Part shown: positions 1-10,550 of the stretch, in pieces
Numbering within the stretch: the stretch's first letter is position 1
Layout of the letters: the number at the start of each line of letters is the position of its first letter
Assembly (NCBI GenBank): GCA_937915515.1
Contig: CALGIK010000289.1
Span: forward strand, 1 to 10,550
Length of the DNA: 10,550 nucleotides
Origin: an uncultured Clostridia bacterium
Lineage (GTDB): Bacteria > Bacillota > Clostridia > Christensenellales > CAG-314
Direction: 5' to 3'
Notes under the pieces: generated by a model
The model's input: only the letters and a program-made list of their open reading frames with translations
The model's database searches: none
What the model was told of the DNA's origin: nothing
Program-made: the position numbers and the translations under genes

Positions 1-272
1 CCTTTTGTTGACGGGGCGGTTGATTTAAATAGAATATCGTCATCAATTTTTACATCGACAATATCGCATCTTTTGGATACGACAAAATCACCGACTTTTA
101 TATCGGGCTCCATACTTGGCGTAACAACAATATGAAAACTATATCCAAAAAAAGAGGGGGCATTGCCGGTAATACGGCAACCTAATACATACATTAAAAG
201 GCAAAAAACAACGGCGAAAAAACACCAGGATAATACTGTCGCTATTTTATTTTTTTTGTATTGTTTATTCAT
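1..272 (-). CDS. Second signal peptidase I (S26 family, SipW-like), C-terminus beyond window
   Basis: This is the N-terminal 90 or so residues of a membrane serine protease that removes signal peptides outside the cytoplasmic membrane. After a short basic start (MNKQYKKNK) comes one hydrophobic segment (about residues 10-31), then the S26 catalytic serine box TPSMEPDIKVGDFVV, with Ser in SME as the predicted nucleophile. The general base (Lys or His) would lie beyond the left edge, so bacterial or SipW/ER type cannot be decided. The ATG (272-270) overlaps the TGA of the upstream DUF2357 gene as ATGA, which fixes the start and implies translational coupling. The protein is clearly different from the other signal peptidase in this operon: its serine box is the canonical SMEP, whereas the other has SMEW. 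Cysteine-rich for its length (four in 90 residues). Family call is firm; substrate is unknown but probably a product of the same operon. Confidence 0.85.
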   Translation of the reverse strand, partial: MNKQYKKNKIATVLSWCFFAVVFCLLMYVLGCRITGNAPSFFGYSFHIVVTPSMEPDIKVGDFVVSKRCDIVDVKIDDDILFKSTAPSTK

Positions 273-1945
273 ATCTCATTGTTTTTTTGTACTGTTATAA
301 TATCGTCTGCTTTTGTGTCTATTGATTGTAGTGCAGCTTGTTTTTGCATTGCCTTTTTGCGTAAAAATTCCGCACGCTTTTCGTTAAGCAAAGCAATACG
401 CTCTTTGCGTTTTTGTTCCTCACGGCTTTTTAATAAATCCGCATAAGATAAAGCTTCAACCTTAATGGTTTTTGTTTTTACGCCTAAATCATTTGTTGTT
501 TCTGCTTTTTTATCAGCTTTTTTAATACTCTTTTGCTTTTTTGTTTCTTTTTTTGCATCTGATTTTTCTACTTCCCGTTTAAGTTTATCAAGTTTGATTA
601 ATTCCTTAGCTTCCTTTTTAAGAGCTAAGCTTAACTCCTTTTCTTTTTGTAAATTCAATAGTCTTAATCTGTCCGTATAATCTTTTTGTCTGTCATATTG
701 TTGCTTCTTTTTTTCTATCGCAGTGGTTAATACTATTGCTTCATCTGTTTGATTATCTTGTTTAAGATATTCGTTATAAATCGCATCTGCCAGCTGATTA
801 AATTTAATAAATACTGAAGGAAAATTTTTGCGCAGTTTATTGATATCGGTACTGCCGTTTTCGGTTACGCTGTTTTCCTGCCAGCCGCTTAAAAGTTTTC
901 GCACCTTATCAAAAAAGAATTCGTTTATCTCAAAATCAGTATCTTTTTCGCCCATCAAGTTAATGTCGGGCGCTTTTATGCGTTTATTCAATTTATAACG
1001 CTTAACTGTTTTATCGCTGTATTCCTTTTTTTCATAATCCTCAGTTTTGGCTACTTGATTTTTAAGCAGCGTCAAAAAACTAAGCATAGCGAGCATTGTA
1101 AGATCATCAAAAAAATCCGTATCAACGGACAATTGTTTTTCGGCTACTTCGACGCTGTAGCCTAACTGTGCGTAACCGCTTATAAATAAGAATAATTTAT
1201 AACAGTTAGAATAGTCCTTATCGTTAATTATGAGATTAGTCTTAGAAATAGGCAAAACAACAGGCTTGGCTTTGTTGACGGTTATATAAAAATCCGTCAT
1301 CCTTAATATGTTGATGCGCTTACGCAAAACTTCAATTTGATTAAGTAAGTCGCTGTTACGTTTTAACATAACTATATTCTTGCTGTCGGTGCGCACCGTT
1401 ATACCCAAATCAAAAGCAAAATCGGCTTTTCCAAATTTGCAGTCATCGGTAAATTTAAGTTTGATCACGTCTTTGCTGTTGACGTTTTGCTCAACGTAAT
1501 TATATCTCTGTTCAATAAAAGTGACCAGACGGTTTATCAGCGTTACAACAAAGCGGTTTTCGTAAATAGCCAAATCTTCCGCCATATATGTGGTTAAAAT
1601 TCTGCTCGGAATTATTTCGCCTTCTTCGTTGCTGCCTCTTATATTCATTGTGTGACTGGCTAAATGTCTAATGGATTCACTGTCAATTTTCCGCGCTTTT
1701 TCTACCGGTACAACCTCTTTTTGGTCTATAATAAACCTACGGGGATTTTTGCATATCTGTTCGATACTGTGCAAGTATTTTGTAATGGTTAAAATCCACT
1801 CATCATCAAGATAAAGGCTTTCGGCGGTTAATATCTGGTTAACGTAATTGTTGCCGTTATTAACCGCATTCAAAAAACCTTGCATCATTTTTTCGTTGAT
1901 ATTAAGTTGCGCAATATACTTGCTTAAAGTATTGTTGATATCCAT
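269..1945 (-). CDS. DUF2357 (McrC-partner type) protein with lysine-rich coiled coil in place of a nuclease
   Basis: 558 residues, no signal peptide or membrane segment, so cytoplasmic. The N-terminal half resembles the DUF2357 domain found in partners of McrB-like ATPases: a PRRFI box near residue 68, then VPVEKARKIDSESIRHLASH (about 80-98), and the typical helix DLAIYENRFVVTLI (about 124-137). Family members commonly carry a PD-(D/E)XK nuclease domain after this. Here I see no such motif; from about residue 400 to 540 the chain is almost entirely charged and helical, rich in Lys, Glu and Gln, with runs such as KKETKKQKSIKKADKKAE, and looks like a long coiled coil or nucleic-acid/acid-polymer binding tail. 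It follows the AAA+ gene by 48 nt, in the order expected for McrB then McrC. No Shine-Dalgarno sequence is visible just upstream of the ATG; the only purine-rich stretch is inside the intergenic hairpin. Function is inferred as an adaptor for the ATPase, not a restriction nuclease. Confidence 0.72.
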   Translation of the reverse strand: MDINNTLSKYIAQLNINEKMMQGFLNAVNNGNNYVNQILTAESLYLDDEWILTITKYLHSIEQICKNPRRFIIDQKEVVPVEKARKIDSESIRHLASHTMNIRGSNEEGEIIPSRILTTYMAEDLAIYENRFVVTLINRLVTFIEQRYNYVEQNVNSKDVIKLKFTDDCKFGKADFAFDLGITVRTDSKNIVMLKRNSDLLNQIEVLRKRINILRMTDFYITVNKAKPVVLPISKTNLIINDKDYSNCYKLFLFISGYAQLGYSVEVAEKQLSVDTDFFDDLTMLAMLSFLTLLKNQVAKTEDYEKKEYSDKTVKRYKLNKRIKAPDINLMGEKDTDFEINEFFFDKVRKLLSGWQENSVTENGSTDINKLRKNFPSVFIKFNQLADAIYNEYLKQDNQTDEAIVLTTAIEKKKQQYDRQKDYTDRLRLLNLQKEKELSLALKKEAKELIKLDKLKREVEKSDAKKETKKQKSIKKADKKAETTNDLGVKTKTIKVEALSYADLLKSREEQKRKERIALLNEKRAEFLRKKAMQKQAALQSIDTKADDIITVQKNNEI

Positions 1946-1964
1946 TTTTCGTTTTTATTAATAT

Positions 1965-1987
1965 GGGAGTTGCTTTTATCAACTCCC
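1965..1987 (-). other. Perfect 8-bp hairpin between the AAA+ and DUF2357 genes
   Basis: GGGAGTTG and CAACTCCC flank a 7-nt loop in the 48-nt gap between the two genes. No U-tract follows, so it is not an intrinsic terminator. The 5' arm holds GGGAG, the only Shine-Dalgarno-like bases near the DUF2357 gene, though it is about 35 nt from the ATG. It could tune translation or protect an mRNA end after processing; this is inference. Confidence 0.55.
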
Positions 1988-1993
1988 TTACAT

Positions 1994-3553
1994 TTAAATG
2001 TTACGCTGCAATTGCTTGATAAAATCCTGACACAGTTTAAACTTTCCGACACCAAATTTTTTGTCCAAAAAAGCGGAAAGTTCGTTTAATTCTTTTGTTA
2101 AAAAGGGCAGGTTGAGGGAAACGAATTTCCTAAGAATTTTACTGAAAACCATAAAATCAAGCCCTTCTGTATCGGTGCCTCCAAGCCCCATATACACCGG
2201 AACAAAACGCTTTATCTGTTTAATAATACGGTTTCCGAAAGCAATTTTAAATTTATCTTGTATAAACACGTCAAGTTCCGTCAGTGTCTTTATTAGAAAG
2301 TCGCTTATATGATTTTCCTTTGCGGCTAAATCAAAAAGATTTTCGAGATAATCATACGAACAGGGATAATTTTCCGTCATCAATGCATCAAAATACGCCG
2401 CACGGTCATTTAACTCAATGGCAATGGCACGGTCGTATACCTTGTCGGTTATGGTAAACGTGCTGTCGTCCTTATTTGCCGTACCGATAAAAAACAAATT
2501 TTGCGGCACTATGATTTTGCCGTATACCAAATTTTTGGGGTCAGTAGGCAGATTGGTAGGCACTATATCAATTTTCCATTCCGCCGTATCGGGCATTTCC
2601 ATAATGGACAAAAATTCCGCAAAATAGTATTCGATACGGGCTAAGTTCATTTCGTCCAAAACAATAAAATTAGGGTCGTCACGCCAAGTAGCTTCGTAAA
2701 GGTTAGCCAAAAAATCTGTTTCGTTAAATTTTTTTGTAAACTCATTAAAATAGCCTAAAATGTCGGCTCTGTCACGCCATGACGGCTGAACAGATACAAT
2801 ACCGGCATTGTTGTCAAAAAACTTCGCCATAGCATAGGGCAAACTGGTCTTTCCCGTGCCGGAAATACCTTCCAAAATAATTATTTTGCCCGTACCCATA
2901 CCCGCTAAAAACAACCTTATGGTTTTTGGAGAATAATAAAGATGCAATTGACTTGCCGCAAAATTAATAAATCTATCGACAATTTCGGGTAGAGTAAGCA
3001 AATCGTCTTGGTTCATAAACACATAATGTCGGTTGTCGCCGTATTTTTTGTCTATGTCAGCTAATTTTGCAAATCTCTCCGCTTCCGTCTTAGAAAGAGC
3101 AGCACCGTCTGTCGCTGCAATAGGTGCATTTTTAGGAGCGTGTTCTTCAGTAAATTCGTTTCCGCCGCTAAAGTCAGCATTGACTTTAAGCGCAAATATA
3201 CGGTTTTTGTCACGGACAAGCTCCTCAGCTTGTTCTTTCAATCGGGCGATTTCCTCAATCAGCTCGTCTTTTTCTACCTCTTTAGTACGGGTAAAAATAA
3301 AACGGCGAAACAATTGCGCTATCTTATATATTAAAAAAACAATAAAAGTGAGGTTTATAAGCGTTACAAGTATCATCAGTAACCAACCCCACACGTCTAA
3401 ATTGGGTAACACTTTAATTAAATCGGAAAAATATTTTGATATATCCGTGCCGAAAAATTTGGCAAAAGCCAAAGCTATGGACTTAATAAATGCCCATATA
3501 TTGGCAAAAAATTCGCCTAAAAATTTTATGTAATACTCCGAATATACCGTCAT
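1994..3553 (-). CDS. Membrane-anchored AAA+ ATPase, McrB/MoxR-like
   Basis: 519 residues. The N-terminus has amphipathic or hydrophobic stretches (about 10-35) and a clear membrane segment (about 54-80, WGWLLMILVTLINLTFIVFL), then a basic stop (RRFIFTRTK) and a short charged coiled coil (about 91-120). The AAA+ module follows: Walker A GISGTGKT (229-236), the McrB-type box VQPSWRDRADILGYFN (255-270), Walker B FIVLDEMN (296-303) and sensor 1 with the McrB-like GTANKDDS (357-364). The usual ALRRRF-type box is replaced by KVYDRAIAIEL. McrB proteins normally start with a soluble DNA-recognition domain; that domain is absent and a membrane anchor stands in its place, so the ATPase probably works at the inner face of the membrane with the DUF2357 protein as its partner. 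Start ATG has AGGG about 10 nt upstream. Sits between a signal peptidase and the DUF2357 gene. ATPase call is firm; the McrB affiliation is probable; the substrate is unknown. Confidence 0.85.
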   Translation of the reverse strand: MTVYSEYYIKFLGEFFANIWAFIKSIALAFAKFFGTDISKYFSDLIKVLPNLDVWGWLLMILVTLINLTFIVFLIYKIAQLFRRFIFTRTKEVEKDELIEEIARLKEQAEELVRDKNRIFALKVNADFSGGNEFTEEHAPKNAPIAATDGAALSKTEAERFAKLADIDKKYGDNRHYVFMNQDDLLTLPEIVDRFINFAASQLHLYYSPKTIRLFLAGMGTGKIIILEGISGTGKTSLPYAMAKFFDNNAGIVSVQPSWRDRADILGYFNEFTKKFNETDFLANLYEATWRDDPNFIVLDEMNLARIEYYFAEFLSIMEMPDTAEWKIDIVPTNLPTDPKNLVYGKIIVPQNLFFIGTANKDDSTFTITDKVYDRAIAIELNDRAAYFDALMTENYPCSYDYLENLFDLAAKENHISDFLIKTLTELDVFIQDKFKIAFGNRIIKQIKRFVPVYMGLGGTDTEGLDFMVFSKILRKFVSLNLPFLTKELNELSAFLDKKFGVGKFKLCQDFIKQLQRNI

Positions 3554-3605
3554 TTTCAGCTTACCCTGTTTTTGTTGTATGCCGCGTTTTTGTTATTTTA
3601 TTAAA

Positions 3606-3645
3606 AACGGCAAACGTCAACTTTGCGGTCAAGCTTTTTGCCGTT
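3606..3645 (-). terminator. Candidate attenuating hairpin between signal peptidase and AAA+ gene
   Basis: AACGGCAAA and TTTGCCGTT form a perfect 9-bp stem around a loop of about 22 nt, and the stem runs into TTT then AATAAAAT on the minus strand. The 140-nt gap is the longest within the left block. The U-tract is short and the loop long, so a weak terminator or mRNA-processing stem that lowers expression of the ATPase genes relative to the secreted proteins is more likely than a full stop. The loop contains TTGAC twice as a direct repeat. Confidence 0.4.
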
Positions 3646-3693
3646 ATCATAAGCATTTGTAAAAGCAAAAAAGGTGTTTGCCTTGCTATTTAT

Positions 3694-4428
3694 TTATTCG
3701 TCGTGAGAAACACTGTTTGGCGTATCATCTTGCGCTTCTGTATGCTTATCCGTTTGATTAATACCCATCTCTCGCATTAATTCCTGACGGATTTTTTCCT
3801 TATCGTCAACGGCTTTTTCGGTCTTGTAGATTTTAAGGTTTTTAAAAAGCATTATAGCGCAATAAATTAAAAGCAGCAGCGACGGCAAAAATACCACTAA
3901 GCCAAAACCTACAGGCGTTTGGACAAACAAAACAACAGACCCTAAACCGTTGATGTGAGCGCCTCGATAAACTGCTATGACATCGTCTTTAGCTGAAACT
4001 TGAAGGCTGTCATTGATAAGAGAGTTGTCGCCTTTTGTGGTATAAAAAACTCCATTTGCACCCATATTGTCTACACCTACAATACGGTGAGTGACAAGTA
4101 TCGGTACGCCTTGTTCCGTTGTCCTAAAAATGATTACGTCTCCTTCTTTTAATGAAGCTCGCTCCTCTTGCGTTTTTAATACTTTACTAAAAAGAAACGC
4201 CCCTTTTTTAAAGCTTGTCTTTTTGTATTCTGGATGAGTCGAATTATAATCCTCATTCCACTCCATAGAATTTGTCTTAACAGCAAAAGTGGCAGAACCA
4301 AAAAAGTTGACATAATCCTTGCCTATCGAACCTATTGCACTTGCGACAACAAGGATCAAAACAATACATATTAGTATTGCTATAACGTTTAATACAACAG
4401 AGCCGACTTTAACCTTTGTTTTATCCAT
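3694..4428 (-). CDS. SipW-like signal peptidase I (S26B, Ser/His type)
   Basis: Membrane serine protease that would cleave SipW-type leaders of TasA-like proteins on the outer face of the membrane. 244 residues from the chosen ATG. Two membrane segments bracket the catalytic domain (about 8-34 and 167-195). The catalytic serine is in the box KTNSMEW (Ser54); the general base position is VTHRIVGV (His114), where typical bacterial enzymes have lysine, and the third box is TTKGDNS with Asp134. The Ser/His arrangement is that of SipW and of archaeal and ER signal peptidases. The cytoplasmic tail after the second segment is charged (about 196-244). A TTG eight codons upstream is in frame, but the ATG at 4428 has GAGAG 6 nt before it and begins at the usual distance from the first membrane segment, so I chose ATG. 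It follows the larger TasA-like gene, the likely substrate. Confidence 0.9.
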   Translation of the reverse strand: MDKTKVKVGSVVLNVIAILICIVLILVVASAIGSIGKDYVNFFGSATFAVKTNSMEWNEDYNSTHPEYKKTSFKKGAFLFSKVLKTQEERASLKEGDVIIFRTTEQGVPILVTHRIVGVDNMGANGVFYTTKGDNSLINDSLQVSAKDDVIAVYRGAHINGLGSVVLFVQTPVGFGLVVFLPSLLLLIYCAIMLFKNLKIYKTEKAVDDKEKIRQELMREMGINQTDKHTEAQDDTPNSVSHDE

Positions 4429-4434
4429 ATGTTT

Positions 4435-4440
4435 CTCTCT
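4435..4440 (-). promoter_or_regulatory. Ribosome binding site of the SipW-like peptidase
   Basis: AGAGAG, 6 nt ahead of the ATG at 4428. It supports that start over the TTG at 4452, because it would lie inside the longer reading frame and the TTG itself falls at the edge of a hairpin with no purine-rich site close by. Confidence 0.5.
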
Positions 4441-4451
4441 TTTTTGTCGCA

Positions 4452-4476
4452 AAGTGGCAGACCAGGTCTGCCACTT
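4452..4476 (-). other. Perfect 12-bp inverted repeat between TasA-like and peptidase genes
   Basis: AAGTGGCAGACC and GGTCTGCCACTT are separated by a single base. In RNA the inner pairs would open to give a 9-bp stem with a 7-nt loop. No U-tract follows in either direction, so it is not an intrinsic terminator. It stands just after the gene for the presumed major secreted subunit (46 nt downstream of its stop) and just before the peptidase ribosome binding site, a common place for a stem that protects the 3' end of an abundant structural mRNA or damps downstream expression. A dyad protein-binding site is an alternative. Confidence 0.6.
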
Positions 4477-4522
4477 GTAGCGGCAATATATTTATTAAAC
4501 TGTTTTGCAGGTTAATATCTTT

Positions 4523-5794
4523 TTACTTACTGAAAAATTCCAAAGATGTGCGGATGGTTTGATCAAAAATACTGTCGAAGCAGTCGGCGTCCCAACCGTC
4601 AATCCAAATTTTTATGCTTAACGTGCCTTTGTAAATTGTTGAAGTACCAACTTGAGAAAGCGTCAACATTTTCATAAGTGCTGATTGATAATTATTTCCG
4701 GCGTTTTCGACAGTGACTTGGTTTGCAATTGGGAAGGAATACCCGGTACAATCTTTTGCCGCTTCACCCGTAAGGTTATTTTTATCGTTGTAATAGTTTA
4801 TAGCGATATTGGTATCGCCGGCTGTGCCGCCTTGTTTATAAATAGATTGTTGACTAAAAGCATAGTCTCCTTCCTGTAAATTGTTAAGATTGCTGCCTTC
4901 GGCTGCCGTCAAAGCTTTATCAGGTTCCCAAATGTTTTGTAAAGTATTGTTTGACCAAAAACCGATTTTTAATGCGTCGGAAGCATAAGCCTTAATTATA
5001 GGGTCTGTAATGTTGCCTTCGCCACCGGCAAGCAAATATGCTGCTTTAGTGAGAGTGGTGCTCCAAAGGTCAACGCCTAAAGTGATATCCGCTCTGCCAA
5101 CGGTTTCTACAATACTGTCACTTATGTTTGCGTAAACGCTGTAAGGATTGTTGCCCATAAAATACAGATTAAATTCGTAATACTTAGCGTTATATTGGTA
5201 TACTATATTTTCTGAAATATAGGTTTGATTTGCTGTCTCTTCAGCTATTCTTGACGTTTTTGTCCAAATTTTGTCAGTGCCGAAACTCACATCGCCTACA
5301 ACGCTTATTTCCGTCAAATCTAATGCGCTTTCACCTTTGTATAGCTTGATGTTGCAGTTTTTGAATAAGGAAAAATTTTCTGCTGTAACATAAGCAGTAA
5401 TTTCTTTAGCTTCGCCTTCCTCATAATAGACTTTATATTGACTGTATGTACCAACTTGTATAAAACCGCCGTTTATACCTAATACAGTCCCGTCAATGTC
5501 TCTAAAAGCGTAATCTGCCGCCCCTGCGCTGTCGCTGTAACTGATAGCGTCCAGCTGCGGAATTGCTTGATAAACTCCTAAAATCTCGGAGGTGGTCAGA
5601 GACGTTTTGTATGTGCCATCAATACCGCTTGCCGAAATATACAAGCCGTCGGTTGTGGTTACCGTTAAGTCAAAGGAACCCGTAGTGGGATTATTTGACA
5701 TTGTAAACCAAGCGTATGCTGAAGTAGCTACTAAGCAAACAGCTACAAACAGCACAAAGATTGATACAGAAAGTCTTTTTACAGAATTCTTCAT
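4523..5794 (-). CDS. TasA/camelysin-like secreted protein with SipW-type leader
   Basis: 423 residues. Residues 1-28 form a signal peptide: basic start (MKNSVKRL), hydrophobic core (about 9-23) and ATSAYA, followed by WFTMSNNPTTGSF; this AYAWFT junction is typical of leaders cut by SipW-type peptidases, and such an enzyme is encoded next. The mature part is acidic, rich in Thr, Ser, Asn, Gly and Tyr, and reads as alternating beta strands, as expected for the jelly-roll fold of TasA-like matrix or fibre subunits; it is longer than TasA itself (about 260 residues). Near the C-terminus IWIDGWDAD (396-404) matches a motif in the neighbouring 231-residue protein. Two cysteines (in DCTGY and ADCFD) could pair. 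Start ATG has a strong AAAGGAG 9 nt upstream. Predicted to be the main extracellular subunit of the operon; no sortase motif is present. An alternative is a surface adhesin on the same fold. Confidence 0.8.
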   Translation of the reverse strand: MKNSVKRLSVSIFVLFVAVCLVATSAYAWFTMSNNPTTGSFDLTVTTTDGLYISASGIDGTYKTSLTTSEILGVYQAIPQLDAISYSDSAGAADYAFRDIDGTVLGINGGFIQVGTYSQYKVYYEEGEAKEITAYVTAENFSLFKNCNIKLYKGESALDLTEISVVGDVSFGTDKIWTKTSRIAEETANQTYISENIVYQYNAKYYEFNLYFMGNNPYSVYANISDSIVETVGRADITLGVDLWSTTLTKAAYLLAGGEGNITDPIIKAYASDALKIGFWSNNTLQNIWEPDKALTAAEGSNLNNLQEGDYAFSQQSIYKQGGTAGDTNIAINYYNDKNNLTGEAAKDCTGYSFPIANQVTVENAGNNYQSALMKMLTLSQVGTSTIYKGTLSIKIWIDGWDADCFDSIFDQTIRTSLEFFSK

Positions 5795-5803
5795 TTTTGT
5801 TTA

Positions 5804-5810
5804 CTCCTTT
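5804..5810 (-). promoter_or_regulatory. Strong ribosome binding site of the TasA-like gene
   Basis: AAAGGAG, 9 nt before the ATG, the best Shine-Dalgarno match in the left block. This fits a protein made in larger amounts than its neighbours. Confidence 0.75.
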
Positions 5811-5811
5811 A

Positions 5812-5840
5812 ATTATATATTTCTTTTTAAGAATAGTCAA
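5812..5840 (-). promoter_or_regulatory. Possible internal sigma-A promoter ahead of the TasA-like gene
   Basis: TTGACT (5840-5835), 17-bp spacer, TATAAT (5817-5812): one mismatch from consensus with ideal spacing. If used, it would drive the larger secreted protein and everything after it without the riboswitch. Against it, the start point would fall within or just after the AAAGGAG site, giving a leader under about 15 nt, and the region is AT-rich, so a chance match is possible. Confidence 0.4.
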
Positions 5841-5880
5841 TATGTAAAACGTTTATTGTTAAAAATATGTGAAATTTTTA

Positions 5881-6576
5881 TTAATAACCGTTAAAGTTCA
5901 TCACCATTTTAAGTCTGCCGCCTTTTAAAAAATCCACTCCTTGTGCATCCTCTCCCTCAAGCCAAATAACAACCGTAAATTTAATTACTGCGCCGCTGTT
6001 GAAGTTTATATACTCTTGCGACATAACCACCTTTTCGGAGACAAAAGGTATAGTATTATATCCTCCGCACGTCTCAGGCATGCCTATATTTTCACCTTCC
6101 TCCTGAGCTTTTGCATAGATATTGGCAGTTTGATTGTCGGTTATCACCATCACCCTGACTGCGCTGTCTACCTTTTTTGTTACGTCGATTATGTCAATGG
6201 CAGCAACAACGTCAACTGCCGTATCCGAATAATTTTTTAAGTAAAAGGTGTAAGCTATGTAACGGCGGCGATAATTGTCATTATCACTGCCATCTTTAAA
6301 ACTATTTGTATCGGGCAGCCAATTAAAGGTACATAAATGCATTTCGGGCAGACCTTTTGCATACAAGTATGCACTGGGCTCATAAAAATCGGGAGTAGTG
6401 CTTAATGAAAGCTTTACTTGACTTTCTTCCGTTATGTTAATGACAAAATTACCTGATTTTGTGCCGTATACGGTAAGTCCGATAAAAACTAGGCTCAACA
6501 AAAAGGTAATAAGCAGGATTAAAGTACTGTACCTTCTTATTTTTAAACGTGATTGCCATTTTTCTACCTTTTTCAT
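5881..6576 (-). CDS. Short membrane-anchored TasA-like protein, first gene after the riboswitch
   Basis: 231 residues. A basic start (MKKVEKWQSRLKIRR) is followed by one hydrophobic segment (about 17-38), then TKSGNFVINI, a strand typical of the first lines of TasA/SipW-dependent proteins. The segment may be a cleaved SipW-type leader or a lasting anchor; there is no clean small-X-small site, so anchoring is possible. The rest is beta-rich, including RRRYIAYTFYLKNYSD (about 103-118), and ends in IWLEGEDAQ (204-212) plus a final strand, the same C-terminal motif as in the next gene. Two cysteines (LCTF, ETCGG) could form a disulfide. Its position first in the operon and its small size recall TapA-like or minor subunits that anchor or nucleate a fibre, but there is no recognisable TapA homology; the role is inference. 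Start: ATG with GGTG 5-8 nt upstream, directly downstream of the riboswitch terminator. Confidence 0.75.
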   Translation of the reverse strand: MKKVEKWQSRLKIRRYSTLILLITFLLSLVFIGLTVYGTKSGNFVINITEESQVKLSLSTTPDFYEPSAYLYAKGLPEMHLCTFNWLPDTNSFKDGSDNDNYRRRYIAYTFYLKNYSDTAVDVVAAIDIIDVTKKVDSAVRVMVITDNQTANIYAKAQEEGENIGMPETCGGYNTIPFVSEKVVMSQEYINFNSGAVIKFTVVIWLEGEDAQGVDFLKGGRLKMVMNFNGY

Positions 6577-6586
6577 ATTTCACCAT

Positions 6587-6619
6587 AAAAAAAAGTTGCC
6601 ATTTATTTTAATGGCAACT
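6587..6619 (-). terminator. Intrinsic terminator of the c-di-GMP riboswitch
   Basis: AGTTGCCATT and AATGGCAACT make a perfect 10-bp stem with a 6-nt loop (AAAATA), followed by seven more U after the closing pair. Its 5' arm (6619-6610) includes the GTTGCC that serves as the 3' strand of the aptamer, so the terminator and the ligand-bound aptamer cannot form together. It ends about 10 nt before the first gene. Confidence 0.9.
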
Positions 6620-6690
6620 GGCAACCGTAGTTAAAATTAACCCTTAGGTCCTGTAGCTTTGCGTCACAGACTTTCGTCTGTTTTGCCTTT
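6613..6690 (-). promoter_or_regulatory. c-di-GMP-I (GEMM-I) riboswitch aptamer
   Basis: The minus strand carries the class I cyclic-di-GMP aptamer signature in order: GGCAAAA, with G6687 matching the ligand-contacting G20 of the Vibrio Vc2 aptamer; a 6-bp hairpin ACAGAC-GAAA-GTCTGT with the GAAA tetraloop at 6675-6672; the invariant GACGCAAAGC (6665-6656), whose A6660 matches the intercalating A47; a tetraloop receptor formed by CCTAAG (6648-6643) and TACGG (6629-6625), close to the classic 11-nt receptor; and TTGCCAGTTGCC, in which C6614 matches C92. Compared with common members, the stretch between the two TTGCC elements is one base short. Because C6614 and its strand also form the 5' arm of the terminator, ligand binding should block termination and turn the downstream operon on. 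Confidence 0.93.
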
Positions 6691-6719
6691 AACTTCTCAC
6701 TCTTATATTATATACGCAT

Positions 6720-6749
6720 ATATTAAAACAAAAATTATCTTTTTGTCAA
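6720..6749 (-). promoter_or_regulatory. Sigma-A-like promoter of the riboswitch operon
   Basis: TTGACA (6749-6744) is a perfect -35 box; TAATAT (6725-6720) lies 18 bp downstream and matches four of six -10 bases. Transcription would start near 6713, about 23 nt before the aptamer, giving a leader of about 137 nt. A second TATAAT-like stretch lies a few bases further on (around 6705-6712) but is badly spaced. The rest of the 6750-6825 gap is AT-rich with no convincing terminator for the kinase gene and holds a tandem 8-bp repeat (ATACAAAT twice, 6811-6826). Confidence 0.72.
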
Positions 6750-6825
6750 CTCTTTTTTAAATAATTATTGCTACTTTTGTCGATTATTTTTAAATATTAT
6801 CTTTTGCATTATACAAATATACAAA

Positions 6826-7908
6826 TTAATAATCACAAACGTCTGTGCTTATTTTTTTTATAGGTAATTTTTTATAAGGATAACGGCTATTTAAAAGTTT
6901 AAGATATGCATTCTCTAACGGTATCCATTCGTTTTCGTAGCGCTCGTATTTTTCCATGCCGTCTCGGGAAATAATACGACGGCGCTGTTCCGTCTTGTTT
7001 ACGCTTAATATTACTCCCAAATTGTACAGATCACTGACATAAGGATGCAGACAATAACACCCTTCCACTATATTTATCCTTGAAGGAATAGCTTTTTTGG
7101 TAACAAATTTGTCACTGCCGCAATCGTATCTCTCATAATCAAAAGCATCGCCGTCCTTCATCTTAATCAGAGTTTGACGCAGCCGTTCATAATGAATATT
7201 ACCGCCTATTTCTTTAAGTCTATCAGAACTACGCATAGATATAGGCAAAAAGAAGTCGTCGGCAGATAATACATTGCATTGATAATAATTGCTTAAAACT
7301 TTAGCAAAATAACTTTTTCCCGCACCGCTGTTTCCGTCGATAGCTACCGTTACAGTAAGATTAGTATTAAGTAAGCTCTCAATAGTATCAATTATGTCAA
7401 ACAAAAACCAAAAATCACGGTTAACCACTCTGTAAGAAGGATAATAGTTTAACTTTACGGCAGAAGAATGAGACAACAACGGACAATCATTTGATATATA
7501 CTCGTTAATATACCTTTTTACTGACAAATAAGGTAAATTAATCTTTTTTTCTTTTACAAGATTAGTAAAAACAGACAGCTTATTTAAAAAATCTTGTTGG
7601 TTTCCGTTATTAAGCAAATTACTTTTAATAAAAATTTGGTTTAAGGTTATTAAATTCTTTTCAGCACGCACAAAAGGGCGTATATTTACCCGCGAAATAT
7701 TCAAAAAATCGTCTGATTCGTTTTCGTCGATGCTTTTTTGCGTAACAGAAACATTGGCCTCGCTAAGTATACGGCGCAGGCTTTCGTCTTCATCCTTAAT
7801 AAAATGCCCGCCCATAAATTCACTTTGAAAAAGAAGCTTAATATAATCTTGAGTACGCATTAAGGGGTAAAGTCTATAGAAATTTAATATTTGCTGACAA
7901 ATATCCAT
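6826..7908 (-). CDS. Uridine-kinase-like P-loop kinase with an extra N-terminal domain
   Basis: 360 residues. The C-terminal half (about 185-345) has the uridine kinase/phosphoribulokinase fold: Walker A DGNSGAGKS (191-199), the substrate-side acidic pair in SADDFFLP (215-222), the strand end NIVEGCY (279-285) as Walker B equivalent, and an arginine-rich lid EQRRRIISRDG (307-317). Such enzymes transfer phosphate from ATP to a nucleoside or a sugar-like substrate in the cytoplasm. The N-terminal part (about 1-175) is not in standard uridine kinases (about 210 residues in total); it begins with YPLMRTQDYIKLLFQSEF and MGGHFIKDE, and I do not know a function for it. The ATG shares one base with the nrdR stop (TAATG), so the two are translationally coupled and share a transcript. 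Coupling to a ribonucleotide reductase regulator fits a nucleotide-related role, but the substrate is unproven. Confidence 0.75.
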   Translation of the reverse strand: MDICQQILNFYRLYPLMRTQDYIKLLFQSEFMGGHFIKDEDESLRRILSEANVSVTQKSIDENESDDFLNISRVNIRPFVRAEKNLITLNQIFIKSNLLNNGNQQDFLNKLSVFTNLVKEKKINLPYLSVKRYINEYISNDCPLLSHSSAVKLNYYPSYRVVNRDFWFLFDIIDTIESLLNTNLTVTVAIDGNSGAGKSYFAKVLSNYYQCNVLSADDFFLPISMRSSDRLKEIGGNIHYERLRQTLIKMKDGDAFDYERYDCGSDKFVTKKAIPSRINIVEGCYCLHPYVSDLYNLGVILSVNKTEQRRRIISRDGMEKYERYENEWIPLENAYLKLLNSRYPYKKLPIKKISTDVCDY

Positions 7909-8390
7909 TAATCTTTTGTTTTTCCGTTATCGTTTTCTGCCGGTTGAAAAAGTTTTTTTATCTCATCAAAAAATGTATTTCTGTCCTTAAATTGACGGTA
8001 AACAGAAGCAAATCTGATGTAAGCCACTTCGTCAATATTTTTTAAGCCATCCATTACGAGTTCGCCTATCTCCTTGCTTGTCACTTCCTGCTTTAAGCTG
8101 TTGTGAAGCGTCTTTTGAATATCGTCTACAAGCAAATCAATCTGCTCCATAGAAACAGGACGTTTTTCGCATGATTTAAGTATCCCGTTCTTCAATTTGT
8201 TGGCATCAAACAGCTGACGGTTTCCGTCGTTTTTTATTACGAGGATCTTTGATTCCTCTATTGTTTCGTAAGTAGTAAAGCGTTTTCCGCAGCTTGTACA
8301 TTCCCTTCGACGGCGGATAGCATTGCCTTCCACATACGGACGGCTGTCTATCACCTTTAAATCGGTACATCCGCAATATTTACACTTCAT
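7908..8390 (-). CDS. nrdR: Transcriptional repressor NrdR
   Basis: 160 residues, full length for the family (about 150-160). NrdR senses ATP/dATP and represses ribonucleotide reductase genes. The N-terminal zinc ribbon has Cys3-Cys6 and Cys31-Cys34, with the basic DNA-contacting stretch IRRRREC (25-31) and the typical KRFTTYE (36-42). The ATP-cone follows (about 46-136), with [18 protein letters not shown] at its start and the usual [12 protein letters not shown] near its end (about 125-136). ATG start with AGAGGT about 5 nt upstream. It lies 26 nt after the glycoside hydrolase gene and overlaps the kinase gene by 1 nt. No ribonucleotide reductase gene and no clear NrdR box are visible in the window. 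Confidence 0.97.
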
Positions 8391-8416
8391 TTTTACCTCT
8401 GTTTTTTCTTAAATTT

Positions 8417-10550
8417 CTACGCACAAATAAAGGAGAAAGATGCTGTCTTTCCTGCCGTCAGGTTTATTCCTTTGACACATACATTTACGTCTGTAACAAG
8501 TGTATATTCTCCGTTGCTCTTTTTAAGTCTTTTTACGTTATCGGGTAAATATAGGTCAAAAGAGGCGCTCTTTTTTGCTTTGATGTCAACATTAAGAATA
8601 TTCTTTTCGGTTAAAGAAATATTAACTGTCATAGCGCCGACGGCGTTTAATCCTTCCACCTCGATGTTTTTCCATCCCTCGGGTATGCAAGGCAATATTT
8701 TTATCACGCCTGCCTTAGAATATAACAGCATTTCTTGTATAGCGGCGGCAAACGCCATATTTGCCGCCAACTGCGGGGAAGACCAAACATCAAAACCTAC
8801 TACGCCATTGTTGCGCCAATCGCAATAGGCTAATGCAAGGTTATTTAAACTGCAGTAATTTATGGCATTAGTTAAGCATTCTACCGCTTGTTGACGTTGC
8901 TGCAAGCGGATAAAGACACGAGCTAAATTTATTAATGTTAATGCGGTTTGACGATTGCCGCTTTCCGACAGTTTTTTTCGTGCGCTGATTAAATATGGCT
9001 TTATCGCTTCCTCGGCGCTCAAAAAATCAACTTCTTTTGAGCCATAAGCGGAGTACATTGCAGCTACTCCCGCAGTTGTGTAATCGCTTATTGGTTGTGC
9101 GTAGTCTTTAAGCGAGCCGTCGTTTTGTATGGACAGATTAGGTATTTTGGTAAGCATATCCTTCCATTTTTCGATTTCGTCAAGGTACATATTTGCGCTG
9201 TTTGCGCCTTCGATAATGTTGGATAAAAGCTGACGAGCTAAACAAAAATCAATTGCGGCATCTTTATTTATGTATATGCCTTTGGTTTTTTCACCTTCCG
9301 CCGACATAGGCGAATACGATGGGTTTGCTTCGTAAAAACCCATTCTGTCTAATTTAAAAAATTCCTCATAAAATTGCGCTACCTCCTTCATAAAAGGCAA
9401 AGCACGGTTTTTTAAAAATTTTGTATCGCCAGTATACAAATAATAATCATAAAAAAGTGAAGCAATAATCCCAGCACAGCCGGTAAAATGCAAAACGTCG
9501 GGGTCGGAAGAACCTACACGCGCAGTCACGCCCGCAGTAACGGAAGGCAAGAATAAACCCCGCACACCAAAAAGACGCATTGCATTGTCACGCATATCGG
9601 GCTTATTTTGTTCGGCGTAAACAAAGAGAGGCTCTAATAATTCCAGCATATCTCCCGCAAAGACGGAAACGTAGGACGTCGGTGTTTTAGTTTCAAAGCT
9701 TACGTTGTTTTCGACAGCTTTAAAACTGCCGTTAAATAAACCGTTGGGTAAAACAATTTTGCCTTCCTTATCGGTACTGCAGTAAAGAAGATATCTGCCG
9801 TAATTCCACATCTTTTCGGCAAGTTTAGCACTTATTTCCCCTTGAGCACATTGCGATAATAGTTCCTCTGTCCAATTATCTGAGTTTTCTAAATTGATTG
9901 ACACGCTTTCCATAGCTTTTTGATGAATTGCGATATGCTTTTTTATCAATTTGTCGTAGGTATCTTTGTTTAACACTAATAATGATTTTAGATTTTTAAA
10001 TTCCTTCTCTTTGTAAGAATTAACAAATGTTTTTAAAACAATAAGTACGCTGTTTGCGCCTTTAATAAACAAACTATTTTCCCTAATCTCCATACTGCCG
10101 CCGTAAAACGTGACTTTTGCGACAGCGCCGAATTCCGTTCCGTCATCGCTGTGAGCGCAAAAATACATAAAATTAGGTTCATATTTTGTAAAAATACCGT
10201 CTGGAAGTGCAGACATCCCTACGGGTGTACGTGCATTGATTTTGTCCAACATATTTAAGGAAAGTTCGACGTCAATTTGTTTTTGACCTGTTTTTGTAAG
10301 CTCGCAAACAATATAATCGTCTGCTCTTGACACAAAAGCATTGCGTAAAAAGCGGGTAGAACCGTCGGCAAAATTGACGGTTATCTCGCCGCTGCCTGTA
10401 TTAATTATTCTCGAATAATCTTTAGGTGTTTTTTCGGCTTTATAGTTAATGTTTAAAACACATAACGGTAAAGAGCTAAAAGGCTGCGGACGAAAATTTT
10501 TTTGAATAAGCGCTTTTGTAAAAAGTGTTTGCGCTTCTTCCAAATTGTTT
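8417..10550 (-). CDS. GH95-fold glycoside hydrolase (alpha-fucosidase/galactosidase family), N-terminus beyond window
   Basis: At least 710 residues; the frame stays open to the right edge, and the TTG at 10543 is probably internal, since GH95 proteins have another 70-100 residues before this point. No signal peptide can be judged. Numbering from that TTG: the end of the N-terminal beta-sandwich shows KDYSRIIN and LRNAFVSRADDYIV (about 41-79); the alpha/alpha barrel shows GRYLLYCS and LPNGLFNGSF (249-274), matching RYLL...LPANLQGLWN of GH95, then ELLEPLF (301-307), TGCAG and YYLYTGDTKFL (354-377), NPSYSP (407-412); the C-terminal part shows QLAANMAFAAAIQEMLL (591-607) and ILPCIPEGWKNIEVEGLNAVG (about 616-636). 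GH95 enzymes remove alpha-L-fucose or L-galactose from glycans. By eye, residues thought to be catalytic in GH95 (the NIN pair, the Glu in SPEN, the Asp in QIDGN) are not kept here, so activity or substrate may differ. Family assignment good; function open. Confidence 0.8.
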   Translation of the reverse strand, partial: NNLEEAQTLFTKALIQKNFRPQPFSSLPLCVLNINYKAEKTPKDYSRIINTGSGEITVNFADGSTRFLRNAFVSRADDYIVCELTKTGQKQIDVELSLNMLDKINARTPVGMSALPDGIFTKYEPNFMYFCAHSDDGTEFGAVAKVTFYGGSMEIRENSLFIKGANSVLIVLKTFVNSYKEKEFKNLKSLLVLNKDTYDKLIKKHIAIHQKAMESVSINLENSDNWTEELLSQCAQGEISAKLAEKMWNYGRYLLYCSTDKEGKIVLPNGLFNGSFKAVENNVSFETKTPTSYVSVFAGDMLELLEPLFVYAEQNKPDMRDNAMRLFGVRGLFLPSVTAGVTARVGSSDPDVLHFTGCAGIIASLFYDYYLYTGDTKFLKNRALPFMKEVAQFYEEFFKLDRMGFYEANPSYSPMSAEGEKTKGIYINKDAAIDFCLARQLLSNIIEGANSANMYLDEIEKWKDMLTKIPNLSIQNDGSLKDYAQPISDYTTAGVAAMYSAYGSKEVDFLSAEEAIKPYLISARKKLSESGNRQTALTLINLARVFIRLQQRQQAVECLTNAINYCSLNNLALAYCDWRNNGVVGFDVWSSPQLAANMAFAAAIQEMLLYSKAGVIKILPCIPEGWKNIEVEGLNAVGAMTVNISLTEKNILNVDIKAKKSASFDLYLPDNVKRLKKSNGEYTLVTDVNVCVKGINLTAGKTASFSFICA

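Follow-up and report, generated by a model that had tools for sequence, protein, structure and literature searches.

The window, by which we mean the whole stretch of 10,550 bases analysed here, is one entire contig (G000:C289) of a draft genome that comprises 1.36 Mb in 331 contigs and is 82.6% complete. The operon lies wholly on its (-) strand and runs from a riboswitch through genes T1, T2, SP1, NTPase and DUF2357 to SP2 (Table 1). An operon of this composition behind the riboswitch had been proposed in the initial annotation, and our analysis bears this out: an RF01051 aptamer precedes the genes for two exported proteins (one of them modelled as TasA-like), two signal peptidases, an McrB-like NTPase and a DUF2357 protein. 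Farther upstream on the same strand, Pfam and NCBIfam scans identify a kinase-like protein, NrdR and a GH95 glycosidase, and in a sister genome (L110) the same trio precedes a tandem riboswitch and the T1-T2 genes. The nearest named relative (locus L024, from an uncultured Clostridia bacterium) encodes an ATPase with 85% identity to that of the window over residues 62-519, and in this sister locus the counterpart of SP2 is complete (L024:3090-3761), as it is in L061 and L063. Matches to the GOLLD and ceN61 RNAs in the window fell below the gathering score and were taken as chance.

Table 1. Features of the window, listed in the direction of transcription of the operon.
Feature	Position	Strand	Evidence or remark
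Promoter-like site TTGACA-18-TAATAT, just 5' of the riboswitch	6720..6749	-	10/12 consensus match
c-di-GMP-I riboswitch aptamer	6610..6697	-	RF01051, 75.6 bits (gathering 35)
Intrinsic terminator, 10 pairs and U run	6594..6619	-	MFE -14.8, z -3.7
T1, 231 aa, exported, single-copy fibre-subunit candidate	5881..6576	-	T1 profile related to T2 profile
T2, 423 aa, exported fibre-subunit candidate, signal ...SAYAWF	4523..5794	-	
Strong hairpin in T2-SP1 gap, without U run	4452..4476	-	z -5.7
SP1, signal peptidase of ER/SipW type	3694..4428	-	TIGR02228 above cut-off; NSM, THR and GDN motifs
Weak hairpin, then U-rich stretch, in SP1-ATPase gap	3606..3645	-	z -1.7
Membrane-anchored McrB-like AAA+ NTPase, 519 aa	1994..3553	-	
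NTPase transmembrane segment, residues 53-76	3326..3397	-	hydropathy peak and alignment
NTPase Walker A, GISGTGKTS	2843..2869	-	76/76 complete relatives; invariant in alignment A1
NTPase NxD signature, N360-K-D362	2468..2476	-	76/76
8-pair hairpin in NTPase-DUF2357 gap, without U run on the (-) strand	1965..1987	-	z -4.4
DUF2357 (McrC N-terminal-like) partner, 558 aa, long C-terminal helices	269..1945	-	PF09823, 39.2 bits
SP2, first 90 aa, truncated by contig end	3..272	-	overlaps DUF2357 stop

A riboswitch predicted to turn the operon on

The terminator's 5' arm is formed by the final ten bases matched by the Rfam aptamer. With pairing in the Rfam alignment read by eye, AGUU at 6619-6616 serves as 3' strand of a helix in the aptamer and also opens that arm. 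The bound aptamer and the terminator should thus exclude each other, so that ligand binding should prevent termination and the riboswitch, as read from its sequence, should be an ON switch. The promoter-like site just 5' of it is weak evidence for a start of transcription, since such sites are no commoner in the window (35) than in shuffled sequence (31.5). A possible promoter of T2's own (TTGACT-17-TATAAT, 11/12 consensus) was also seen; it is doubtful, as about 18 bases, which is little room, separate the end of its -10 hexamer from the T2 ATG.

For the relatives described below we built a model, R1, from five riboswitches of the set, including about 20 bases of their terminators; its match in the window extends 20 bases beyond the Rfam aptamer. 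At E <= 0.006 the window and 56 loci together yield 100 R1 matches (99 besides the window's), all on the operon strand; five weaker matches have E of 0.8 or worse. Rfam itself was run on 16 loci and the window: RF01051 was confirmed in 12 of the 16 (4/7 and 8/9) as well as in the window, and riboswitch counts in the remaining loci of the 80 rest on R1. Of 99 matches (one of the 100 was too short), 78 are followed by a terminator-like hairpin with a 5' arm starting 24-40 bases ahead of where the R1 match ends, compared with 37 of 1000 segments taken at random and 26 of 679 regions upstream of genes. The count of 78 may be inflated, as a model built with terminator bases may favour terminator-bearing matches.

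We take the base before the GCAAA motif, mapped by Vc2 numbering, to be the one that governs ligand selectivity. It is G in the window, and among the 100 R1 matches it is G in 73 (the window's included), A in 15 and C in two (one a partial match), with 10 unparsed. A single aptamer base sets the choice between c-di-GMP and cGAMP (PMC9481103, PMC6274999), and the 15 matches with A therefore suggest that some relatives may sense cGAMP. Single, double and triple riboswitches all occur, doublets and triplets frequently (L096, L103, L062, L098). In this they resemble the tandem c-di-GMP-I riboswitches already described, of which the triple-tandem kind is reported to be more digital and for which a sharper ON response has been proposed (PMC4759541, PMC9481103). 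The published triplet precedes cspABCDE, whereas the tandems here precede genes for fibre-like and giant exported proteins.

Candidate fibre subunits and their signal peptidases

Profiles of T1 and T2 are related to one another (hhalign probability 99.0 over 208 columns). The two kinds differ in number: T1 occurs exactly once in each of the 44 loci where it was recognised, and T2-like paralogues number up to five (4 of 139 T proteins were left unassigned in this sorting). The predicted structure of T2 suggests a TasA-like beta-sandwich, and its best structural match is the TasA fibre. No Pfam or NCBIfam family matches T1 or T2 of the window above cut-off, the T2 profile finds no PDB sequence at E <= 1, and a homologue search with T2 returned only two matches, one of them the window's own protein; on sequence grounds neither T protein can be placed in the TasA family. 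SP1 likewise falls below the cut-off of the SipW family NF046067 (85.3 bits versus 190), in a scan that started at 4434, six bases before the gene start.

Conservation of the gene order

The NTPase has at least 8,000 homologues, the best 120 of which cover 96-100% of its length, with the N-terminus covered in nearly all of them. When a profile of 19 NTPase homologues (A1) was searched in GTDB species genomes it found 432 relatives, and the best 80 were kept with their flanks. In these, fibre genes are repeatedly followed by a signal peptidase, the NTPase, DUF2357 and a second signal peptidase, and we accordingly reject a gene order that is due to chance or peculiar to one genome. By record title the hosts of these best 80 of 432 are Clostridia, Christensenellaceae, Acholeplasmatales and other Bacilli, mostly as metagenome-assembled genomes; the named strains are Paracholeplasma vituli 92-19 and Peloplasma aerotolerans M4Ah, of which M4Ah carries two copies.

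Neighbours were counted wherever an NTPase ORF was recognised, which was the case in 79 loci (the window and 78 fetched ones). Directly before the NTPase lies a signal peptidase in 69, a contig edge in six and something else in four; directly after it lies DUF2357 in 74; and directly after DUF2357 a signal peptidase in 55. Median gaps in the relatives are 35 nt between signal peptidase and NTPase, 16 between NTPase and DUF2357, and -4 between DUF2357 and the second signal peptidase, distances short enough to fit a single transcript. The window may make separate transcripts, given the strong hairpin between T2 and SP1 and the weak one in a SP1-ATPase gap of 141 nt; could the former be an mRNA stabiliser or an attenuator? 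Upstream sequence reaches 5.5 kb or more in 49 loci (29 with less and two without a called NTPase were omitted); of these 49, T genes are found in 44, an upstream riboswitch in 43 and a protein of the EAL/GGDEF cluster in 33. Five proteins of this cluster were scanned with Pfam, and all five contain EAL and three also GGDEF; EAL or GGDEF-EAL proteins are thus frequent operon neighbours. The ORF caller loses real genes to longer overlapping ORFs (in L035, L054, L130 and L146 no ATPase ORF was kept), and absence counts are therefore lower bounds.

We also examined an order-wide sample of 297 genomes that were not chosen by closeness to the window. The NTPase profile matches 86 of these and RF01051 matches 33, with 12 having both, so that RF01051 occurs without an NTPase match in 21 of its 33 genomes. 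RF01051 is present in nine of the 10 genomes whose NTPase match has E < 1e-200 (G275 lacks it) compared with 24 of the 287 others, and in the window's own family (41 genomes) the five with RF01051 are exactly the five with an NTPase match of at least 53% identity (that of G031 is partial), but both cut-offs were picked after the lists had been seen and related genomes are not independent. In nine genomes (G000, G033, G040, G053, G081, G121, G252, G269 and G308) the riboswitch lies 1.4-8.5 kb upstream of the NTPase on the same strand, distances that were read by eye from two lists. RF01051 occurs at 12 places in the five family genomes, tandems being merged; downstream lie T1-T2 at four, an exported protein of at least 758 aa at five and small exported proteins with a signal peptidase of their own at one, and two are unclear.

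Twenty further stretches with full-length but diverged NTPases (513-592 bits) were picked by us from the order-wide list. The NTPase ORF was kept in 18, and 17 of these 18 have a signal peptidase in the same stretch; a T-like protein or one with an 'AW' signal is present in 14 of the 20. For NTPases that align only from residue 53-178 onward, a signal peptidase is found in 3 of 18 stretches.

The McrB-like NTPase and its DUF2357 partner

E. coli McrB is the only PDB sequence that the NTPase matches at E <= 0.01. The protein has no DNA-reading specificity domain; its N-terminus is instead a membrane segment and a charged helix, with no Pfam domain above cut-off, and that helix, judged by eye, is probably a coiled coil. 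A hydropathy peak marks the N-terminal membrane helix in all 76 complete relatives (the window included). The Walker B pattern is found in 72 of the 76, and in place of the NxxD motif of McrBC restriction systems all 76 have NxD (73 by pattern and three by eye).

The DUF2357 family PF09823 is recognised at E <= 0.01 in 34 of 52 partner proteins. Pfam finds a nuclease family in none of the 52 at the same threshold. The predicted structure of the window's protein (pLDDT 79.4) contains, past residue 190, a single strand of at least 3 residues and then long helices, 409-482 and 495-557, which argues that the C-terminus is not a PD-(D/E)xK core. A PDB fold search with this model (Foldseek, VIA second look) did not have McrC among the matches listed. 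We reject a hidden nuclease as far as the Pfam scan and the model reach, and regard the partner, from its sequence and model, as one without a detectable nuclease.

Relation to known systems

Although the initial annotation knew of no described system with such a composition, this kind of system has already been named. Bell et al. (2024, PMC11090510) give the name CoCoPALM to an NxD branch of McrBC in a single paragraph that defers its treatment; in that account it is linked to signal peptidases and pilus assembly and is named without a tested function. The likeness extends to an NxD McrB-like NTPase with an N-terminal transmembrane segment and coiled coil, an McrC-like partner with a coiled coil, and neighbouring signal peptidases, and by the features tested (NxD, transmembrane helix, DUF2357 partner and signal peptidase neighbours) the operon belongs with CoCoPALM. 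The terms TasA, SipW, c-di-GMP, riboswitch and GGDEF do not occur in the main text of that paper, to which the present analysis adds candidate fibre substrates (one of a single-copy and one of a multi-copy type), predicted cyclic-dinucleotide ON control, and the lack of a detectable nuclease in the 52 partners scanned. Among the papers listed in searches of the open literature, outside subscription journals and preprints, none other than Bell et al. describes the operon by title or start of abstract; those listed for CoCoPALM itself are Bell et al., its preprint and others unrelated by title.

By the features tested the operon is not a restriction system. It shares an AAA+ NTPase and a DUF2357 partner with type IV McrBC (E. 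coli McrB, 6hz4 and 6ut6), but has a membrane helix in place of the DNA-reading domain, NxD for NxxD, and no nuclease that we could find. With tapA-sipW-tasA of Bacillus subtilis it has in common exported subunits, here with a probable beta-sandwich fold, a dedicated signal peptidase of SipW type and an accessory subunit; the B. subtilis operon has no NTPase or DUF2357 gene, has one signal peptidase and is controlled by SinR (PMC9674648, PMC10151520), and the T proteins have no sequence-family match to TasA. The term 'ATP' is absent from the parts of the TasA fibre-assembly literature that were searched, which describe no energy source. The operon is present in Clostridia, which are walled, and in Acholeplasmatales. 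The latter have no cell wall. We know of no McrBC-like motor for archaeal bundling pili (7ueg).

Interpretation

The best-supported reading, to which we give a probability of about 0.6, is that this is a fibre-biogenesis operon of the CoCoPALM kind, switched by a cyclic dinucleotide and with assembly energised by the NTPase. Binding of c-di-GMP to the aptamer would prevent formation of the terminator and turn the operon on. T1 and T2 would then be exported through Sec and cleaved by the two dedicated ER-type signal peptidases, and the freed N-terminal strand of T2 would complete the beta-sandwich of the next T2, as in TasA, with the single-copy T1 as initiator or anchor. At the inner face of the membrane an NTPase ring, held by its N-terminal helix and stalk, would be stimulated by DUF2357 as McrB is by McrC, here without a nuclease. 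By hydrolysing NTP the ring could act on membrane-held fibre precursors, on the signal peptidases or on Sec, and would thereby order or drive export and polymerisation; we infer, in short, that the motor is what energises the export or assembly of the fibre. The findings suggest that a restriction-type (DNA-cutting) motor has been re-used to help build surface fibres. Whether the system should further be counted as a class of NTP-driven fibre machine distinct from sortase, chaperone-usher, type IV and plain TasA systems, defined by a domesticated McrBC (NxD ring and nuclease-free activator), two ER-type signal peptidases, TasA-like subunits, giant proteins resembling adhesins, and cyclic-dinucleotide riboswitches in one to three copies, seems to us an evenly balanced question.

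The main rival is that the McrB/DUF2357 pair is a guard or defence module that protects a cell whose displayed fibres could serve phages as receptors, and that sits in the fibre operon for co-expression. There is a match to the PADLOC defence model PDC-M26A (1.4e-41), and McrBC relatives are known above all for restriction, the CoCoNuTs being predicted to be RNA-targeting defences (PMC11090510, section 7). According to the same source, however, CoCoNuTs without a nuclease always adjoin HEPN or other nucleases, whereas here it is signal peptidases, T genes and EAL proteins that recur among the annotated neighbours; together with the short gaps inside the operon and partners in which neither scan nor model points to a nuclease, this makes a guard function unlikely. 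The ring could instead extract or remodel misprocessed precursors and signal peptidases in the manner of FtsH, rather than power assembly. A membrane helix and AAA+ motifs in all 76 complete ATPases, two signal peptidases per operon and the multiplicity of T2-like paralogues would suit such turnover or quality control, but Pfam recognises no protease in either the NTPase or the DUF2357 protein (neighbours being annotated in part), and we consider this role rather improbable. Least probable is that the pair serves another envelope process and is merely co-regulated with the fibre genes: a more distant pair beside type IV pilus genes (L123), three loci (L122, L124 and L150) that have the ATPase twice and in which no T genes were recognised, and the long SP1-ATPase gap of the window with its hairpin would allow it, but the interleaving of signal peptidase, ATPase, DUF2357 and signal peptidase is kept across loci of Clostridia and Acholeplasmatales.

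If NTPase-energised fibre biogenesis is the correct reading, a motor family best known from DNA and RNA defence has a second role in the making of surface fibres, and TasA-like fibres have an energised version under cyclic-dinucleotide control. Defence-finding tools, as with PDC-M26A of PADLOC, may label such a fibre machine as anti-phage. With candidate substrates, a switch and named strains now attached to CoCoPALM, its function becomes testable.

Other predicted targets of the signal

In the genome that carries the operon, the giant exported protein encoded at L108 is a second predicted target of the riboswitch's signal; a protein with the same signal ending is found in another genome, at L111 (see table). 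In loci of the Acholeplasmatales type (for example L047, L069 and L096), small exported proteins, often with another riboswitch in front of them, and a giant protein lie 3' of the operon core. This giant protein has 2362 aa in L069 and 1654 aa in L047, where the reading frame is still open.

Features of the window and of the fetched loci (L)
Locus	Coordinates	Feature
Window	1994-3553	McrB-like NTPase; PADLOC PDC-M26A match, 1.4e-41
Window	6826-10549, operon's strand	Kinase-like protein, NrdR regulator, GH95-family glycosidase
L028	5064-5149 (-)	Gut-1 RNA match, 55.6 bits
L108 (G000:C269)	5853-8332	Giant exported protein, at least 768 aa, signal ...FAYYQF; preceded by another riboswitch
L111 (G039:C107)	4783-13838	Giant exported protein, 2961 aa, signal ...FAYYQF; preceded by another riboswitch
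L118 (G000:C253)	3850-5745	Two additional exported proteins resembling T1/T2, 288 and 341 aa, FAWF signal
L123 (G034:C6:36000-52000)	6723-14660	More distant McrB-like/DUF2357 pair and type IV pilus genes

Ligands and signaling proteins

The selectivity base, at a position mapped through the Vc2 numbering, is A rather than G in 15 of 100 aptamers (L027, L030-L032, L034, L035, L039, L041, L043, L051 and five other loci), and because of this base the ligand of the operons concerned may be cGAMP, alone or along with c-di-GMP. The Rfam scan gave no RF01051 match in L026, L028 or L033; the Gut-1 match of L028 lies before T1, exactly where relatives have their riboswitch, but on the opposite strand. 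Among complete EAL/GGDEF-cluster proteins of the 80 loci, pattern matching alone found an EAL-like motif in many (21/35 long, 24/38 short) and a GG[DE]EF-like motif in few (2/35 and 4/38), so these proteins may be mainly phosphodiesterases or sensors.

Gene neighborhoods and the NTPase

The T-like proteins of L118 adjoin genes that, at a guess from their sequences, resemble those of an rRNA dimethyltransferase and a nucleotidyltransferase. Upstream of the window's operon, the gene order is kept in a sister genome; the glycosidase gene is truncated at the contig end. The L123 pair lies 262 bases downstream of the pilus genes, on the same strand; these encode T2SSE with an MshEN domain, T2SSF and a prepilin peptidase, and an N_methyl match falls slightly under the cut-off. 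PDC-M26A is a candidate defence model, and its match to the NTPase of a fibre operon is a possible origin of false defence calls.
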